The translations under genes were made by a program, and so were the position numbers. Positions 1-64,000 of a stretch of 64,000 bases of DNA are shown piece after piece. The first letter of the stretch is position 1; the number at the start of each line of letters is the position of its first letter. The notes beneath the pieces are model-generated. The model ran no database searches. It was not told the DNA's origin and saw only the letters and a program-made list of their open reading frames with translations. The DNA is taken from positions 62,001 through 126,000 of the forward strand of contig NZ_MRWE01000004.1 in the NCBI RefSeq assembly GCF_002093665.1, given 5' to 3'. This DNA is from Rouxiella badensis (lineage in GTDB: Bacteria > Pseudomonadota > Gammaproteobacteria > Enterobacterales > Enterobacteriaceae).

Positions 1-3000
1 TCAAACTTCCTATCGCACAATATCCGACCGTAGCGCCGCCGGCCATTGAGCTGACGGCGACCTATCCTGGTGCCGACGCACAAACGGTGCAGGATACTGT
101 CACCCAGGTTATCGAACAGAACATGAACGGTATCGATAACCTGATGTATATGTCATCTACCAGTGACTCCTCTGGTGCGGTTCAGATAACGCTGACCTTT
201 GCTTCAGGTTCCGACGCAGACATCGCACAGGTTCAGGTGCAGAACAAACTGCAGCTGGCGATGCCTTTGCTGCCGCAAGAAGTTCAGCAGCAGGGGATAA
301 GCGTTCAGAAATCGAGCAGCAGCTTCCTGATGGTGGCAGGCTTTGTTTCTGATGGCAGCATGACCCAGGAGGATATCGCCGACTATGTGGCATCAAACGT
401 CAAGGATCCTATCAGCCGCGTATCGGGTGTAGGGGATGTGCAGCTGTTTGGTGCGCAGTATGCGATGCGTATCTGGATGGACCCGAACAAGCTAAATAAC
501 TATCAGCTGACGCCGGTTGACGTTATCAGCGCGATTACCGTGCAGAACAACCAGGTGGCCGCAGGTCAGCTGGGCGGAACGCCTCCGGTACCGGGCCAGC
601 AGCTCAACTCGTCTATTGTGGCGCAAACCCGCCTTAAATCGGCCGACGAATTCGGCAAGATTCTGCTGAAGGTTAATCCAGACGGCTCGCAGGTTCGCCT
701 GCGCGACGTGGCGGACATCAAGCTCGGTGGCGAAAGCTACGACGTGATTGCCCGCTTTAACGGACAGCCTGCCGCAGGTCTGGGGATTAAACTGGCGACC
801 AACGCCAACGCCCTCGACACCTCGACCGCCGTAAAAGCGGAGCTGGCCAAGCTGCAGCCGTTCTTCCCGAACGGACTGAAGGTGGTCTATCCGTATGACA
901 CCACGCCTTTCGTCAAAATCTCGATTCAGGAAGTGGTGAAAACGCTGGTTGAGGCCATCGTGCTGGTGTTCCTGGTAATGTATCTGTTCCTGCAAAACTT
1001 CCGCGCTACGCTCATCCCGACGATAGCGGTACCGGTGGTCTTGCTCGGCACCTTTGCCATTATCGCCGCCTTCGGTTACTCGATAAACACTCTGACAATG
1101 TTCGGGATGGTACTTGCCATCGGCCTGTTGGTGGATGACGCCATCGTGGTGGTCGAGAACGTCGAACGCGTCATGGCCGAAGAGGGGTTGCCGCCGAAAG
1201 AGGCGACGCGCAAATCGATGGGCCAGATTCAGGGCGCGTTGGTCGGCATCGCGATGGTGCTCTCGGCGGTCTTTATTCCGATGGCATTCTTCGGCGGGTC
1301 GACCGGGGTTATCTACCGCCAGTTCTCGATTACTATCGTTTCCGCGATGGTGCTGTCGGTGCTGGTTGCCTTGATTCTGACTCCGGCGCTTTGCGCCACC
1401 ATGCTCAAACCGATTGCCAAGGGCGACCACGGCAAAACCAAAGGCTTCTTCGGCTGGTTCAACAAGAAGTTTGAGCAGAGCACGCACCACTACACCGACA
1501 GCATAGGCAACATCCTGCGCAGTACGGGGCGTTATCTGGTCATTTATCTGCTGATCGTCGTGGGCATGGCGTTCCTGTTTGTTCGCCTGCCAACCTCCTT
1601 CCTGCCGGAAGAAGATCAGGGCGTGTTCCTGACCATGGCGCAGCTGCCGGCCGGTGCAACGCAGGAACGTACTCAGAAAGTGCTGGATGAGGTCACTCAT
1701 TACTACCTGACCAAAGAAAAAGCCAACGTGAACTCGGTGTTTACCGTTAACGGCTTCGGCTTTGCGGGTCGCGGCCAGAACACCGGTATCGCGTTCGTGA
1801 GCTTAAAAGACTGGTCGCAGCGCAGCGGTGAAGAGAACAAGGTTGCCGCCATTACCGGTCGCGCAATGGGCGAGTTCAGCAAAATCAAAGATGCGATGGT
1901 CTTTGCCTTCAACCTGCCCGCGATCGTTGAACTGGGTACGGCGACCGGCTTTGACTTCGAGCTGATTGACCAGGCCAACCTCGGCCACGACAAGCTGACG
2001 CAGGCGCGTAACCAGCTGTTGGGCATGGTGGCACAGCATCCTGATTTGCTGGCCGGTGTGCGTCCTAACGGACTGGAAGATACGCCGCAGTACAAGCTGG
2101 AAATCGACCAGGAAAAAGCCGTGGCGCTGGGCGTGTCCCTCTCGGACATTAACACCACCCTCGGGGCCTCTCTGGGCGGCAGCTATGTCAATGACTTCGT
2201 TGACCGTGGCCGCGTGAAGAAGGTTTATGTTCAGGGTGATGCCAAGTTCCGCATGCTGCCTAAAGACATCCAGAACTGGTACGTTCGCGGCAGTTCGGGT
2301 CAGATGGTGCCCTTCTCGGCCTTTTCAACCGCCAAATGGGAATACGGTTCACCGCGTCTTGAGCGCTATAACGGCCTGCCTTCGATGGAAATTCTGGGCC
2401 AGCCTGTTCCGGGCAAGAGTAGCGGTGAAGCGATGGCAATGATGGAGTCTCTGGCGTCCAAACTGCCAACCGGCATCGGCTATGACTGGACCGGTATGTC
2501 GTATCAGGAACGTCTCTCAGGCAACCAGGCGCCGTCGCTGTACGCCATCTCGCTGATCGTGGTATTCCTTTGTCTGGCCGCGCTGTATGAGAGCTGGTCG
2601 ATTCCGTTCTCGGTCATGCTGGTGGTGCCGCTTGGGGTCGTGGGTGCGCTGATTGCCGCGTCGATACGCGGTCTGAGCAACGACGTTTACTTCCAGGTCG
2701 GGCTATTAACGACCATCGGGCTGTCGGCGAAGAACGCCATTTTGATTGTCGAGTTCGCCAAGGACCTGATGGATAAAGAAGGTAAAGGACTGATTGAGGC
2801 GACGCTAGAGGCGGTACGTATGCGTCTGCGCCCTATCCTCATGACCTCGCTAGCCTTTATCCTCGGCGTTATGCCGCTGGTTATCAGCACCGGCGCGGGT
2901 TCTGGCGCACAGAACGCGGTCGGTACCGGCGTAATGGGCGGGATGATTACCGCGACGCTGCTGGCTATCTTCTTCGTGCCAGTGTTCTTCGTGGTGGTTC

Positions 3001-3068
3001 GCCGCCGCTTTGGTAAGAAGAATGAAGATATGGAGCACAACCCTAAGGTTGAGACCCCACATCATTAA
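1..3068 (+). CDS. acrB: Multidrug efflux RND transporter AcrB (5' end outside window)
   Basis: Inner-membrane proton/drug antiporter of the AcrAB-TolC tripartite pump, exporting dyes, bile salts and antibiotics. The frame is open from base 3, where the first codon corresponds to about residue 29 of the roughly 1049-residue family, so only the N-terminal transmembrane start is missing. The protein matches E. coli AcrB throughout. The proton-relay pair of aspartates in [11 protein letters not shown] is encoded at 1134-1139, and the conserved transmembrane lysine in GLSAKNAIL at 2730-2732. The C-terminus (VVVRRRF followed by an acidic, His-ending tail) is intact. acrA should lie just upstream, outside the window. 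A rho-independent terminator follows 25 bases after the stop. Confidence 0.97.
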
Positions 3069-3092
3069 TCAAGACTGACAAGTTAGTCCTGC

Positions 3093-3117
3093 AAAGGCCG
3101 CGTAAGCGGCCTTTTTT
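3093..3117 (+). terminator. Rho-independent terminator of acrB
   Basis: Six-bp stem GGCCGC / GCGGCC around a GTAA loop, preceded by AAA and followed by six T. It lies just after the acrB stop, so the efflux operon ends before the zinc-regulated rpmE2 promoter. Confidence 0.85.
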
Positions 3118-3217
3118 ATGGCCTGAATTCCCTGCCCGGTTAGCAGGTTGCCCCCTACTCCGATAAAAAAACTTAAAAATGAGGCTTGAAGCGACGGGTT
3201 AATACGCGCATAATAAT

Positions 3218-3232
3218 TGTTATAGTATAACA
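3218..3232 (+). promoter_or_regulatory. Zur-type operator upstream of rpmE2
   Basis: Perfect 7-1-7 palindrome TGTTATA-G-TATAACA, 19 bases before the rpmE2 start. It matches the core of the known enterobacterial Zur box (a TGTTATANTATAACA-type palindrome). The arms are identical to those of the site at 6429-6443 in front of the zinc ABC operon. Expected action is zinc-dependent repression and derepression in zinc starvation; the site is seen directly, the regulation is inferred from the family. Confidence 0.85.
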
Positions 3233-3251
3233 TTACATTTTAGGATTTATT

Positions 3252-3506
3252 ATGAGAGAGAACATTCATCCTGCTTATCGCACCGTGGTTTTTCATGACA
3301 CCAGCGTTGATGAGTATTTCCACGTCGGCTCCACCATAAAGACCGACCGCACCATTGAACTGGAGGGCAAAACCTTCCCGTACGTGACGCTGGACATCTC
3401 CTCTGCTTCCCATCCGTATTACACCGGCAAGCAGAAAGAGTTCTCGAAAGAAGGCAGCACCGCGCGCTTCCAGCAGCGTTTCGGCAGCTTCCTCGGAAAA
3501 AAATAA
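3252..3506 (+). CDS. rpmE2: Zinc-independent ribosomal protein bL31B (YkgM)
   Basis: Type B paralogue of ribosomal protein L31, 84 residues. It opens like E. coli YkgM ([20 protein letters not shown]) and contains no cysteine, so it cannot form the zinc ribbon of the type A protein. In the known scheme it replaces the zinc-binding L31 on ribosomes when zinc is short, releasing zinc for other uses. It follows a Zur-type palindrome (3218-3232), has a TAGGA ribosome site at 3241-3245, and is followed 20 bases later by rpmJ2, so the two form a small operon. Confidence 0.95.
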
Positions 3507-3526
3507 GTTTGTTTTTGGAGGGATAA

Positions 3527-3667
3527 ATGCAGGTATTGAGTTCGTTAAAATCAGCAAAAAACAGGCACCCTGACTGCCGCATCGTGAAACGCAAGGGCAG
3601 ACTGTACGTGATTTGTAAAAGTAACCCGCGTTTTAAAGCCGTACAGGGCGGGAAGAAGAAACGCTGA
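3527..3667 (+). CDS. rpmJ2: Ribosomal protein bL36B (YkgO)
   Basis: A 46-residue type B paralogue of L36. The run [20 protein letters not shown] is the same as in E. coli YkgO. Type A L36 has a Cys3-His zinc ribbon; here only two cysteines remain (residues 17 and 30) and the other ligands are replaced, as expected for the zinc-free form. It has a strong GGAGG ribosome site (3517-3522) and sits 20 bases after rpmE2, sharing its Zur-type promoter. The C-terminus is highly basic (GGKKKR). Confidence 0.95.
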
Positions 3668-3702
3668 TCCTCAGCGTGGAATGAAAGCTTAGCCAGCCAT
3701 AA

Positions 3703-3734
3703 AAAAAGCCCCGTCGCTTGCCCGACGGGGCTTT
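3703..3734. terminator. Bidirectional terminator after rpmJ2
   Basis: Nine-bp stem GCCCCGTCG / CGACGGGGC with a 6-base loop. It is flanked by A7 on the left and TTT on the right, so it can end rpmE2-rpmJ2 on the + strand and, with a T7 tract, leftward transcription from the ABC operon. Confidence 0.8.
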
Positions 3735-3758
3735 GTTACGTCATAAAGAAGGGGAGAA

Positions 3759-3794
3759 TTACCTCCCCGTTGGCCATTGCCAGCGGGGAGGTAA
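3759..3794. repeat. Perfect 11-bp inverted repeat between rpmJ2 and the zinc-binding protein gene
   Basis: Arms TTACCTCCCCG (3759-3769) and CGGGGAGGTAA (3784-3794) are exact inverse complements. The 14-base loop itself contains a second small stem TGGC / GCCA. There is no T tract on either side, so it looks more like an mRNA-end stabiliser or a mobile palindromic unit than a classical terminator. Confidence 0.6.
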
Positions 3795-3799
3795 CGGAT

Positions 3800-4678
3800 T
3801 TATTTCATGCTGCCTACAATCGCTTCCACGTTGTGGGTGAAGGCTTTCTCATAGGTTGTTGCCGGGCCTTGCGGGCCAGAAAGTGATTCAGGATAAAGCT
3901 CGCCGCCAGGCTGTGCACCCGTGGCCGCAGCAATCTGTTTCACCAGACGCGGATCGGTCTGATTCTCGATGAAGTAGGTTTTCACCTTCTCGTCTTTAAT
4001 CTGCTTGATAAGTGAGGCAACGCCGCTGGCGCTAGCTTCCGACTCCGTCGAGAAGCCGACCGGTGCCAGGAAGGTCACGTTGTACTCTTTGCCGAAATAA
4101 CCAAAGGCATCGTGACTGGTGAGCACCTTACGTTTCGCGACCGGAATACCGCTGAACTCTTGCTTGGCCCAGGCATCCAGCTTCTTGAGCTGCTCGATGT
4201 ACGCACCGCCGTGCTGGCGATAGTAGTCGGCGTCTTCAGGGTCGGCGGCAATCAGCGCGTTCATCACGTTAGTGGCATAAATGACGCCGTTCGCCATGCT
4301 GTTCCAGGCGTGCGGATCGGTCACTGTCTTGCCCTCTTCGTCCATCTGGCGCGAGTCTACGCCCTGCGAGGCGACAACGACCTTGCCGTGATAGCCGGAG
4401 GCAGTGATCAGGCGATCCATCCAGCCTTCCATGCCCAATCCACTGACAAAGACGACGTCAGACGCGGCCAGCGACTTGCTGTCTCTCGGCGCAGGTTCAA
4501 AGCTGTGCGGATCGCCGTTTGGGCCGACCAGGCTGGTGACCTTAACGTGGTCTCCACCCACTTCCTTCACGATATCCCCAAGGATTGAGAAACTGGCGAC
4601 GGCATTAACCGTCTTGGCCATCGCCAGTGGGCTCGACAGCAGGGCAGCTACTGACAGAGCAACAGGTAAAAGTTTCAT
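3800..4678 (-). CDS. Zinc/manganese-type ABC transporter substrate-binding protein (ZnuA/AztC family)
   Basis: Periplasmic cluster A-I metal-binding protein of 292 residues. A signal peptide is visible (hydrophobic run ending AMA before KTVNAV). The metal-site motifs are GDPHSFEP (first His), TDPHAWNS (second His), SHDAFGYF (third His) and the late acidic motif NQTDPRLV. It lacks the long His/Asp-rich loop usual in ZnuA. The ATG at 4678 is chosen because AGGAG lies 7 bases before it; a GTG two codons upstream (4684) is the alternative. It is the last gene of the small peptide-ATPase-permease-binding protein operon behind a Zur-type box, which argues for zinc rather than manganese or iron as substrate. 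Confidence 0.88.
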   Translation of the reverse strand: MKLLPVALSVAALLSSPLAMAKTVNAVASFSILGDIVKEVGGDHVKVTSLVGPNGDPHSFEPAPRDSKSLAASDVVFVSGLGMEGWMDRLITASGYHGKVVVASQGVDSRQMDEEGKTVTDPHAWNSMANGVIYATNVMNALIAADPEDADYYRQHGGAYIEQLKKLDAWAKQEFSGIPVAKRKVLTSHDAFGYFGKEYNVTFLAPVGFSTESEASASGVASLIKQIKDEKVKTYFIENQTDPRLVKQIAAATGAQPGGELYPESLSGPQGPATTYEKAFTHNVEAIVGSMK

Positions 4679-4714
4679 TTCCACTCCTTTATAAGTACTT
4701 CTTTATTTTCACGA

Positions 4715-5572
4715 CTAACGTCGCGAGGCAGTCAACATCCCGCCGCGCGTTCCAAACAGAACCGAGATAAAGAAAATGACGTTGGCGCTGAGCACGATGG
4801 CTGGGCCAGCAGGCAGCGAGGCGTAGTAGGACCAGATGAGCCCGATAACGCTCGACAGCATGCCAATCAGCATGGCGATCAGCAGGGTGTGCGGTAAATC
4901 ACGCCCCCAGAAACGGGCACTGGCGGCGGGAAGCATCATCAGGCCTACCGACATCAGGGTTCCGAGAATTTGGAAACCGGCGACCAGATTCACCACCACC
5001 AAGGCCAAAAATATACCTTGGATAACCGCCAGCCACTTGCCCGAACTGACGCGTAGGAATAGCGCATCAAAGGACTCAATTACCAGCGCACGATAAATGC
5101 AGGCGAGGATGATCATCGACACGCTGCTGATAGAACCGACCATCAGCAGGGCGTGAGAATCGATGGCGAGTATTGAGCCAAATAGCACGTGGAGCAGGTC
5201 TACGCTGGAACCTTTAAGGGAAACCAGCGTGACGCCGAGCGCCAGAGAACCAAGATAGAAGCCGGCAAAGCTGGCGTCTTCTTTAAGCTGGGTGCGGCGG
5301 CTGACGACGCCGGAAAGCATGGCGACCGCCAGACCGGCAATAAAGCCGCCGACGCCCATTGCCACCAGCGACATACCGGAAATCAGATAGCCAATAGCGG
5401 CACCGGGCAGCACCGCGTGGCTGAGTGCGTCGCCGACCAGACTCATGCGGCGTAACAGCAGGAAAACGCCCAGCGGCGTCGCGCTAATGGACAACGCGAG
5501 GCAGGCAATCAGCGCACGGCGCATAAATCCAAATTGAACAAAGGGGTCGACTAACAGGTGGAACAACATCAT
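4715..5572 (-). CDS. Zinc-type ABC transporter permease (ABC-3 family)
   Basis: Integral membrane permease of the ABC-3 family (ZnuB/MntB/SitC relatives), about 285 residues with roughly eight hydrophobic segments. The family motif LVGDALSHAVLPG, the usual coupling segment, is present near residue 50. The start at 5572 overlaps the ATPase stop as ATGA, which fits translational coupling; a second ATG follows at once. Together with the ATPase (5569-6306) and binding protein (3800-4678) it makes a complete importer. An in-frame upstream extension is ignored because it lies within the ATPase gene. Confidence 0.88.
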   Translation of the reverse strand: MMLFHLLVDPFVQFGFMRRALIACLALSISATPLGVFLLLRRMSLVGDALSHAVLPGAAIGYLISGMSLVAMGVGGFIAGLAVAMLSGVVSRRTQLKEDASFAGFYLGSLALGVTLVSLKGSSVDLLHVLFGSILAIDSHALLMVGSISSVSMIILACIYRALVIESFDALFLRVSSGKWLAVIQGIFLALVVVNLVAGFQILGTLMSVGLMMLPAASARFWGRDLPHTLLIAMLIGMLSSVIGLIWSYYASLPAGPAIVLSANVIFFISVLFGTRGGMLTASRR

Positions 5573-6306
5573 GAGATGACTCTCCGCTGCTCGCTGAACT
5601 CGTCGGCCAGGATGCAGGCATGATCGCGATGGGGAAAATGGCACAGAACTTCGTCGGCCGTTCCCCAAATATTTTGCTGTTGGCTCAGGAACAGGACCTG
5701 AGGAAAATGACGCGCCACCATGGCGATGTCGTGCAGAACGGCGATCACCGTTTTCCCCTGCTCATGCCACTGGCGGATCACTTTTAAAAGCAGTTCGGTG
5801 GTCTGGCTGTCGATACCGGTGAAAGGCTCATCGAGCATGATGAGCGGCGCTTGCTGAATCAGCAGTCGCGCGAACAGCGTTCTTTGTAGCTGACCGCCGG
5901 AGAGCTCGCCGACCGCAAAGTTGCGCATCTCGCTCATCCCTACGGTTTGCAGCGCGTCAAGTACCTGACGCTCAGACTCACGGCTGATGCCACCAAACAG
6001 ACCACTCTGCGGCCAGCATCCCATTGCCACCAGGTCAAACACGCTGATAGGGAACTGTCGGTCCAGCTCGGCCTGCTGAGGGAGATAAGCCAGCTGCGGA
6101 CGTTTGTTTTTCGAAGAGGAGCCGCTGAATTCGATTGAACCAGAAATGGCCGGTTGCAAACCTGCGAGGGTCTTCAGGAAGGTCGACTTACCCGCGCCGT
6201 TGGCGCCGATAACCGCCGTCAATGAGCCTGCGACGATGCGTCCGCTCAACGGCATGGCAACCGGACGGCGTTCATAGCCCACTTCAAGCTTTGAAATGTT
6301 AATCAT
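5569..6306 (-). CDS. Zinc-type ABC transporter ATP-binding protein
   Basis: Cytoplasmic ATPase of the metal importer, 245 residues from MINISKLEVG. It has Walker A GANGAGKST, a Q-loop (LPQQAELDRQ), signature LSGGQLQR, Walker B LIMLDEPF and a switch histidine in VLHDI. The ATG at 6306 overlaps the stop of the 35-residue membrane peptide gene (ATGA), and the stop overlaps the permease start in the same way. The three cistrons are therefore probably translated as a coupled unit from one Zur-controlled message. Confidence 0.9.
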   Translation of the reverse strand: MINISKLEVGYERRPVAMPLSGRIVAGSLTAVIGANGAGKSTFLKTLAGLQPAISGSIEFSGSSSKNKRPQLAYLPQQAELDRQFPISVFDLVAMGCWPQSGLFGGISRESERQVLDALQTVGMSEMRNFAVGELSGGQLQRTLFARLLIQQAPLIMLDEPFTGIDSQTTELLLKVIRQWHEQGKTVIAVLHDIAMVARHFPQVLFLSQQQNIWGTADEVLCHFPHRDHACILADEFSEQRRVIS

Positions 6307-6410
6307 GGTAACGAGATGGCCCAGTAGATCCCTGACCACAAAATTGCTAATAAAATTAAAGCAATAGCACAGCGGGAGAAAGCAGAAAGGGTAAATAGCG
6401 TCTTAGTCAT
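6303..6410 (-). CDS. 35-residue membrane microprotein at the head of the zinc ABC operon
   Basis: Unrecognised short peptide. It begins MTKTLFTLSAFSRCAIAL and continues with a strongly hydrophobic, aromatic-rich run (LILLAILWSGIYW), enough for one transmembrane helix with a basic N-terminus, a layout that predicts an inner-membrane peptide with N-in topology. The stop TGA overlaps the ATPase ATG (ATGA), and the start lies 19 bases downstream of the Zur-type palindrome. It is therefore the first cistron of the operon. It may be an accessory subunit or simply a leader that couples translation. No close ribosome site of good quality is visible. Reality as a protein is inferred from position and composition. 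Confidence 0.6.
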   Translation of the reverse strand: MTKTLFTLSAFSRCAIALILLAILWSGIYWAISLP

Positions 6411-6428
6411 AATGGATTGCTCTAGAGA

Positions 6429-6443
6429 TGTTATAATATAACA
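6429..6443 (-). promoter_or_regulatory. Zur-type operator of the zinc ABC operon
   Basis: Perfect 7-1-7 palindrome TGTTATA-N-TATAACA with arms identical to the site before rpmE2. On the minus strand a TTGAAA (6461-6466) could serve as -35, which would put the palindrome over the -10 region, a normal place for repression by zinc-loaded Zur. Confidence 0.85.
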
Positions 6444-6735
6444 CCACATTTTGAACGATTTTTCAAGGTAGCAGGTTGTAATCATTCATAAACACGTTGA
6501 GTAAACTTCGCTCATTGATCTGGCTCCCAATTTGCAACATTGCTGTCATCATCCTCCGTCAGGAAAGCGTAATTAAATATTAAAAACACATGAAAATACT
6601 TTTAAATCATTATGTTAGTGAATTTTCTTCGCGGCAATTATTTTGCTCTCATTTCGCACATTAACTAAAAAATATGCAATAATTAATCCTGAAGGCTTTT
6701 GTTGCCAATAGCTCTTATGAAAATTGAAAGCATCT

Positions 6736-7089
6736 ATGAAAAAATTGATCCCTTGCGATACTCAGGGAAAAAAACCCGGCATTACGGAACTAAAGCAGAT
6801 AATAGAATCTAATATCGAAGTGATTGAAGACGCATTAACTGCGGGTTTAGGTTATTATTCCCCTAATGCTCGGTACACACCCGGTTCGCTGGTCATAAAA
6901 TCCATTGAGCACAGAAATAATCAATCTTATTCAATGACTTACACTTATGACTGGACCATCTTCAATGGTTGCCTTGATCTCAACTCAGCGGAAGACGCTA
7001 AAGAGTCCGTATCATTTCTTGTTAAACCCGAAGGATTGGAGTTTGATATAATAGATTTTGATTCGGCCACGACAGAGAATGAATTGTAA
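6736..7089 (+). CDS. Hypothetical protein, AT-rich orphan
   Basis: Not recognised. 117 residues from the ATG at 6736 (a TTG at 6724 is a less likely start); no strong ribosome site precedes it. The protein is soluble-looking and acidic overall, with a Tyr/Asn-rich middle (YSMTYTYDWTIFNG) and an acidic C-terminus (DIIDFDSATTENEL), and no signal peptide or membrane segment. Base use is clearly more AT-rich than the neighbouring transporter genes, and 250 bases of AT-rich intergenic DNA precede it, suggesting horizontal origin. Mixed alpha/beta small proteins of this look are common among immunity and accessory genes, but nothing visible proves such a role. Confidence 0.55.
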   Translation: MKKLIPCDTQGKKPGITELKQIIESNIEVIEDALTAGLGYYSPNARYTPGSLVIKSIEHRNNQSYSMTYTYDWTIFNGCLDLNSAEDAKESVSFLVKPEGLEFDIIDFDSATTENEL

Positions 7090-7289
7090 GTTTCCGTAAT
7101 AGGTTTACGCAAGTTTCAGAAATTGGATTATATTTAAATTACAGATTGAAAATGGTCGTTTAAATTTAATAGGGTAATAACGTTTTTACTTAGCAGTCCC
7201 TGGTTTAGCACGGATTTTGTTGTTTATTTACAGATTTTGTTTACTCACAGAGTGTTATCACACCGAATAACCATTACGGAGGGGATGAT

Positions 7290-7658
7290 ATGGATGAGTA
7301 CTCGCCTAAGCGACATGATATTGCGCAACTGCGGTTCCTCAACGAAAGTTTGTACGACGAAGGAATTGCAACCCTGGGAGACAGCCATCACGGCTGGGTC
7401 AATGATCCAACTTCAGCAGTCAATCTGCAGTTGAATGACCTGATTGAGCATATTGCTTCTTTCGTCATGAGCTTTAAAATAAAATACCCGGATGAAACAA
7501 ACCTCAGCGACCTGGTGGAAGAGTATCTCGACGATACCTACACCTTGTTCAGCAATTATGGAATAAACGATTCTGATTTACGTCAATGGCAAAAAACCAA
7601 GAAACGACTATTCAGAATGTTCTCAGGGGATTATGTCTGTACCCTGATGAAAACATAA
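7290..7658 (+). CDS. tomB: Hha toxicity modulator TomB (YbaJ)
   Basis: 122-residue protein opening [14 protein letters not shown], with GWVNDPTSA and [13 protein letters not shown] as in E. coli TomB; the last 15 or so residues diverge. TomB is the antitoxin-like partner of Hha, reported to counter Hha toxicity through an oxidation step, and the pair modulates biofilm and virulence gene expression. A GGAGG ribosome site precedes the start. hha follows 44 bases downstream in the usual order. Confidence 0.93.
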
Positions 7659-7702
7659 AAGATAATTTAATAAAGAAATTAGCTACAGTTGAAAAGGCCA
7701 TG

Positions 7703-7906
7703 ATGAACAAAATCGACTATTTGATGCGTTTAAGAAAATGCACCACTATTGATACACTTGAACGTGTTATTGAGAAGAATAAGTACGAACTCTCTAATGA
7801 TGAGTTGGAGCTGTTTTACTCTGCGGCCGATCACCGTCTCGCCGAGCTGACGATGAATAAGCTGTACGATAAAATCCCAACCTCCGTCTGGAAATTCGTA
7901 CGCTAA
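7703..7906 (+). CDS. hha: Haemolysin expression modulator Hha/YmoA
   Basis: 67-residue nucleoid-associated regulator that binds H-NS/StpA and extends silencing of horizontally acquired genes. The family core [17 protein letters not shown] and [22 protein letters not shown] is intact. It starts at ATG 7703; an adjacent ATG at 7700 is equally possible and would add one Met. The in-frame extension back to 7586 lies inside tomB and lacks family similarity. It follows tomB and is closed by a 13-bp hairpin at 7924-7953. Confidence 0.95.
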
Positions 7907-7923
7907 CGACTTGCTCATGACCT

Positions 7924-7953
7924 CATTGAGCCGATATTCGTATCGGCTCAATG
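7924..7953 (+). terminator. Strong hairpin after hha
   Basis: Arms CATTGAGCCGATA and TATCGGCTCAATG are perfect inverse complements around a TTCG loop. No T tract follows (GCGCG comes next), so termination would be weak or the hairpin serves mRNA stability. Confidence 0.55.
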
Positions 7954-8084
7954 CGCGTCTGTCACTCTGCCCATTCCCGTCATTAATGATTCACCGTCGA
8001 AGGGATAATACATTTATCCTCCTAATGAGTTCCGTTTATTGAAACCATCCTTAATCTTCATTTCCCCTCACTAACGCAGCGGGT

Positions 8085-9011
8085 TTATTTCACTCTGTCA
8101 CGAAACGCCTGCAGCAAATATTGAAAACATTGTTCAGTCTGCGGCGAACGAAATGGCGAAGGCGTGCGCAACATCGCAACCGTTCGCGTTAATTCTGGCT
8201 GTTGTAGATGCACAATGGTTAATTCATCGTCATTAAGCGTCGACGTATATAATTCGGGAAGAATAGCCAACGCCAGCCTTGAACGCACCAGCCCATAGAG
8301 CGTTTCCTGAAAATCGACCCGATAGGCGATATCCAAACTTAAGCGATGGCTCTCAATTAAAGAATTAACCAGACGGCTACCGTTCCCTTTCTGGAACATG
8401 GCTATTGGCCGCCGCGAAAGATGACGCCAGGGCAGATGGTGCGCATCCGCCAGCGGGTCGTCCTTGCGCATCACCACCACAAAAGGGTCTTCGAGCAGCG
8501 GATACGATTCGATTTGCGGCGGTACCGAGCTGTCGAGAGAACCCAGTCCAAAATCGATCGCCCCTTTCTCCAGCTCAATCAGCAGACGATCGTTGGTCAA
8601 GTCATGAAACTCGACGCGCATCGACGGAAATCGCGTGGCGAGCAACTCGGGAACCGCAGGAAACAGCAGCGTACTGACCGATGGAATCAGCCCGATGCGC
8701 AGCGTGCCGTCGCCGCCCTGCGCCATGATCTGCTGCATATCGTCAAAGGTGTTGTGCGCGATGTTTAGCATTCTTTCGGCATAGGGCAGAATGGCCAACC
8801 CCTGCTCGGTCAGCGTGACCGACTGCGCGGTGCGGTTCACCAGTTTGCCCCCCAATACCGACTCTATCTGGCGCAGTGCGCTACTCAACGCAGGCTGACT
8901 GATAGCCAGTCGATGCGCTGTGCCAGTGAAGCTGCGCAGCTCGGCCAGCGTCACGAAATACTGGATCTGTTTAAGCGATAACGCAGGGAGCCTGCGCCAG
9001 GGTTCAGACAT
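8085..9011 (-). CDS. LysR-family transcriptional regulator of the purine cassette
   Basis: 308-residue LysR-type regulator. The N-terminal winged helix is visible: LKQIQYFVTLAELRSFTGTA followed by ISQPALSSALRQIE. The C-terminal part is a ligand-binding periplasmic-protein-like fold (LRIGLIPSVSTLLFP at the start of the effector domain). ATG 9011 is chosen; an upstream TTG (9029) would add six residues. It is transcribed divergently from the adenine deaminase gene, the usual layout for a LysR regulator and its target, and the intergenic region holds two TTATCCAG-type repeats. Effector is unknown; a purine is a reasonable guess. Confidence 0.88.
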   Translation of the reverse strand: MSEPWRRLPALSLKQIQYFVTLAELRSFTGTAHRLAISQPALSSALRQIESVLGGKLVNRTAQSVTLTEQGLAILPYAERMLNIAHNTFDDMQQIMAQGGDGTLRIGLIPSVSTLLFPAVPELLATRFPSMRVEFHDLTNDRLLIELEKGAIDFGLGSLDSSVPPQIESYPLLEDPFVVVMRKDDPLADAHHLPWRHLSRRPIAMFQKGNGSRLVNSLIESHRLSLDIAYRVDFQETLYGLVRSRLALAILPELYTSTLNDDELTIVHLQQPELTRTVAMLRTPSPFRSPQTEQCFQYLLQAFRDRVK

Positions 9012-9046
9012 AATGCCCCGATGATTCAATGATGCTTAATAAAGTG

Positions 9047-9080
9047 TTATCCAGCATAACCCCATCTTATCCAGTGATAA
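9047..9080. promoter_or_regulatory. Candidate LysR operator pair
   Basis: Two near-identical interrupted palindromes, TTATCCAGCATAA (9047-9059) and TTATCCAGTGATAA (9067-9080), begin exactly 20 bases apart, two helical turns. The first fits the T-N11-A rule for LysR-type sites. They sit between the divergent regulator and deaminase genes. Confidence 0.55.
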
Positions 9081-9154
9081 AATAAATCATCTGTCAAATG
9101 CCCGCCGCCCTGCCTACAGTAAGCCATTCCCCTTTTTAAAGACGATAGTTAATC

Positions 9155-10942
9155 ATGACCACAGACAGTTCAGCCCTCCCTCTGCGGCGACGCGCGGTTC
9201 AGGCCGCTATGGGAAAAACGCCCTTCGACAAGCTGCTAAAAAATGCCAATCTGCTGGATATGGTGACCGGTGAAATCCGCCTCGTCGATATTGGCCTGAC
9301 TGGCTCGATGATTGCCAGCGTTCATCCATGCAGTGACGCATTTGAGGCGGTTGAAACGCTGGATTTAGCCGGTGCCTATCTTTCGCCAGGCCTGATTGAT
9401 ACCCACGTTCACGTCGAAAGCTCGCACCTTTCCGCAGACCGCTACGCGCAGATTGTGGTCGCTCAAGGCACTACAACGATTTACTGGGACCCGCACGAGC
9501 TTGCCAACGTACTCGGCGTCGCGGGTGTGCGTTACGCCGTCGAGTCGAGCAGGGGGCTGTCCCTGCGCGTTATCTGCGCTGCGCCTTCAAGCGTCCCTTC
9601 TACGCCGGGTCTTGAAACCTCGGGGGCCGATTTCAGAGGGGCTGAGATGCAGACCATGCTCGACTGGCCGGAAGTAGCAGGTGTCGCCGAGATGATGGAC
9701 ATGCACGGAGTGATTAACGGCAGCGAACGGATGCTCGAAATCCTCGAGGCCGGTCTGCAAAGTGGCAAACTGATTGAAGGCCACGCCCGCGGCCTCAAGG
9801 GAAAAACGCTACAGGCCTATCTGGCGGCGGGCGTTGGCTCTGACCATGAACTGACCTCGGCCGAAGACGCGCTGGAAAAACTCCGCGCGGGTCTTAATTT
9901 GCAAATCCGTGGGTCGCACCCTTACCTGCTGCCTGATATTGTTGCCGCACTCAACGCTCTGCCGCACCTGTCGTCGCAAATTACCCTGTGCACCGACGAC
10001 GTGCCCCCTGATTTTCTGATGGAAAGAGGCGGGATGATTGCGTTGGTCAATACATTGATCGACTGCGGGCTGCGTGCCGAAGACGTGCTGCGGATGGCGT
10101 CCTTCAATGCCGCGCTGCGCCTCAAGCGTGACGACCTGGGGCTGATTGCCGCAGGCAGAACCGCTGACTTCTTCACCTTCGATTCACTACAGCATATCCG
10201 CCCTGCTCGCGTATTTGTTAACGGAGAATGCGTCGCCGAAGCAGGCCACATGCTGCGTGAAGAAAGCGCGCCACCCAGCGCGATGCAACCGCCTCGCGCC
10301 ACCGTTCACCTCAACGCGCTACAGGCCACGGATTTCCAGCTACGCATTCCGGGCATTAAAAACGGCAAGGCCACGCTACGCCATATCAAAGGTGCGCGCT
10401 TCACTCAATGGAATGAGACCACGGTGGAGGTACGCGACGGCATTGCTCAACTGCCTGCCGGATTTAGTCTGATCTGGGTGCAGCATCGCCACGGCAAATC
10501 TCCGGCAAAACCACAGATGGCGCTGCTTGAAGGCTGGGGAGAGCTACGCGGCGCGATTGCTACCACCTATTCCCACGATTCACATAATTTAGTGGTGCTT
10601 GGGCGAAACCCGGCCGATATGGTGCGTGCAGCCAATCATCTGATTGCCTGCGGCGGCGGCATGGCGTTGGCGCAGAACGCCGAACTGCTGGCCAGCGTCG
10701 AGATGCCGATTGCCGGCATGCTCTCGGATTTACCGGCCAGCGAACTGGCGGCGCAGTTTAAAAACCTGCGAGAGCTTAGCGCACAGATTGCCGACTGGGA
10801 GCCGCCTTACCGCGTCTTCAAGGCGATTGAGGGGACCTGTCTGGCCTGTAACGCGGGTCCACATCTGACCGATTTAGGGCTGACCGACGGCGGTACCCGG
10901 CAAATTATCAACCCACTGGTCGCCGCGTGGGAAATTGAGTAA
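9155..10942 (+). CDS. ade: Adenine deaminase (Ade family)
   Basis: Amidohydrolase of 595 residues converting adenine to hypoxanthine and ammonia, in purine salvage. The metal-site motif DTHVHVESS lies at about residues 82-90. Further family motifs are WDPHE, GHARGL, GSDHE and CTDD, and the C-terminal domain carries HDSHNLVVLG and CGGGMAL, all as in bacterial Ade. It is followed 64 bases later by an NCS2-type purine permease and is divergent from a LysR regulator, so it looks like an uptake-plus-deamination unit. E. coli Ade (YicP) is of similar length but maps elsewhere, so this block is an insertion relative to E. coli. Confidence 0.92.
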   Translation: MTTDSSALPLRRRAVQAAMGKTPFDKLLKNANLLDMVTGEIRLVDIGLTGSMIASVHPCSDAFEAVETLDLAGAYLSPGLIDTHVHVESSHLSADRYAQIVVAQGTTTIYWDPHELANVLGVAGVRYAVESSRGLSLRVICAAPSSVPSTPGLETSGADFRGAEMQTMLDWPEVAGVAEMMDMHGVINGSERMLEILEAGLQSGKLIEGHARGLKGKTLQAYLAAGVGSDHELTSAEDALEKLRAGLNLQIRGSHPYLLPDIVAALNALPHLSSQITLCTDDVPPDFLMERGGMIALVNTLIDCGLRAEDVLRMASFNAALRLKRDDLGLIAAGRTADFFTFDSLQHIRPARVFVNGECVAEAGHMLREESAPPSAMQPPRATVHLNALQATDFQLRIPGIKNGKATLRHIKGARFTQWNETTVEVRDGIAQLPAGFSLIWVQHRHGKSPAKPQMALLEGWGELRGAIATTYSHDSHNLVVLGRNPADMVRAANHLIACGGGMALAQNAELLASVEMPIAGMLSDLPASELAAQFKNLRELSAQIADWEPPYRVFKAIEGTCLACNAGPHLTDLGLTDGGTRQIINPLVAAWEIE

Positions 10943-11006
10943 ACGCGCAAAAGCAGAAATAATCTTTTGATAATCATAAATATTTTATTTTTCAGGGGAA
11001 CACAGC

Positions 11007-12356
11007 ATGGCAGACACCTCCGTTAAAAGTACCTCACCGCAGGCCGAAGGCAGCTGGTTGCAGAGGCGCTTTAAACTTAATCACCGTCAGACCACGGTTA
11101 AAACCGAGTGTCTGGCCGGGGTCACCGGTTTTCTGGCCGCTGCCTATCTTCTGGTGGTGATCCCCGGCTTGCTCTCTGTCGGGGGGATCGACAAAGGCGC
11201 AGCGCTCACTGGCACCATTATTATCCTGGTCGTCGGCAGCCTGCTGATGGCCTTCTATGCCAATCTGCCGTTTATGGTTGGGCCGGGTATAGGCGGCTCG
11301 GTGCTGGTTGGCATCACGCTGGCGGGTGACGGTATCAGCTGGCCGATAGGCCTGGGAATAGCCTGCTGGTCGGGTATTCTGTTCTTTGTGCTCACCGTAC
11401 TCGGGCTGCGCGAGGTAGTGACGCGCTCGGTGCCCCAGTCGATCAAGCTGGGTCTGACCGCCTCCATCGGCATCTTTGTGGCGCTGCTAGGCTTTCGTAA
11501 TGCCGGGCTGGTGATAGCCAATGCCAAAACGCACGCCCTTGGCCTCGGCGATTTTACGGCACCGGGTGCGCTGATTGCGCTGCTGGGATTAATGGTCGCC
11601 ATTGGGCTACAGGCGCGCCGCGTGCCGGGGGCGCTTCTGTGGGCTATCCTGCTGGCGACGCTGGCCGGTATTCCCTTTGGCATCACTCATCTTCCAGGCG
11701 AATGGATAGCGCTCCCGCACTCCGTTGGCCCCTTGCTGGGCAAGATTGACCTGTTTGGAGCATTGAATATTGCCTTCCTGCCCTTCCTGTTTATCTTCTT
11801 CGCTTCGGAGTTTTTCTCGACCATGGGCACCACGCTGGCGGTGGGTGGCGAGGCAGGACTGCTCGACGAAAAGGGCAACATGAACAATATCAACCGCCCG
11901 TTCGTGGTCGACTCCATTGCCGCCGCGCTCGGTCCTATTTTCGGCATTCCTGCGGCAACGGCGCTAATTGAGTCGGCCGCCGCCGCTGAGGCAGGAGGCA
12001 AAACGGGTCTGACCGCATTGGCGGCGGCGTTGATGTTTCTGCTGACGCTGCTGTTGACGCCGGTGGCGTTGATGATCCCTAAAGAGGCGACCGCGCCGGC
12101 TCTCATCCTTATCGGCCTGAATATGTTCAGCGGGCTGCGCAAGGTGGATCTGGCCAATTTCACCGAGGGTCTGCCGGTATTAATGATGGTGATGGCGACG
12201 CTGATTTCGAACAGTTTCGGAACGGGGATTGCGGCGGGTCTGCTGTTTTACGTGGCCATTAAGGTGGTGGCAGGCAAGGCGCGCGAAGTGCCGATCGGTC
12301 TGTACGTGCTGGCAATTCCGCTGGTGTACTACTTTGCGACGCTGACGCATCACTGA
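11007..12356 (+). CDS. NCS2-family purine permease (AdeP/GhxP-like)
   Basis: 449-residue inner-membrane transporter with about a dozen or more hydrophobic segments. It has the azaguanine-type motifs of COG2252: FLAAAYLLVVIPGL near the start, FMVGPGIGG, EFFSTMGTTLAVG, and a late FTEGLPVLMMV. This branch carries adenine, hypoxanthine or guanine by proton symport. Position behind adenine deaminase argues for adenine. Start ATG 11007 follows CAGGGGA. Only 60 or so bases separate it from the deaminase, so they probably share a message. Confidence 0.88.
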   Translation: MADTSVKSTSPQAEGSWLQRRFKLNHRQTTVKTECLAGVTGFLAAAYLLVVIPGLLSVGGIDKGAALTGTIIILVVGSLLMAFYANLPFMVGPGIGGSVLVGITLAGDGISWPIGLGIACWSGILFFVLTVLGLREVVTRSVPQSIKLGLTASIGIFVALLGFRNAGLVIANAKTHALGLGDFTAPGALIALLGLMVAIGLQARRVPGALLWAILLATLAGIPFGITHLPGEWIALPHSVGPLLGKIDLFGALNIAFLPFLFIFFASEFFSTMGTTLAVGGEAGLLDEKGNMNNINRPFVVDSIAAALGPIFGIPAATALIESAAAAEAGGKTGLTALAAALMFLLTLLLTPVALMIPKEATAPALILIGLNMFSGLRKVDLANFTEGLPVLMMVMATLISNSFGTGIAAGLLFYVAIKVVAGKAREVPIGLYVLAIPLVYYFATLTHH

Positions 12357-12393
12357 GAATTTTGGGAGAATGAGCAAAGCGGTAGGGCTGAAA

Positions 12394-12507
12394 TGGTGGA
12401 GGCCCTGCCAGCTACATCCCGGCACACACGACACCTGCTATGGCTGCTTCCTTCCGGACCTGACCTGGTTAACAAGTTAGCGTTGCGGGAGAACCAACAG
12501 GGCCCCC
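12394..12507 (-). ncRNA. ffs: 4.5S RNA, signal recognition particle RNA
   Basis: The RNA component of SRP, which pairs with Ffh to target nascent membrane proteins. On the minus strand the transcript begins GGGGGCCCTGTTGG and ends near GGCAGGGCCTCCACC, whose ends pair to close the long hairpin. The diagnostic apical core GTCCGGAAGGAAGCAGCC is present near the middle. About 114 nt, the same as E. coli 4.5S RNA, and located beside atl as in E. coli. Ends are placed by homology, within a base or two. Confidence 0.95.
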
Positions 12508-12642
12508 ATTGACGTTGACGGCTTCAGTACTGCGAAGCGGTGGGCATTATCAGGGATGACCATAACAAAAGCAAGTTAACTGCCGACAACCGTTGTTTTC
12601 TTATACAATCAACGGCGAATAATTTTAAGAAAGGTGATCGGC

Positions 12643-12951
12643 ATGTCAGAAGTGGACAATTTTCGCCAACGGGTGTTTCAGATTCTTGCGGCCATTCCGG
12701 AAGGTCAGGTCACGACCTACGGCGACGTCGCGAAGCTCGCAGGCTCTCCGCGTGCGGCGAGACAGGTAGGCGGCGTGCTCAAGAAACTGCCGGAAGGCAG
12801 CACTCTGCCATGGTATCGGGTGGTCAATCGTCACGGTGAGATTTCTCTTCAGGGCGAAGATTTTAAAAGACAGCGCCAGGCACTGTTGGCCGAGGGGATT
12901 ATCTTTCAGAAAGGCAAAATTGATTTACTGAAGTACGGATGGAAGCTTTAA
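12643..12951 (+). CDS. atl: Alkyltransferase-like protein Atl (YbaZ)
   Basis: 102-residue relative of O6-alkylguanine-DNA alkyltransferase that binds alkylated DNA and flags it for nucleotide excision repair rather than removing the alkyl group. The core GYGDVAKLAGSPRAARQVGG-like stretch is conserved, but the active-site motif PCHRV of true transferases reads PWYRV here, with Trp in place of the reactive Cys, as expected for Atl. ATG 12643 is chosen because AAGAAAGG lies 8 bases upstream; the GTG at 12634 falls inside that ribosome site. It is shorter at the N-terminus than the E. coli protein. Confidence 0.92.
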   Translation: MSEVDNFRQRVFQILAAIPEGQVTTYGDVAKLAGSPRAARQVGGVLKKLPEGSTLPWYRVVNRHGEISLQGEDFKRQRQALLAEGIIFQKGKIDLLKYGWKL

Positions 12952-12977
12952 AAACTTCCCCTGCATGCAGGGGAAGT
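12950..12977 (-). terminator. Terminator of ybaY
   Basis: A perfect 24-bp palindrome (12954-12977, arms ACTTCCCCTGCA / TGCAGGGGAAGT with no fixed loop) is followed on the minus strand by a short T tract. It lies between the convergent atl and ybaY genes. Confidence 0.7.
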
Positions 12978-12984
12978 GAGCAGA

Positions 12985-13554
12985 TTAATAGGCTGGCTGG
13001 CTAGAGGCCGGAGGGGGAACCGGTGCATCAGCGCCTGCGGAATATGGGTTACCCATAGGGCCAAGGCCGGTTGGCTTGGTCGCAACCGGAACCGATGTGA
13101 CTGGCACCAACTGCAGGTCCGCACGCGTACCCATCGCGTTATTAATCACTTCTTTGATGTCCTGAGTAATGAACATCAGGCGACCGTTTTCGGATACTGC
13201 CGCACTCAGGATGATACGCGCATTCGGTTTAATATCCTGCGGGTTATACGGCAAGATAAAGCTGAATGGCGCCTGTTTGCCTTCTGTACGCGCGACTTTC
13301 TGCGCGATGACGCGAGAAGGTGCGTCCGCCATTGACGCATCTGACAGCGTCACGGTTAATACTGCATCAGGCGGCAGAGCGACACGTTGAGAGATATTCA
13401 CTACACCGGAGACGTTCGGTCCGGTAATCGCTGGCCTCATTGATGGGCTAGCAGTCGAATTGGGTGAATCGGGTGGTGGCATCTGCTGATGTGTAGCACA
13501 ACCTGCCAGAGCAAAAGACAGTGCGGTCCCACCTACTATCTGCCAAAGTTTCAT
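12985..13554 (-). CDS. ybaY: YbaY family lipoprotein
   Basis: 189-residue outer-membrane-type lipoprotein of unknown function. The signal peptide ends in the lipobox LAGC (Cys about residue 19). The following domain (VSGVVNISQRVALPPDAVLTVTLSD) is the YbaY/type III pilotin-like beta fold. The C-terminus is a Pro/Ala-rich tail. It lies between atl and tesB in the E. coli order, convergent with atl. A GGAG ribosome site lies just upstream of the start. Confidence 0.9.
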   Translation of the reverse strand: MKLWQIVGGTALSFALAGCATHQQMPPPDSPNSTASPSMRPAITGPNVSGVVNISQRVALPPDAVLTVTLSDASMADAPSRVIAQKVARTEGKQAPFSFILPYNPQDIKPNARIILSAAVSENGRLMFITQDIKEVINNAMGTRADLQLVPVTSVPVATKPTGLGPMGNPYSAGADAPVPPPASSQPAY

Positions 13555-13835
13555 AATTGATCACTCCTTTATAGTCATCTGCACGGCACCGGTTTTCTAC
13601 ATGCCGATTTGATTGGAATAGTTAATTTAACCACTCGTATAAATAACTATGGCACATAAATCCGAATTATTCCTACCGCAGGTACAAAGCCCTCTTCTGC
13701 TGATAAAAAGTATCCACTATCATAAAGTCTATAAATCCTGTTGAGACAGCATAGTAGAATGGATTTCGTCCTCTTTTTGCATGGATTTATGAGAACAATC
13801 CGACGGGAAAAAACCCTACTTTCGCGAGGCCAGCT

Positions 13836-14702
13836 ATGAGTCAGGCACTAAAGAATTTATTGGATTTGTTGAATCTGGAAGAGATAGAAGAAGGGCTATT
13901 TCGGGGGGAAAGTGAAGATCTCGGCCTGCGCCAGGTGTTCGGTGGACAGGTCGTCGGCCAAGCGCTGTATGCCGCCAAGCAGACCGTGCCGAGCGACCGC
14001 GGTATTCACTCTTTCCACAGCTATTTTCTGCGTCCCGGCGACAGCACCAAGCCTATCGTCTACGACGTTGAGATCCTGCGAGACGGCAACAGCTTCAGCG
14101 CCCGTCGCGTTAAGGCGGTGCAAGGCGGCAAGCCGATTTTCTACATGACGGCCTCGTTCCAGAGCCTAGAGGAAGGTTTTGAGCATCAAAATACCATGCC
14201 ACAGGTACCTGCTCCCGAGACCCTGATTTCGGAATCTGACATCGCAAAGCAGTTTATCCATATGATCCCCAAGCGTTTTCACGAGAAATTTACCGGCGAG
14301 CGGCCGATTGAAATGCGTCCGGTCAAGTTTCACAATCCGCTGCAAGGCAAACATGAAGCCCCTGAGCGCGCCGTGTGGATCAGGGCAAACGGCGCGATGC
14401 CGGACGATTTACGCATTCATCAGTATTTGCTGGGCTACGCCTCAGACTTCAACTTCCTGCCTACCGCACTGCAACCCCACGGCGTGGGCTTCCTTGAAGA
14501 AGGAATGCAGGTTGCCACCATCGACCATTCAATGTGGTTCCACCGTCCGTTCCGCATGGATGAGTGGCTGCTTTACAGCATTGAGAGCCCGTCAGCCTCA
14601 GGCGCGCGCGGCTTCGTGAGAGGACAGTTCTACACCCGCGAGGGCGTGCTGGTAGCGTCGACAGTACAGGAAGGCGTGATGCGCCAGAGAAAGCCGGAAT
14701 AA
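13836..14702 (+). CDS. tesB: Acyl-CoA thioesterase II
   Basis: 288-residue cytoplasmic double-hotdog thioesterase that hydrolyses medium- and long-chain acyl-CoA. The E. coli catalytic trio is preserved in context: Asp in YASDFNFLP, Thr in [10 protein letters not shown] and Gln in STVQEGVMR. Length matches the E. coli enzyme (about 286). It starts 8 bases after a GAGG-type ribosome site and is followed by a bidirectional terminator shared with the convergent amtB. Confidence 0.95.
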
Positions 14703-14714
14703 CCCACGCAGAGC

Positions 14715-14750
14715 AAAAAAGAAGGGAGACGATAAAATCGTCCCCCTTTT
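14715..14750. terminator. Bidirectional terminator between tesB and amtB
   Basis: Stem GACGAT / ATCGTC around AAA, extended by GGG / CCC after one mismatch, with A6 on the left and TTTT on the right. Confidence 0.75.
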
Positions 14751-14803
14751 GCGCTATGTCATCATTATCCGTTTGTACGGGATTTTTTTGTTGGCAATCG
14801 ATA

Positions 14804-16090
14804 TTACTGGTTGTAGGCGTTTTCGCCGTGGCTGTTTACGTCCAGACCTTCACGTTCCTGCTCTTCAGGAACACGCAGACCCACCGCCATGTCAGCAATT
14901 TTGTAAGCGATAAAGGCAACTACGCTTGACCACACCAGCGTAACCAGGATGCTCAGCAGCTGGATCCACACCTGATGGCCCATGGTCACGCCTTCTGCAT
15001 AACCCGTGCCGCCCAGAGAGCTGGCGCTGAAGATGCCGGTCAGGATACAACCCACGATGCCGCATACGCCGTGAACGCCGAACACGTCACAGGTATCGTC
15101 AACGTTGAGCCATTTTTTCAGGGTAACAACGCCCCACAGGCCAGCAACACCCCCGACCAGACCAATTATCAGAGCACCACCAACGCCGACCGTACCACAG
15201 GCTGGGGTGATAGCAACCAGACCCGCGATAGCACCGGAACATGCACCCAGCAGAGAAGGTTTACCGCGAACCATCCACTCGACCAGCACCCATGACAGGA
15301 TTGCGCCTGCGGTTGCCATAACGGTGTTCAAGAACGCTAGCGCCGCGATAGAGCTTGCCGCACTTGCTGAACCGGCGTTGAAGCCGAACCAGCCAACGTA
15401 GAGGATTGATGCACCGGTGAAGACCATCGGCAGGTTGTGAGGTTTGAACGCTTCTTTACCGAAGCCCGCACGTTTACCCAGCAGATAAGCACCGACCAGA
15501 CCTGCGCTCGCCGCGTTGATGTGAACCACGGTGCCGCCTGCGAAGTCCAGTGCGCCATCGGCAGCCAGGAAACCGCCAGCCCAGACCATGTGCGCAATCG
15601 GCACATAGGAGAAGGTCAGCCAGATAACGGTGAAAATAAGCACGGCTGAGAAACGTACGCGTTCAGCGATACCGCCAACCACCAGCGCAACCGTAATGGC
15701 AGCGAAGGAACACTGGAAGGCCACGTGAATCAACTGAGAGAAAGTGCCGGTCACTGAGGTCAAACCGATGCCTTTCAGCATCGCGTTGCTGAAACCGCCG
15801 AAGAAGGCGTTGCCGGTGCTAAACGCCAGGCTGTAGCCGTAGAGCATCCACAGCACGCAAACCAGCGCGAAGGTGACAATGACCTGAGTCAGCATCGACA
15901 GCACGTTTTTAGAACGCAACAAACCGCCGTAGAACAGCGCCACGCCTGGAACGGTCATAAACAGCACCAGAGCAGTACAAATCATCATGAAGGCATTATC
16001 AGCGCCATTGGCTACCGGGTCGGCAGCCATTGCCAGCGTTGGCAGCATCGCTACCGCAGCAAGCCCCATCATGGATAAAAGTTTTTTCAT
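14804..16090 (-). CDS. amtB: Ammonium transporter AmtB
   Basis: 428-residue trimeric inner-membrane ammonium channel. A cleavable signal peptide is visible (ending LAMAADP), followed by eleven hydrophobic segments. The pore twin histidines lie in IPIAHMVW and FGVHGVCGI as in E. coli, and the C-terminal GlnK-binding tail (GLRVPEEQEREGLDVNSHGENAYN) is conserved. The start at 16090 is chosen over an in-frame ATG 105 bases upstream, which would sit inside glnK. It is co-transcribed with glnK 25 bases upstream, from a sigma-54 promoter. Confidence 0.97.
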   Translation of the reverse strand: MKKLLSMMGLAAVAMLPTLAMAADPVANGADNAFMMICTALVLFMTVPGVALFYGGLLRSKNVLSMLTQVIVTFALVCVLWMLYGYSLAFSTGNAFFGGFSNAMLKGIGLTSVTGTFSQLIHVAFQCSFAAITVALVVGGIAERVRFSAVLIFTVIWLTFSYVPIAHMVWAGGFLAADGALDFAGGTVVHINAASAGLVGAYLLGKRAGFGKEAFKPHNLPMVFTGASILYVGWFGFNAGSASAASSIAALAFLNTVMATAGAILSWVLVEWMVRGKPSLLGACSGAIAGLVAITPACGTVGVGGALIIGLVGGVAGLWGVVTLKKWLNVDDTCDVFGVHGVCGIVGCILTGIFSASSLGGTGYAEGVTMGHQVWIQLLSILVTLVWSSVVAFIAYKIADMAVGLRVPEEQEREGLDVNSHGENAYNQ

Positions 16091-16115
16091 TATCAATCTA
16101 CCCCTGTTTCTCAAA

Positions 16116-16454
16116 TTACAGTGCTGCTTCGTCGGTTTCGCCGGTACGGATGCGAATAACGCGTTGCAATTCGGCAACGAAAATTTTGCCATCACCGATC
16201 TTGCCGGTGTAGGCCGCTTTGCTAATCACGTCGATGACTTCATCAAGCTGATCGTCAGCGATGGCGATATCTATTTTTACTTTTGGCAGGAAGTTGACGC
16301 TGTATTCAGCACCACGATACAACTCCGCATGACCTTTTTGGCGACCAAAACCTTTAACTTCCGTTACGGTCAGCCCTTGAATGCCCACAGCAGACAATGC
16401 TTCACGCACGTCTTCCAGCTTGAAAGGTTTGATCACCACAGTAACCAGCTTCAT
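16116..16454 (-). CDS. glnK: Nitrogen regulatory PII protein GlnK
   Basis: 112-residue PII signalling protein. It binds AmtB when nitrogen is plentiful and blocks the channel. The T-loop with the uridylylated tyrosine is visible in ELYRGAEYSVNFLPK (Tyr about residue 51), followed by the B-loop TGKIGDGKIFV. It heads the glnK-amtB operon; upstream are a sigma-54 promoter and two NtrC-like sites, matching known nitrogen control of this pair. Confidence 0.97.
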   Translation of the reverse strand: MKLVTVVIKPFKLEDVREALSAVGIQGLTVTEVKGFGRQKGHAELYRGAEYSVNFLPKVKIDIAIADDQLDEVIDVISKAAYTGKIGDGKIFVAELQRVIRIRTGETDEAAL

Positions 16455-16517
16455 TTTGCCACTCCTTAAATTAAGAGCTTATCGTGATGCGACTCACGCC
16501 CGATACGAAGTGGTTAA

Positions 16518-16534
16518 AGCAAAGGCTGTGCCAA
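16518..16534 (-). promoter_or_regulatory. Sigma-54 promoter of glnK-amtB
   Basis: On the minus strand TTGGCACAGCCTTTGCT has the -24 GG and -12 GC elements at exact spacing, matching the TGGCAC-N5-TTGC consensus. It ends 64 bases before the glnK start. Confidence 0.9.
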
Positions 16535-16652
16535 ATGTGTCTAAAATTATCGATTCAGCTCATTAACCGCGGGCAGCGCCATTTTCAGATAAACGTTAGG
16601 GTTTTTTGGCAAGGAACCTGCGGGGAACAATAAGAAAAGCGTAGCAGAGGAA

Positions 16653-16667
16653 GCACCAATTTGGTGC
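16653..16667. promoter_or_regulatory. NtrC enhancer site 1
   Basis: Perfect palindrome GCACCAA-T-TTGGTGC, matching the NtrC consensus GCACC-N5-GGTGC. It is centred about 140 bases upstream of the sigma-54 -12 element. Confidence 0.85.
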
Positions 16668-16713
16668 GCTGCGTTCAGAAAAGGTGCAAGACGATGAGAG
16701 CATGCTGAGGCAT

Positions 16714-16730
16714 TGCATGAAGTTGGTGCG
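16714..16730. promoter_or_regulatory. NtrC enhancer site 2 (weaker)
   Basis: TGCATGAAGTTGGTGCG keeps one full half-site (TTGGTGC) and a degenerate partner. It is centred 62 bases from site 1, so the two would lie about six helical turns apart, as for tandem NtrC enhancers. Confidence 0.6.
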
Positions 16731-16761
16731 AGCCATCGGCAAAAGGGAAGATAACAAGTTG

Positions 16762-16805
16762 AAAAAAACGCCGCGTAAAACCGTATCGGCCAGGGTTTTA
16801 CGCGG
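16762..16805 (-). terminator. Terminator of mdlAB
   Basis: Eleven-bp stem CCGCGTAAAAC / GTTTTACGCGG with a 13-base loop, followed on the minus strand by T7 after CG. It begins just after the mdlB stop. Confidence 0.85.
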
Positions 16806-16810
16806 AGGGA

Positions 16811-18619
16811 TCAAGGCGTAGTCAGCGCCTCTCCTTGTTCGGCAGTGGCAAGCTCTTCGCCCGCCAGCTGCAACTGATACATCTGATAATAGCGGCCTTT
16901 TTCCTGAAGAAGTTGCAGGTGATTCCCCTGCTCTACCGCCTGACCGCGATGCAATACCAGAATATTATCGGCGTCAACGATGGTAGACAAACGGTGGGCA
17001 ATCACCACCAGCGTGGTTTGCTGCCGAATAGCCCGCAAAGCACGCGAAATTGCCTGCTCGGTCCCGGAGTCGATATTTGCCGTTGCCTCGTCAAGGATCA
17101 AAATCTCGGGCGCTTGCACCAGAACGCGCGCCATCGCCAGCAGTTGCTTTTGCCCCACCGAGAGGTTATTTCCCTGCTCGCCAAGACGGGTGTGGACGCC
17201 TTCCGGCATCGCCTTAACCAGCGGCGCAAGCTGCACCGTTTCCAGTGCATGCCACACCTGTTCTTCGTCTACGTCACGACCGAGGGTGACGTTAGCCAGC
17301 ACGGTTTCGGCCAGCACCACGGGGTCTTGTTGAACCATCGCCACGCCTTTGCGCAGGCAGGCGTGAGAAAGCGAGGTTAGTGAACGGCCGTCGATCAGAA
17401 TATCGCCCCGGTTTAACGGGTAATAGCCCATTAGCAGGTTGGCGAGCGTACTTTTGCCGCTGCCGGTGTGTCCAACCAGCGCGACGAATCCTCGCGAAGG
17501 CACGTGCAGGGAGATATTTTCCAGCACCCATTTATCCTGGCGATAGGCAAAGCTCACGTCACGAAAATCTATCTCGCCGCTGGTCAGCGGTTTTTCATCT
17601 TCGCCGTACTCCTGCTGAGCACGGTCCATCAGGTCAAAGATACGCTCACCGGCAACCACCGCCTGTTGCAGTATCGACTGCTGGGAGGTCAAGGCAATCA
17701 ACGGCTCATTAAGGCGTGAAAGGTAGTTAATGAAGGCATAGAGCACGCCGACGCCGATACTGCCCTCCTCACTAAAACCAAACAGCACCAGCAGGCCGCA
17801 GAGAATGAGCGACCCGAACAGGCTGAGCAGAGGACGCAGCAAAAAGCCTTCAAGCTTCAACGTTTTCATCCGCGCCAGATAGTGTGACTGACTGGCCCGC
17901 GCCAGGCGATCGCCAAAACGTTTCTGCTGGCGGAACTGCTGCACCACGCCCATGCCGTTAATCACTTCGTTGAAACCGTCGTTGATATCAGCAAGGTAAC
18001 TGCGTACCTCACGTACGATAGGCGTGCTGTAGACCTGATACAGCGCCATCACCACCAGCACCGCCGGGAAAATACAGATGGCAATCAGGGCCATACGCCA
18101 GTCGAGCAGGAACATCGCCACCAGCATGGCACCGATCAGCGCAATACTGCGCAGCACGGTGGAAACTACGGTGACGTAAAGGTCGCGGATGACCTCGGTA
18201 TCGTTGGTCACTCGGGAAATCAGCTGGCCAACCGGCTGGGTATCGAAGGCGCTAAGCGGCTGTCGCAGCGCGGCGTCCATCACGTCAGTGCGCAAACGTT
18301 GCACCACACCCACTGCGGCACGATTAAACAACAGCGCCTGCGAATAGTGAAGACAGGCAGCCAAGATTTGCAGCACGATAAAAGTGACAGCCAGCAGGCT
18401 GACCTTCCCCAACGGCATCGTGCCCCTGGAGACAAAGTTGTCGATGAAATAGCTGATGAGGATCGGGCCAAGCACTTCGGCGGCGGCGGCAACCCACAGC
18501 ATGATGACGGCAATCGACAGCGGCTTGCGGTACGATTTTCCATAAACCAGCAGGCGCTTGAGCGTTGGCCACAGTTTTATCTTCTTAGCCGGCGGCGCCT
18601 TGGACAAAATTTTACTCAT
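16811..18619 (-). CDS. mdlB: Multidrug resistance-like ABC exporter MdlB
   Basis: 602-residue half-transporter: six-helix membrane domain (about residues 30-330) fused to an ATPase domain. Walker [10 protein letters not shown] is at about 383-391, the signature reads LSVGQKQ, Walker [12 protein letters not shown], and the switch His is in VIAHRLS. It pairs with MdlA, which ends only 2 bases before its start, so a heterodimer is likely. Physiological substrate is unknown in E. coli. Confidence 0.95.
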
Positions 18620-18621
18620 GA

Positions 18622-20385
18622 TCAGACGGGCTCCTCTTGGGCAGGAACGTCATCCAATGCCGCTTCAAGCTGTTGATAACGGTTCATATCACGATACCAG
18701 CCGGCGCTGGCGGCCAGCGTTTCATGGTTACCGCGTTGCACCACGGTACCTTTGTTGAACACCAGAATTTCGGCGGCATCTATCAGAGCGGAAAGCCGGT
18801 GTGCGCTGATAATCACCGTCTTGTTGTTGCCCCACTGACGCAGATTTTGCAGAATCTGATGTTCGGTGCGGCCATCGACCGCGCTGAGAGCGTCATCGAG
18901 GATCAAAATTTCGGCGTCGAGCAGCAGTGCGCGCGCAATGGAGATACGCTGTTTCTGACCGCCGGAAAGCATCACGCCGCGCTCGCCAACCTCGGTTTCA
19001 TACCCTTGAGGCAGGCGTAAAATATCATCATGCACGCAGGCCATCTTCGCCGCTTGCTCTATCTGCTCGGGCGTCGCGTCCGGTTGCCCCAGCGCAATGT
19101 TTTGCGCCACGGTATCGGAGAACAGGAATGGCGTCTGGCTCACCACCGCCATTCGAGCACGCCAGTCGTCGAGCACCACGTCGCTCAACGCTTTCCCCTG
19201 ATAGGTAATACTGCCCTGAGTCACATCAAACTGACGTTGCAGCAGCGCCAGAAGCGTACTCTTGCCCGAACCTGTCGGTCCACAGAGGCCCAGCATGTTG
19301 CCCGGCGCGAGATTGAAATGTACGTCTTGCAGCGCCGAGGCGCTATTTACCGGATAATGGAAGCTGTCGATATTGACCTCCAGCACGCTGCGCTCCGGCG
19401 ACAGAGGCACCGTGCCGTCAACCACACACGGCGCTTCCTGAAGCAGACTGCGGATACGGCTGTAGGCCGCGCTTCCACGTTCAACTATGTTAAACATCCA
19501 GGCCAGCGCCAGCATTGGCCAAATCATCAGCCCCAGATACATCACGAAACTGGTCAGTTGACCCAGCGTCAGATGACCGTTGACCACCATCCAACTGCCG
19601 CCCCCGATGGCAATCATGTTTGCCATGCCGATAGAGACATAAATAGTGGGATCGAAACGGGCATCGACGCGGGCGACGCGCATGTTTTTGAGGCCAGTGT
19701 CCTGTGCGACCTCGGCAAACTGTGAGGACTGGTGATTCTCCAAACCGAAGGCCTTGATCATGCGAATACTGGTCAGACTTTCCTGCGCCTGATCGTTTAA
19801 AGACGAGAATGCCGCCTGAGCGACCTTGAATCGCTGGTGCAGTTGGTCACCGTAGCGTTTGATGACCGCGGCCATAATGGGCATTGGCACCAGCGAGAGC
19901 AGCGTCAGCTCCCAGCTTATCTGCGTCGCCATGACAATCAGCACCGCCAGCCCCATCACCAGAGAGTCAACCAGCGTTAATACGCCCTCACCCGCGGCGA
20001 AAACCACGCGGTCGACGTCGTTGGTCGCGCGGGCAATCAGGTCACCGGTGCGATGACGCAAATAGAAGGCAGGATGCTGACGACTGAGCTGACGGTAGAA
20101 ATTCTGGCGCAGTTCAACGGCGAGTTTATAGGATGCCCCAAACAGCAGCACGCGCCAGACATAGCGCAGCAGATAGACCAGAATTGCGGTGCCAAGAATC
20201 AGGCCGAGCCAGCCAAACAGCTTCCCTTCGGACAGGGTTTTATTAGTGACGCCATCAATGATGATGCCCACGAGCTTTGGCGGTAATAATTGCAGGATGG
20301 CGATGATAATAAGCAGAGCGACAGCTCCGAGGTACCGTTGCCATTCGCGGCGAAAGTACCAGGCCAGTTGGGCAAACAGTCTCAC
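18622..20385 (-). CDS. mdlA: Multidrug resistance-like ABC exporter MdlA
   Basis: 587-residue half-transporter with N-terminal membrane domain (about residues 15-300) and C-terminal ATPase. Walker [10 protein letters not shown] is at about 369-377, signature LSGGQKQR, Walker [12 protein letters not shown]: an Asp replaces the catalytic Glu after the Walker B Asp. MdlB carries the normal Glu, so the heterodimer would have one degenerate and one consensus ATP site. First gene of mdlAB, downstream of decR and in the same direction. Confidence 0.95.
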
Positions 20386-20477
20386 GCAGATTTTTCCATG
20401 ATTTTAGTTTTTAAATTCTCTTATTTCCTGCGCTAGGATAACACCGATAAGCGCCCATTCTTATGAAACTTTTTTGC

Positions 20478-20933
20478 CTAAAGAGGCAAATGGGTGGTGG
20501 ACTTTATTCGTTCCATCGCAAAATTAGAGGTGACGTCAAGCAGCCCCGGCACGGCACTGACCAACTTTTTATAGAAGTTATCGTAGCTCTTCATGTCTGC
20601 CACCTGGACCTGCATCAGATAATCATATTCGCCGGCCATTCTATAAAATGACAACACTTCGGGAAAAGACTCGATCTGTTCGACAAAATTCTGATACCAC
20701 TGGCTGCTATGCTGCTGGGTTTTGATCCTCACAAATGCGGTCAGGCTCAGGCCCAGTTTGTCACCATCCAGAAGCGCCACTTTGCCGAGGATAACTCCCT
20801 CCTCTTCGAGTTTTTTGATTCGCTTCCAGCACGGCGTAGAAGTGAGATTCACCGCCTCGGCCAGCTCATTGAGTGACAGCGTGCAGTCCTGCTGCAAAAG
20901 CGCTAAAAGTTTACGGTCAGTTTTATCTATCAT
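20478..20933 (-). CDS. decR: Lrp/AsnC-family regulator DecR (YbaO)
   Basis: 151-residue Lrp-type regulator: N-terminal helix-turn-helix ([24 protein letters not shown]) and C-terminal RAM ligand domain (about residues 65-145). E. coli DecR activates a cysteine desulfidase in response to L-cysteine. Here it is divergent from a cysteine-synthase-fold enzyme gene 122 bases away, making that its probable target. It lies just upstream of mdlA, in the same direction, as in E. coli. Confidence 0.93.
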
Positions 20934-21055
20934 TTGGCTTCCCAGAAGAAAAATTTTCTCTAAATTGGTTTTTGTACGTTAAAAATAGCAACTTTTTTCC
21001 TCGCTGACCAAGGTAAGCTACTGCACATCAACTCAAATATTTTCGGAAGCACGCA

Positions 21056-22099
21056 ATGAACGACTGTTGGGTAAAAAACGCTATTAAAGAGATCGACGCC
21101 GATTTTCAACGCTCAGCAGATACCCATCTGATTCGATTGAATATTGCGGACTTTCCAGGCATTTCGCTGTATCTGAAAGACGAAAGCACCCATCCGACCG
21201 GCAGCCTGAAGCACAGATTGGCGCGTTCGCTGTTTTTATACGGACTGTGCAACGGCTGGATTAAGGAAAATACGCCGATCATCGAGTCATCGTCAGGCAG
21301 CACGGCCATCTCTGAAGCCTACTTCGCCCGCCTGTTAGGCCTGCCGTTTATTGCGGTAATGCCCGCCTGCACAGCGCCGAGAAAAATTCAGCAGATCGAA
21401 TTTTACGGCGGTCGCTGCCATTTTGTTGAGAACTCAAGCCAAATTTACGCCGCCTCGGAACAGTTGGCCAAAGAGCTTAACGGCCACTATATGGACCAGT
21501 TCACCTACGCCGAGCGCGCCACCGACTGGCGCGGCAATAACAACATCGCCGACAGCATTTATCGCCAGATGACGCTCGAGCCGCACCCGGTCCCGCGCTA
21601 TCTGGTCATGAGTGCTGGAACCGGAGGCACCTCGGCCACGCTGGGCCGCTACATCCGCTATCAGGGGCATCAGACCGAACTGGTGGTGGTTGACCCGGAA
21701 AACTCGGTGTTTTACGACTGCTTCCACCAGAGTAATAGAGATTTAGTGGCGCAGTGCAGCAGCCGTATTGAAGGCATCGGCCGCCCGCGCGTTGAGCCGT
21801 CTTTCATTCCGAGCGTGATTGACCGCATGGTGCAGGTGCCCGATGCCGCAAGCGTCGCCACCGTGCACTGGCTTGAAACCATGCTGGGCCGCAAGGTCGG
21901 CGGTTCGACCGGTACCAATGTCTGGGGTGCGCTGCAGCTGGCCGAAGAGATGCGTGAAAGGGGCGAGACAGGCTCGATTGTTACGCTGATTTGCGACAGC
22001 GGAGAGCGCTACCAGCACACCTATTTCAACCCACATTGGGTGGCTGAAAATTTAGGCGACCTCTCGCCTTTCCGCGAAAAACTGCTGGGTCTGCGCTGA
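21056..22099 (+). CDS. PLP-dependent cysteine synthase-like enzyme, probable L-cysteine desulfhydrase
   Basis: 347-residue fold type II PLP enzyme. The Schiff-base lysine lies in [11 protein letters not shown] (about residue 60), the substrate loop in [11 protein letters not shown], and the phosphate-cup glycines in [12 protein letters not shown]. Proteins of this branch beside a DecR-type regulator have been described as cysteine desulfhydrases (CcdA of Pantoea, as I recall it), degrading excess cysteine to pyruvate, ammonia and sulfide. The divergent decR-type gene supports that over a biosynthetic role. E. coli K-12 has no gene here. The start follows a GGAAG site. Substrate remains an inference. 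Confidence 0.8.
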
Positions 22100-22132
22100 T
22101 AAAACATCAGGCTCGGTGAGCGGCAAAAAATG

Positions 22133-22159
22133 AAAAAAGCCGACGTTTGGACGTCGGCT
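22133..22159 (-). terminator. Terminator of cof
   Basis: Stem AGCCGACGT / ACGTCGGCT with a TTGG loop, followed on the minus strand by T6. It could also weakly stop the convergent upstream gene. Confidence 0.8.
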
Positions 22160-22171
22160 GGCCGCAAGACC

Positions 22172-23029
22172 TTAGTATTCGGGGGAATAACTCAGGTTTG
22201 GTGAGTTCAGCCAATGTTGTAAAAAGTGTGACACCGCCTGATCTTTGCAGTGCCCAATGACCGGCAAGTGCGCCACGTGCTGCTTCAACAGCGGCAGCGC
22301 ATTGCCCATCACCAGTCCCCGCCCGACGCTTTGCAGCATCTCACGGTCGTTCATCGCATCGCCAAACGCCATACAGTCTTCCAGAGAAATCCCCAAGTCC
22401 GAGGTTAACAGCGCCAGCGCACTGCCTTTATTGCTGCCCTTGGGCATAACATCGAGACAGTCGTGGGCAGAGAAACAAACGTCCAGCCGATCGCTAAAAT
22501 GCTGCTCTAATCTGGGTAACAGGGCCAGCAAGGTTTCGTGGGGCGCACAGAAGCAGACTTTGCTATTGCCGCTTTTTGGCACCTGCGCCAGCTTTTTCAG
22601 CTGATAGGCAAAACCGCTGAACTGGTGCGCCAACAACAGGTCAGGATTATCGAATTCGGTTACCCACCCTTCGTCCCGAAACACATGCAGACTGGCCGAG
22701 GTTTTCCAGTCGCGGCCCACCAGCTCGGAAAATACCTCTTCGGACAGATTACTGGCGTGGAGCAGTGTACCCTCGAGACCGTGTACACGGGTGCCGTTGC
22801 CGGTAATCAGGTAGCCGGGGATATCGAGGTTGGCGAGGATCTGTTTCATCTCGAGATAATGGCGACCGGTCGCGAACGTCAGCGTAACGCCACGTTCTGC
22901 AAGCTGCCGCAGGCTGGAAAGCGTTTTCTCGCCCAGTTGATGATTTGGCATCAACAGCGTGCCGTCCATATCGAACGCCGCCAGACGCACCGCACCGCTC
23001 GCTTTCTCAAATCCTTTCTCTTTCAACAT
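22172..23029 (-). CDS. cof: HMP-PP phosphatase Cof (HAD superfamily)
   Basis: 285-residue HAD hydrolase. Motif I AAFDMDGTLL (nucleophile Asp), motif II TFATGRH, the Lys of NKGSAL and motif IV FGDAMNDREML are all present. E. coli Cof removes phosphate from the thiamine intermediate HMP-PP and from sugar phosphates. An N-terminal extension of about 13 residues before the usual RLAAFDMDG start is supported by an AAGGAG ribosome site 5 bases before ATG 23029. Confidence 0.93.
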   Translation of the reverse strand: MLKEKGFEKASGAVRLAAFDMDGTLLMPNHQLGEKTLSSLRQLAERGVTLTFATGRHYLEMKQILANLDIPGYLITGNGTRVHGLEGTLLHASNLSEEVFSELVGRDWKTSASLHVFRDEGWVTEFDNPDLLLAHQFSGFAYQLKKLAQVPKSGNSKVCFCAPHETLLALLPRLEQHFSDRLDVCFSAHDCLDVMPKGSNKGSALALLTSDLGISLEDCMAFGDAMNDREMLQSVGRGLVMGNALPLLKQHVAHLPVIGHCKDQAVSHFLQHWLNSPNLSYSPEY

Positions 23030-23169
23030 TCCGGCTCCTTAATGCCTCGCCTAAATCTGCAAGACGTACTACTGACCCGTCATTAACGGAATAAAAATCT
23101 GTAAAAAGTATCGCCTGATATATGCTGAACAAATAGTGACGACTTTGAGAAAAGACTTCCGGATTTATT

Positions 23170-24903
23170 ATGCGCCTGCAAAATCGCCTCAACCAATATC
23201 AGCGGCTGTACAACAAGACCGGCCTTGTGCCACAGGCGATCACCGTATCTGCGTTGGCCGCTATTTTTTGCTGTAGCGAACGCCACACGCGAACCCTGCT
23301 GGCTCTATTTCAACAGGCCGGATGGATCCGTTGGTCGTCACAGGCCGGGCGCGGCAAACGCGCCGAAATCGCCTGTCTAAAAACGCCGGAAAGCCTGCGC
23401 GAATCCTACCTGCAAAAGCTGCTTGATGAGGGCGAACATTCGGCCGCGCTTCAGCTGAGTCAGTTAGACTCACAGCATCTTAATACGCTGTTGGCACCAC
23501 ATCTTGGTGGTCAATGGCAGGAGGACGCCCCGACTCTGCGCATTCCTTATTATCGCGCGATGCAAACATTAGACCCACAGACGCTGACTGGGCGCGCAGA
23601 GCAGCACATCGCTCACACCCTTCATGCCGGACTGACGCGTTTCGTCACCGGAGAATCCGCACCGCAGCCGGATCTCGCACACCATTGGCAAATCAGTCAT
23701 GAGGGTAAGGTGTGGCAGTTCTTTTTGCGCAGCCACCTTTACTGGCACAACGGCGAGCCGCTGTTGACCCGCCAGATTTGCCAGCTGTTTGAAACTTTTC
23801 GGCAGTCGCCGCGCAGCCGACACAGCCTCGACAACGTCGAAGCCATTTCGCAGCCGCACGCGCTGTGCCTGCAATTTCAGCTCCAAAAACCCGACTATTG
23901 GTTCGCTCATCGGCTCGCCGACCTCAGTTGCCTGCTGTTTCATCCGCATGCGCCCACGGTCGGCGCGGGACCGTTCAAGCTCGCACATTTTGCGCCCGAG
24001 CGCGTTCGGCTGGAACAGCATCCTTATTATCATCTGCAGCGCCCCTATCTTTCTGCCATCGAGTACTGGATAACGCCGCATCTGTTCGACAGCGAAATAA
24101 AAAACAAGGTGAGCTGCCAGCATCCGGTTCGGATAACCCTGGGAGAAAAAAATCAGATGGCGCTCGTCAGACCGGTGAAGCGCAGTACCAGCCTGGGGTT
24201 TTGCTATCTGGCCATCAATCTGCGCAAAAATGCGCTAAGTCCTGCACAGGCTCAAAAAATCGTCGCGCTAATTCGCCACTCCGGCCTGCTCGACAATCTG
24301 CCCATCGATCATTCGCTGGTTAAACGCAGCCGAGAGATGCTGCCAGGCTGGCCGCTGCCTGTCGCGTCGACGGAAGCGTTGGAAACACACGATGGTGTAC
24401 AGCTTCCGAAAAAACTTTCGCTGCTGTTTCACCCACCGATAGAGCTGGAACTGGTCGCCGGAGCGCTGAAGACCCTTCTTGCTGATGAGGGTTGCGAATT
24501 AGAAACGCATTATCATCCGGGTCGGCTCTGGAACGACGCCGCACAGCTTACTGCCGTTGACCTGATGCTTGGCGATCGTCTGATTGGTGAAGCACCGGTT
24601 GCAACACTGGAGAACTGGCTGCGTCAGGACCCGCTGTGGCACGCCATCCTCAGTGACGACGCCCTTGACCAACAAAACCAGCGCTTGCTGTCGATTCAGC
24701 AGCATCCCTCCGAGTCACTGCGGGAAGAGAAGCTACGGGCGCATTTTTACCAGCTGATGGAACACGGCAGCATTACGCCGCTGTTCAACTATCAATACCA
24801 GGTTAGCGCACCTCCGGGCGTTAACGGCGTTCAGCTTACCGCCTGGGGCTGGTTTGATTTCTGTCGGGCATGGTTACCTCCGCCGGTCAGCCAGCCCGAT
24901 TGA
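23170..24903 (+). CDS. ybaE: SgrR-family regulator-like protein YbaE
   Basis: 577-residue protein with the two-part SgrR layout: an N-terminal winged-helix region (about residues 1-115, including VSALAAIFCCSERHTRTLL) and a long C-terminal part resembling oligopeptide/solute-binding proteins (from about residue 120). No signal peptide, so it is cytoplasmic. E. coli YbaE has no proven role; SgrR itself senses sugar-phosphate stress, but no such link is shown for YbaE. It lies between cof and queC as in E. coli, divergent from cof. Confidence 0.88.
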   Translation: MRLQNRLNQYQRLYNKTGLVPQAITVSALAAIFCCSERHTRTLLALFQQAGWIRWSSQAGRGKRAEIACLKTPESLRESYLQKLLDEGEHSAALQLSQLDSQHLNTLLAPHLGGQWQEDAPTLRIPYYRAMQTLDPQTLTGRAEQHIAHTLHAGLTRFVTGESAPQPDLAHHWQISHEGKVWQFFLRSHLYWHNGEPLLTRQICQLFETFRQSPRSRHSLDNVEAISQPHALCLQFQLQKPDYWFAHRLADLSCLLFHPHAPTVGAGPFKLAHFAPERVRLEQHPYYHLQRPYLSAIEYWITPHLFDSEIKNKVSCQHPVRITLGEKNQMALVRPVKRSTSLGFCYLAINLRKNALSPAQAQKIVALIRHSGLLDNLPIDHSLVKRSREMLPGWPLPVASTEALETHDGVQLPKKLSLLFHPPIELELVAGALKTLLADEGCELETHYHPGRLWNDAAQLTAVDLMLGDRLIGEAPVATLENWLRQDPLWHAILSDDALDQQNQRLLSIQQHPSESLREEKLRAHFYQLMEHGSITPLFNYQYQVSAPPGVNGVQLTAWGWFDFCRAWLPPPVSQPD

Positions 24904-25025
24904 TTTTTGCTATTAACGTGCGTGAAACGCCAGTAACATACCGCCATTAGCCGCAGTTTGGCGGGTAGAGACTTTGAACAGCAGCCTTAATCGCGCTGCT
25001 TAAACAGCATATAAAGGGTTTAGAA

Positions 25026-25724
25026 ATGAAAAGAGCCGTTGTGGTCTTTAGTGGCGGACAGGACTCAACCACCTGTCTGGTGCAGGCGCTCACGCAGTAT
25101 GACGAAGTGCACTGCATCACCTTCGACTATGGACAGCGTCACCGCGCCGAAATCGACATTGCACAAAAGCTGTCCGTCGAGCTTGGCGCGAAAGCGCACA
25201 AAGTACTGGACGTCGGCCTGCTCAATGAACTGGCCGTTAGCAGCCTGACCCGTGATAACATTCCGGTGCCGCAGTTTGGCGAAAATGCCGAGAACGGCTT
25301 ACCAAGCACCTTCGTGCCGGGACGCAACATTCTGTTCCTTACGCTGGCGGCTATCTATGCCTATCAGGTTCAGGCAGAAGCGGTGATTACCGGTGTCTGT
25401 GAAACCGACTTCTCAGGGTATCCTGACTGCCGCGACGAATTCGTTAAAGCGCTCAACCACGCCGTCACGCTGGGCATCGCGCGCGACATCCGCTTTGAAA
25501 CGCCGCTGATGTGGCTCAACAAGGCCGAGACCTGGGCGTTGGCTGACTACTATGGCAAACTGCCGCTGGTACGTAATCAGACCCTGACCTGCTATAACGG
25601 TATCGCCGGCGACGGCTGTGGTGAGTGTGCAGCCTGCCACCTGCGCGCCAAAGGGTTAGAAGAATACCAACAGGCTCCGGAAGCCATTAATGCCAGCCTG
25701 AAAGAAAAAACCGGGCTGGTATAA
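25026..25724 (+). CDS. queC: 7-cyano-7-deazaguanine synthase QueC
   Basis: 232-residue enzyme that converts CDG to preQ0 with ATP and ammonia, in queuosine tRNA modification. The PP-loop SGGQDSTT lies at residues 9-16, and the C-terminal zinc site is visible as four cysteines within [16 protein letters not shown]. Length equals that of E. coli QueC (231). No riboswitch is evident upstream. It is convergent with fadM across an ERIC element. Confidence 0.96.
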
Positions 25725-25739
25725 GAGGCTGGCATCCAA

Positions 25740-25863
25740 ATAGCCAAGTCATTCGTGCTGTAGCAAGGCGGCAACCGAACGAGTCCCCAGGAGCTGACAT
25801 AAGCCAATGACTGGGGTGAGCGAGGGTAGCCAACGCTGCTGCGGTGCGAAGTACGACGGCTAT
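25740..25863. repeat. ERIC (IRU) intergenic repeat
   Basis: An imperfectly palindromic, roughly 124-base element containing both diagnostic ERIC cores, CCCCAGGAGCTGACAT and TGACTGGGGTGAGCG, in the right order. Outer ends ATAGCC and GGCTAT are inverse complements. It fills the gap between convergent queC and fadM, and its right end includes the fadM stop codon. Confidence 0.92.
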
Positions 25864-26252
25864 TCTTCTAACTCACGCAGCTTTTCGAGTAACTCTCCCT
25901 CAAGCGGTAACGCCTTTTGGCTGCGTAAGTCGATGCATACAAAGGTTAATATTGCATCGACCACCGTTTCGCCGTTGCAGGTGATTATCTGCTTGAGCAC
26001 GCCGCTCTTATTGTTCAGCTGCTCGAGTCGGCTGTCGATTTGCAGCAGGTCACCCAATACCGCCGGCCTGCGATAATTGATATTTATGTTGACCAGAATA
26101 AAAGCAATTTTGTTTTGCGCCATCCATTGGAAACCTTCCTTATTGTCCAGCCACTCCCAACGCGCCGTTTCGAGAAACTCAAGATAACGGGCATTGTTAA
26201 CGTGCTGGTAAACATCAATGTGAAATCCACGAACTTTAATCAACGTTTGCAT
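25860..26252 (-). CDS. fadM: Long-chain acyl-CoA thioesterase FadM
   Basis: 130-residue single-hotdog thioesterase (4HBT family). The active-site Asp lies in FHIDVYQHVNNARYLEF near the N-terminus. E. coli FadM (YbaW/TesC) hydrolyses 3,5-tetradecadienoyl-CoA left over from oleate oxidation. Length is in the family range. The stop codon is provided by the right end of the ERIC element, so the last residues may differ from relatives without the insertion. Confidence 0.93.
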   Translation of the reverse strand: MQTLIKVRGFHIDVYQHVNNARYLEFLETARWEWLDNKEGFQWMAQNKIAFILVNININYRRPAVLGDLLQIDSRLEQLNNKSGVLKQIITCNGETVVDAILTFVCIDLRSQKALPLEGELLEKLRELEE

Positions 26253-26357
26253 AGCGTTACACCTGCTGTTTAAGAAGTTTGTTAACTGGTCAGACTTCTT
26301 TCAGATTAGCAGAAGAACGCGGCGACAAAAGTCTTCGCCTCATCGCCGCGATCCGTA

Positions 26358-26813
<456 letters not shown>

Positions 26814-26823
26814 TCAGATGTGG

Positions 26824-26846
26824 AAAAGGCCGCGAAAGCGGCCTTT
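26824..26846 (-). terminator. Terminator of ppiD
   Basis: Stem AAAGGCCGC / GCGGCCTTT with a GNRA-type GAAA loop on the plus strand (TTTC on minus), ending in T4 on the minus strand, just after the ppiD stop. Confidence 0.8.
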
Positions 26847-26892
26847 GGGTATTGCAGATAGTTACACTACGGCTCCGTGAAGCCTCGCACTT

Positions 26893-28773
26893 TTACTGGT
26901 TCTGTGCGGCGCTGCCAAACTTCACTTTGGCCTGGTGGCGCAGGTTTGCAAGCAGTGCATCAAAGGTGTTGTTTGATGAAGTCTGCTGCAGCTGCTGATT
27001 GAACTGTGCGGCTTCGGCATCGGTCAATTTGCCTGGGTTTACGGCGGTCAGCTTGATTATCACGGTATTGCCCCGATCATCCTGAGAAATACCGTAGCTT
27101 GGCTTGCCGTTTTGCGGCTGTGGCAGGGCATAAACGTTCTGCTCGAAGTCAGAAGGCTGAGCGGTACGCTGAACCTTCTGCACGTCGCCAAAGCTCAAAC
27201 CGGCCGCTTTCAGCGCATCGTCGCCTTTACCTTCTTTCAGAGCGATCAGCAGTTTCTGCGCATCAACGCGTGACTGGTCTTCGGCCTTCTGGCGCTTCAC
27301 AAGCTGAGTCACCTGATCTTTCACTTCGGCAAAAGGTTTCACGCCAGCGGCTTTGTGTGCATCAACACGCACAACAAATGCACGATCGCCGTCAACGGTG
27401 ATAACGTCAGAGTTACTGCCCGGTGTGCCGTCGTGACCAATCAGTGAACCGTCAAACAACGCCTGTACAACCGGCTTGAAGTTGATGGCAGCAGGCACAT
27501 TTTGCTGAGTAAAGAAGTCAGTGTGTGAAGCCTTGGTGCCAGCCGCTTGCTCGGCCGATGCCAGAGACTCATTGTCATTGCTGGCCGCATCACTCACTTT
27601 CTGCTGCAACGCGTAGTAAGCGTCCAGCGCTTTTTCCTGCTTCAGCTTGTCAACGATACCGTCATGCACTTCTGCCAAAGGTTTAACCTGTTCTGGCATA
27701 ATGTCATCAAGACGCAGAATGAAGTAGCCGCTGTCAGACTTAATAACGCCTGACATCTGACCTTTGCTGGTCAGGTTGGCGCTCTTGAATTCTGGCAACG
27801 TGGTTTCAGGCTCCATCCAACCCAAATCACCGCCCTTCTTGCCGCTGAGAGTATCAACAGATTTGGTTTTTGCCAGGTCAGCAAAATCCGCACCTGCCTT
27901 CAGCTGTGCATCGATAGCCTGTGCATCCGCCTGGTCTTTCGCCACAATCACGCTGTAACGACGGCGTTCTGGCTGGCCAAACTCGCTTTTGTGCTGGTCG
28001 TAATAGGCTGAAACGTCGGCGTCGGTAACCTGAGTCTTGGCCTGCATGGCCGCTGCATCCATTTCGATGTAGCTAACTTTAATCTCTTCAGGAGCCACAA
28101 ACATGTTTTTGTTTTGGTCGTAGAACGCCTGTAGTTCGCTGTCGCTTGCCTGCTGCTTGGCGGCAAGGGCGCTGGCGTTGAAGGTCGCCGTGTGAACATC
28201 ACGTTCTTGCAGAACCAGCTCAGACATGGATTTGGTTTCAATCGGCAGCACGAAATCGCTCTCGCCGTACGCTTGAGCAAGCTGCTGGCTCACCAGCTGT
28301 TGCTTCATCAACTGCGCGAAGTTGTCTGCGGTATAACCCATACCCTGAATAGTTTGCAGGTATTTGGCGTTATCGAATTGATTGTTAGTCTGGAACTGCG
28401 GTGTGGCAAGAATCGCGTCTTTGATCTGTTGATCGCTAACGGTCACGCCTAATTTTTTGGAGTATTGCTCCAGCAGAGTCACGTCAATCAGGTTGTTGAG
28501 CGACTGCTGGCGCAGCTGCTGCATATAACCGTCGCTGCCTGCCAGTGCGGCAAACTGATCGCCTAGCTGTTGCTGTAAACGGCTGCGCTGGTTTTGTACG
28601 GCGTCGTCAAGCTGGGCACGGCTGATTTCCTGGCCGTTCACTTTCGCTGCGTAGTCGCTTGACCCACCAATTAAGTAATTGCCTACACCGGTCAAAACAA
28701 AAGATAAAACGATCAAACCAAGAATGATTTTGAGCACGACGTGGTTAGCTGCCGCGCGTAAGTTGTCCATCAT
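26893..28773 (-). CDS. ppiD: Periplasmic chaperone PpiD
   Basis: 626-residue inner-membrane-anchored periplasmic folding factor linked to the Sec translocon. One N-terminal transmembrane helix (about residues 15-34) is followed by SurA-like helical parts and a parvulin domain around residues 265-360 (RRYSVIVAKDQADAQAI through SGVIKSDSGYFILRLDDI). E. coli PpiD has weak or no isomerase activity despite the domain. Located between hupB and ybaV as in E. coli, with its own terminator. Confidence 0.96.
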   Translation of the reverse strand: MMDNLRAAANHVVLKIILGLIVLSFVLTGVGNYLIGGSSDYAAKVNGQEISRAQLDDAVQNQRSRLQQQLGDQFAALAGSDGYMQQLRQQSLNNLIDVTLLEQYSKKLGVTVSDQQIKDAILATPQFQTNNQFDNAKYLQTIQGMGYTADNFAQLMKQQLVSQQLAQAYGESDFVLPIETKSMSELVLQERDVHTATFNASALAAKQQASDSELQAFYDQNKNMFVAPEEIKVSYIEMDAAAMQAKTQVTDADVSAYYDQHKSEFGQPERRRYSVIVAKDQADAQAIDAQLKAGADFADLAKTKSVDTLSGKKGGDLGWMEPETTLPEFKSANLTSKGQMSGVIKSDSGYFILRLDDIMPEQVKPLAEVHDGIVDKLKQEKALDAYYALQQKVSDAASNDNESLASAEQAAGTKASHTDFFTQQNVPAAINFKPVVQALFDGSLIGHDGTPGSNSDVITVDGDRAFVVRVDAHKAAGVKPFAEVKDQVTQLVKRQKAEDQSRVDAQKLLIALKEGKGDDALKAAGLSFGDVQKVQRTAQPSDFEQNVYALPQPQNGKPSYGISQDDRGNTVIIKLTAVNPGKLTDAEAAQFNQQLQQTSSNNTFDALLANLRHQAKVKFGSAAQNQ

Positions 28774-28977
28774 AGTGAAGCAACACTCCGCTGTATTTGG
28801 GGTTTAAAACTTGGGCCGCGTGTAGGATACCAACGATCCCTGTGACACCCATAGGGTGCAGCACAATAAACTGCGTGTTTACACTGACACTTCGTTTTGA
28901 GTGGTGTTCAAAAGAATCACTGTTAACAGGCAACATTTAAAACTTTCGGCACGCATAAGTATTTCGGTACACATAAG

Positions 28978-29003
28978 AAAAAAAGCGCATCTCTTCGATG
29001 CGC
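28978..29003 (-). terminator. Terminator of hupB
   Basis: Stem GCGCATC / GATGCGC with a 5-base loop, followed on the minus strand by T7. It separates hupB from ppiD. Confidence 0.85.
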
Positions 29004-29051
29004 CCTATATATTACCTTACCAACCCTGAGACGTCAGGTTATTGTTAGTAA

Positions 29052-29327
29052 TTATCCGTTTACTGCATCTTTCAAAGATTTACCCGCGCGGAAGCCAGGT
29101 ACTTTGGCAGCCGGAATACTGATTTCTTTACCGGTTTGCGGGTTACGACCTGTGCGAGCTGAGCGCTCACGAACTGCAAAGGTACCGAAACCAACCAGTG
29201 CAACTTCTTCTCCGGCTTTCAGAGAATCAGTTACGGATGCAAGCACCGCGTCCAGCACACGTCCAGCGGCCGCTTTAGAAATATCCGCACCGGCTGCAAT
29301 TTTGTCGATCAGTTGTGACTTATTCAC
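29052..29327 (-). CDS. hupB: DNA-binding protein HU-beta
   Basis: 91-residue nucleoid protein that bends DNA as a homo- or heterodimer with HU-alpha. The signature [21 protein letters not shown], with the DNA-intercalating Pro in the arm, is intact. It lies downstream of lon in the standard order with its own terminator. Confidence 0.97.
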
Positions 29328-29474
29328 GTTTTCATCCCCTCTTAAAATTCTATCGTCACGCCGAAAAATCCCTACGGACGCGACAGCGCAGCTGTTATAT
29401 CAAGCTTGTCAGGGGTATGCAAGCGACCCAGAACGCGTTACACCCTTCTGACAGGTTTACTAACTTAACGGCAC

Positions 29475-29510
29475 AAAAAAAAGCTGGCAAGTAGGTTTTC
29501 ACTTGCCAGC
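29475..29510 (-). terminator. Terminator of lon
   Basis: Ten-bp stem GCTGGCAAGT / ACTTGCCAGC with an 8-base loop and T8 on the minus strand, just past the lon stop. Confidence 0.88.
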
Positions 29511-29543
29511 CTCAGTTTTGCTTACACTTTATGCATCAGGTCA

Positions 29544-31898
29544 CTATTTTGCCGCCACAGGCAGTGCACCAAACGCCGGATTTTGCAACGCGAGGTTCAG
29601 AACGTCGTCGATGCGTTTAACCGGGTGGATCTCCAGGTCGGCCAACACGTTGTCTGGGATCTCTTCCAGGTCACGTTTGTTTTCGTCAGGGATAAGCACC
29701 ACTTTGATGCCGCCACGGTGTGCTGCCAGCAGTTTTTCTTTCAAACCGCCGATAGGCAATACCTGACCACGCAGAGTTATCTCACCGGTCATCGCCACAT
29801 CGGCGCGAACCGGGTTACCGGTCAGGCAAGACACCAGCGCAGTGCACATCGCGATACCGGCGCTTGGGCCGTCTTTCGGCGTCGCCCCTTCCGGTACGTG
29901 AACGTGAATATCACGTTTCTCGTAGAAGTCAGGGTTGATGCCCAGCTTTTCAGCACGCGCACGAACTACGGTCAGCGCAGCCTGAATCGACTCCTGCATC
30001 ACTTCACCCAGAGAACCGGTGTAGGTCAGCTTGCCTTTACCCGGCACGCAGGCGGTTTCGATAGTCAGCAGTTCGCCACCCACTTCCGTCCACGCCAGGC
30101 CAGTCACCTGACCTACGCGGTTTTCGGTGTCAGCACGGCCGTAATCGACTTTCTGCACGCCCAGATAGTCTTTCAGGTTGTCGCCGTTGATAACAATGTG
30201 CTTCAGGGTTTTATCCAGCAGCAGCTGTTTCACCGCTTTACGACACAGTTTGGAAATTTCGCGTTCCAGACTACGAACACCCGCCTCACGAGTATAGAAG
30301 CGGATAATGCCGATAATGGCGCTATCTTCAACGGTCAGCTCGTTTTTCTTCAGCGCGTTACGCTCGATTTGTTTCGGCAACAGGTGCTGTTTGGCGATGT
30401 TCAGCTTTTCGTCTTCGGTATAACCCGACAGACGAATCACTTCCATACGGTCAAGCAACGGTGCCGGAATGTTCATCGAGTTCGAGGTCGCCACGAACAT
30501 CACGTCAGACAGGTCGTAGTCAACTTCCAGATAGTGGTCGTTGAAAGCGACGTTCTGTTCTGGATCCAGCACTTCAAGCAGAGCCGAAGCCGGATCACCG
30601 CGCATGTCGGAAGACATCTTGTCGATTTCATCGAGCAGGAACAGCGGGTTCTTCACGCCAACTTTAGCCATCTTCTGGATAAGTTTACCCGGCATGGAAC
30701 CGATGTAAGTACGACGGTGACCGCGGATTTCCGCCTCATCGCGCACGCCACCCAGCGCCATACGGACGTATTCACGGCCGGTAGCACGGGCAATGGACTG
30801 CCCCAGAGAGGTTTTACCCACCCCCGGCGGTCCTACCAGGCACAGGATCGGCCCTTTGATTTTGCTGACGCGAGTCTGCACCGCGAGGTACTCAAGGATG
30901 CGGTCTTTCACGCGTTCCAGACCGAAGTGGTCGGTATCAAGGACTTCCTGCGCCTTACGCAGGTCTTTTTTCACTTTACTGCGTGCGTTCCACGGCACCT
31001 GAAGCATCCAGTCGATATAACCACGAACAACCGTGGCTTCGGCGGACATCGGTGACATCATTTTCAGCTTCTGCAGCTCGGCTTCGGTTTTTTCACGCGC
31101 ATCTTTCGGCATTTTTGCCGCGTCGATTTTGCGTTTCAGCGCCTCATGTTCGTCCGGCGCATCATCCATCTCGCCCAACTCTTTCTGAATCGCCTTCATC
31201 TGTTCGTTCAGATAGTATTCGCGCTGACTTTTTTCCATCTGCTTTTTGACGCGATTGCGAATACGTTTCTCAACCTGCAACAGGTCGATTTCGGATTCCA
31301 TCATCGCCATCAGGTACTCAAGGCGTTCGGTAATGTCGAACATCTCGAGCACAGACTGTTTGTCGGCCAGTTTCAGCGGCATGTGGGCGGCAATGGTATC
31401 TGCCAGACGTGCAGCGTCCTCGATGCTGTTCAGAGAGGTCAGCACCTCAGGCGGGATCTTTTTATTCAGTTTGATGTAGCCTTCAAACTGATTGATTGCC
31501 GTTCTTACCAGAACTTCCTGCTCGCGCTCGTCAACCGCCGGCGACTCAAGGTACTCGGCGTGTGCGGCAAAATGCTCGCCGCTGTCGGACAAGGTAGTGA
31601 TTCGCGCACGCTGCAAGCCTTCAACCAGAACTTTTACTGTTCCATCAGGAAGTTTCAGCATCTGCAAAATAGAGGCTACGGTACCCACTGAGAACAAATC
31701 GTTGATACCAGGTTCATCCGTCGAGGCCTCTTTCTGCGCAACGAGCATGATTTTCTTATCATTGTCCATTGCAGCTTCAAGGCAGCGAATTGATTTCTCC
31801 CGGCCAACGAACAACGGGATCACCATATGCGGATAAACCACCACATCGCGCAGAGGCAATACGGGGATTTCTATGCGTTCGGAACGCTCAGGGTTCAT
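29544..31898 (-). CDS. lon: ATP-dependent protease Lon
   Basis: 784-residue AAA+ protease, same length as E. coli Lon. N-terminal substrate-binding domain (to about residue 305), Walker [10 protein letters not shown] at about 356-364, Walker [10 protein letters not shown], then the protease domain with catalytic Ser in [11 protein letters not shown] (about 679) and catalytic Lys in [13 protein letters not shown] (about 722). It degrades misfolded and regulatory proteins such as SulA and RcsA. A sigma-32-type promoter lies upstream (31985-32013). Confidence 0.98.
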
Positions 31899-31984
31899 AG
31901 AGCTCTCTCTTAGTTTAGCTTCCGCCAGGTTAAGGAAATCTCGTGAAACACGAGTCAGCGGGTTTCAGCAAGTAGTTAACTGAG

Positions 31985-32013
31985 TATATGGGGATGAATA
32001 TCCGACATTCAAC
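31985..32013 (-). promoter_or_regulatory. Heat-shock (sigma-32) promoter of lon
   Basis: On the minus strand, a -35-like GTTGAATG (32006-32013) and a -10 CCCCATATA (31985-31993) at suitable spacing closely resemble the E. coli lon heat-shock promoter. It ends about 86 bases before the lon start. Confidence 0.8.
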
Positions 32014-32028
32014 GACAAGAATGCGAGG

Positions 32029-32062
32029 AAAAAAAAATGGGGGAAAAAATCCCCCATTTTTA
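32029..32062 (-). terminator. Terminator of clpX
   Basis: Stem AAAAATGGGGG / CCCCCATTTTT with T-rich minus-strand exit, directly after the clpX stop and before the lon promoter. Confidence 0.85.
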
Positions 32063-32088
32063 GTCTAAACCGCTGTAAAACTGGCTAA

Positions 32089-33363
32089 TTATTCACCAGA
32101 AGCTTGTTGCGCCTCAGGTTTGCCATAAATCATCAGAGGTTCGGACTGCCCGGCAATCACGGACTCGTCAACCACGACTTTGTCCACGCTGTCAAGAGAT
32201 GGCAGATCGTACATCGTATCCAGTAAAGCGGCTTCAACAATAGAACGCAGACCACGAGCACCCGTTTTGCGTTCCATTGCTTTCTTAGCGATAGCGGTTA
32301 AGGCTTCATCGCGAAACTCAAGCTCTACGCCTTCCAGATTGAACAGCGCCTGGTACTGCTTGGTCAGCGCGTTCTTAGGCTCTTTAAGGATTTGAATCAG
32401 GGCTTCTTCGCTCAGTTCGCTCAGCGTTGCCACAACCGGCAGACGACCGATGAACTCAGGGATCAGACCAAATTTGATCAAATCTTCAGGTTCGGCCTGA
32501 GCCAGCAGCTGACCTTCGGTTGCTTTCTCGGTCTTGCCTTTCACTTCTGCACCAAAGCCGATACCGGTGCTGGTGTTCAGACGTTGGCCAATCACTTTAT
32601 CGAGACCGGCAAAGGCGCCGCCGCAGATAAACAGAATCTTGGAGGTATCAACCTGCAGGAACTCCTGCTGTGGATGCTTACGTCCGCCCTGAGGAGGAAC
32701 AGCGGCCACGGTACCTTCAATCAGCTTCAACAGCGCCTGCTGCACGCCCTCACCTGAAACGTCACGGGTGATGGACGGGTTGTCTGACTTACGAGAAATC
32801 TTGTCGATTTCATCGATGTAGACAATGCCGCGCTGTGCTTTCTGTACATCGTAATCACATTTTTGCAGCAGCTTCTGGATGATGTTTTCAACGTCTTCCC
32901 CCACATAACCGGCTTCGGTCAGCGTGGTGGCATCAGCCATAGTGAATGGCACATCCAGGAAACGCGCCAGCGTTTCTGCCAGCAGCGTTTTACCGCTACC
33001 GGTTGGGCCGATCAGCAAAATGTTGCTCTTGCCCAACTCGATACCGTTGCTGGTATCACCGTTACGCAAGCGCTTGTAGTGGTTATAAACCGCAACAGCC
33101 AGAACTTTTTTCGCAGGCTCTTGACCGATAACATAGTCATCGAGGTGTTCACGGATTTCGTGTGGTGTCGGCAGCGCGCTGCGTTCGCGATGCGGTGCGA
33201 CTTCTTTAATCTCTTCGCGAATAATGTCGTTACACAAGTCGACACATTCATCGCAGATATACACTGACGGCCCGGCAATCAGCTTACGCACTTCATGCTG
33301 GCTTTTGCCGCAAAAAGAGCAGTACAGCAGCTTTCCTGAACCGTCTTTGCGCTTATCTGTCAT
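32089..33363 (-). CDS. clpX: ClpX unfoldase, ATPase subunit of ClpXP
   Basis: 424-residue AAA+ unfoldase, same length as E. coli. N-terminal zinc-binding domain with CSFC and CDEC pairs, Walker A GPTGSGKT (about 120-127), Walker [10 protein letters not shown], pore loop GYVGEDV and RKH loop within [12 protein letters not shown], and the IGF-type loop (IGFGAEV) that docks on ClpP. It delivers ssrA-tagged and other substrates to ClpP. It lies downstream of clpP, separated by 226 bases. Confidence 0.98.
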
Positions 33364-33589
33364 CAGTAAACCTCTTCTTTAATCTCAGTCCCGCGGACAA
33401 CACACGGCGGTACGACCATTTAACTCAACAGACATGTCACTGACTGACGCTTGGCTGTGTCTATTGAAACAATTCACTCATATCTCATGCTTCAGGTAAA
33501 GCATAGGGTGGCGATTTTCACGCCGCCGCACTCAAAAAACATCCGTATGAGTTTAACTATAGACCATCGCGTCAGCAGAAAATTGCCGA

Positions 33590-34219
33590 TTAGAGTTCGC
33601 CGCGATGAGTCATTACCTTATCGACTAAGCCATACTCTACAGCTTCGTCGGCTGACAGGAAACGATCTCGCTCAGTGTCACGCTCTATTTCTTCAAGAGA
33701 TTTGCCCGTATGTTGCGCCATCAGCGTATTCATACGGTTTTTAACCTTCAGGATCTCTCTGGCGTGGATGTCGATGTCCGTCGCCTGGCCCTGGAAACCG
33801 CCCAATGGCTGGTGAATCATCACGCGCGAGTTTGGCAGCGCGAAACGCTTGCCCTTGGCACCTGCGGTCAGCAGGAACGAGCCCATAGAGCACGCCTGGC
33901 CTAGACAGATGGTGCTGACATCGGGCTTGATGAATTGCATGGTGTCATAAATAGACATCCCTGCGGTGATAACGCCGCCCGGTGAGTTGATATAAAGGTA
34001 AATATCTTTCTCCGGGTTTTCGGCTTCCAGAAACAGCATCTGGGCCACAATCAGGTTAGCCATTTGGTCTTCAACCTGTCCGGTCAGGAAGATGATACGT
34101 TCCTTCAGCAGACGGGAAAAAATATCATAAGAGCGCTCACCACGTGAAGTCTGCTCTACAACCATCGGTACTAAGGCCATGTTTGGCGCAAATTGTTCTC
34201 TTTCACCACTGTATGACAT
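33590..34219 (-). CDS. clpP: ClpP serine protease subunit
   Basis: 209-residue barrel-forming protease. The catalytic Ser lies in [10 protein letters not shown], His in [10 protein letters not shown] and Asp in [11 protein letters not shown]. Near residue 14 is the propeptide cleavage region ([17 protein letters not shown]). Sequence close to E. coli apart from a Cys directly before the active-site Ser (E. coli has Ala). AGGAGA lies upstream of the ATG, and a sigma-32-type promoter is 160 or so bases away. Confidence 0.98.
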
Positions 34220-34378
34220 AACCGTCTCCTAATAGAATTCTCTTTAGCGCGAGTTGAAACCGATTCTACTTGAGATAAGCGATGATGACTATGCTCAAGC
34301 GGCCAAGTCGCCACATACACGGCTGACGGTTGTTATCAGTCAGAAGCTAACAGCAAAGTTACCCTTGTAGCACAAGAC

Positions 34379-34406
34379 AATTGGGGGGCAAGGACAAGAT
34401 TTCAAG
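34379..34406 (-). promoter_or_regulatory. Heat-shock (sigma-32) promoter of clpP
   Basis: On the minus strand, CTTGAAA (34400-34406) is an exact sigma-32 -35 element and CCCCAATT (34379-34386) a good -10, 13 bases apart. Confidence 0.8.
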
Positions 34407-34574
34407 CCTCTGGTGAAATTCTTTTCTCCTCGCGAATCATTGAGTGATCAAACAGCTCAATTATTGTACTGGCTGGCGATTTTTCGGTTATCACGCTGAT
34501 AAATATAGTGCAAAGCGAAGAAAATGTAGTGCACGAAAGAGCTAAAAATTACCTTTCAGCTTTGAACATGCAAT

Positions 34575-34604
34575 AAAAAAGCCCGTAGTGCAAACTACGG
34601 GCTT
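34575..34604 (-). terminator. Terminator of tig
   Basis: Stem AAGCCCGTAGT / ACTACGGGCTT with a 5-base loop and T6 on the minus strand. Confidence 0.88.
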
Positions 34605-34639
34605 GATACCAGGATAAAACAGTTAACCGCAGCGAAAAC

Positions 34640-35944
34640 TTAAGCTGGGGTAGTCTGGTTCATCAGTTCGGTAAAGGTCGTGGCTTTCTCAGTCACTTTA
34701 GCTTTAGACAGCAGGGTCTCGACGGCTTGTTCTTCCAGCGCGACGTTACGCATGTTGTTCATCAGCTCTTTGTTTTTGCTGTAGAACTCGATAACTTCTG
34801 ACGGATCTTCGTACGCAGAAGCCATCTCTTCGATCAGCGCTTTAACGCGATCTTCGTCAGCTTTCAGTTCGTGCTGGCTGATAACTTCACCCAACAGCAG
34901 GCCAACAACAACGCGTTGCTTAGCTTGCTCTTCGAACAGCTCACGTGGCAGTTCCAGAGCCTGTTTCTCGTTGCCACCGAAACGCTGTGCAGCCTGGCGA
35001 CGCAGAACGTCGATTTCGCTGTCGATCAGGGCAGCAGGCACGTCGATTTCGTTAGCTTTAACCAGACCTTCGATTGCCTGAGACTTGATGCGGTTACGCA
35101 CTGCGCCTTTCAGCTCACGGTCCATGTTTTTACGCACTTCAGCACGCAGACCTTCTACAGAACCATCAGCCACGCCGAAACGCTTGATGAATTCTTCAGT
35201 CAGTTCTGGCAGCTCACGCTCTTCAACTTTCTTCAGAACGATAGCGAACTTGGCCGCTTTACCTTTCAGGTTTTCAGCGTGGTAATCTTCTGGGAAGTTT
35301 ACGTCGATGGTGAATTCTTCACCGGCTTTATGACCTACCAGACCTTCTTCGAAGCCTGGGATCATGCGGCCCTGGCCCATTGCCAGTACGAAGTCAGAGG
35401 CTTTGCCGCCTTCGAATTCTTCACCGTCGATGGAACCAGAGAAATCAACGGTAACGCGATCTTCAGCCTGAACGGCTGCGTCGGTTTCTTTCCAATCAGC
35501 CTGCTGCTTGCGCAGAGTTTCCAGCATGGTGTCAACGTCAGATTCGTTAACTTCAACAACTGGTTTTTCTACTTCGATGCTTTCCAGATCTTTCAGTTCA
35601 ACTTCTGGATAAACTTCGAATTCAACGGTGAAGTTGAAATCTTCGCCCAGTTTGTATTCGCCCGGAACATAGTTCGGTGCGCCAGCCGGGTTGATTTTTT
35701 CTTTGATGATTGCATCAACGAAGCTGCGCTGCATCAGATCGCTCAGAACGTCCTGGCGAACGCTTGCGCCATAACGTTGTTCGATGATGTGGTGTGGTAC
35801 TTTGCCCTTGCGGAAGCCGTCAATACGTACAGTTTTAGACGCTTTAGCCAGCTCGCTTTTTACTGCTTTCTCAATGCTTTCAGCAGGAACAGTAATAGCG
35901 ATACGGCGACCAAGGCCTTGAGTGGTTTCAACAGAAACTTGCAT
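34640..35944 (-). CDS. tig: Trigger factor
   Basis: 434-residue ribosome-bound chaperone. The ribosome-docking motif GFRKGKVP is in the N-terminal domain (about residues 43-50), a FKBP-type prolyl isomerase domain lies at about 160-245 ([17 protein letters not shown]), and the helical C-terminal domain makes the substrate cradle. Length 432 in E. coli. Translation starts [14 protein letters not shown] as in relatives; monocistronic, between bolA and clpP. Confidence 0.98.
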
Positions 35945-36260
35945 CTTGTTACCTCAAAAAAATCACAGTGCTCGGTCAACCCCGAACCGGCTCGCTTCAT
36001 GCAGAACCCTGATTCAGTATTCGAGGAAGTCCCGAAACCATTCCGGAAAAATAAGACGCGACATTATAGCGGCGCAACCGCTGCGAGTCGAGGACGCGTG
36101 TCTTAAAACCAAAAACCTCAACAACAAACCCCAAAATAAAAAACGGCCCGCAGGCCGTTTCAAAATTCGCCTCTACTAATACCGCATCTCGGGGGCAAAG
36201 TTCCAGAGATACTGTCGATTAATAGGGTTTTAGTGACGATTTTGCTGAAAATACGCTATT
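35945..36260. other. 316-base region between bolA and tig
   Basis: No gene. It contains the bolA terminator (36138-36160) and the tig leader and promoter region. Nothing else supported. Confidence 0.65.
36138..36160 (-). terminator. Terminator of bolA
   Basis: GC-rich stem AAACGGCC / GGCCGTTT around CGCA with T-rich exit on the minus strand, about 100 bases past the bolA stop. Confidence 0.8.
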
Positions 36261-36575
36261 TCAGGCAAGTGTGCCTGCACCTCGGCACGGCGGAGAAGCT
36301 GGCACCGTATCCTGCAGGCCTTCCCACTCTTTCAGCGTGTAGGTGTGTAGCGCCAGCGCGTGAACGCTGCCCGCCAGTTCTTCCGTTAGAACTGAATAAA
36401 TTGAACGATGGCGCGACAAAAAGCGTTCGCCAACGAACTTATCGCTCACCATCACCACCTTAAAGTGGCTTTCGGATCCTGCCGGAACATTGTGGCGATA
36501 ACTCTCATCGGTTACGTCCAAGTGCGTTGGTTCAAACGCTGCAGCTAACTTTGCTTCTATTTGCTCGCGAATCAT
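36261..36575 (-). CDS. bolA: BolA transcriptional regulator / morphogene
   Basis: 104-residue BolA-family protein controlling morphology and biofilm in stationary phase and partnering monothiol glutaredoxins in iron-sulfur metabolism. The core [16 protein letters not shown] and C-terminal HALALHTYT...SPPCRGAG match E. coli closely. ATG 36575 is chosen: AAGGAG lies 6 bases upstream, overlapping an alternative ATG at 36581. Confidence 0.96.
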
Positions 36576-36889
36576 AGCCATCTCCTTAAAACACGTCTTA
36601 CAGAGAACTGCGCCCAACTATTTCGCCGTCTGATACTAAATAATAGGCTGTTTTCTGTATTATTCTTACTTTCACCAAGAAAATATTACTTATGTGAACA
36701 AAATAGTCGTTTGAGATGCAGATTAGAACTTCTTATGACTATTTTTTTGCTCACCGGCGATAAATTACCTATTTCCGAGGTCCAATCCCATGGCACGCTA
36801 AACGGTGGCAATGCTATGATGCTGCCCATTCTACAATCAAAACACGCTAACTTTTTATCTTGAAAAGATGGAAAATTGAGAAAATGACC
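36576..36889. other. 314-base divergent control region, bolA / yajG
   Basis: AT-rich spacer with promoters facing both ways. TATGAT at 36815-36820 is a good -10 for yajG. No gene or RNA is supported. Confidence 0.5.
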
Positions 36890-37468
36890 ATGTTGAAGAA
36901 AATTCTTTTCCCTGTACTGGCAGTCTTTATGCTTGCAGGTTGTGCTACCAGCAGCAACACACTGAACATTTCCCCGAAAATTGCCCTGCCAACGCAGGAT
37001 CCAACCCTGATGGGTGTGACTATCAGCATTAACGGCGCCGACATGCGTCAAGACAAGGCACTCGCGAAAGTGAACCGCGACGGCCAGCTGGTCTCCCTGA
37101 CACCGTCACGCGATCTGCGTTTCCTGCTGCAAGAAGCGCTGGAAAAACAGATGACCGCACGCGGCTACATGATTGGTCCTGATGGCGCGGTAGACCTGCA
37201 AATCGTGGTTAACCGCCTGTATGCCGACGTTCAGGAAGGCAACCTACGCTACAACATCACCACTAAGGCCGACATTTCCATCATCGCTACCGCGAAGAAT
37301 GGCAACAAACAGGTCAAGAACTACAACACGACTTATAACGTGCAGGGCGCATTCACTGCGACCGACGCTAAAATCACCAACGTCGTTAACACTGCGTTGG
37401 GTGACGTCATCTCCGACATGGCACAGGACACCAGCGTGAGCGACTTTATCAAAGCCAACTCGCACTAA
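36890..37468 (+). CDS. yajG: YajG family lipoprotein
   Basis: 192-residue lipoprotein of unknown function. It starts MLKKILFPVLAVFMLAGC with an exact lipobox (LAGC, Cys about residue 18). The body (LMGVTISINGADMRQD, SRDLRFLLQEALEKQMTARGY) follows E. coli YajG. Upstream in-frame ATGs at 36860 and 36884 would lengthen the signal peptide; 36890 matches the E. coli start. It precedes ampG by 130 bases, as in E. coli, possibly in one operon. Confidence 0.92.
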   Translation: MLKKILFPVLAVFMLAGCATSSNTLNISPKIALPTQDPTLMGVTISINGADMRQDKALAKVNRDGQLVSLTPSRDLRFLLQEALEKQMTARGYMIGPDGAVDLQIVVNRLYADVQEGNLRYNITTKADISIIATAKNGNKQVKNYNTTYNVQGAFTATDAKITNVVNTALGDVISDMAQDTSVSDFIKANSH

Positions 37469-37600
37469 TCCTGCCCTCTGCCCGGCCATGCCGGGCAGAA
37501 CCTTTTGATTCCTCTGCCCAATCCCTCCTTTATTCTCCGCGTTTATCCTTTATGATGCCCTCAGCCCCCCTCTTTAACGGCCTGCAGGAACACGGATGCC

Positions 37601-39079
37601 ATGCTAAAACAGTACTTCACTATCTTTACCCAACGTAATACCGCGATTTTGCTCCTTTTAGGCTTTGCATCCGGCTTACCGCTCGCGCTGACATCGGGCA
37701 CGCTTCAGGCGTGGATGACGGTCGAAAACCTCGACCTCAAGACTATCGGCATTTTCTCCCTGGTCGGTCAGGCCTATGTGTTCAAATTCCTCTGGTCGCC
37801 GATGATGGACCGCTACACGCCGTCGTTCTTTGGCCGACGCCGCGGCTGGCTCATCATCACTCAGCTGGTACTGGTGCTGGCTATTTTTGCCATGGGTTAC
37901 ATGGATCCTAAAAGCAGCCTGTTCTGGCTGGCAGCGCTGGCGGTGCTGATTGCCTTCGCGTCGGCGTCGCAGGATATTGTGTTCGACGCCTATAAAACTG
38001 ACCTGCTGAGCGCGGAAGAGCGCGGCAACGGTGCGGCGGTGTCGGTGCTCGGCTATCGGTTGGCCATGCTGGTGTCGGGCGGGCTGGCGCTGTGGCTGGC
38101 CGACCGTTATCTGGGTTGGCAACATACCTACTGGCTGATGGCCGTGCTGATGCTGATTGGCGTCGCGGCAACGCTGTTTGCCCCTGAGCCTGATATTCAT
38201 CAGCCCGTACCCGCGACGCTCGAGATGGCGGTCGTCGCCCCGCTGAAAGACTTTTTCGGGCGCAATAACGCCTGGCTCATCCTGCTGCTTATCGTGATGT
38301 ACAAGCTGGGCGACGCCTTCGCCGGTAGCCTGAGCACCACGTTCCTGATTCGCGGCGTCGGCTTTGACGCCGGAGAAGTCGGGCTGGTCAACAAGACGCT
38401 GGGATTACTGGCGACTATCTTCGGTGCACTGCTTGGCGGCGTACTGATGCAGCGTCTCAGCCTGTTTCGAGCATTAATGCTGTTCGGGATTTTACAGGGC
38501 GCGTCGAACGCCGGTTACTGGATACTCGCCGTCACCGACAAACATCTCTATTCGATGGGCACCGCCATCTTTTTCGAAAACCTGTGCGGTGGCATGGGCA
38601 CGGCAGCCTTCGTCGCACTATTGATGGCACTGTGCAACAAATCGTTTTCGGCGACGCAGTTCGCGTTGCTGTCGGCGCTTTCGGCGGTGGGTAGGGTCTA
38701 CGTAGGCCCGATTGCCGGATGGTTTGTCGAGGCGAACGGCTGGTCGGCGTTTTATCTCTTCTCAATTGTTGCCGCCGTTCCTGGCTTGCTGTTGCTGGCT
38801 ATGTGTCGTCAGACGCTGGAATATACCCAGCGCACGGACAGCTTCTTGCCGCGAGTGCATTTCGCAGGCTCATATCGTTGGGCGTTACGTTTGTTGCTGA
38901 CGGGCAGTTTATTGTTAGCGCTGTGGGTGGTCATGCTGATTACCGACGGATTAGACTGGACGCATCTGGCGACGCTTGCCGGTAAAACCGTCCAGCTGGG
39001 CGCCCTGCTTTGCCTGCTTGGCATCGTACTCGGCAGCGTGCTGGACTTCCTCGCCCTGCGCCGCCAGGAAAAAATTTAG
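37601..39079 (+). CDS. ampG: Muropeptide permease AmpG
   Basis: 492-residue major facilitator that imports GlcNAc-anhydroMurNAc peptides for cell-wall recycling, and so feeds AmpR control of ampC beta-lactamase. N-terminal LLGFASGLPLALTSGTLQAWM and the loop FKFLWSPMMDRYTPSFFGRRRGW are characteristic, followed by about a dozen or more hydrophobic segments. Length is the same as the E. coli protein (491). Start ATG follows GCAGGAAC. Confidence 0.96.
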   Translation: MLKQYFTIFTQRNTAILLLLGFASGLPLALTSGTLQAWMTVENLDLKTIGIFSLVGQAYVFKFLWSPMMDRYTPSFFGRRRGWLIITQLVLVLAIFAMGYMDPKSSLFWLAALAVLIAFASASQDIVFDAYKTDLLSAEERGNGAAVSVLGYRLAMLVSGGLALWLADRYLGWQHTYWLMAVLMLIGVAATLFAPEPDIHQPVPATLEMAVVAPLKDFFGRNNAWLILLLIVMYKLGDAFAGSLSTTFLIRGVGFDAGEVGLVNKTLGLLATIFGALLGGVLMQRLSLFRALMLFGILQGASNAGYWILAVTDKHLYSMGTAIFFENLCGGMGTAAFVALLMALCNKSFSATQFALLSALSAVGRVYVGPIAGWFVEANGWSAFYLFSIVAAVPGLLLLAMCRQTLEYTQRTDSFLPRVHFAGSYRWALRLLLTGSLLLALWVVMLITDGLDWTHLATLAGKTVQLGALLCLLGIVLGSVLDFLALRRQEKI

Positions 39080-39625
39080 CGTTTGCCTGGCACGATCCAT
39101 AATCTCCTCTACACTGTTTTTGTCATTCGCGTCCAAAACGCCATCAATCCCCCCTTCTCCAGGCGACATAAATGTTGTGTATCCTGGGGAATTCTTGTTG
39201 TTATTTGGTTAATATCCTGATTTACCCTGATCTGGATCAATAAACCTCTTAACATAAATAAAAAAATATTAACCATTTACACCTTGTTTCATTCTGACCT
39301 TTTTTTAATCTTTTTATTAAATTTAATTTCACTCAATTTCAACATTCTGTTTACATAATTTATACCTAGCATAAACATTTAAAAAAGGCACTAAATATCC
39401 ATTCCCTTGCTACGCCTTGTTTTTTCTCGTCATAGCGAATGAAAATAGCGCAAGGCATTGTTGCCATTCAGAAATTGTCACTTCACGTAACATGTGTGAC
39501 CACGTTAACATAAAGTGTGGGACGGGCATTTACACAGCTTTAAGCGTGTTTACAGTACCGTAACCTTCCCGTAAAATGCCCGTACACATGAAGCGACAAT
39601 AGAGCCCTGTTATTGAGGTCGTTAG
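39080..39625. other. 546-base upstream region of the cyo operon
   Basis: Longest gene-free stretch of the window, strongly AT-rich in the middle. It carries an FNR-like palindrome (39227-39240) and several TTAACAT / GTTAA words that resemble ArcA half-sites, but I could not fix a full ArcA site. The cyo operon promoter should lie in the right third. Confidence 0.6.
39227..39240. promoter_or_regulatory. FNR-like site upstream of cyo
   Basis: CTGATCTGGATCAA matches the FNR consensus TTGAT-N4-ATCAA with one mismatch. It lies about 386 bases before cyoA, far for direct repression. Repression of cyo by FNR and ArcA is known in E. coli. Confidence 0.5.
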
Positions 39626-40579
39626 ATGAGACTTAAGAAATACAATAAAAGTATTGGGATGTTGTCTATATTTGCATCCACTGTAATGTTAAGTGGTTGC
39701 AATACGGCAATTATGGATCCCAAGGGAGCAATTGGACTGGAGCAGCGGACGCTGATACTGACAGCCATCGGCTTAATGCTGATCGTCGTTATACCAGTGA
39801 TCGTGATGGCTTTTGCTTTTGCATGGAAGTATCGCGCTTCTAATACAAACGCTAAGTACAGTCCAAATTGGTCACACTCCAACAAAGTGGAAGCCGTGGT
39901 ATGGACCATTCCAATTATCATTATTGCCATCCTGGCAACGATAACCTGGAAAACCACACACCAGCTTGATCCTTTCAAACCTATCGTTAGCAATGAAAAA
40001 CAAATGACCGTAGAAGTCGTCTCACTCGACTGGAAATGGTTGTTTATTTATCCAGAGCAGGGTATCGCAACGGTTAATGAACTGGTTATTCCTAAAGATG
40101 TGCCTGTTCAGTTCAAAGTAACGTCTAACTCTGTTATGAACTCCTTCTTTATCCCGCAGTTAGGTGGACAGATTTACGCGATGGCCGGTATGCAGACTCA
40201 GTTGCACTTGATTGCAAACGAGGCTGGTACCTATAAAGGCATCTCGGCAAACTACAGTGGTCGCGGCTTCTCTGGTATGAAGTTCAACGCTATTGCAACA
40301 CCTACCCGTGCCGATTTTGATGCGTGGGTTGCGAAAGTTAAGCAAGCTCCGAATCAGCTCGCAACACCAGATGATTTCAAGAAATTGGCCGCGGACAGTA
40401 TCGACAACCCAGTCGAATACTTCTCTACCGTTCAGCCAGACTTGTTTAAAGAGATCATTCATCAATATTCACATGACATGAACATGTCAACAGGCCAGAC
40501 AATGCCTATGCCAGCAGGCACAGACATGAAGGGCATGGATATGGGTGATAAGTCTCACACTGCCGGAGCCGGGGAATAA
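39626..40579 (+). CDS. cyoA: Cytochrome bo3 ubiquinol oxidase subunit II
   Basis: 317-residue lipoprotein subunit of the proton-pumping quinol oxidase. The signal peptide ends in lipobox LSGC (Cys 25), two transmembrane helices follow, then the periplasmic cupredoxin domain without CuA ligands, as in quinol oxidases ([19 protein letters not shown]). The C-terminus is rich in Met, His and Gly ([16 protein letters not shown] and on). First gene of cyoABCDE. Confidence 0.97.
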
Positions 40580-40583
40580 TAAG

Positions 40584-42575
40584 ATGTTCGGAAAACTAAC
40601 GCTAAGTGACATTCCATTTGACGTACCAATCGTTATGGTCACCGTTGGCGCTATCATCGTGGGCGGTCTCGCCCTGTTAGCGGCAATTACCTATTTCGGT
40701 AAATGGAAATATCTGTGGTCAGAGTGGATTACCTCTGTTGACCATAAAAAACTGGGTATCATGTACATCATCCTTGCGATTGTCATGCTTATCCGTGGCT
40801 TTGCCGATGCCATCATGATGCGTAGCCAGCAGGTGCTGGCATCTGAGGGTAGTCCCGGCTTCCTGCCGCCGCACCACTACGACCAGATCTTTACCGCGCA
40901 CGGCGTAATCATGATCTTCTTCATGGCGATGCCTTTCGTTATCGGTCTAATGAACGTAGTTGTACCGCTACAAATCGGTGCGCGCGACGTTGCTTTCCCG
41001 TTCCTGAACAACATCAGCTTCTGGTTCACCGCCGTTGCTGTGGTACTGATCAACATCTCTCTGGGTATTGGTGAGTTCGCACAGACTGGCTGGCTGGCCT
41101 ATCCGCCGTTGTCAGGTAAGGAATACAGCCCGGGCGTGGGGGTCGACTACTGGATATGGAGTCTACAGATATCCGGTATCGGGACCTTGTTGACCGGCGT
41201 TAACTTCTTCACCACTATTCTGAAGATGCGCGCGCCAGGCATGCCTCTGATGAAGATGCCAGTGTTCACCTGGGCCGCGCTGTGTACTAACGTCCTGATC
41301 ATCATTTCGTTCCCGATCCTGACTGTGACTATTGCACTGCTGACTCTTGACCGCTACGTGGGCACCCATTTCTTCACCAATGATATGGGCGGCAACATGA
41401 TGATGTACATCAACCTGATTTGGGCCTGGGGCCATCCGGAAGTGTACATTCTGATTCTGCCTGTGTTCGGTGTGTTCTCTGAAGTTACTGCGACCTTCTC
41501 CAAGAAACGCCTGTTTGGTTACACCTCATTAGTATGGGCAACCATTGCCATTACTTTGCTGGCGTTCATTGTTTGGCTGCACCACTTCTTCACCATGGGT
41601 TCAGGCGCTAACGTCAATGCCTTCTTCGGTATCATGACGATGATCATTTCTATCCCAACAGGGGTAAAAATCTTCAACTGGCTGTTCACCATGTACCAGG
41701 GTCGTATTACGCTGAACGCAGCAATGTTGTGGACCATCGGCTTCATCATCACCTTCTCTGTGGGTGGTATGACCGGCGTTCTGCTGGCAGTACCTGGCGC
41801 TGACTTCGTATTGCACAACAGTCTGTTCCTGATTGCTCACTTCCATAACGTTATTATCGGCGGTGTGGTATTTGGTTGCTTCGCAGGTCTGACTTACTGG
41901 TTCCCTAAATCCTTCGGCTTCACGCTGAACGAGAAATGGGGCGTGCGTGCGTTCTGGTTCTGGATTATCGGTTTCTTCGTTGCCTTTATGCCGCTGTATG
42001 CACTGGGCTTTATGGGGATGACCCGTCGTCTGAGCCAAAACATTGACCCGCAGTTCCACACCTTGCTGGTTGTGGCCGCTGGCGGTGCAGCACTGATCGC
42101 ATGTGGTATCGCGTGTATCTTCATCATGTTCTACGTTTCTATCCGTGACCGTGAGCAGAACCGTGACCTGACCGGTGACCCGTGGGGTGCACGTACCCTG
42201 GAGTGGGCAACCTCTTCTCCTCCTCCGTTCTACAACTTCGCTATCGTGCCACACGTACACGACCGTGATGAGTTCTGGGACATGAAAGAGAAAGGCACTG
42301 CTTACAAGAAACCGGCTAAATATGAAAAAATTCATATGCCTAAAAATAGCGGCGCGGGCTTTGTTATCTCCGTGTTCAGCCTGGCCTTCGGTTTCGCAGC
42401 AATCTGGGACATGTGGTGGTTAGTCGTCGTTGGCCTGCTTGGCATCGTCATCACCTGGATCTGGAAAAGCTTCGACGAGGATGTTGATTACTACGTTCCA
42501 GTTGAAGAAGTTGAACGTATCGAAAACCAACATTATGAAAATATCAGCAAAGCGGGCGTGAAACATGTCAACTGA
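40584..42575 (+). CDS. cyoB: Cytochrome bo3 ubiquinol oxidase subunit I
   Basis: 663-residue catalytic subunit holding heme b, heme o3 and CuB, with about 15 membrane helices. Heme b ligands lie in FTAHGVIM and LIAHFHNVI, CuB ligands in WGHPEVYI (with the His-Tyr cross-link pair) and [10 protein letters not shown]. Length identical to E. coli. ATG 40584 lies 4 bases after the cyoA stop; the upstream in-frame extension is inside cyoA. Overlaps cyoC by 11 bases. Confidence 0.98.
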
Positions 42576-43179
42576 TTCTCTGACTAACCATGCGGCCCAT
42601 GACGATCATGGGCACCACGATGCGGGTGAGACCAAAGTCTTCGGCTTCTGGATCTACCTGATGAGCGACTGCGTGTTGTTTGCAAGCCTGTTTGCAACCT
42701 ACGCAGTACTGATGAACGGGACCGCTGGCGGTCCCTCTGGTAAAGACATTTTCGACCTGAAGTTTGTGTTGGTTGAAACCTTCTGCCTGCTGTTAAGTTC
42801 TATTACTTACGGCTTCGCAATGCTGAACATGAGCAAAGGTAAAGCAGGCGCCGTTAAAGGCTGGCTGTTCATCACCTTCCTGTTTGGTCTCGGCTTTATC
42901 GGGATGGAGCTCACCGAGTTCCACCACCTGATTGTCGAAGGTTACGGCCCGCAGCGCAGTGGTTTCCTGTCTGCATTCTTTACCCTGGTTGCCACTCACG
43001 GTCTGCACGTAACCGTCGGTCTGATTTGGATAATCACCATGATTGTTCAAGTTAGCCGCCGCGGTCTGACCGCCGTGAACCAAACGCGCCTGATGTGTCT
43101 GAGCCTGTTCTGGCACTTCCTTGACGTAGTCTGGATTTGTGTATTCACCGTTGTCTATCTGTTGGGAGTCCTGTCATGA
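42565..43179 (+). CDS. cyoC: Cytochrome bo3 ubiquinol oxidase subunit III
   Basis: 204-residue five-helix subunit that stabilises the oxidase. The N-terminus is a His/Asp-rich cytoplasmic segment ([11 protein letters not shown]), then [22 protein letters not shown] and [10 protein letters not shown] as in the family. Overlaps cyoB at its start and cyoD at its end (ATGA). Confidence 0.97.
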
Positions 43180-43508
43180 GTCATTCAGCAACCTCTCACG
43201 GCGGTGCAAGCCACGGTAGCGTCAAGTCGTACATGATTGGCTTTGTGCTGTCGGTAATTTTGACGGTTATCCCATTTGCGATGGTAATGAGCGGTACTGC
43301 CTCTCACTCACTCATCCTGGGGACAGTCGTTGCGTCGGCAGTAATCCAGATCGTTGTTCACCTGGTGTATTTCCTGCACATGAATACATCATCTGAAGGA
43401 CGTTGGAACCTGATTGCGTTCCTGTTCACCGCTGTGATTATCTTTATCGTCGTTGTGGGCTCACTGTGGATTATGTATAACCTCAACCTCAATATGATGG
43501 TCAGTTAA
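43176..43508 (+). CDS. cyoD: Cytochrome bo3 ubiquinol oxidase subunit IV
   Basis: 110-residue three-helix subunit needed for CuB-site assembly. A His/Ser-rich start ([18 protein letters not shown]) is followed by hydrophobic segments with [21 protein letters not shown] 43176 overlaps the cyoC stop as ATGA. Confidence 0.96.
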
Positions 43509-43522
43509 AAGCCGAGCTGCAT

Positions 43523-44413
43523 GTGATGATTAAGAAATACCTGCAAGTAACTAAGCCAGGAATTATTTTCGGTAATTTAATTTCTGTCGTCGGGGGATTC
43601 CTCCTTGCTTCCAAAGGAAGCATCGACTTCCCTCTCTTTCTCGCTGCGTTTGTTGGCGTCTCGTTGGTCGTCGCATCGGGCTGTGTGTTTAACAACTACA
43701 TAGACCGCGACATTGACAAGGTAATGGAAAGAACGAAGAACCGAGTTCTGGTAAAAGGACTTATACCGCCGAAAACCACCCTGGTTTACGCTACTCTCCT
43801 GGGTATTTTAGGCTTTGCGTTGCTGTATGTTGGTGCTAACCCGCTGTCTATGTGGTTAGCAGTGATGGGCTTTGTGGTTTATGTTGGGATTTATAGCCTG
43901 TACATGAAACGCAAATCCGTCTACGGCACGCTGATTGGTAGCTTATCCGGCGCTGCGCCGCCGGTTATCGGATACTGTGCCGTCAGCGGCCAGTTCGATA
44001 CCGGTGCGTTGATCCTGTTACTGATCTTTAGCCTGTGGCAGATGCCGCATTCCTATGCGATTGCCATCTTCCGCTTCAAAGATTATCAGGCAGCGAATAT
44101 CCCGGTTCTTCCGGTTGTTAAAGGCGTTGCGGTTGCCAAGCATCATATTACGGTCTGGATCCTGGCCTTTATGATTGCCACACTGATGCTAACCCTGAGC
44201 GGCTACGCAGGTTATAAATACCTGATTGTTGCAGCAGCGGTAAGCGTTTGGTGGCTGGGCATGGCACTGCGCGGATACAAAACTGAAAATGACATCGTAT
44301 GGGCAAGAAAGCTGTTTGTTTTCTCCATCGTTGCCATCACGTCACTGAGTGTCATGATGTCTATCGACTTTAACGCGGCAGCACCGAGCAGCTTACTGAC
44401 CTACGTTTGGTAA
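43523..44413 (+). CDS. cyoE: Protoheme IX farnesyltransferase (heme O synthase)
   Basis: 296-residue membrane prenyltransferase that attaches farnesyl to heme b, giving heme O for CyoB. The first Asp-rich motif reads [18 protein letters not shown] and the second region [17 protein letters not shown]. Translation may start at GTG 43523 (MMIKK, like E. coli MMFKQ) or at ATG 43526 next to it. Last gene of cyoABCDE, followed by a clear terminator. Confidence 0.97.
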
Positions 44414-44437
44414 GCTCGGCGGTTAACGTCAAATGAG

Positions 44438-44468
44438 AAATGGCCGGTCTTGACCGGCCATTTTTTTT
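44438..44468 (+). terminator. Terminator of the cyo operon
   Basis: Twelve-bp stem AAATGGCCGGTC / GACCGGCCATTT with a two-base gap and T8. Confidence 0.92.
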
Positions 44469-44622
44469 AAGCTTTTTAGTCCCCTCTTTACCTGTGCGTT
44501 TCGTTGTATAATTAATTTTTCAGCCCTCCTTGAGAAACCTGAAATATCTGCTAAACATCCAGCAATTTACCTGCACACAAAAAAGACACTACAATGTCGT
44601 TGTTTGTAATTTTGAGGTAGCA

Positions 44623-45987
44623 ATGAACGATAACCAAATGACCCGTCAGGAAAGTCGGGCGACCTGGGGACTAGGGACAGTATTTTCACTTCGCATGCTC
44701 GGCATGTTTATGGTTCTCCCGGTTCTAACCACTTACGGCATGTCATTAGCCGGCGCAAGCGAAACACTCATCGGTATTGCCATCGGTATCTACGGACTGG
44801 CCCAGGCCATCTTCCAGATCCCGTTCGGCCTGCTTTCTGACCGCATCGGGCGCAAACCGCTTATCGTATTCGGGCTGCTTATCTTCACCGCCGGTAGCGT
44901 GATAGCAGCCAGCACCCACTCTATCTGGGGCGTCATTATCGGACGCGCACTCCAGGGCTCCGGGGCGATAGCCGCTGCCGTGATGGCGCTGATGTCCGAC
45001 CTGACCCGCGAGCAGAACCGGACCAAAGCAATGGCGTTCATCGGCATCAGCTTTGGGATTACTTTCGCCATTGCGATGGTACTCGGCCCAATCATTACCC
45101 ATGCCTGGGGCCTGCACGCACTGTTTTGGGCGATTGCGGTTCTGACCCTTTGTGGCATCGTCATTACTCTGACCGTGGTCCCCTCCCCTGCGACTCACCT
45201 GCTCAATCGTGAATCGAGCGTGGTGAAAGGCAGCTTCGGCAAGGTGCTGACCAACGGGAAACTGCTGAAACTCAACTTTGGCATCCTTTGCCTGCACATC
45301 CTGTTGATGTCGAGCTTCGTGGTCCTACCGCAGGTGATGGAAAAGGCTGGATTCCCACCGAGTGAACACTGGCGCGTCTATCTGGTCACCATGCTGACCT
45401 CATTCGTTGCCGTGATCCCGGTTATCATTTACGCCGAGAAAAAGCGCCACATGAAGCAGGTGTTCATGGGCTGCGTCGCGGTGCTGCTGCTGGCAGAGCT
45501 GGTGCTGTGGGCTGCCGGTCTTCATCTGTGGGCGATCATTACCGGGATTCAGCTGTTCTTCCTGGCCTTCAACGTGATGGAAGCCATTCTGCCGTCGCTT
45601 ATCAGTAAGGAATCCCCTGCGGGCTATAAAGGTACCGCGATGGGTCTTTACTCGACGAGCCAGTTTATCGGCGTGGCAATCGGCGGTAGCCTCGGCGGCT
45701 TTATCTTCGGTCATGCCGGTGCCGGTGCCGTATTCATGGCCTGTGCGGCGATTGCCGTAGTCTGGTTCTTTGTGAGTGCCACGATGTCTGAACCGCCTTA
45801 CGTCAGCAGCCTGCGTATTACGCTGTCTGAAGATGTGGCGAAAGACGCAACGCTGGCAACGCGCATGAAATCGCAGCCGGGCGTAGCCGACGTGGTCGTG
45901 GTAGCGGAAGAGCTGAGCGCCTACGTGAAGGTGGATACCAAGCAGACAAATCGACAGGCATTAGAGGCGTTCGTTAGCCAGGCCTGA
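44623..45987 (+). CDS. yajR: MFS transporter YajR
   Basis: 454-residue major facilitator, same length as E. coli YajR, of unknown substrate. Motif A reads GLLSDRIGRKPLIV between helices 2 and 3; twelve membrane helices. The C-terminal YAM domain (about residues 388-454, ferredoxin-like, ending AYVKVDTKQTNRQALEAFVSQA-like) is the family hallmark. ATG 44623 follows GAGGTAG; the longer frame back to 44530 is not supported by homology. Confidence 0.93.
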   Translation: MNDNQMTRQESRATWGLGTVFSLRMLGMFMVLPVLTTYGMSLAGASETLIGIAIGIYGLAQAIFQIPFGLLSDRIGRKPLIVFGLLIFTAGSVIAASTHSIWGVIIGRALQGSGAIAAAVMALMSDLTREQNRTKAMAFIGISFGITFAIAMVLGPIITHAWGLHALFWAIAVLTLCGIVITLTVVPSPATHLLNRESSVVKGSFGKVLTNGKLLKLNFGILCLHILLMSSFVVLPQVMEKAGFPPSEHWRVYLVTMLTSFVAVIPVIIYAEKKRHMKQVFMGCVAVLLLAELVLWAAGLHLWAIITGIQLFFLAFNVMEAILPSLISKESPAGYKGTAMGLYSTSQFIGVAIGGSLGGFIFGHAGAGAVFMACAAIAVVWFFVSATMSEPPYVSSLRITLSEDVAKDATLATRMKSQPGVADVVVVAEELSAYVKVDTKQTNRQALEAFVSQA

Positions 45988-45996
45988 TGAGAGATA

Positions 45997-46066
45997 AAGG
46001 GGGGAGCCGCGCTGAAACAGCGTCTCCCCCTTCTACTTTCCCCCGCAGAATAAAGGCGGGGGAAAG
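45997..46066. terminator. Two hairpins between convergent yajR and yajQ
   Basis: First, AAGGGGGGAG ... CTCCCCCTT (45997-46033) with an inner GCGCTG/CAGCG stem. Second, CTTTCCCCCGC / GCGGGGGAAAG (46036-46066). T tracts are short, so termination in either direction is plausible but not classical. Confidence 0.55.
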
Positions 46067-46072
46067 CCCGTT

Positions 46073-46564
46073 TTAGTCGCGGAAGTTCTTGAACTGGAAC
46101 GGCTGTCCCAAATCCCCACCGCGCACCAGCGCCATCACGGCCTGCAAATCATCGCGCGCCTTACCGGTTACGCGAACTTCGTCACCCTGAATCTGCGCCT
46201 GAACCTTCAGCTTGCTGTCTTTAATCAGCTTTACAATCTTCTTCGCCAGCGCACTTTCGATGCCGGAATGCAGCTTGGCATCAACGCTGTAGGTTTTGCC
46301 GCTGTGGGTCATCTCTTTCGGAATCTCCAACGCACCGCCTTCAATGCTGCGCTTCAGCAAGGCAGCGCGCAGGATGTCCAGCAGCTGCTCAACCTGAAAA
46401 TCAGAAACGCTGGCAACCTTGATGCTCTCGTCTTTCTCGTTTAACTCGAAGCTGGCTTCGACATTACGAAAATCCCAACGGTTAGCCAGGTCGCGGGTCG
46501 CGTTTTCGACCGCGTTGCGAACTTCCTGCATATCAATTTCAGAAACAATATCGAAAGATGGCAT
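46073..46564 (-). CDS. yajQ: YajQ family nucleotide-binding protein
   Basis: 163-residue protein, same length as E. coli, with two ferredoxin-like halves. It binds nucleotides; relatives in other bacteria bind cyclic di-GMP. Starts [18 protein letters not shown] with GGGAGAAG upstream; the frame extends a further 30 codons upstream without homology. Ends convergent with yajR as in E. coli. Confidence 0.95.
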
Positions 46565-46682
46565 TGTCGCTTCTCCCTTAAATTTATTTGTACGTACTCT
46601 GCGATGGCAGACATGATACCGTCTTCCCTGAACATTGCCAAAAGCAGGCGACACAAACTGACGTCGTTAGCAGTTTTTAGGA

Positions 46683-47006
46683 CTATTTTAAGCCAATTTG
46701 GCGCAGTCCAGCGCTCACGGCTGCGGCAACCAGAATCACCACAATCAACGGCTTTTTACGCCAGGCAAGAAATGCGGCGACCGCCACGCCGACAGGACGG
46801 GCATACCCCGCGAATCCGCCCCCCTCATAAAGGGTTGCTACCGCGGCTACCGCCAATAATAACGTCGTCGCCGCGTCGCCAAGCAATGCGTTCGCCCCAG
46901 GGGAGAGCGTCAGGCGACTGCCGAGACGAAATCCCGCCAGTCGTAGCAGATAGGTTCCGGTCGCCAACACCGCAATTCCGGCGATAATCAGGCCATGTTC
47001 GGTCAT
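46683..47006 (-). CDS. Branched-chain amino acid exporter subunit, AzlD family
   Basis: 107-residue membrane protein with about four hydrophobic segments (TEHGLIIAGIAVLATGTYLLR at the start). AzlD/YgaH proteins work with AzlC/YgaZ in exporting valine and similar branched-chain amino acids. ATG 47006 overlaps the AzlC stop (ATGA). Not at this place in E. coli, so part of an inserted cassette. Confidence 0.85.
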   Translation of the reverse strand: MTEHGLIIAGIAVLATGTYLLRLAGFRLGSRLTLSPGANALLGDAATTLLLAVAAVATLYEGGGFAGYARPVGVAVAAFLAWRKKPLIVVILVAAAVSAGLRQIGLK

Positions 47007-47695
47007 TTGTGTCGCCTCCACAGCGCCAGGCCAAACAGTGAAAACAGCACCGGCAGGCCCGCAGGCACCAGCGGCACCGCAGCCAGAGACAACGCCATGC
47101 CGGTCAGAGCACGGCGCAGCGTTTGCCGATGTTTAAGTGCCGATGCCGTCAAGGCAACCAGAATGGCGGGGAACACCGCATCGAGGCCAATCACCTTGAT
47201 ATCAGGAATCATTGTGCCGAGGGTTCCACCAATCAATACCCCAAGCGGCCAGCAAACTACGATCCCCAACCCGCAGAGCCAATAGGCGGCACGGCTTTTC
47301 GCCGGACTTTTCTGCGACACGCCAAACACCACGCTTTCATCGTTCATGATGTGGCACCCCAGCAGTCGATAGGCCAGCCCTTGACGCGCTGCGTCCTCAC
47401 TGTCAATCAAATCTTTTACCGCCATGCCAAACGGCAGATGACGCGCATTGACTAAGAGCCCGGCCGCCGCTGCCGCAAACGGGCTACCGCCGCCCGCGAC
47501 GATACTGATAAACAGAAACTCCGAGGCACCGGCCAGCACCAACAGCGACAGCGTCATTGGCACCCACAGCGGGAAACCAACGGCCGTCGCCATCGAGCCA
47601 TAAGAAATGCCAACAATTCCGTCGGCCAGACACACCAGTGCAATGGCCTTGATAACATCACCGCCCAGCGGTGAAATCCAGCTAACACGCATCAT
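47003..47695 (-). CDS. Branched-chain amino acid exporter subunit, AzlC family
   Basis: 230-residue AzlC/YgaZ-type permease with about seven hydrophobic segments and the family motif GASEFLFIS and LLVNARHLPFGM. First gene of azlCD. Divergent from the XRE-cupin regulator at 47795; the shared intergenic region carries inverted repeats. A GATAGG ribosome site precedes ATG 47695; a second ATG is adjacent (47692). Confidence 0.88.
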   Translation of the reverse strand: MMRVSWISPLGGDVIKAIALVCLADGIVGISYGSMATAVGFPLWVPMTLSLLVLAGASEFLFISIVAGGGSPFAAAAAGLLVNARHLPFGMAVKDLIDSEDAARQGLAYRLLGCHIMNDESVVFGVSQKSPAKSRAAYWLCGLGIVVCWPLGVLIGGTLGTMIPDIKVIGLDAVFPAILVALTASALKHRQTLRRALTGMALSLAAVPLVPAGLPVLFSLFGLALWRRHK

Positions 47696-47704
47696 ACCTA
47701 TCCC

Positions 47705-47774
47705 ATATCGAACGCGAAGGCTGTTATAATGAACAATTCACAGCAAACTTACAAGACGAACGATCGTTCGATAT
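47705..47774. promoter_or_regulatory. Candidate operator of the azlCD/regulator pair
   Basis: The decamer ATATCGAACG (47705-47714) recurs as its exact inverse complement CGTTCGATAT (47765-47774). The right copy is part of a perfect 14-bp palindrome CGAACGATCGTTCG (47757-47770). These flank the likely azlC promoter (minus-strand TTGTAA - 17 - CATTAT). Confidence 0.6.
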
Positions 47775-47794
47775 AAAAAACACCGGTGGCCACT

Positions 47795-48343
47795 ATGACG
47801 CAACCCATCAGCATTATTGCCAAAGCACTCGTACGCGAACGCCAGCGCACCGGCCTGTCGCTGGCCGAGATCTCTCGCCGCGCCGGGATAGCAAAATCCA
47901 CGCTGTCACAGCTGGAGTCAGGGAACGGCAATCCCAGCATCGAGACCCTGTGGTCCCTGTGCGTGGCGTTGGATATTCCCTTCGCCCGCTTGATGGAACA
48001 GGAAGTCAGCACTTCGCAAGTGATTCGTTTTGGCGAAGGACCGTCGGTGACCGCAGAGATGGCGCATTACAAGGCGATACTCTTAGCCACCTGCCCACCG
48101 GGTGCGAGAAGAGATATCTATCAACTGATCACCCAGCCGGGTGAAGACCGCCATTCGCATCCGCACTCTCCCGGCTCGATTGAACATCTGATCGTGACTC
48201 AGGGCCGGGCGCTGGTTGGCCCAACCGATTCAGCTACCGAACTGAATCCCGGCGACTATATCTGTTACCCAGGCGATCAACCTCACGTTTTCAAAGCGTT
48301 AGAACCCAACACCCATGCCATCCTCATCTCCGAGCAGAATTAA
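47795..48343 (+). CDS. XRE-family regulator with C-terminal cupin domain
   Basis: 182-residue regulator. N-terminal helix-turn-helix (VRERQRTGLSLAEISRRAGI, then STLSQLESGNGNPSIETLW, about residues 10-60). C-terminal double-stranded beta-helix cupin with the metal/ligand motif EDRHSHPHSPGSIEHLIV and GDYICYPGDQPHVF. Such proteins sense small molecules and usually repress a neighbouring operon. Here that is azlCD, so an amino acid ligand is plausible. ATG 47795 is preferred over GTG 47786 because GGTGG lies 7 bases before it. Confidence 0.85.
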   Translation: MTQPISIIAKALVRERQRTGLSLAEISRRAGIAKSTLSQLESGNGNPSIETLWSLCVALDIPFARLMEQEVSTSQVIRFGEGPSVTAEMAHYKAILLATCPPGARRDIYQLITQPGEDRHSHPHSPGSIEHLIVTQGRALVGPTDSATELNPGDYICYPGDQPHVFKALEPNTHAILISEQN

Positions 48344-48518
48344 TGTTTGCATCAAAAGTGTGACCTGGCCCACAAAAGACTATACTTGAGGTATAGATTT
48401 AACGTTTTGGCAACATTCCAACGTCTCTTTTGATTTTGGGACACTGTCTGTACTCCGGTAGATTTTGTGTGGCGGCAAGGCGGCGGCGCGAAAGCTGCGG
48501 GGGTAAATAGGAGCAAAG

Positions 48519-49433
48519 ATGAAGATTAGTGTTTTGGGGTGTGGCGCGCTGGGCCAACTCTGGCTCTCGACGCTGTACCAGCAGGGGCACGACGTGCAAG
48601 GATGGGTACGCATTCCACAACCGTTCTGCGCCGTCAACGTCATCTCTCCCGACGGCACCGCGTTCAATCGTAATTTGCCGACCAACGATCCCCAGCATTT
48701 AGCCGACAGCGAGCTGCTTATCGTGACGCTGAAAGCCTGGCAGGTATCCAGCGCGCTCGGTACGCTGCTGCCAAAGCTCAACGAAAACTGCAGCGTACTG
48801 CTGCTGCACAACGGTATGGGAACCGTCGATGAACTCCCAGCACATCGCCAGCCGATTCTACTGGGAGCGACGACCCACGCGGCGCGACACGAAGGAAATG
48901 CGATTATTCACGTCGCGGCGGGCATCACGCATATCGGTCCGGCAAATCAGCGCGGTGCGGGGGCAAGCTACCTGGCCGATCCTCTGCACAGCGCCCTGCC
49001 TGACGTCGCGTGGCACGACAATATTCTGCCGTCACTGTGGAATAAACTGGCGGTAAACTGCGTGATCAATCCTTTGACTGCGGTGTATAACTGTACCAAC
49101 GGCGACCTCATAGCGCACGGTGAGATGATTGAAAGCATCTGCGGTGAAGTGGCAGAAGTCATGGCAATTGAAGGCTATCAGACCCACAAAGAGTCGCTGC
49201 TGAGCTATGTTTATCAGGTTATCGATACTACCTCGGCCAACCATTCCTCGATGTTGCAGGACATTCGCACCCAACGTCATACCGAGGTTGACTACATCAC
49301 CGGTTACGTTTTGCGTCGTGGTCGCAGCCACGGTTTGCAGCTGCCGATGAACAATAAATTATTCGAAATGATTAAAAGAAAGGAAAGTGATTATGAGCGT
49401 TTCGGCTCTGGTATGTCTGGCACCTGGCAGTGA
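48519..49433 (+). CDS. panE: 2-dehydropantoate 2-reductase (ketopantoate reductase)
   Basis: 304-residue NADPH enzyme of pantothenate (vitamin B5) synthesis. The N-terminal dinucleotide motif GCGALG is at residues 7-12 and the catalytic Lys lies in [16 protein letters not shown]. Length as E. coli PanE (303). Its last 41 bases overlap yajL, so the two are translated as one operon. Confidence 0.95.
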
Positions 49434-49983
49434 AGAACTGGAAGCCGTCACCGCGATAGACCTGCTGGTTCGCGCCGGGGTTAACGTCACCACCGCCAGC
49501 GTGGCGGGTGATGGCAACCTTGAGATCCGCTGTTCGCGCGGCGTGAAAATCCTCGCCGACGTCGCACTGGTTGACGTCGCAGACGAAGAATTTGACGCCA
49601 TCGTGCTGCCCGGTGGCCTGAAAGGTGCAGAATGTTTTCGCGACAGTCCGCTGCTGGTCGAAAAGGTACGCCACGTTAACGTCACCGGAAAACTGGTTGC
49701 CGCTATCTGCGCCGCACCCGCGCTGGTGCTGGAATATCATGACCTTTTCCCGGTCGGCAATATGACCGGTTTCCCCGGCCTGAAGGACAAGGTGTCACCT
49801 GATAAGTGGATGGATAAACGCGTAATGTTCGACCCGCGCGTCAACCTGCTGACCAGCCAGGGGCCGGGCACGTCGATCGAATTCGCGCTTAAAATGATTG
49901 ACTTGCTGATGGGCAAAGCTAAAGCCGCCGAGGTCGCCTCGCAGTTGGTGCTTTACCCGGGTGTACACAACTATCAAGACTGA
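49393..49983 (+). CDS. yajL: Protein deglycase / chaperone YajL (ThiJ/DJ-1 family)
   Basis: 196-residue DJ-1 superfamily protein protecting against electrophile and oxidative stress. The nucleophile Cys sits in the elbow [10 protein letters not shown] and the supporting Glu in [12 protein letters not shown] 49393 follows AAAGGAAAG; a GTG at 49387 is possible. It overlaps the end of panE by 41 bases. Confidence 0.94.
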
Positions 49984-50104
49984 ATCTTGATCCGCAGCGC
50001 CATGCTCTGGCGCTGCGGATTAACTGATTTTGAGGATTGAGCGAAAGATAAAAGCGACTCAATATAAAGGGATTATAATTATCTCTTTTCAAGAGGTTAT
50101 CGTG

Positions 50105-50515
50105 ATGATTATCCCCCCTATTCTCCCCTCCTCTTTGCCGGACTGCCCCAATCCTCCAGGCTATTTTAATTCCGAGATAGCTCAGACATGCATCCTGATG
50201 ACCGCCAGAATCGACGGACTGTATCTCAGCATGGCGGCCATACACAGCAACACACAAAACCTTCAGAAAAAATGCACCCGCGCGAAGGAGGTGCTGAAAA
50301 ACATCGAAATTGTTGCCTGCAAAAACAATTTGCTTGCGACATCTAGCTGGGGCACAAAACTGGTCAAAAATATTGATAGCGTGAGTAGAGAAGCCTACAT
50401 GCTGGGCCAAAATGAAGCGCCAATACAGGAATTTACCGAAGTTTCTAACGCTCTTATGTGGTGCTACGTGGATCTGATTAAGCAGCAAATTTGGCCTGAT
50501 ACTGCCATAGAGTAG
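50105..50515 (+). CDS. Hypothetical protein, small orphan
   Basis: Not recognised. 136 residues from ATG 50105 (adjacent GTG 50102 possible), with AAGAGG 8-10 bases upstream. The N-terminus is Pro-rich (IIPPILPSSLPDCPNPPG), the rest mostly helical with three or four Cys and no signal peptide or membrane helix. It lies between yajL and a class A phosphatase gene in a spot where E. coli has thiI next to yajL, so it belongs to inserted DNA. A minus-strand open frame covers the same bases but resembles no protein. Effector-like helical proteins can look like this, but there is no direct evidence. Confidence 0.5.
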   Translation: MIIPPILPSSLPDCPNPPGYFNSEIAQTCILMTARIDGLYLSMAAIHSNTQNLQKKCTRAKEVLKNIEIVACKNNLLATSSWGTKLVKNIDSVSREAYMLGQNEAPIQEFTEVSNALMWCYVDLIKQQIWPDTAIE

Positions 50516-50651
50516 AAACATAAACCGGTTAACGGGAGCGCCATCACAATCAATAGTCTTCTCCATTGCAGTAAGTCTGGCGGTTGATATCATTTTATTT
50601 CCAAATGTTTCGAAATTTAAAGCATCTTTTAAACACGATAGGGAAATAAAC

Positions 50652-51374
50652 GTGAAAAAACTGACCTCTGCCCTGTTAATCAGTCTGGTACTGACCGGCT
50701 ACGTGCAGGCCGCTGACAAGCATTATCTGACGCTGCAAGACACCGCCGACAGCGTGCAGCTACTCCCGCCGCCTCCGGCCTTTGACAGCGTGGCCTTCCA
50801 GGCCGATAAAGCTGCCTACGAGCAGGGCAAATACCTGCGTAACACCCCACGCGGCACACAAGCCTACAGCGACGCCGACTCGTCGGCCGATAACGTCACC
50901 AAAAACTTCTCCACCCCGTTCGGCTTCGAGATAACCGCGCAGAATACCCCGGCAATCTATGAGCTCATCGCCACCATGAAGGAAGACGCCGGAGACTATG
51001 CCACCAAATCCGCCAAGGAAAAATATAACCGTATTCGTCCTTTCGCCTTCTTCCACGAACCTACCTGCCGCCCGGATGATGAAAGCAAGCTCGCCAAGAA
51101 CGGATCCTACCCGTCAGGCCATACCGCCATCGGCTGGTCGATTGCGTTGGTGCTGGCAGAAATTAATCCAACGCGCCAAAACGAGATCCTCAAACGTGGC
51201 TTCGAACTGGGCCAAAGCCGCGTGATTTGCGGCTATCACTGGCAGAGTGACGTCGATGCGGCGCGCGTCGTGTCGTCGGCGGTCGTCGCCCGACTGCACA
51301 ACAACCCACAGTTCGTCAGCCAGCTGGCGAAAGCTAAAGAAGAAATCGCCAAACTGCGGCAAAACGCAAAGTAA
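50652..51374 (+). CDS. phoN: Class A non-specific acid phosphatase (PhoN/PhoC type)
   Basis: 240-residue periplasmic phosphatase. A signal peptide ends near VQA-ADKHY. All three PAP2-type motifs are present: KEKYNRIRP, GSYPSGHT and SRVICGYHWQSD, which supply the phosphate pocket and the nucleophilic His. Relatives dephosphorylate many organic phosphate esters. Start is GTG 50652, after AGGGAAA. Not in this place in E. coli, so probably acquired. The choice between the names phoN and phoC cannot be made from sequence alone. Confidence 0.9.
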   Translation: MKKLTSALLISLVLTGYVQAADKHYLTLQDTADSVQLLPPPPAFDSVAFQADKAAYEQGKYLRNTPRGTQAYSDADSSADNVTKNFSTPFGFEITAQNTPAIYELIATMKEDAGDYATKSAKEKYNRIRPFAFFHEPTCRPDDESKLAKNGSYPSGHTAIGWSIALVLAEINPTRQNEILKRGFELGQSRVICGYHWQSDVDAARVVSSAVVARLHNNPQFVSQLAKAKEEIAKLRQNAK

Positions 51375-51410
51375 CCCTGCCCGGGACCGGATTGCTAAAA
51401 TCTGCGCATA

Positions 51411-51440
51411 AAAAAGGGATTGCCACGGCAATCCCTTTTT
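51411..51440. terminator. Bidirectional terminator between phoN and thiI
   Basis: Stem AAAAAGGGATTGCC / GGCAATCCCTTTTT with a short loop; A-rich on the left and T5 on the right. Confidence 0.88.
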
Positions 51441-51471
51441 CTACCTCGTTATCGCACTCAGCGCTGATGGC

Positions 51472-52920
51472 CTATGGACGATAAACCTTCACATTTTTAT
51501 AGCCCTGCTCGTGCAGATAAAGCGCCTGTAGGCGGCTCATCACCCCACGATCGCAGTAAAGCAGGTAGGTCTTACTCTGGTCGAGCGAGCCAAAAGCGCC
51601 GCCGAGTTTGTAGAACGGAAGCACCGCTGTTTCAACCCCTTCAAGCTGCAGCGGATTCTCTTCCTGTTCGTCCGGTGCTCGGATATCCAGCACGACGTCG
51701 GTCGCGGCAAAATCGGCCACGGTTTCGACTTCGGCCACTTCCTGCTGCGACTCTTCGGCAATGGTGCGAATGTCCTGATTCTTGGCTTCGGAAATGACTT
51801 TTTCCAGAATCGAGAAATCAAATAGCGCTTCTTCGGCTTCGATTTTTGCTTTAATCGCTTTTACGGTCGGGCTTTTGGAAATCACGCCGCAGTATTCAGG
51901 CATGGTTTTCGCAAAGTCCTCGGTGCCGATTTCGCGGGCGATATCGATGATGTGCTGCTTGTCATGAGAAATTAGCGGGCGCAGGATAAGGGTATCGGTC
52001 GCGTTATCGATCAGTCGCAGGTTGGACAACGTTTGGCTTGATACCTGGCCCAGTGCTTCCCCTGTCACCAAGGCCTGCACACCGTAGCGCTCGGCAATGG
52101 CAGAGGCGGCGCGAACCATCATACGCTTGAGCACGACGCCCATCTGACCGTCTTCGATCTTTTCGAGGATTTCGCCAACCACCGGTTCGAAATCGATAGA
52201 GATAAAGCGTACGCGGTGCGAGCTGCCGAAGCGGTTCCACAGATAATAAGCGACCTGTTTCACACCGATTTCATGCGCGGAACCGCCCAGATTAAAGAAG
52301 CAGTAATGCACGCGGCTGCCGCGACGCATCAGCATGTAGCTAGAGACGCCGGAGTCAAAGCCACCGGAAATCAGTGACATGACGTCTTCCTGCGTGCCGA
52401 TAGGGTATCCGCTCAGGCCCTGATAGCGGCGCTTGATAAGCACCAGCTGGTCATCGTTGATTTCGAGCTTAACGGTGACTTGCGGGCTGGTCAGATCAAC
52501 CTTGGCCGACGCGATATGCTGATTCAGGCCGCCGCCGACGTAGCGCTCTACGTCGCCAGAGCTGAAACTGTGCTTGCCACGACGTTTAACGCGCACGCAG
52601 AAGGTTTTACCTTCGAGCTCTTCGCGGTAGGCTTCCAGCGTCTGCTCGAAAATATGGTGAACATCATTAAACGGGCGGTCTTCGACCTCCAGTACGTGAT
52701 GGATACCGGGAATGCGGCAGAGCAATTCAACAATCTGGTCATGTTTGCTTTCGTCTTTGCTGCGAACTTCGATATGATCCCAGTGGCGCACGACGGCCAG
52801 GGTCTCATCGCTGCTCTTCACAACGTTACGAATGCTGCTTGCAAGTATCTTAATGAAGCGCAAACGCACAGATTGGCTCTTGATGGTGATTTCTGGGAAC
52901 AATTTAATGATAAACTTCAT
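51472..52920 (-). CDS. thiI: tRNA 4-thiouridine synthase / thiamine sulfur transfer ThiI
   Basis: 482-residue enzyme making s4U8 in tRNA and passing sulfur to ThiS. Domains in order: ferredoxin-like plus THUMP (about 1-165), PP-loop ATPase with [14 protein letters not shown] (about 180), and a C-terminal rhodanese domain with persulfide Cys in [11 protein letters not shown]; the second redox Cys is in [10 protein letters not shown]. Length as E. coli (482). Divergent from xseB. Confidence 0.96.
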
Positions 52921-53166
52921 GGCATTCTTTTGTTAGCGGGTGAGAATACTGGGTCGTAAGTGTGAGAATAAGGATCTAGAATCAACTATTGGTAAACGTA
53001 TGATTCACGAATACTGCGCTTACCAATATATTCTGCGGCGCGGAGTATAGCACTTTAATCGGGTACTTTGCGCGCAAAAGGATGCATCATAATAGCTGGT
53101 TACCTGCGCCGACGTTATCATAGGGATATCCTACGGCTCCCAGACCTTCGATATTGAAAGAGAATT

Positions 53167-53409
53167 ATGCCAAAAAAAGCTGCACCACCTGCCAATTTCG
53201 AAACTGCATTGGCTGAACTTGAACAAATCGTCGCTCGCCTTGAATCAGGAGAACTTCCGCTGGAGGACGCGCTGAATGAGTTTGAACAGGGCGTACAGCT
53301 TGCCCGTCAGGGACAACAAAAGTTACAGCAGGCCGAGCAGCGCGTGCAGATCCTGCTCGACAGCGATAACGATGCCCCTTTGCAACCTTTTACACCGGAA
53401 GCTGAGTAA
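53167..53409 (+). CDS. xseB: Exodeoxyribonuclease VII small subunit
   Basis: 80-residue helical subunit, same length as in E. coli, with [22 protein letters not shown]-like helix and the conserved [12 protein letters not shown]. It assembles with XseA into the single-strand nuclease. It heads the xseB-ispA-dxs-yajO series. Confidence 0.95.
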
Positions 53410-53415
53410 TTCCTG

Positions 53416-54345
53416 ATGTCCCAAATAGAACAACAAAGCGAAGCGAAAAGCTTCAGTCATCAGCTCCGTGAGCTGCAAAAGCGTGTCGATGGCGTTCTTG
53501 AAGGCTATGTCGCCGAACTGCCATTTTCCGACACGCCGCTGGTTGCCGCGATGCACCATGGTTCATTGCTGGGTGGAAAGCGCCTGCGTCCTTATTTAGT
53601 GTATGCCAGCGGACAACTTTTTGGCCTGCAATTAACCAGCCTGGACGCGCCTGCCGCTGCCATCGAATGCATTCACGCTTATTCACTCATTCACGATGAC
53701 CTGCCTGCGATGGACGACGACGACCTGCGTCGCGGCCAGCCGACCTGCCACGTGAAATTCGGTGAAGCCAATGCCATTTTGGCCGGTGATGCCCTGCAAA
53801 CGCTGGCGTTTTCGATTCTGGCCGACGTAGAGATGCCCGAGGTCGCGGTGAGCGATCGCTTGTCGATGATCTCCGAACTGGCGCGCGCCAGCGGCGTAGC
53901 GGGCATGTGTGCGGGTCAGGCCTTAGACCTCGAGGCCGAAGGCAAGCAGGTTGATTTACAGGCGCTGGAGCGTATCCATCGCCATAAAACCGGCGCGCTC
54001 ATTCGCGCCGCCGTTCGCATCGGCGCTCTGGCAGCCGGTGCTCGCGGTCGAGCTGCGCTACCGCTGCTTGACCGTTACGCCGAGGCCATCGGTCTCGCCT
54101 TCCAGGTTCAGGACGATATTCTGGATGTCATTGGTGATACCCACACGCTGGGCAAGCGTCAGGGTGCAGATCAACAGCTTGGTAAAAGTACTTATCCCGC
54201 CCTGCTTGGGCTGGAAGGCGCACAGACCAAAGCCAAAGACCTTTATCAGGAAGCCGTTGCCGCCCTGGACGAGCTGGCCACACATTCTTACAACACGGCC
54301 CCATTGCTGGCATTAGCCCGCTTTGTTATTGAGCGTGACAGCTGA
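53416..54345 (+). CDS. ispA: Farnesyl diphosphate synthase (geranyltranstransferase)
   Basis: 309-residue isoprenyl chain elongase making FPP from IPP and DMAPP. First Asp-rich motif DDLPAMDDDDLRRG and second DDILD are intact, with GALLGGKRLRP-like substrate binding near residue 50 (GSLLGGKRLRP). It begins 6 bases after xseB. N-terminus is about ten residues longer than E. coli's. Product feeds undecaprenyl, ubiquinone and heme O. Confidence 0.96.
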   Translation: MSQIEQQSEAKSFSHQLRELQKRVDGVLEGYVAELPFSDTPLVAAMHHGSLLGGKRLRPYLVYASGQLFGLQLTSLDAPAAAIECIHAYSLIHDDLPAMDDDDLRRGQPTCHVKFGEANAILAGDALQTLAFSILADVEMPEVAVSDRLSMISELARASGVAGMCAGQALDLEAEGKQVDLQALERIHRHKTGALIRAAVRIGALAAGARGRAALPLLDRYAEAIGLAFQVQDDILDVIGDTHTLGKRQGADQQLGKSTYPALLGLEGAQTKAKDLYQEAVAALDELATHSYNTAPLLALARFVIERDS

Positions 54346-54413
54346 TTGCCCGTAAACCGCTGTCGTCGCGATATTTCCATACTGCTTGGATGAGCCTCTT
54401 ATATGAGTAACCA

Positions 54414-56276
54414 ATGAGTCTTGATATAGCCAAATACCCCATGCTGGCACTGGCGGAGAACCCCGAAGAACTCCGCTCGCTTCCGAAAGAAAGCTTACCG
54501 AAGCTCTGTGACGAGCTGCGCCAGTACCTGCTGGACAGCGTGAGCAAGTCGAGCGGCCACTTTGCGTCCGGTCTCGGCGTCGTAGAGCTGACTGTCGCCA
54601 TGCACTACGTCTACAACACCCCTTTCGACCATCTGGTTTGGGACGTAGGCCATCAGGCCTATCCCCATAAAATTCTGACCGGCCGTCGCGACAAGATTTC
54701 GACCATCCGCCAGAAAGAGGGTCTGCACCCGTTCCCGTGGCGCAGCGAGAGTGAGTACGACGTACTGTCGGTCGGCCACTCCTCAACCTCCATTAGCGCG
54801 GGGCTCGGCATGGCCGTTGCCGCCGAACGCGAAGGTAAAGGCCGTCGAACGATCTGTGTTATTGGTGACGGTGCCATCACCGCCGGTATGGCCTTCGAAG
54901 CGATGAACCACGCCGGAGATATCAAATCTGACATGCTGGTTGTGCTTAACGATAACGAAATGTCGATTTCCGAAAACGTTGGCGCACTGAACAACCACCT
55001 GGCGCAGCTGCTGTCGGGCAAGCTCTATTCGCGCCTGCGCGAAGGCGGAAAAAAGGTGCTGTCGGGTGTTCCACCTATTAAGGAGCTCATCCGTCGTACC
55101 GAGGAGCACCTGAAAGGCATGGTCGTGCCGGGTACGCTGTTTGAAGAGCTGGGCTTTAACTACATCGGACCGGTTGACGGCCACGACGTGGTGGCGTTGA
55201 CCCAGACGCTGAAAAACATGCGCGACCTGCAAGGCCCTCAGCTGCTGCACGTCATGACCCGCAAGGGCAAAGGCTATGCGCCAGCCGAGAATGACCCCAT
55301 CAGCTTCCATGCGGTACCGAAATTCGACCCGGCCAGCGGAACGCTGCCTAAGAGCAAAGAAGGCCTGCCGAGCTATTCGAAAGTCTTCGGCGACTGGCTG
55401 TGTGAAACGGCCGCCGGAGACAGCAAGCTGATGGCCGTCACGCCTGCGATGCGCGAAGGCTCAGGCATGGTCAAATTCTCCAAGACCTATCCGCAGCAAT
55501 ATTTTGACGTGGCGATCGCCGAGCAACACGCGGTGACTTTCGCAGCAGGTCTGGCCATCGGCGGCTACAAACCGGTGGTGGCGATTTATTCGACCTTCTT
55601 GCAACGTGGCTACGATCAGGTGATCCACGACGTCGCTATCCAGAATCTGCCGGTGCTGTTCGCCATCGACCGCGGCGGCATTGTCGGCGCAGACGGACAA
55701 ACCCATCAGGGCGCATTCGACCTGTCGTTCCTACGCTGCATCCCGAATATGATAATCATGACGCCAAGCGATGAGAACGAGTGCCGTCAGATGCTGCACA
55801 CTGGTTACCACCACCAGCAGGGTCCGGTCGCGGTGCGTTATCCGCGCGGTACCGGCACCGGTGCAACCTGTGAGCCGCTGGCCTCGCTGCCTATCGGTAA
55901 GGGCGTAGTTCGCCGTGAGGGTGAGAAGATTGCCATTCTCAACTTCGGTACCCTTTTGCCGGAGGCGCGAGAAGCCGCAGAGCAGCTTAACGCTACGCTG
56001 GTCGATATGCGCTTCGTCAAACCACTGGATAACGAACTCATCCTTTCTCTGGCTGCCAGCCACGATTCACTGGTGACCGTAGAAGAGAACGCTATCATGG
56101 GCGGTGCGGGCAGCGGCGTTAACGAACTGCTAATGTCTAAACGTGTCTGTGTCCCGGTGCTGAACATCGGTCTGCCTGACCTGTTTGTGCCGCAGGGTAC
56201 GCAGGAAGAGATCCGCAGCGACCTCGGTCTCGATGCCGCAGGCATTGTGCGCCAGATAAACGACTGGCTCGCCTGA
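54414..56276 (+). CDS. dxs: 1-deoxy-D-xylulose-5-phosphate synthase
   Basis: 620-residue thiamine-diphosphate enzyme, first step of the MEP isoprenoid pathway and source of DXP for thiamine and pyridoxal. TPP-binding motif [18 protein letters not shown] ending VVLNDNEMS, and the transketolase middle domain with [11 protein letters not shown] (catalytic Glu). Length identical to E. coli. 68 bases after ispA. Confidence 0.98.
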
Positions 56277-56305
56277 TAACTCCCCGCTAATAGGCCGTCA
56301 TCCTC

Positions 56306-56335
56306 CCCCTTTTTCTTTAGCAAAAAGGGGGATTT
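56306..56335 (+). terminator. Hairpin after dxs
   Basis: Stem CCCCCTTTTTC-type arm with CAAAAAGGGGG around TTTAG; exits into ATTTACC. T tract is weak, so termination is probable but not certain. Confidence 0.55.
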
Positions 56336-56435
56336 ACCTTCCCCCGCGGTGCCCCTTTCCTCGCGCCCTCTCAGACTGAGCTACAGTTAAGGCTTAACTT
56401 TATGCGTAAGTTTTTAAGCTGATGCGGGAGAAATC

Positions 56436-57410
56436 ATGCAATTTACACAATTTGGAACCACCGGGCTGAACGTGTCGCGCCTGTGCCTCGGCTGTATGAC
56501 CTACGGTGAACCTTCACGCGGGAAACACGCCTGGACACTGCCGGAAGAGAGCAGCCGCCCTCTCATCAAACAGGCGATAGACGCCGGCATCAATTTCTTC
56601 GACACCGCCAACAGTTATTCCGACGGCAGTAGCGAAGAAATCGTCGGTAGAGTCCTGGGTGAATACTTGAAGCGTGACCAGTACGTGCTGGCGACCAAGG
56701 TGTTCTTCCCGCTTTCCAACCTCAAGGGCGGACTGTCGCGTGCGTCGATTATGCAATCCATCGACGACAGCCTGAAACGACTGGGCACCGACTACGTTGA
56801 CCTGCTGCAAATCCACCGCTGGGATTACGACACGCCTATCGAAGAGACGCTGGAGGCGCTCAACGACGTGGTTAAGGCCGGGAAGGCACGTTTTATTGGC
56901 GCATCATCGATGCACGCAGCGCAGTTCAGGCAGGCACTGGATCTGCAGCAACAGCACGGCTTTGCCTCATTCGTTTCGATGCAGGACCAGTACAATCTTA
57001 TCCAGCGCGAGGAAGAAAAAGAGATGCATCCGCTGTGCCTCGAGAGAAACATCGCGGTGCTGCCCTGGAGCCCGCTGGCACGCGGACGACTCACTCGCCC
57101 ATGGGGTGAAAGCACCGCGCGTTCCGTTTCCGATGAGGTGATCCCAACGCTGTACGGCGATACCGAAGAGGCGGATGCCAAAATTGCCGAACGGGTTGCC
57201 AAAATCGCCGAAGACCACGGCGTTCCCCGTGCCCAAATCGCCCTGGCGTGGATCCTGAGCAAACCGGTGGTCACCGCACCCATTATCGGAGCATCACGCG
57301 CCGGGCATTTGGAAGATGCAATAGCCGCACTGGACGTGGTGTTGAGTATTGAAGAGATTGCCGAGCTGGAGATGGCCTATCAGCCACATCAGGCGACAGG
57401 CTTTAAATAA
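56436..57410 (+). CDS. yajO: Aldo-keto reductase YajO
   Basis: 324-residue NADPH-dependent aldo-keto reductase. Catalytic tetrad residues appear in FFDTANSYSDG (Asp, Tyr), ATKVFFP (Lys) and QIHRWDYDTP (His). E. coli YajO is a xylose/xylulose reductase-like enzyme also reported to supply DXP from ribulose 5-phosphate in dxs mutants, which fits its position behind dxs. Length as E. coli (324). Confidence 0.94.
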   Translation: MQFTQFGTTGLNVSRLCLGCMTYGEPSRGKHAWTLPEESSRPLIKQAIDAGINFFDTANSYSDGSSEEIVGRVLGEYLKRDQYVLATKVFFPLSNLKGGLSRASIMQSIDDSLKRLGTDYVDLLQIHRWDYDTPIEETLEALNDVVKAGKARFIGASSMHAAQFRQALDLQQQHGFASFVSMQDQYNLIQREEEKEMHPLCLERNIAVLPWSPLARGRLTRPWGESTARSVSDEVIPTLYGDTEEADAKIAERVAKIAEDHGVPRAQIALAWILSKPVVTAPIIGASRAGHLEDAIAALDVVLSIEEIAELEMAYQPHQATGFK

Positions 57411-57431
57411 TTTCAAGACTCGTTAAAAGCA

Positions 57432-57471
57432 AAACGGGCGTCGGGGAAAACCTCAGACGCCCGTTTTTTAT
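57432..57471. terminator. Bidirectional terminator between yajO and pgpA
   Basis: Stem AAACGGGCGTC / GACGCCCGTTT with a 13-base loop, T6 on the right and A-rich on the left. Confidence 0.88.
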
Positions 57472-57482
57472 TGCGCTACCGA

Positions 57483-58067
57483 TTAAAGCAGGCCGGTTGG
57501 CCAGTGATGTCCGATGAAATAGATAATCGCCGCGCCGATGACCCCGGCCACCACGTCATCAATCATGATACCCATACCGCCCTGCACGTTGCGGTCGAAC
57601 CAGCGGATCGGCCACGGCTTCCAGATATCCAGCACGCGGAATACCACGAAACCTATCACCACCCACTGCCAATCATTGGTCGGCAACGCCATGAGGGTTA
57701 TCCACATGCCGACAAACTCATCCCATACGATGCTGCCGTGGTCGTGAACCCGCATGTCTTTTGCCGTCTGGCGACACAGGTATACGCCGATACAGATGCT
57801 GAACATCACCACCAGCGAGTAAACCTGCCACGGTAAATAGGTCAGCACAATCCAGAACGGGATTGCCGCAATCGACCCTGCGGTACCCGGTCCCACCGGG
57901 AACAGACCGCTGCCGAAACCGGTCGCCAACAGGTGCCACGGGTTGCGCAAGTTCAGCCTTTTTTTTGCTGCCGCCATATCCACTGCGTCATTGCCGGTGC
58001 GGCCCTTGTGGCGCATCGGACGTTTCTTGCTTCCTGCGTTGCCGCGAGCGTTATTTTCGACGGTCAT
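57483..58067 (-). CDS. pgpA: Phosphatidylglycerophosphatase A
   Basis: 194-residue membrane phosphatase giving phosphatidylglycerol. Family core: [29 protein letters not shown] and the Asp-rich [13 protein letters not shown]. Start ATG 58067 overlaps the thiL stop (ATGA). The N-terminus before NPWHLL is about 40 residues, basic and Asn/Ala/Lys-rich, some 20 longer than E. coli PgpA (172 in all). Confidence 0.95.
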
Positions 58068-59050
58068 GAGGCAACCTCCTGTGCGAAATGATCGAATCCC
58101 TGCCATTCAAGCTCTACGGTTTCACCGGAGCGCTGATATTTAATGCCTTCGGAAAGCGGCGCAATTTGGCCGACGCAGGTGAAGCGCACGCCCAGCTGTG
58201 CCAGCGCAACTTCCAGCGCTCCCCGGTTGATTTCCGGCACCGTGAAGCACAGTTCGTAATCTTCTCCCCCGGTAAGCGCCCACTTCACCGCTTGCTCAGG
58301 GTCGACGTACTGCTGCATCTCCTGCGAGTATGGCAGCAAATCGAGGTCGATACGTGCACCACAGTCGCTGGCCTTGAGAATATGGCGTAGATCAGAGATA
58401 AGGCCGTCGGAAATATCAATAGCAGAGTTCGCCAGCTGACGTAGCGCCTGGCCTTGTAAAACGCGGGGCTGGGGACGCAGATGACGTTTAATTAATGCCT
58501 GACTCGCCTTGTCGTCATTGACCGCGAGGCGGTCCTGCAGGATGGCGAGTCCGGCGGCACTGTCACCGAGGGTGCCGGTGACGAAGATCCAGTCGCCTAC
58601 CCGTGCGCCGCTGCGCAACAGCGCGCGTCCTGCCGGAACCAGGCCCTGAATGGTCAGCGTCATGCTTAACGGGCCGCGCGTCGTATCGCCGCCAATCAGC
58701 TGCATGCCGTAATAATCGAGTTGTTCAAACAGGCTGTCACTGAAGGCTTCAAGCCAGTCGGTATTGACCTCCGGCAGCGTTAACGCCAGTGAAACCCAGG
58801 CCGGATCGGCACCCATCGCGGCCAAATCGCTGAGGTTAACGGCCAGCGCTTTATAGCCTAAATCGGCGGGTGAAATGGTTTTGAGGAAGTGAATGCCTTC
58901 GACAAGGGTGTCGGTACTGACTGCTATTTGCTGCTTGTCAGTGACGGTCAGCAGGGCGCAGTCATCGCCAATGCCTAACTGTACATCCTGACGAGCCGTT
59001 CTATAACGGTTGAAATAGCGCGCAATTAAATCAAATTCGCCGCATGCCAT
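58064..59050 (-). CDS. thiL: Thiamine-monophosphate kinase
   Basis: 328-residue enzyme making thiamine diphosphate from the monophosphate. Motifs GIGDDCALL (Mg/ATP), [12 protein letters not shown] and GGDTTRGP, and the later DLSDGL-type [11 protein letters not shown] are intact. Start [13 protein letters not shown] matches E. coli. Downstream of nusB, across a 28-bp perfect palindrome, and coupled to pgpA. Confidence 0.96.
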
Positions 59051-59090
59051 AGTATTATTCCAAAAAATTTCGATCCTGCGTTTTACAATG

Positions 59091-59118
59091 CATTAAGGCC
59101 GGATATCCGGCCTTAATG
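59091..59118. repeat. 28-bp perfect palindrome between nusB and thiL
   Basis: The 14-base arm CATTAAGGCCGGAT is followed at once by its exact inverse complement. It lies 24 bases after the nusB stop and 40 bases before thiL. On the minus strand there is no T tract after it, so it may attenuate or protect the mRNA rather than end it. Confidence 0.7.
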
Positions 59119-59142
59119 AAACGCGTTCTTTGATGAGGAACG

Positions 59143-59556
59143 TTACTTCTTACGAATGTGCGGGCCTGCTTTGTCCAGCACACCGTTGACAAACTTGTGG
59201 CTGTCTTCTGCACCGAAGGTTTTAGCCAGTTCGATAGCTTCGTTGATAGCCACTTTGTAAGGAACGTCCTGACGCTTGCTCAACTCAAACAGTGCCAGAC
59301 GCAGAATTGCACGTTCAACCTGACCCAGTTCATCGAGCTGACGAGACAAATACGGAGCCATCAGCGCGTCGAGCTTGTCGGCCGTGGTGGCAACACCAGA
59401 CAGCAGCTCACGGAAATAGGTAATGTCGACATCTTTGACATCCTGCTCGGTCAGGAACTGTAATTCAACATCGGCGATGTCGTTTTTAGACAACTGCCAA
59501 GAGTAAAGCGCCTGAACGGCACATTCACGGGCGCGGCGACGAGCAGCAGGTTTCAC
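59143..59556 (-). CDS. nusB: Transcription antitermination factor NusB
   Basis: 137-residue helical protein (E. coli 139) that, with S10 (NusE), binds boxA in rRNA antitermination. Conserved [16 protein letters not shown] near the start and [16 protein letters not shown] with the C-terminal KFVNGVLDK. 20 bases downstream of ribE. Confidence 0.97.
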
Positions 59557-59576
59557 GGAATTCCCCTTAACTAGAT

Positions 59577-60047
59577 TCAGGCCTTGATGGCCTTGATAAC
59601 GTTGATCATTTCAAGCGCGGTAAGGGCAGCTTCTGCACCTTTGTTACCGGCTTTGGTTCCCGCGCGTTCGATGGCTTGTTCAATGCTTTCTGTTGTCAGC
59701 ACACCAAAGGCAACCGGAATTTCACTGTTCATCGCAACGCTGGACAGGCCAGAGCTGCATTCGCCAGCAACGAATTCAAAATGGGCGGTACCCCCACGGA
59801 TAACAGTGCCCAGCGCGATGACGGCGTCATACTTTTTGCTGTTAGCCAGCGCACGTGTCGCAAGCGGCAGTTCATAAGCACCTGGAACCCATACAACGGT
59901 GATGTTGTCGTCTGCAACTTGGCCAATACGTTTCAACGCATCAATCGCGCCAGAAAGCAGGCTGTCGTTGATGAAATTGTTAAAACGGGCAATCGCGATG
60001 GCTATTTTCGCGTTAGGAGTTGCTACAACACCTTCAATAACGTTCAT
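59577..60047 (-). CDS. ribE: 6,7-dimethyl-8-ribityllumazine synthase
   Basis: 156-residue lumazine synthase (named ribE or ribH), same length as E. coli. Motifs WVPGAYELP and [14 protein letters not shown] with the catalytic His. Forms icosahedral shells in many species. It condenses the pyrimidine from the RibD route with dihydroxybutanone phosphate. Start ATG 60047 preceded by AGGAAAC. Confidence 0.97.
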
Positions 60048-60226
60048 AGAGTTTCCTTAGGATGGGTTAAATCATTATGTTTTTATTAAAAACTTAATAC
60101 TAATAGCGTCGACCCAGCCCATGCTTAGCCGCAGGGGGGCGGATTCTATCATATTATTCCCCTGCCTGGACACACGGTTTTGTAAACCTGCTCAGACAGA
60201 GACAAATATGGGTCACGCGTCAGGCC

Positions 60227-61354
60227 TTAATAGACCGGTTTCATGCGTAAACGCAGATCGGGTCCTACCTGACGAACGTCGCTAAATTCGAAGGTGGGCG
60301 CATCGGCCAGTTTTTCGAGTCCCGGCAGCACGCACAGTCCGCGAGCGCTGTCGCCCAACAGTTTCGGCGCCATATAAACAATCAGCTCATCGACCAGTCC
60401 GGCCTGCAACAGCGCGCCAGCCAGCTCGGCACCGGCCTCGACCCACACCGAATTCACCTGACGCTTCGCCAGTTGCATCATCAGAATCACCAGATCGACG
60501 CGGTTGCTCGACGTCGCAGGCACCAGCAACTGCTGGGTGGATTCCGGCCAGACGTGGTCATCGGCCTGCAAGCGCGCCAGCAGCGTTTCACCGGGTTGCT
60601 GCACCAGCTTATGCTGAGGCGTCACGCGGTTTTGGCTGTCGACAATGACGCGCAGCGGCTGACGCACGCCCTCGGTGGAGGCAAACTCTGACGGATACTG
60701 GCGCTGCGTCTCTTCGCCCAGCTCGCTCCAGCGCACGGTCAGCGACGGATCGTCGGCCAGCACCGTCGCACTTGAACTCAGAATGGCCGAACTCTCCGCG
60801 CGAAAACGCTGCACGTCCTGACGCGCCGCTGCCGAGGTGATCCATTGGCTTTCGCCAGAGGCCATAGCGGTTCTACCGTCAATCGAAGCAGCCATTTTCA
60901 ATTGGACGTAAGGGAAACCGGTGCGCATACGCTTGAGGAACCCGAGATTCACGCTTTCGGCCTGACTCAACATCAAACCATTGCTTACCTCGACGCCCGC
61001 CTCTTTGAGGCGATAGAGGCCGCGACCGGCAACCTCGGGGTTAGGGTCCTGCATGGCGGCCACCACGCGAGACACGCCCGCCGCAAGCAGCGCGTCGGCG
61101 CACGGCGGCGTGCGGCCATGGTGGCTACAGGGTTCTAGCGTGACATAGGCGGTCGCGCCACGAGCACGCTCACCGGCCATGCGCAGCGCGTGGACCTCGG
61201 CGTGTGGGCCACCGGCCTTAAGGTGGAAGCCTTCTCCAACGATTTCACCGTCGCGCACGATAACGCAGCCGACGTTAGGGTTTGGCGTTGTGGTAAAGCG
61301 CCCTTTGCGCGCAAGTTCAAAGGCGCGCGCCATATAGAAATCGTCGTTAAACAT
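60227..61354 (-). CDS. ribD: Bifunctional riboflavin deaminase-reductase RibD
   Basis: 375-residue enzyme: N-terminal deaminase (about 1-145) with zinc motifs HAEVHAL and PCSHHGRTPPC, C-terminal dihydrofolate-reductase-like reductase from about 150. It does steps two and three of the riboflavin pyrimidine branch. 40 bases downstream of nrdR in the standard gene order. Confidence 0.97.
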   Translation of the reverse strand: MFNDDFYMARAFELARKGRFTTTPNPNVGCVIVRDGEIVGEGFHLKAGGPHAEVHALRMAGERARGATAYVTLEPCSHHGRTPPCADALLAAGVSRVVAAMQDPNPEVAGRGLYRLKEAGVEVSNGLMLSQAESVNLGFLKRMRTGFPYVQLKMAASIDGRTAMASGESQWITSAAARQDVQRFRAESSAILSSSATVLADDPSLTVRWSELGEETQRQYPSEFASTEGVRQPLRVIVDSQNRVTPQHKLVQQPGETLLARLQADDHVWPESTQQLLVPATSSNRVDLVILMMQLAKRQVNSVWVEAGAELAGALLQAGLVDELIVYMAPKLLGDSARGLCVLPGLEKLADAPTFEFSDVRQVGPDLRLRMKPVY

Positions 61355-61395
61355 AGCCTTCCCTGTTGTGGTGAACGGAGTCGTAAGTAGCGGGA

Positions 61396-61845
61396 TTAAT
61401 CCTGAAGTCGCGCGATCTCTTCGCCGAACTCACGGATGTCTTCAAAGCTGCGATAAACGGACGCAAAGCGGATATAGGCCACTTTATCGAGGCCTTTCAA
61501 TGCGTCCATCACCAGATTACCAATCATTTTGGCAGGCACTTCACGCTCTCCGGTGGCGCGAAGCTGAGATTTGATATGGCTGATCGCCATTTCAACGTCG
61601 TCCGAGCTGACCGGCCGCTTCTCGAGCGCCTTGAGGAAACCGCTACGAAGTTTATCTTCATTAAACGGTTCACGGACCTCGTTACTCTTGATAACCCGCG
61701 GCATCACGAGCTCTGCCACCTCAAAGGTGGTGAAGCGCTCGCTGCATACCAGACACTGGCGACGGCGGCGGACCTGTGATCCATCGCCCACCAGGCGTGA
61801 ATCTATAACTTTCGTGTCAACGGCGGCACAAAATGGACAATGCAT
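61396..61845 (-). CDS. nrdR: Ribonucleotide reductase repressor NrdR
   Basis: 149-residue repressor of nrd genes, same length as E. coli. N-terminal zinc ribbon (CPFC near start, CLVC around 31-34), then the ATP-cone that senses ATP/dATP ([19 protein letters not shown]). ATG 61845 is chosen, giving MHCPFC; the upstream 24 codons show no homology. Confidence 0.97.
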
Positions 61846-61995
61846 AGAACTTCCTGCTCGGATATTATCTGGACAGTAGTTTACCCCGAAGTGCCGCGAC
61901 AACAAAGGCTGTCGCAACGTCGGCGCACTATCGTGATAAACTTTGGCACTAACTCTTGTATCAGTATAGAAATCTGAATAAAGGACATCAGGTCA

Positions 61996-62559
61996 ATGAC
62001 TCCCTCTTATCGTGCCATTCTCGCCTTAACCGCCCTGTTCAGTTTGGCTGGATGTGCGGCGCAAAATCCTGAAGTATCGACCCTGACGACCGAAGTTAAT
62101 CAGCTGAATCAGAAACTTGATCGTCTGACCGATCTCGCGGGTGCGCTTGAGCATCAGACTACGCTCAATCGCCAGTCTACCAACGGTGTCTATTTGCTGC
62201 CGCAGGCCAAAACACCTGCCCTACTGAACACCGATTTTGCCCAACTGAGCCTTTCACTGGACTCGATTGCGCAAGACAGTACCGGCACCAGCGCTGTATT
62301 AAAAATTAAGTCTACCTCGGGCAAAGCGCTGCCTGCCTTCAGCGCCGTCGTCGACTGGGGTCAGATTGACCAGGTGACCGGCAAGCCGCTGACCGTCGAT
62401 ATGCAGTCTCAGGTTATTACCGTTACTCCGAGACTGCTTCCGTCGAGCGAGCAGACCACCGAAGTACGCTTTAGCAATATCACACCAGAAACGCTGGGAT
62501 TCGTTCACCTGCACCACCTGACGCTGATTCCAGAAGGCAATGCGGACGCCAAACCCTAA
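61996..62559 (+). CDS. yajI: YajI family lipoprotein (DUF3251)
   Basis: 187-residue lipoprotein of unknown function. Lipobox LAGC (Cys about residue 20), a short coiled-coil-like stretch with regular leucines (LTTEVNQLNQKLDRLTDL), then a beta-rich DUF3251-type domain. Same place as E. coli yajI, between nrdR and secF, with its own terminator. Confidence 0.88.
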   Translation: MTPSYRAILALTALFSLAGCAAQNPEVSTLTTEVNQLNQKLDRLTDLAGALEHQTTLNRQSTNGVYLLPQAKTPALLNTDFAQLSLSLDSIAQDSTGTSAVLKIKSTSGKALPAFSAVVDWGQIDQVTGKPLTVDMQSQVITVTPRLLPSSEQTTEVRFSNITPETLGFVHLHHLTLIPEGNADAKP

Positions 62560-62576
62560 CGCCGCTTTTGCCCAAT

Positions 62577-62612
62577 AAAAAAGCCTCGCAGCGAACTGCG
62601 AGGCTTTTTTTT
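62577..62612 (+). terminator. Terminator of yajI (and secF on the other strand)
   Basis: Stem AAAAGCCTCGCAG / CTGCGAGGCTTTT around CGAA with T8 to the right and A-rich left flank. Confidence 0.9.
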
Positions 62613-62654
62613 ACATCAAATCAATCGACCCTTCCTGCGAGGGGCCTGCCGTGC

Positions 62655-63629
62655 TTAAGGAAGAAGTGAGGGCTGATCCGCCCCTTCCTTCTCGACCTTC
62701 TGCTGCAGCATATGTTCACGCTTCATGCCCAGCTTCAGAGCCAGCGCAGAGGCAACATAGATTGAAGAAACGGTACCGATGGTCACACCAATCAACATCG
62801 TCAGTGAGAAGCCTGCAAGCAGAGGACCCCCGAAGATGTAAAGCATCAGCACAACCATCAGCGTGGTCGCCGAGGTCATGATGGTGCGGCTTAGCGTTTG
62901 GGTCAGGGACACGTTCATGATTTCGTAAGAGTTACCGCGGCGGATCTTGCGGAAGTTCTCACGAATACGGTCCGATACCACGATACTGTCGTTCAGAGAG
63001 TAACCGATGACCGACATCAGAGATGCCACGATGGTCAGGTCAATTTCAATCTTAAACAGCGACAGCACGCCCATAGTAATGACGACGTCGTGCGCCAGTG
63101 CGATAACCGCCCCCAACGCCAGTCGCCATTCAAAACGGAAACCGACGTAAATCAGGATACAGATCAACGCAAGCAGCAGCGCCATGCCACCGGCCTGCGC
63201 CAGATCACTCCCGACGCTTGGGCCGACAAACTCGATACGTTTAACGGTCGCGGTTTTGTCAACATCGGCGTTAATCAGGCTGATGACCTTGTTACCCAGT
63301 TCCTGACCGGCACTGTCGGAAGACAGCGGTGGTAAACGAACTACCACGTCACGGCTGCTGCCGAAGTTCTGCACGATCGGGTCTTTGAAACCGGCCGTCG
63401 CCAGCGAATCTCGCATAGTGTCGAGATTAGCGGGCTGAGACAGGGTGATTTCAATGACCGTACCACCGGTAAAGTCCAGACCCCAGTTAAACCCGCGAAC
63501 ACCCATAATCGCGATAGAGGCGATTAACAACAGGCCTGAGATACAGAAAGCCACGTTGTCCCAGCGCATGAAGTCGATGACTTTACGGCCGTAGTTTAGT
63601 TGTTCAACAGTATATTCTTGCTGTGCCAC
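62655..63629 (-). CDS. secF: Protein translocase subunit SecF
   Basis: 324-residue membrane protein with six helices; with SecD it uses the proton gradient to complete preprotein export. The family motif [12 protein letters not shown] comes after the first helix, and [19 protein letters not shown] is at helix 4-5. The start is GTG 63629 ([11 protein letters not shown]. coli MAQEYTVEQ) supported by GAGGAG 6 bases before; the longer frame upstream is inside the secD end region. Confidence 0.96.
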
Positions 63630-63639
63630 AACGCACTCC

Positions 63640-64000
63640 TCAGATAGACAGCTTTTTGATGCGTTTGCCGCCGTAAAGCATGTTGACGATGGCACGTGTA
63701 CCGACGATCGACGTAAACATAGAGGTTGCAACACCGATAGCGGTGGTGATTGCAAAGCCCTTAATCGATCCCGTACCGACCGCATACAGAATAATTGCCG
63801 TGATCAACGTCGTGACGTTTGCATCGACGATACTGGAGAACGCACCGCTGTAGCCCTCATGGATGGCCTGCTGAACGGAACGCCCGTTACGCAGTTCTTC
63901 CTTGATACGCTCGTTAATCAGTACGTTGGCGTCAACCGCCACCGCCAGCGTCAGTACGATACCCGCAATACCCGGCATGGTCAGCGTCGCGCCCGGCAGC
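63640..64000 (-). CDS. secD: Protein translocase subunit SecD (C-terminal part; rest outside window)
   Basis: About 119 C-terminal residues in a frame open to the window edge. The RND-like motif [18 protein letters not shown] and [17 protein letters not shown] are diagnostic for SecD, ending in membrane helices and [11 protein letters not shown]. It ends 10 bases before the secF GTG, so the pair are one operon (yajC, and further upstream tgt and queA, are expected beyond the window). Confidence 0.95.

Follow-up and report, generated by a model that had tools for sequence, protein, structure and literature searches.

A predicted two-operon zinc-starvation island of Rouxiella badensis with a ZniCBA-type importer and a proposed fourth subunit

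ABC zinc importers are described as machines of three parts, namely a binding protein, a permease and an ATPase. Membrane proteins of less than about 50 amino acids with one helix, such as AcrZ, KdpF and CydX, are encoded with, or act on, a transporter or membrane enzyme. For the ZniCBA importers of Klebsiella pneumoniae and Rhizobium leguminosarum, low-zinc induction or Zur-dependence is reported in the available text of the two sources, the R. leguminosarum system being Zur-dependent and carrying a Zur motif 153 bp ahead of zniC (PMC10797113, PMC12183173). According to the same sources, mutants of two species affected in znuA together with zniA or zniCBA are impaired at limiting zinc, whereas zni single mutants are not. 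Loci of the Klebsiella and Enterobacter types are flanked by mltB and pncC (PMC10797113), and rpmE2-rpmJ2 is not annotated at that place. In Yersinia pestis, Zur has been footprinted on the ykgM-rpmJ2 promoter, where its box is listed at -34 to -16; the available part of this work does not mention an importer next to ykgM (PMC2706843). The same two genes occur as ykgM-ykgO in E. coli K-12, where no importer lies alongside.

The stretch of DNA analysed here (the window) comprises 64,000 nucleotides of R. badensis contig NZ_MRWE01000004.1, and we estimate at roughly 85% the probability that it holds a two-operon zinc-starvation island with a ZniCBA-type importer and a proposed fourth subunit. 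On the forward strand, rpmE2 (ykgM, 3252..3506) encodes a type B L31 protein of 84 amino acids without cysteine (NF002462, 119.8 bits, cut-off 86) and rpmJ2 (ykgO, 3527..3667) a type B L36 protein of 46 amino acids (NF002021, 90.5 bits, cut-off 70), both above the curated cut-offs; a further L31 is encoded elsewhere in the genome. Facing them on the reverse strand are genes for a 35-aa single-helix microprotein (6303..6410), a zniC-type ABC ATPase of 245 amino acids (5569..6306; PF00005, 94.5 bits), a zniB-type permease of 285 amino acids (4715..5572; PF00950, 174.7 bits) and a zniA-type zinc substrate-binding protein of 292 amino acids (3800..4678; PF01297). The gap between the convergent operons (3705..3794) contains two terminator-like hairpins, at 3705-3734 on the reverse and 3759-3794 on the forward strand, predicted by pattern scan alone. 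The original prediction, which described spare ribosomal protein genes facing an ABC operon, each headed by a palindrome with the same arms, is borne out by this arrangement, as is its remark that the K-12 paralogues lie away from acrB, where tomB is the next annotated gene and ykgM-ykgO is about 168 kb off. Its count of four importer genes stands if the microprotein ORF is included and falls to three otherwise. We judge this microprotein, overlooked in the original prediction, to be the most unusual part of the island.

Our comparative analysis revealed a coupled microprotein ORF in 102 of 103 loci, the exception being a distant paralogue (L063). In the window its stop codon overlaps the ATPase start (ATGA). 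The dN/dS ratio was 0.153 over 31 non-overlapping pairs, as against 0.85 and 2.84 in the other frames. A hydrophobic stretch occurs in all 102 microproteins (19-residue hydropathy of 2.27 here), R12 and W29 are invariant among 39 diverse sequences, and a more positive N-side was not seen in 16 of the 102. There is strong evidence in these comparisons that 6303-6410 is a real gene under protein-level constraint. With its single hydrophobic stretch, its stop at the ATPase start and this constraint, the product shows the features that define the proposed family. We propose that Zni-type importers use it as an accessory subunit, for which we suggest the name ZniS.

Upstream of the importer, a profile of 39 rows, nine of them drawn from the scored genomes themselves, matched at E<1e-3 in 79 of the 82 importer-bearing genomes of the enterobacterial family. 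Outside the family, a match was found at the same place in 41 of 61 loci with an identifiable ATPase. The microprotein is not universal, since it is absent from the locus of one genome (G182), from the distant paralogue and from the other 20 of these 61 loci. Genomes of 0.6-0.8 Mb retain it with ATPase and permease, and in such reduced genomes it is kept without a ZniA-type protein nearby. Nine profile matches did not lie upstream of a binding protein, and four of these (G162, G123, G158 and G091) fell in frames of 128-166 amino acids.

Two RefSeq E. coli records leave the microprotein gene without annotation, no Pfam or NCBIfam family reached its cut-off for the protein, and no description of it was found in open-licence papers. 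The terms 'small protein', 'open reading frame' and 'hypothetical' are absent from the main texts of PMC10797113 and PMC12183173 and from the available part of PMC7731109, which deals with AztABCD of Paracoccus denitrificans. One K. pneumoniae locus carries the ORF, and the published 153 bp gap in R. leguminosarum leaves room for it, given that the distance from box to ATPase in 80 named loci ranges from 114 to 173 nt. The microprotein resembles AcrZ, KdpF and CydX in size and in its single helix; no Pfam or NCBIfam model joins them, and histidine-rich, metal-linked tails set its family apart from these proteins.

Histidine-rich N-termini were present in 18 of the 41 microproteins from outside the family, and histidine enrichment was specific to the coding frame, with 222 histidines there versus 17 and 33 in the other frames. 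The enterobacterial-family versions, including the one described here, are histidine-poor at this place (62 of 1834 residues). The histidine-rich end is predicted to face the cytoplasm, and the tails probably bind metal, zinc in particular. Weak sub-threshold matches of the tails, for instance to ZrgA, to a ZnuA model and to a nickel/cobalt efflux model, seem to reflect their composition, and a trade-off between histidines of the microprotein and those of the binding-protein loop was not supported by a significant difference (p 0.21 and 0.18).

It is conceivable, though in our judgement improbable, that the small ORF acts only as a leader or for coupling, its translation supplying the ATPase start with ribosomes or serving as a sensor, while its peptide is inert. 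The stop codon overlapping the ATPase start at offset +1 in 91 of 102 loci and lying 2 to 8 nt ahead of it in the other 11, as well as the short distance from box to ORF, would suit such a role; an inert peptide is, however, difficult to reconcile with the low dN/dS, the two invariant residues, the ubiquitous hydrophobic stretch and the frame-specific histidines. We also regard as unlikely that the microprotein, instead of helping transport, inhibits the importer or assists its assembly, for example by trans-inhibition through its histidine-rich tail at high cytoplasmic zinc. Encoding together with the importer and the predicted cytoplasmic side of the tails agree with this proposal, but the histidine-poor versions of the enterobacterial family argue against it, and retention in very small genomes suits a helper at least equally. 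We lean slightly, at a little better than even odds, towards a broader proposition: that Zni/Azt-type importers across much of Pseudomonadota have an overlooked fourth subunit, a coupled single-helix microprotein with a long histidine-rich cytoplasmic tail in many lineages, which would receive or gate zinc where the permease opens to the cytoplasm.

The importer itself is a relative of ZniCBA, as judged from its proteins and gene order, and is likely to import zinc. Klebsiella ZniA (8svc) is the best match of the binding protein among solved structures (E 2.4e-122). H58, H123, H189 and E264 occupy invariant columns in an alignment of 15 sequences and correspond in numbering to the ligands given for 8svc in the available text (PMC10797113); this set of three histidines and one glutamate, with a loop that is not histidine-rich, is that of ZniA. 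ATPase, permease and binding protein follow each other in the ZniCBA order, and by this order and the overlaps they appear to form one operon. The zinc-type importer anticipated in the original prediction is thereby upheld as a ZniCBA relative and not as a canonical ZnuACB, whose NCBIfam cut-offs were missed (ZnuA 59.9 under 268, ZnuB 88.8 under 284). The nearest NCBIfam models for all three proteins are those of AztABCD, but the scores remain under the equivalog cut-offs for AztA, AztB and AztC (203.9 under 220, 251.6 under 280 and 265 under 350), and the operon lacks a fourth large gene. That the system carries mainly manganese or iron, its Zur boxes being incidental, seems very unlikely: MntC-type manganese models of NCBIfam match the binding protein below cut-off and K. 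pneumoniae with plasmid-expressed ZniA is reported to have gained manganese (PMC10797113), yet the ZniA ligand set is kept, a Zur box at <=2 mismatches precedes the importer in 79 of 80 named loci, and the double znu/zni mutants mentioned above are impaired under zinc limitation.

Both predicted Zur boxes, TGTTATAGTATAACA at the rpmE2-rpmJ2 promoter (3218..3232) and TGTTATAATATAACA at the importer operon (6429..6443), match the palindrome TGTTATA-N-TATAACA exactly. A motif scan of the window at <=3 mismatches gave these two and no others, a count which is weak on its own, with a chance mean of 0.82, the exactness of both being the informative part. The rpmE2 start lies 19 nt past the end of the first box, and the second box lies 18 nt ahead of the first importer gene. 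The first box overlaps a promoter-like -10 element at 3221-3226, found in a pattern scan that yielded 2 promoter-like sites versus 2.1 expected by chance. In the whole genome (4,777,790 bases), three places with the exact motif were found among the matches listed, two of them the island boxes. Besides these two boxes the genome has six sites at <=2 mismatches, and zinc-type genes lie beside four of the six: ZigA, ZinT, a PF01297 operon and a DUF1007-NicO pair, a pair with a role in zinc. Zur itself is encoded (NF008646, 313.6 bits, cut-off 167). Apart from the free central base, both 15-base cores are identical to the consensus AATGTTATAWTATAACATT as given in the available part of PMC2706843, and the outer bases of the 19-mer deviate from it at a few places.

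Among the 62 paired named loci, the rpmE2-rpmJ2 box was kept at <=2 mismatches in 61, and so were both boxes together; in one genome of the same genus (L044), matches to the rpmE2 box have two mismatches at best. An origin of the two boxes as AT-rich palindromes arising by chance is hardly credible, for even though the motif shows no genome-wide excess at <=3 mismatches (83 versus 103 for a reversed control), both are exact, keep an almost constant spacing to the start codons and are conserved at <=2 mismatches, which 0 of 1436 control stretches reached. Comparative evidence and that from other species strongly supports joint control of both operons by Zur, as had been inferred in the original prediction.

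A search for the same pairing in other genomes, as suggested earlier, found it in Rahnella, Ewingella, Serratia, Yersinia, Pantoea and Erwinia, so that an island peculiar to the R. badensis genome is ruled out. At loci of the Klebsiella and Pectobacterium types, the importer is present but the ribosomal genes are missing. Within the family, rpmE2 lies on the opposite strand <=3 kb from the importer in 29 of the 82 importer-bearing genomes; in the other 53 it is not beside the importer, and the pairing is therefore not needed for function. All 62 paired named loci are convergent. A recent mobile insertion is not supported, as 59 of these 62 loci have acrB and 61 have tomB, counts limited by some loci being cut off where their contig ends and by several Yersinia in which acrB is a few kb more distant. 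At equal costs, the cheapest history of the pairing on the tree has three changes, two of them gains and the third a loss, while one gain with three losses is one change costlier; the shared place favours a single origin, though the tree does not show it. No paper on the pairing of the two operons was found among open-licence papers.

In the mechanism that we propose, Zn-bound Zur would occupy both palindromes and block transcription when zinc is present. When zinc drops, Zur would depart and both operons would be expressed together, with RpmE2 and RpmJ2 taking the place of the ribosome's zinc-binding L31 and L36 and the ZniCBA-type backup importer taking up zinc. ZniS would be translated first, coupled to the ATPase, and inserted as one helix with its N-terminus probably in the cytoplasm, where it may bind the permease/ATPase core and aid zinc handling at the cytoplasmic side.

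The island would place two zinc-saving answers, release of ribosomal zinc and import, side by side under boxes of one kind in several enterobacterial families. Of greater importance than the island is the microprotein. If the proposal is true, it could account for the long gap between Zur box and zniC in the published operon, and the idea of a fourth subunit can soon be tested because mutants and a ZniA structure exist. Were there such a subunit, conserved, coupled and bearing a tail that binds metal, zinc ABC importers would not be three-part machines in these bacteria.

In the window, rpmE2 (3252-3506) and rpmJ2 (3527-3667), coding on the plus strand for type B L31 and type B L36 and both scoring above their curated cut-offs, converge on a zinc-importer operon of the minus strand, which runs from a 35-aa microprotein ORF (6303-6410) through the ATPase (5569-6306, PF00005) and the permease (4715-5572, PF00950) to the binding protein (3800-4678, PF01297). 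As put forward in the original prediction, a palindrome with the same arms heads each operon: the Zur-like box TGTTATA-N-TATAACA is an exact palindrome both at 3218-3232, on the rpmE2 side, and at 6429-6443, where the microprotein ORF is the first gene after it, and no other place in the window matches the motif at up to 3 mismatches. The left neighbour, only part of which lies inside the window, we take to be acrB; on the right are a 121-aa ORF (6724-7086), for which Pfam and NCBIfam gave no family above cut-off, and then tomB (NF007948). By pattern scan, terminator-like hairpins occupy the gap between the convergent operons, and the region holds 12 terminator-like sites (4.5 expected) and 2 promoter-like sites (2.1 expected).

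At up to 3 mismatches the genome shows no enrichment of the motif (83 forward matches versus 103 for the reversed control), hence loose matches carry no meaning; exact copies occur at three places among the matches listed, two of them being the island boxes. Conservation was scored in 80 named loci, for each promoter by the best match nearby; these loci are the best 80 of at least 578 confirmed stretches, a choice that favours close relatives. The importer-promoter box showed 0, 1, 2 and 3 mismatches in 10, 45, 24 and 1 loci (79/80 at up to 2), and the rpmE2-promoter box, counted in the 62 loci with rpmE2 within 3.5 kb, in 48, 7, 6 and 1 (61/62 at up to 2), with both boxes at up to 2 mismatches in 61 of the 62 paired loci. 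Of 1436 control stretches of 200 bp drawn at random from these loci, 0 reached 2 mismatches and 2 reached 3. The distance from the rpmE2 box to the start codon is 16 to 22 nt across the named loci; in one genome of the same genus (L044) the best matches before rpmE2 have 2 mismatches.

Zur itself is encoded in the genome (L153; NF008646, 313.6 bits against a cut-off of 167). Eight genome sites match at up to 2 mismatches, two of which are the island boxes; of the other six, two adjoin ZigA (NF038288) and ZinT (NF007639), each scoring over its cut-off, one adjoins a PF01297 binding-protein operon and one a DUF1007-NicO pair. The fifth is found between cysS and ppiB, the sixth in front of another ORF. 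In Yersinia pestis, Zur has been reported to repress ykgM-rpmJ2 on the basis of gel shift, footprint and reporter assays, and the 19-base ykgM box is listed there at -34 to -16 (PMC2706843); compared with it, the 15-base core of the island's first box starts 34 nt before the rpmE2 start codon. The zniCBA promoter is described as derepressed in zur mutants of Rhizobium leguminosarum (PMC12183173). Taken together, Zur in the genome, the sites at zinc genes and these two precedents strongly argue for joint Zur control of both operons, and we put the probability that the island is a Zur-controlled two-operon unit at about 0.9.

The best solved structure for the binding protein was 8svc, ZniA of Klebsiella pneumoniae (E 2.4e-122), whose reported ligands His58, His123, His189 and Glu264 (PMC10797113) are found at identical numbers in the island protein and are invariant in an alignment of 15. 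An AztABC or ZnuACB identity was rejected, the AztA, AztB, AztC, ZnuA and ZnuB equivalog models all scoring under cut-off. The importer was thus filed as a ZniCBA relative, and its operon very likely imports zinc. According to the same Klebsiella report, ZniA may handle manganese too, and its loss alone leaves growth unaffected (PMC10797113).

The same block was present in all five other searched genomes of the genus (L044-L048), the contig of L046 stopping before tomB. Of 198 family genomes, 84 had a match at E<=1e-60; the count was confined to the 82 at E<=8e-112, so that G012, G076 and six second, weaker matches were excluded. The search of other genomes that the original prediction had proposed bore the pairing out: rpmE2 lies on the opposite strand within 3 kb in 29 of these 82, at some other place in 43, and was undetected in 10, and 62 of the 80 named loci are paired. 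All 62 are convergent; acrB was found in 59 of them, tomB in 61, and a match to the 121-aa ORF in 57. Paired loci include Rahnella, Ewingella, Hafnia psychrotolerans, Serratia, several Yersinia, Pantoea, Erwinia, Chimaeribacter and Izhakiella; Pectobacterium, Cedecea, Mangrovibacter, Sodalis and Franconibacter loci carry the importer without adjoining rpmE2. The K-12 pair does lie away from acrB, as had been claimed: E. coli acrB adjoins tomB, and ykgM-ykgO is ~168 kb off. On a quick tree of 92 permease-plus-binding-protein rows, carrying a warning on long branches, the paired/unpaired label changes 3 times against a shuffled mean of 23.5; at equal costs these 3 changes are two gains plus one loss, and a reading with a single gain and three losses costs 4. 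The tree does not show one origin; one old origin is favoured because of the common place between acrB and tomB. A search of open-licence literature found no paper describing such a pairing.

The microprotein (MTKTLFTLSAFSRCAIALILLAILWSGIYWAISLP) ends in a TGA that overlaps the ATPase ATG (ATGA). Among 103 loci (the window, 20 further relatives, the 80 named and 2 annotated records; L048 and L072 share one contig), an ORF ends at the ATPase start in 102, the exception L063 being a distant paralogue, with end offsets of +1 in 91, -2 in 9, -3 in one and -8 in one. Its last 30 codons gave a dN/dS of 0.153 over 31 non-overlapping close pairs (Fisher p 2.6e-70), compared with 0.85 and 2.84 when this DNA was read in its two other frames, and differences per codon position numbered 118, 41 and 249. 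R12 and W29 are invariant across 39 diverse sequences, an ATG start giving 30-55 aa is available in 95/102 ORFs, and a 19-residue stretch of hydropathy >=1.6 occurs in 102/102. Since the N side is the more positive end in 86/102, an N-in topology is suggested. On this sequence evidence the microprotein is very probably a true protein.

Searched against Pfam and NCBIfam, the microprotein fell into no family above cut-off. It is unannotated in two RefSeq-annotated E. coli records, one of which draws the ATPase with an earlier start crossing it in another frame, and appears in a Klebsiella aerogenes record as VDZ62730.1, 'Uncharacterised protein'; nothing can be concluded from the plasmid gene tables, which are incomplete. 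The main texts of the ZniCBA papers (PMC10797113, PMC12183173) and the AztABCD paper (PMC7731109) lack the terms 'small protein', 'open reading frame' and 'hypothetical'. The R. leguminosarum Zur motif is placed 153 bp before zniC versus 41 bp before znuA (PMC12183173), a gap that the microprotein ORF would explain. In E. coli, the importer query matched in 23/5426 genomes (11 at 65% cover among the matches listed), and in a few (L156, L180) the Zni-type operon with its microprotein ORF adjoins a haemolysin operon.

A microprotein profile of 39 rows, 9 from genomes searched, gave 88 matches at E<1e-3 in the same 198 family genomes; 79 of them share the strand of the binding protein and lie 1520-1639 nt upstream of it, accounting for 79 of the 82 importer genomes. 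Two of the three misses (G093, G169) have weaker matches in the correct place; in G182 only 16 nt separate box and ATPase match, so the gene is absent at this locus. Five of the nine other matches were examined (G068, G164, G159, G142, G203), and all precede a zni-type ATPase, with no permease match seen at the G142 locus. G164, G159, G203 and the weaker-match G067 keep microprotein, ATPase and permease, and no ZniA-type binding protein was found in their fetched stretches; the G159, G203 and G067 loci lie on contigs of 0.69-0.76 Mb, and all four genes are kept in G118 (0.63 Mb contig) and G157 (0.83 Mb contig). Judging by size, the reduced genomes are presumably those of symbionts. The membrane core is thus a more likely partner than the binding protein. 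A Zur-like box with 1-2 mismatches was also seen in reduced genomes that keep microprotein, ATPase and permease, with no ZniA-type protein found in the fetched stretch (L202, L203, L204, L205).

Outside the family, all 76 binding-protein places among the matches listed in 398 phylum genomes were fetched, and 61 showed a same-strand ATPase match, in an order not always ATPase-first. A profile built solely from the 102 microprotein loci matched at E<=3 in 41 of these 61 (23 at E<0.01), and 20 lack it. The 41 end -45 to +6 nt from the ATPase start. A total of 68 ORFs end near this start, and of all the others in the scan of 4021 only 1 reaches E 3. Named cases among Alphaproteobacteria are Neorhizobium (L176) and Bartonella (L178). 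In the 41, the N-terminal part, counted from the first ATG where one lies within 90 codons and otherwise at fixed length, contains at least 5 histidines in 18/41 and up to 18 (e.g., L232, L248, L273, L258). Histidines make up 222/1387 of these residues, versus 17 and 33 in the other frames, and 62/1834 in the 102/103-locus set. Within a single genus (15 non-independent pairs from 6 loci) this part is itself constrained (pN/pS 0.19). No link was seen between histidines of the microprotein and of the binding-protein loop.

The histidine tails suggest that the microprotein may contact zinc at the cytoplasmic side. The main rival reading is that it acts as a trans-inhibitor of the importer. The microprotein is probably either a subunit of the importer core or its regulator; that it helps transport is an even bet.

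Two of the six other Zur-like sites of the genome deserve mention. The box in front of the DUF1007-NicO pair (G000:C63:90043, L069; Pfam only) has 2 mismatches; the pair resembles the ZevAB zinc system and presumably has a zinc role. An exact box (G000:C48:20833-20847) lies between the divergent cysS and ppiB (L164, L161), 41 kb before the window start, and the same gap holds an exact box in same-genus G002 and G003 too. The cysS product, cysteinyl-tRNA synthetase, is a zinc enzyme; zinc regulation of cysS or ppiB would, if true, be unusual.
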